Of a stretch of DNA of 7,522 bases, positions 1 through 7,522 are shown piece after piece. This DNA comes from Elusimicrobiota bacterium (GTDB lineage Bacteria > CG03 > SLGR01 > PWQF01). The DNA is taken from NCBI GenBank assembly GCA_003557485.1, contig PWOI01000159.1, forward strand, positions 1 through 7,522, read 5' to 3'. The stretch's first letter is position 1. Each line of letters begins with the position of its first letter. Made by a program: the position numbers and the translations under genes. The notes below the pieces were generated by a model. That model did not search any database and was not told the origin of the DNA. It worked only from the letters and a program-made list of their open reading frames with translations.

Positions 1-153
1 AAATTCATTGATTTCCCGGATAAGTTTATATATTCTAAACGCTGAATCTTTATCTCCTTTTTTACAATAACTTCTTATTATGAAAATGTAAGATGTTATC
101 TCGTCTCCGCCGGCCCGTATTCTTCTTTTCCCCAAACATAAAAGCTTTATCAA
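1..153 (-). CDS. Possible N-terminal part of a TPR/PPR-like helical-repeat protein, running off the left edge
   Basis: The minus strand is open from the window edge up to an in-frame stop at 208-210. No ATG occurs in the open stretch; the coordinates assume the TTG at 151-153, giving 51 visible residues, but this start lacks a clear Shine-Dalgarno. Residues 21-42 (SYIFIIRSYCKKGDKDSAFR followed by IY) show TPR-like spacing: Tyr, then Ile three later, Tyr four after that, Gly-Asp, Ala and Tyr. The YCKKGD element is also typical of pentatricopeptide-type repeats. If real, the gene is divergent from the Mrp operon and shares the roughly 130-bp spacer with it. It could equally be a chance open frame or the decayed start of a gene. 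I do not assign a function. Confidence 0.3.
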   Translation of the reverse strand, partial: MIKLLCLGKRRIRAGGDEITSYIFIIRSYCKKGDKDSAFRIYKLIREINEF

Positions 154-217
154 CCTGTATTTACTGGCAGTGAAATTACAATGTTTCTTCCTGTTACCAG
201 AAAAAAATTAATTGAAT

Positions 218-246
218 TTGACTTGCAGAAAATTAAAATATATAAA
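218..246 (+). promoter_or_regulatory. Predicted sigma70-type promoter of the Mrp operon
   Basis: TTGACT at 218-223 matches the -35 consensus at five of six positions. TATAAA at 241-246 matches the -10 consensus at five of six. The spacer is exactly 17 bp. Transcription would start near 253, leaving a leader of about 33 nt before the first ATG at 286. No operator or riboswitch-like fold is evident in so short a leader, and the Shine-Dalgarno in front of 286 is weak. Promoter assignment is by motif only. Confidence 0.65.
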
Positions 247-285
247 AGTAATGAAATGTTTTCCGAAAACCTATAAGTTAAGCCT

Positions 286-843
286 ATGACCGAGACATTA
301 ATTACAGTAATCTTGGTTTTTATGATTATCGCAGCCGCCGTTGCGCTATCTACTAAAGAACTTCTTTCATCTGTAATTTCGGTTGGGGCAGTCGGTTTTG
401 GAGGAAGTATAGCCTACCTGCTTATGAGATCCCCCGACTTAGCTATTACCCAGGTTGTTGTAGAGGTAGTTTCTCTTGTCCTTTTAATAAGAGTAACTGT
501 AGGAATGGACCTTAAACTTAGCAGCGGCCGCAGTTCCTTAAGAAGGCTTGCAGCAGGCACACTGAGTATTTTTGTTCTATTTTTTCTATTTGTTCTTTCA
601 CTTAGAAATTTTCCGCCTTTCGGTGCTGCGGTTATGGATAGAATAGCTTCAGCCCCTTCCCTTTTTTACATAGATAAGAGTCTGCCGCTGACTGGCTCCC
701 CCAATATTATTACAGGAATACTGCTTGATTTCAGGGCATATGATACGCTGGGCGAGGCGACTGTAATATTTACTGCTGTTCTGGGAGGATTGGCTCTATT
801 AAGGAAGAAAGGAAGAATAAAAAAGGAGGAGAATCCTTATTAA
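286..843 (+). CDS. mbhD: MbhD/MbhE-type antiporter subunit (equivalent to the C-terminal part of MrpA only)
   Basis: This 185-residue membrane protein matches the two small domains found at the C-terminus of MrpA and as separate subunits MbhD and MbhE of membrane-bound hydrogenases. Residues 5-72 are the MbhD (DUF4040-like) part, with the signature SPDLAITQVVVEVVSLVLLI around residues 49-68 and a membrane-embedded Glu60. After a helix at about 88-105, residues 137-173 form the MbhE part, with GSPNI, DFRAYDTLGE (Glu157) and a last helix. In known Mrp/Mbh complexes these helices join the antiporter module to its neighbours and contribute to ion translocation. The approximately 500-residue NuoL-like domain that precedes this segment in ordinary MrpA is absent: an ATG start lies directly behind a promoter and there is no room upstream. 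The stop overlaps the proposed mrpB start. Confidence 0.88.
   Translation: MTETLITVILVFMIIAAAVALSTKELLSSVISVGAVGFGGSIAYLLMRSPDLAITQVVVEVVSLVLLIRVTVGMDLKLSSGRSSLRRLAAGTLSIFVLFFLFVLSLRNFPPFGAAVMDRIASAPSLFYIDKSLPLTGSPNIITGILLDFRAYDTLGEATVIFTAVLGGLALLRKKGRIKKEENPY
823..830 (+). promoter_or_regulatory. Strong Shine-Dalgarno that decides the mrpB start
   Basis: AAGGAGGA lies inside the last codons of the preceding gene. Counting from the last G of the AGGAGG core (829), nine bases separate it from an ATT at 839-841 that is in frame with mrpB. It is about 40 nt from the first conventional start in that frame (GTG 869), too far for normal use. Confidence 0.7.
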
Positions 844-1306
844 AAATCGAAGCCTAATAGCCGTTATTGTGTCCAGATGGGTTTCCCCTTTTATCTTCCT
901 TTACGGGATCTACCTTGTTTTATACGGACACCTTTCTCCCGGCGGGGGATTTCCCGGAGGAGTTGTTCTTGCCAGCTCGTTTATTCTTGCTCTGCTTGCA
1001 GAGGGAAGAAAAGCCGCCCTCAATAAACTTCCATATTATATTGCCAAAAGGCTTGATGCCTCCGGCGCCTTTTTTTTCCTGCTGATAGCTATTCTTGGCC
1101 TTGCCGTATCAGGGGTTTTCTTTATTAATTTTATACAACAGATTAGACCCGGCATGGAAATGAGGCTTGTAAATGCCGGCACGGTAGTCTTATCTAATTT
1201 TGCTATCGGGATAAAGATATGTGCGTCAGTTTTCCTTATCATACTTTTCTTAAGCGCCCTGCGTATTGAAAAGGATAAGGAAATAAAGACTATAGAGGAA
1301 GAGTAA
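839..1306 (+). CDS. mrpB: Mrp cation/proton antiporter subunit MrpB, probable ATT start
   Basis: MnhB/MrpB-family membrane protein, a small subunit of the heteromeric Mrp Na+(K+)/H+ antiporter in the cytoplasmic membrane. The family hallmark GHLSPGGGFPGG follows the first helix, which begins VSRWVSPFIFLYG; three further hydrophobic segments follow, ending in a charged cytoplasmic tail. The start is unusual. GTG at 869 would drop the roughly ten N-terminal residues that family members normally have before the VSRW-like segment and has no ribosome-binding site. Reading upstream gives (M)KNRSLIAVIVSRW from an ATT at 839, placed nine bases after a perfect Shine-Dalgarno and overlapping the upstream stop as ATTAA. 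That start yields 155 residues, a usual length. ATT starts are rare (infC and pcnB are known cases), so a sequencing error at this codon is the main alternative. The product call is firm; the start is likely but unproven. Confidence 0.88.
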   Translation: MKNRSLIAVIVSRWVSPFIFLYGIYLVLYGHLSPGGGFPGGVVLASSFILALLAEGRKAALNKLPYYIAKRLDASGAFFFLLIAILGLAVSGVFFINFIQQIRPGMEMRLVNAGTVVLSNFAIGIKICASVFLIILFLSALRIEKDKEIKTIEEE

Positions 1307-1310
1307 AGAG

Positions 1311-1670
1311 ATGAATTATATTCTCACATTACTTCTTTTTTTGGTGGGAGTTTTCGGTATTTTTACCCAAAGAAACATAATAAAAATCATAATTTCAGTT
1401 TCAATAGCCGAAAGCGCCGCGAACATGTTTCTTGTCCTTGTGGGATACCGCTCCGGCGGTATCGCGCCGGTAATAACCGGCCGCTACGGCCCGGAAGAAT
1501 TTTCTTTATTGAGCGTTGATCCTTTTCCGCAAGTTATGGTGATTACCTCAATTGTGATAGGACTGAGCGTTATTGCTCTTATGGTTGTTATCGCCCTTAG
1601 GCTTTATCACATTCACGGGACTTATAACATTGACGAAATAATAATTAATTATAGGGAGAATAAAAAGTGA
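1311..1670 (+). CDS. mrpC: Mrp cation/proton antiporter subunit MrpC (NuoK-like)
   Basis: This 119-residue protein has three transmembrane helices and belongs to the MnhC/MrpC family, homologous to NuoK of Complex I and MbhG of membrane-bound hydrogenase. Recognisable elements are the second helix with Glu34 in SIAESAANMFLV, the GG-APVI stretch, and the family-typical DPFPQVMVITSIVIGLSVIAL segment at about residues 70-90, which leads into the third helix. Embedded carboxylates of NuoK-type subunits take part in proton movement between the antiporter-like subunits. ATG 1311 sits four bases after the mrpB stop, with GAGGAAGAG just upstream as a purine-rich ribosome site. The stop overlaps the next start as GTGA. 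Length and motifs look intact. Confidence 0.92.
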   Translation: MNYILTLLLFLVGVFGIFTQRNIIKIIISVSIAESAANMFLVLVGYRSGGIAPVITGRYGPEEFSLLSVDPFPQVMVITSIVIGLSVIALMVVIALRLYHIHGTYNIDEIIINYRENKK

Positions 1671-2206
1671 ATGTTATTCTTCCCCTGCTGGTGGCTCTTC
1701 CCCTGGGAGCCGGATTTATAATAGCTCTTCTTCCTAAGAAGCACACTAAAGCAGCAGCTGTTATCTCTGTCACCGCATCTATTATAATTCTTGTAGGCTC
1801 CGCTGCACTTTTCGGCTATGAAGGGATTTATGAAATAGGCGGATGGAATGCACCGGTTGGAATAAGCCTCAGCATTGATGCTTTCAGCTGGATAATGCTT
1901 ATGAGCATATCAACTCTTACTCTTTTTGTTTTGCTTTTTTCCGCAGACTATATGAAAACCTACACTTCACGCAGCCGTTTTTATGTTCTTTTTTTGATGA
2001 TGGTTGCCGGTATGAACGGAACGGTGATTGCAGGTGACATTTTCAACCGTTTTGTTTACGTGGAAATGGCAGCAATAGCTTCATATATTCTCGTGGGTTT
2101 TGGTTGCGGCTCAAAGGAGCTTGCTGCGTCTCTTAAATACGCAGTGCTAGGAGCTCTTGCCTCTTCTGTTACTGTTCTGGGTATCGGTCTTTTTTCTCCC
2201 AGGTGA
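1667..2206 (+). pseudogene. mrpD: Mrp antiporter subunit MrpD, N-terminal part, frame broken at a 24-bp hairpin
   Basis: N-terminal 179 codons of the NuoL/M/N-like subunit MrpD, the ion-conducting subunit of the Mrp complex. It starts with GTG 1667, overlapping the mrpC stop and preceded by an AGGGAGA site. Visible family features are SIDAFSWIMLM (about 69-79), FSADYM (91-96), the GDIFNRFVYVEM motif carrying the TM5 glutamate Glu133, and ELAASLKYAVLGALASS. Reading stops at TGA 2204-2206, directly after the conserved GIGLF, where family members continue into a YG..GTLNM-like segment. That segment is present immediately downstream in the -1 frame (next entry). Re-joining the parts by a -1 shift at the T6 run 2190-2195 would give about 491 residues, the normal MrpD size. 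Whether this is a dead gene, a programmed frameshift or an assembly error cannot be settled here. Confidence 0.8.
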
Positions 2207-2248
2207 GACATATTTATGGAACCGTAAATATGTCTCACCTGGGAGAAA
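2193..2248. repeat. Perfect 24-bp inverted repeat with an 8-nt loop inside mrpD
   Basis: The left arm 2193-2216 is the exact reverse complement of the right arm 2225-2248; the loop is TGGAACCG. The right arm encodes the conserved NMSHLGE segment of MrpD. The left arm occupies a stretch that does not fit the family and contains the stop that ends the first reading frame. The T6 run 2190-2195 abuts and partly enters the left arm. No T-run follows the stem on either strand, so it is not an intrinsic terminator. Confidence 0.97.
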
Positions 2249-3141
2249 GCATAGCTGCCGATGGTCTTGTTGTTTTTTCCCTGAATGCGCTTTTTCTTGC
2301 CGCTCTCCTTATAATTGCCGGTTTTGCTTTCAAGGCGGCTCTTTTCCCGTTTCATATATGGCAGCCCGACGCGCTCAGTTATTCTCCCGCTCCGGTTGCG
2401 GCAATGATAAGCGGAGCTCTTATCTCCTCGGTAGGAGTTTATGCGATGATACGTACGGTTTTTGCTGTTTTCGGAATAACTGCCCAGCTCGGATGGCTTT
2501 TAGCCTCTTTGGGAATTGTTTCAATGGTGTCGGGAACACTGCTCGCGGCTTCCCAAAAGAACTACAAAAAGATTTTCTCCTATTTAAACATTTCACAGAT
2601 AGGTTATGTTTTTCTGGGTGTCGGTATAGGCGGTCAGCTTGCTGCCAGGGGTATAAATCTGACGGCGGGGACGCTTGCTGTAACCGGCGGAGTATTCCAT
2701 CTTGTCAACCAATCTGTTTTTAATCCTCTGCTGTTCTTAACTGCGGAAACGGGTCTTGGACGCAGAAAAAACCCCGAATGGATTGCGGGGCTTCTTTCAC
2801 TGGCTGGCGTGCCGCCTCTCGGGGGGGGAATCAGTAAGATAATGATAATTGCGGCCTGTTTTATGGCCGGCTATTATTTTATCGCTTTTCTTGCCGCTGC
2901 AGTTGCAGTATTTACTTTTATTATTCTTAAGAGATTTCTTTTCTATCCCGGGGAGAAGAAAAAAAAGGCCAGGAAAAGTGTTCCCGCTTTAATCCGTATT
3001 CCTGTAACCGGGCTTTCAATACTGTGTCTTGCCCTGGCCCTGCTGGCATTGCCAATTTTCAGGCCCCTTGTACTTGACCCTGTTTCCAGGAGTATTTTAG
3101 GCCCGGCCGGGTCGGAGAGTTATGAGGATAAGGTTCCGTGA
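2203..3141 (+). pseudogene. mrpD: Mrp antiporter subunit MrpD, C-terminal part
   Basis: C-terminal two-thirds of MrpD in the -1 frame relative to the first part. If translated separately it could start at GTG 2203 (GTGA overlap with the first part's stop) or ATG 2230, but both lie inside the 24-bp stem and neither has a Shine-Dalgarno. Conserved features, numbered from GTG 2203: NMSHLGE (9-15); the TM7 lysine Lys44 in GFAFKAALFPFHIWQPDA; the YKKIFSYLNISQIGY loop and helix (121-135); a His166 helix; AGVPPLGGGISK (201-212); and a charged TM12 position, Lys243. The helix usually written H..NHA.FKALLFL in the family reads HLVNQSVFNPLLFL here, so a lysine important in this channel class is Asn174. 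Apart from that and the 5' break, the frame is clean to its end and overlaps mrpE as GTGA, which argues against long decay. Confidence 0.8.
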
Positions 3142-3656
3142 AATCTAAAATAGCAGTATTTTTTCTTTCTTTTATCGTATGGTTTCTTCTAATTTGGCCT
3201 GTATGCGGACATTACGGGGCAGTTGACTTTCAGGGTATTACAGCTGGCTTCTTCGCTTCTCTAATTTCTGCTCTTATATTCGGCAAAGGCTTTGCTGAAA
3301 AGCCGCGCAAAATACTTGAACCACGAAGATGGTTTTATTTTCTACTCTTTATACCGGTTTTTGCTTATTACTGCATTAAGGCAAACATCCAGGTGGCGTA
3401 TCTCGTAGTGCATCCGCAGCTGCCTATAAAACCGGGTATAGTAAGAATGCGTACGAAATTGAAAAACCGTGTTGCCATTGTCGTTCTTTCAAACTGTATA
3501 ACGCTTACCCCTGGCACGCTTACGGTTGAAGCAACCGAAAAGGGAGTCCTTTATGTTCACTGGCTGGCAATAACGGCCATTGATGAGGGCGAGGCCGGCC
3601 GCATAATAGCTGGAAAATTTGAATATTTTCTGCATAAGATATTTGAGGACGATTAA
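3138..3656 (+). CDS. mrpE: Mrp cation/proton antiporter subunit MrpE
   Basis: This 172-residue protein is of the MnhE/MrpE family (usual length about 160). Hydrophobic helices at about 4-20 and 31-48 precede a third membrane segment after EPRRWFYF. The family-defining C-terminal stretch follows: VVHPQLPIKPGIVR, then LSNCITLTPGTLTVEA and GVLYVHWLAI (about residues 91-143). MrpE is an accessory subunit needed for full activity of Mrp antiporters and has no counterpart in Complex I. The GTG start overlaps the mrpD stop (GTGA), with AAGG a few bases upstream, so translation is probably coupled to the C-terminal mrpD frame. The gene appears intact. This matters because ribosomes must reach this point through the mrpD hairpin or re-initiate nearby. 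Confidence 0.92.
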   Translation: MKSKIAVFFLSFIVWFLLIWPVCGHYGAVDFQGITAGFFASLISALIFGKGFAEKPRKILEPRRWFYFLLFIPVFAYYCIKANIQVAYLVVHPQLPIKPGIVRMRTKLKNRVAIVVLSNCITLTPGTLTVEATEKGVLYVHWLAITAIDEGEAGRIIAGKFEYFLHKIFEDD

Positions 3657-3658
3657 AT

Positions 3659-3925
3659 ATGGAGATTTTTATCTATTCAGCTCTTTTCCTATTTATTCTT
3701 GGCATTTTTCTTTGCCTGGGCAGACTGATATCCGGACCAACTGCCCCGGACAGGGCTGTGGCAATTGAAATTATGGGTATAATACTTGTGGGTTTTTGTA
3801 CTGTTATCAGTATTTTAACCGGCGAGGAATTTTATATGAGCGTGGCAATTGCCTGGGCTCTTTTAAGCTTCATAGGAAGTCTTGCACTCGGAAAATATTT
3901 AGAGGGGAAAAACCTCGATGAATGA
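3659..3925 (+). CDS. mrpF: Mrp cation/proton antiporter subunit MrpF
   Basis: This 88-residue, three-helix membrane protein is of the MnhF/MrpF family, equivalent to MbhB of membrane-bound hydrogenase. The loop after the first helix carries the signature RLISGPTAPDRAVAIEIMG (about residues 21-39), including the Pro-Asp-Arg element typical of the family. The second and third helices follow with no insertions. ATG 3659 is two bases after the mrpE stop, with GAGG at 3645-3648 at suitable spacing. The end overlaps the mrpG start by eight bases. It acts as a small structural subunit of the antiporter module. Confidence 0.92.
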   Translation: MEIFIYSALFLFILGIFLCLGRLISGPTAPDRAVAIEIMGIILVGFCTVISILTGEEFYMSVAIAWALLSFIGSLALGKYLEGKNLDE

Positions 3926-4757
3926 ATATATAGGAATAGTGCTGATTGCCTTCGGTGTAATATATGATCTTCTTGCCTGTCTGGGGCTTATCCGTATGCC
4001 GGACATATATACCAGGCTTCAGACAGCTACAAAAGCAGTGACCGTAGGAACTGCATGCATACTTATAGGCGCAGCCGTTTATGCAGGGCCCGGGCCGCTT
4101 GCCGCAAAAGCACTTCTTTGTATGGTTTTTGTTCTTTTAACCAATCCCACCTCGGCCCACGTAATTGCGCGAGCTGCTCACAGTTCGGGTATAAGAGTTG
4201 AAAGGGTTACAGCGGAAGGACTTATGGGGCGTGAAATTGAATCAGAACTCTGGGATGTAACAAAAAAGGAAGACACGGTTCAGAAAGATTTACTTATGCA
4301 TATAATTGCGAATTGTTCTATTGTTGAGATAAACCAACATGTCAATAAAGAGGGTCTTTTTGAATTGGTTTCTCAGAAATTAGGTCATATCCAGAATGTT
4401 TCCCCCGATGTGATTAAGAATAAATTAATTTCTCGCGAAAAAGAATCGGTAACGGCCCTGAAACCCGATTTTGCCATTCCGCACATAATTATAGCCGGGG
4501 AAGATTCTTTTGAAATTATTGCGATTCGGGCAAAAAAAGGCGTATTTTTCTCAGAGGACTTTCCGGCAGTCAGGTCAGTGTTTGTAATGTCCGGAACCCA
4601 GGACCAGTGGAGTTTTTATCTTAGGATCCTTGCCTTGATAGTACAGTTAGTCCGTACTGAAGGTTTTTTTGACAAATGGCTGAAAGCTTCAGATAAAGAA
4701 GAATTGAGAGAGTTGCTTTTAAATGGAATTAAAGGAATAAGAGAAAATAAAAACTAG
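3918..4757 (+). CDS. mrpG: MrpG fused to a C-terminal PTS EIIA-type phospho-acceptor domain
   Basis: Residues 1-100 are a complete MnhG/MrpG (MbhC-like) subunit: three helices with GVIYDLLACLGLIRMPDIYTR, the TNPTSAHVIARAAHSSG motif and the usual end of the family. A linker (about 101-122) then leads into residues 123-275, a PTS EIIA domain of the fructose/mannitol/Ntr class. This domain carries the pattern REKESVTALKPDFAIPH, with Glu174, Thr179 and the phospho-acceptor His189, followed by strands IIAIRAKKGV and VRSVFVMSG and a long helix SFYLRILALIVQLV. Ordinary MrpG has about 100-125 residues, so the 279-residue length is due to this fusion. In Enterobacteria EIIA-Ntr controls K+ systems such as TrkA and KdpD; by analogy this domain may tune the antiporter through PTS phosphorylation (inference). 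ATG 3918 overlaps mrpF and follows AGAGGGG. Confidence 0.9.
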   Translation: MNEYIGIVLIAFGVIYDLLACLGLIRMPDIYTRLQTATKAVTVGTACILIGAAVYAGPGPLAAKALLCMVFVLLTNPTSAHVIARAAHSSGIRVERVTAEGLMGREIESELWDVTKKEDTVQKDLLMHIIANCSIVEINQHVNKEGLFELVSQKLGHIQNVSPDVIKNKLISREKESVTALKPDFAIPHIIIAGEDSFEIIAIRAKKGVFFSEDFPAVRSVFVMSGTQDQWSFYLRILALIVQLVRTEGFFDKWLKASDKEELRELLLNGIKGIRENKN

Positions 4758-4758
4758 T

Positions 4759-7026
4759 TTATTCCTCTCTATCTTTCCCGTGCACAGGAATTGTAATTGT
4801 AAAACTTGTTCCTTTTCCACTTCTAGTTTTTCCCGATATTTCCCCTTTATGCCCTTCAACAATATCTTTGGCAATAGTTAATCCCAGGCATTTTTCCATG
4901 ATAGCTTTATGTTGGAAAATATTTTCCACATATTTTTTTGACATTCCGGGGCCGGTGTCGGAAATTGAGATCTGAACCTTTTTCTTTTTTGATTTTGCGG
5001 ATACTGTGATTTTATCACCCGGGCTGCCGCAGCGGACAGCATTTCCCAGTATATGGGTTATAACCCAGGTCATTTTTGTAAAATCAATTTTAACTTCCGG
5101 AAGGTCTTCATCCAGCTCTCTTTGGATTACAATTTCCTTTTCTGCGGTCTGTCCCCTGATTGGCTGCAGGGCTGATTCAATAAGTTTATTAACACTGGCA
5201 ACTTCCCGGGAGATGATATGAATATCAACCTCCTCTTCATGTTCGGAGGTATACTTGTAATACCTATCCAAAATATCTCCCCGGGCCAGTACTCCCACCA
5301 GGCGCTTGGAACGGTCATCTGCCAGAACGGGAATCATCTTCACCGATACTTTGCTTATCAGATTAAATGCTTTCAGTAAACTGTCATCCTCGTAAACAGT
5401 TGCAGCAGGAGGTACGCATAAATCCTGCGCGTTACGGGACAGATCTTCCTCTTTAAGATCGATTATGCTGTCATATCTGAGTATTCCAACCAGTTCTCCG
5501 TTTGTTGAATCAGCTACCGGAAGATAGGAATAAAAACTTTTTTCAAAATACTTAAAGGTATCCTTTATGATAGTTTGGGAAGGAATTTTAATTATATCAC
5601 TCGTCATTGCCTCACGGACCTGTATATTTTCAAGCAGTTTATGTTCTTCTTCCTGGTCAATGTCGATTCCCCGGTTTATAAGCTTGGTTGTATAGATGTT
5701 TTTTTTCTGATACCAGCGGGTCAGGGTGGAGCTGATTATACAGGCAAACATCATTGGCAGAATAATTCCGTGGTCATGGGTCATCTCATATAAAATAATT
5801 ATAGAAGTCAGCGGAGCATGGGTTGCTCCGGCGAAAACCGCTCCCATCCCAACCATAGCGTAGGACCCCGGACCGGCTGCAAGCTCGGGAAATATAATAT
5901 TGATAAGACTTCCGTAGCCTGCTCCCATCATGGCCCCAATAAAAAGGCCGGGGGCAAAAATACCGCCGCTGCCGCCACTGCCCAGAGTTAAAGAAGTGGC
6001 AATTATTTTGGCCAGCATCAAAACCAATGCAAACTGCAGGGTTAAACTGCCGTAAAGCGCCTGTTCCATAACCGGATATCCGGTAGCATGAATTTGCGGA
6101 AGCCACAAAGCCAGTCCTCCCAGAAGAAGACCGCCCATGGCCGGTTTTACCGCCATAGGAAGCGAAATTTTCTCAAAAAAATGTTCCATTCCATAAATCA
6201 TTTTTTGATATGTGAGGGATATAACGGCAGCTGAGACTCCCAGTCCGATATAGAAGAAAACTTCCCAAAAACTTATCATCTCATGGGGCGGAATACTAAA
6301 AACAGCATAAAACCGGTCAAGAAATATATTCACAACAGCCACTCCCACTACAGACGCAATCACTATTGCAGATAAAAAGCGCAGCCTTATATTACGCAAA
6401 ATAACTTCAATGCTGAAAATAACCCCGGCAAGTGGTGCGTTGAAAGTGCCGGCAATCCCTGCCGCCGCACCGGCCCCAAGTAAGGCCTTTGTTTTTTCTG
6501 TTGATAATTTTAAAAATTTTCCGACGGATGAACCGAACGCCGAGCCTATCTGGACTATAGGCCCTTCACGGCCTGCTGAGCCGCCTGAACCGATACATAT
6601 TGCCGAAACAAGGACTTTAAGCGGGACAATGCGAAAACGCATTATCCCGTCTTTTTTTGCCACAGATTCCATCACTTCGGGTACACCGTGGCCACGGGCT
6701 TCCTTTACAAAATAAGCGATTACAGGGCCTATAATAAGCCCACCTATAGCCGGAGCGAAAAGGCGGTACTGCCAGGGAAGCGAAAGAACCGCGTCAAGAA
6801 AACCATCGGTGGTAGTAGCTCCGTAAAAAATATGTTTAACACCCAGAATAAGCAACTTGAATGCGATAGATGCAAGTCCGCCAACTATGCCAATAAGAGT
6901 TGCAAGTATAACCATTCCAAGAGGGCCGGACTGTTGGAAATACCGGTATACCGGACTGTATATACCTTTATATAAGATATTCACTATCCCGAAACTGCCA
7001 GGTTTTGCTTTTTTATATTGATTCAT
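4759..7026 (-). CDS. ClC-family chloride transporter with two CBS domains and a C-terminal histidine-kinase-type ATPase domain
   Basis: This protein has 755 residues. The ClC core (about 35-450) shows the three chloride-filter signatures: GHGVP (112-116), GREGP (152-156) with the gating Glu154, and GGIFAPGLFIG (354-364), plus the pore tyrosine Tyr445. The position equal to the internal proton glutamate E203 of E. coli ClC appears to be Val208 (IEVIL), as in chloride channels. Two CBS domains follow (about 470-525 and 535-591), a usual regulatory addition. Residues about 600-750 form a GHKL/HATPase_c domain: N-box GNAV (Asn662), DTGPGM (690-695), F-box-like IF at 703-704, and a G2-like CLGLTIAK whose first glycine is Cys713. 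No H-box or phospho-acceptor helix is seen between CBS and ATPase, so kinase activity is doubtful; nucleotide sensing is likelier (inference). The start is ATG 7026 with only a weak ribosome site. The stop lies one base from that of mrpG. Confidence 0.92.
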   Translation of the reverse strand: MNQYKKAKPGSFGIVNILYKGIYSPVYRYFQQSGPLGMVILATLIGIVGGLASIAFKLLILGVKHIFYGATTTDGFLDAVLSLPWQYRLFAPAIGGLIIGPVIAYFVKEARGHGVPEVMESVAKKDGIMRFRIVPLKVLVSAICIGSGGSAGREGPIVQIGSAFGSSVGKFLKLSTEKTKALLGAGAAAGIAGTFNAPLAGVIFSIEVILRNIRLRFLSAIVIASVVGVAVVNIFLDRFYAVFSIPPHEMISFWEVFFYIGLGVSAAVISLTYQKMIYGMEHFFEKISLPMAVKPAMGGLLLGGLALWLPQIHATGYPVMEQALYGSLTLQFALVLMLAKIIATSLTLGSGGSGGIFAPGLFIGAMMGAGYGSLINIIFPELAAGPGSYAMVGMGAVFAGATHAPLTSIIILYEMTHDHGIILPMMFACIISSTLTRWYQKKNIYTTKLINRGIDIDQEEEHKLLENIQVREAMTSDIIKIPSQTIIKDTFKYFEKSFYSYLPVADSTNGELVGILRYDSIIDLKEEDLSRNAQDLCVPPAATVYEDDSLLKAFNLISKVSVKMIPVLADDRSKRLVGVLARGDILDRYYKYTSEHEEEVDIHIISREVASVNKLIESALQPIRGQTAEKEIVIQRELDEDLPEVKIDFTKMTWVITHILGNAVRCGSPGDKITVSAKSKKKKVQISISDTGPGMSKKYVENIFQHKAIMEKCLGLTIAKDIVEGHKGEISGKTRSGKGTSFTITIPVHGKDREE

Positions 7027-7068
7027 TAATTTTACTTTTGAGTTTTAAATAGAAATATTTTCACAAGT

Positions 7069-7097
7069 AATATAAAACATATTCATTTCTTTTGCAA
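7069..7097 (-). promoter_or_regulatory. Candidate promoter of the ClC gene
   Basis: On the minus strand TTGCAA (7092-7097, four of six to the -35 consensus) and TATATT (7069-7074, five of six to the -10) are 17 bp apart. They lie about 43 bp upstream of the ATG at 7026. The region is very AT-rich, so chance matches are possible. The site lies just outside the proposed insertion-sequence end, so transcription from inside the element is another option. Confidence 0.4.
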
Positions 7098-7119
7098 ATA
7101 AAAAAAATGTTAGGAATTT

Positions 7120-7155
7120 TTTAAAAGTGCACAGTTTACAATTTAAAAGTGCACA
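7120..7155. repeat. Two 14-bp direct repeats at the IS end
   Basis: TTTAAAAGTGCACA occurs at 7120-7133 and again at 7142-7155, 22 bp apart. The second copy is part of a 20-bp near-palindrome (7143-7162; arms TTAAAAGTG/CACTTTTAA around CA) that contains the transposase stop codon. Repeated sub-terminal motifs of this sort are typical transposase-binding sites, for example in IS21-type ends. The repeats are seen directly; their role is inferred. Confidence 0.8.
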
Positions 7156-7522
7156 CTTTTAAGATCCTTAATTTTAGCTTTTTGTACATCAATAAGATTG
7201 TTGTTACACCAGAATCTGACTTCGGCAGCGTGTTTGGTAATGGGTGAAATACGCAGATTTACCGGGGTATTACATTCTGCGTTTTTAGGTTTAAATATGA
7301 TGTTATCAAGGGAGGCGCGTCTGTAATTGTCAATGGTTCTGTCTACCCTAAGACAAAAGATATCCCTTGTCGATTTGAATGGAGGTTTTAAAGAAAATTC
7401 TCTGAACAGGGACTGGTTTTCTTTTAATGCTCTTTGAAATCTGATATCAGGAACTTCTTCAGTGGTTGAATGAACCCATCGGTAATTATACTTGCGGATT
7501 AGTTTGAAGAGTTCCTGCCGGG
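7143..7522 (-). CDS. Integrase-type (DDE) IS transposase, C-terminal 125 residues
   Basis: The minus strand is open from the right edge to a TAA at 7143-7145, giving 125 residues of the C-terminus of an rve/DDE-type transposase. The catalytic domain is not in the window. The visible part matches the domain that follows the catalytic core in integrase-like transposases: a segment with RALKENQSLFREFSLKPPF, then DIFCLRVDRTIDNYRRASL, a beta-rich region with VNLRISP and AEVRFWCNNNLIDVQ, and the ending KDLKSVHF. The final codons overlap the repeated GTGCAC motif of the element end, a compact arrangement often seen in IS elements. Family placement (IS21- or IS481-like) is from memory of similar C-termini and is tentative. 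No frameshift is visible, so the element may be intact beyond the window. Confidence 0.72.
   Translation of the reverse strand, partial: RQELFKLIRKYNYRWVHSTTEEVPDIRFQRALKENQSLFREFSLKPPFKSTRDIFCLRVDRTIDNYRRASLDNIIFKPKNAECNTPVNLRISPITKHAAEVRFWCNNNLIDVQKAKIKDLKSVHF

Follow-up and report, generated by a model that had tools for sequence, protein, structure and literature searches.

Can the ATPase domain of a histidine kinase have been joined to a chloride transporter of the ClC family, and what might it do there? The question is raised by a minus-strand gene of the window, the whole 7,522-nucleotide stretch of DNA analysed here, in which a first-pass annotation had read a ClC-CBS pair ending in a GHKL ATPase. 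That architecture was borne out by profile matching, by fold prediction and by its presence in nine further full-length genes. The interpretation preferred here, held at a probability of about 0.5, is that the fused domain is an ATP-responsive allosteric domain that tunes chloride transport without a role as a two-component kinase.

Architecture of the fused protein

Window positions 4759-7026 (minus strand) form a single open frame of 755 amino acids, with its stop codon at 4759-4761 and the overall order ClC-CBS-CBS-HATPase_c. The ClC transmembrane core, residues 95-436 by Pfam positions (5719-6744, minus), matches Voltage_CLC (PF00654, E=1.5e-99) and conserves the GREGP and GSGGIFAP motifs and the ClC fold. 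Alignment to 1KPL and 3EJZ places Glu154 of GREGP at the gating glutamate (Glu_ex, E148) of CLC-ec1. The internal proton glutamate of the CLC-ec1 type (Glu_in, E203) is replaced by Val208, which is invariant in 9 fusion proteins, and proton coupling may therefore differ from that of CLC-ec1; other CLCs without Glu_in are known exchangers, and the protein may be either an exchanger or a channel.

As in CBS-regulated ClC proteins, the core is followed by tandem CBS domains, at residues ~470-589 (5260-5619, minus), which PF00571 matches in two stretches (59.8 bits). The better stretch in the window protein covers residues 535-589, and the start of the first CBS domain was placed from an ortholog, L032 (residues 470-523). 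This ClC core with a CBS pair is shared with known bacterial and eukaryotic transporters and channels such as ClC-7 and AtCLCa and with the NCBIfam ClcB-like family NF002505, which matches residues 31-593 at a score below its curated cut-off (353 vs 482 bits).

The remainder of the gene, window 4759-5270 (minus), comprises codons 586-755 and the stop. Directly behind the second CBS domain, after a short linker, lies a histidine-kinase-type CA domain with an upstream linker strand and helix, at residues ~606-748 (4783-5211, minus), as indicated by PF02518, NCBIfam, structural modelling and Foldseek. The HATPase_c profile (PF02518), proposed as a check in the first-pass annotation, matches residues 651-748 with E=5.7e-17 and 62.6 bits against a curated cut-off of 26.4, a score that rules out a chance match; relatives score 57-100 bits, and Pfam confirmed the domain in all 8 full-length relatives tested. 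NCBIfam models of kinases (AtoS, ZraS, WalK and others) cover residues ~605 to 750, which means that what was captured is the CA domain of a kinase plus the strand and helix that precede it there, without the DHp hairpin. The phospho-acceptor helix reported missing earlier is indeed missing, there being no HisKA match in the window protein by Pfam up to E=1. The protein is thus not a two-component histidine kinase, as the DHp/HisKA domain with its phospho-acceptor histidine is absent.

Motifs and predicted fold of the ATPase domain

The N, G1 and F boxes described from the letters of the gene are all present. The N box reads WVITHILGN662A, both directly and by comparison with relatives, and its Mg-binding Asn662 (5041-5043, minus) is invariant in 10/10 aligned fusion tails and also kept in the kinase sequences of the CBS-ATPase model alignment. 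The G1 box, D690-T-G-P-G-M695 (4942-4959, minus), is intact, conforming to the GHKL pattern DxGxG; the F box is IF704 and the G3 box GKGT. Eight residues (N662, D690, G692, G694, F704, H726, G728 and G739) are invariant across 9 full-length fusion proteins, and the nucleotide-contact motifs N and G1 are unchanged in all tails even though tail identity drops to 25%. Trp654 (5065-5067, minus) is a signature of the fusion tails, present in 12/12 of them and in 0/24 histidine kinases of the same alignment.

The G2 box, which in GHKL proteins closes the ATP lid with GxGL(G), is degenerate in the window protein, as had been noticed at the outset (CLGL for GxGL): residues 711-716 (4879-4896, minus) read EKCLGL where kinases have GxGLGL. 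This form is common to a lineage of four members (window, L032, L033, L092), in which the box reads xKC(L/Q)GL and the lid is shortened. Cys713 (4888-4890, minus) stands in place of the second glycine, and the cysteine is kept in all four (window, L032/L004, L033/L005 and L092). Halanaerobium and a near relative have GEDLPL or GDDLPL. Elsewhere the box is whole or partial, as GKGLGL in the paralog (L002), GKGLAL in L053, VGGLGL in L054 and DSGLGL in L055, the paralog and L053 having the GxGL(G) form. The window copy is most likely a pseudokinase-like version, and with G2 lost in its clade and EDLPL in Halanaerobium, nucleotides may be bound weakly or not at all there.

Structure prediction, a second check proposed beforehand, gave an alpha/beta ATPase domain like that of kinase CA domains, with the lid at residues ~701-720 modelled less confidently. 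A full-length AlphaFold2 model (A6), built on an alignment of 6 sequences that included no kinases, had a mean pLDDT of 75 and a pTM of 0.57, at which the relative placement of domains is unreliable; it shows the ClC core, the CBS pair and the ATPase domain, the last with pLDDT mostly 80-89 outside the lid. Its best PDB matches were ClC-7, ClC-2, ClC-3 and CLC-ec1 (TMt ~0.85 for CLC-ec1). A separate model of the CBS-ATPase region (A5), possibly biased by four kinase sequences in its alignment and poor in its CBS half, matched by Foldseek ZraS-ADP (rmsd 2.8 over 147 columns) and the ThkA CA domain (TMt 0.81), and also resembled DivL, YycG and HK853. The secondary structure of the ATPase domain was much the same in the kinase-free full-length model, and the models and Foldseek agree with a Bergerat fold. 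The tail thus resembles the CA domains of histidine kinases (ZraS, WalK/YycG, HK853, ThkA, DivL) in sequence and fold, in its N and G1 boxes and in the linker of strand and helix; unlike these, the window protein has no DHp/HisKA histidine helix, has no G2 box in its lineage, and is joined to a CBS pair.

The likeness to DivL bears on a reading in which the fold no longer uses ATP and instead binds a partner, either a kinase or a response regulator, that gates the ClC through its own state, as a docking module or pseudokinase. In DivL a kinase core has been repurposed as a sensory input (PMC4211667), DivL is among the closest folds found by Foldseek, and a degenerate G2 box and shortened lid in the window lineage would fit such a change. 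This reading is nevertheless unlikely, since DivL retains the DHp domain, on which response regulators mainly dock and which the window protein lacks, and docking alone would not require invariant N and G1 motifs.

Recurrence, descent and selection

A search for further genes of the same architecture, also suggested by the first-pass annotation, found nine full-length fusions besides that of the window, and two truncated at contig ends. A paralog on another contig of the same genome (C183) is full-length and 51% identical; an ortholog from Elusimicrobia MAG T1Sed10_83R1, of the same order, is full-length and 81% identical; and the 'bacterium' MAG T1Sed10_126 carries a full-length relative of 59-60% identity, with another full-length fusion in a second genome of that phylum (G221). 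Full-length fusions also occur in the isolate Halanaerobium polyolivorans Z-7514 and in four further genomes of its order. The architecture spans several phyla. That the gene is an artefact, an assembly chimera or a misread frame joining ClC and kinase genes, might be suggested by the origin of the window, which is the whole of one short contig in a MAG broken into 212; this explanation, which retains practically no probability, is refuted by the same junction in independent genomes, including the H. polyolivorans isolate and a 2.6-Mb contig (G075).

The fusion is rare. A strong ClC-CBS match was found in 96 of 386 sampled genomes, most of these matches ending near residue 590 apart from the fusions, and only 4 of the 386 (5 genes) had a match that continued past residue ~633 into the ATPase domain. 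Full-length fusions were present in 5 of 38 genomes of the H. polyolivorans order, with cut copies in 2 more, and among 398 genomes of its phylum only two matched, both already known from the order; none was found in the viral collections searched. The surveyed bacterial ClC-CBS proteins have no family match beyond the CBS pair (~590), to which the window protein adds a kinase-type ATPase of ~160 residues. Two candidates were set aside: a CBS-HATPase match on a Ca. Manganitrophus plasmid, which was taken to be an ordinary kinase and adjoins genes for a response regulator and a sigma-54 regulator, and stand-alone HATPase ORFs of 140-145 residues in the window's genome, which are only kinases cut by contig ends. 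Separately, two ClC-CBS proteins, L008 and L009, also carry C-terminal additions, which by eye resemble RCK/TrkA_C domains and not HATPase_c.

Trees were built for both parts of the protein. In that of the ClC-CBS part, ten fusions and three unfused proteins (one from a Thermoplasmata MAG, two from Halanaerobiales) form a clade supported at 100/100, within which fusions lie on two sides, one branch having support of only 83/88. In the ATPase-domain tree, the 12 fusion tails group together to the exclusion of 24 histidine kinases (97/93). Each fusion sub-lineage is represented by one copy in the window genome. These trees suggest that a kinase CA domain was probably captured once onto a ClC-CBS scaffold, and their best reading would be a single capture, after which the tail was lost at least once and the gene passed between phyla; as the direction of change was read without an outgroup, two captures of a common tail are also possible.

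Selection on the tail was estimated by pairwise NG86 dN/dS with bootstrap. For the window-L032 pair the values are 0.11 for the ClC core, 0.19 for the CBS pair and 0.42 (0.22-0.72) for linker and ATPase; for H. polyolivorans and L052 they are 0.10, 0.10 and 0.17 (0.11-0.27), respectively. Two further pairs were saturated in one case and too similar to be informative in the other. With tail values of 0.17-0.42 and upper bounds of 0.27-0.72, the tail is kept by purifying selection, less tightly in the window lineage. It is thus very unlikely that the captured domain, at least in the window lineage, is a functionless relic in decay. Weaker constraint there than on the ClC core, the degenerate G2 box, and the three unfused clade members, for which tail loss is one possible reading, would all agree with decay; dN/dS is nevertheless below 1 even at the upper bound in the window lineage and lower still in the Halanaerobium pair, the key residues never vary, and several phyla have retained the tail.

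Gene neighbourhoods and possible roles

Genes outside the window were identified by eye from their translations, with HMMs for some. In the window, a plus-strand operon for an Mrp-type Na+/H+ antiporter ends in an MrpG-EIIA fusion gene and is convergent with the ClC gene. On C183 the order is Mrp operon, MrpG-EIIA, CPA2 antiporter-EIIA, ClC-HATPase and an SLC12-like transporter, and at the ortholog locus in G005 an SLC12-like gene, ClC-HATPase and a convergent MrpG-EIIA gene. Most copies other than the Elusimicrobia type adjoin TrkH/TrkA-type K+ uptake genes or a second ClC: TrkH and TrkA type genes in H. polyolivorans and G075, a TrkH-like gene (by eye) in G033, permeases and a TrkH-like gene in G073, and, in G090, a TrkA-like gene together with another ClC that lacks CBS domains; no ion-transport gene was recognised near the G094 fusion. 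No response regulator or kinase gene was seen in the neighbourhoods read by eye, and a distant partner is possible.

Several features of these loci were recorded in their own right. In G091 (L089) and G090 (L087) the CBS-less second ClC gene follows ClC-HATPase directly on the same strand. The MrpG-PTS EIIA_2 fusion, at window 3918-4757 (plus), keeps the motif FAIPH, and the same fusion occurs on C183 and in G005; together with the CPA2 antiporter-EIIA fusion on C183, it makes putative control of Na+/H+ antiporters by EIIA domains worth study. The mrpD-like gene at window 1667-3141 (plus) is interrupted, giving ORFs of 179 and 312 residues in different frames with the break near 2185-2212, while its C183 paralog is one ORF of 497 residues. 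A perfect inverted repeat of ~24 bp with an 8-base loop (window ~2193-2248) lies exactly at the break and may reflect a palindromic mutation or an error of assembly.

The neighbouring EIIA domains enter into a further reading, in which the CA domain is an active kinase in trans, phosphorylating another protein and so signalling the state of the ClC onwards. Candidate targets would be a stand-alone DHp or HPt domain, a Ser/Thr as for GHKL kinases of the SpoIIAB/RsbW type, or the histidine of the neighbouring EIIA domains. The whole or partial G2 boxes of the paralog, L053, L054 and L055 are consistent with this, as is the position of the window and C183 genes beside MrpG-EIIA and CPA2-EIIA fusions with the EIIA motif FAIPH/FPH. 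Against it stand the degenerate G2 boxes of the window lineage and Halanaerobium and the lack of a conserved partner gene, and activity in trans is distinctly unlikely. Its EIIA version was rejected. The window genome (G000), 86.6% complete, holds four EIIA_2 domains, and HPr was not found in it; HPr is present in 8/8 other fusion-bearing genomes, so that its absence from G000 most likely reflects incompleteness, and normal EIIA phosphorylation is possible in those eight. No EIIA fusion was seen, moreover, beside the Halanaerobiales or T1Sed10_126 copies.

Among the roles suggested, that of a nucleotide sensor is best supported, because the pocket residues are invariant, the phospho-acceptor domain is absent, and many CLCs are regulated by nucleotides through their CBS domains (PMC10423218). 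In this role the CA domain would bind ATP (or ADP) in the conserved pocket of Asn662, Asp690 and glycine-rich residues, the dimeric CBS pair would relay its occupancy to the transport domain, and chloride movement would thereby be tuned to the energy state of the cell during salt adaptation. Without a DHp helix there is no ordinary two-component kinase function; the window copy, with G2 and lid decayed, would at best bind nucleotide without phosphate transfer, a lid closer to complete is found in the C183 paralog and in some copies from Halanaerobiales. The ion-transport genes around most copies and the obligate chloride requirement of H. polyolivorans also agree with this role. The analysis establishes the architecture, the fold, the conserved residues, a single clade of tails and purifying selection on them, whereas binding of nucleotide, its allosteric coupling to transport and a part in chloride and potassium balance are proposed. 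Against a sensor, the CBS domains already sense nucleotides, so that a second sensor would be partly redundant; the loss or replacement of G2 in some copies may leave little or no affinity for nucleotide; and the tail is less constrained than the ClC core (0.42 vs 0.11 in the window-L032 pair).

Transporters joined to kinase-type ATPases in one chain are known from the SSS/SLC5 family, in the transporter-kinases CbrA and MxtR/CrbS and in actinobacterial SSS-HATPase_c proteins (PMC7918813). CbrA has STAC and PAS domains, a complete DHp-CA and a response-regulator partner, whereas the window protein has ClC and CBS domains and neither DHp nor partner; the actinobacterial proteins carry GAF and PP2C_SIG, and the window protein lacks PP2C. 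No description of a ClC-HATPase fusion was found in open-access papers, of which coverage was incomplete. What is new is the kind of regulatory domain on a ClC-CBS transporter, the joining of transporter and kinase ATPase being already known in the SSS family. Tentatively, at somewhat short of even odds, these proteins are a ClC subfamily of their own, whose domesticated kinase ATPase directly couples chloride flux to nucleotide state or, in copies with G2 intact, phosphorylates in trans according to transporter state.

Current work on CLCs asks how cytosolic nucleotide acts through the regulatory domains on the transport core (PMC10423218), and a naturally occurring ClC that has a further nucleotide-binding module, of a well-understood kind, could serve as a test system. 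The fusion is also a further case of a histidine-kinase catalytic domain taken from two-component signalling onto a transporter. The names of the T1Sed10 and CSSed10 MAGs fit the soda-lake sediment samples of PMC6146748, and a soda-lake study is the source of the H. polyolivorans isolate, a fusion carrier with an obligate chloride requirement (PMC10536098). From these few named records, the carriers most likely live in salty habitats, mostly soda lakes, in which keeping chloride and potassium in balance is a central problem.
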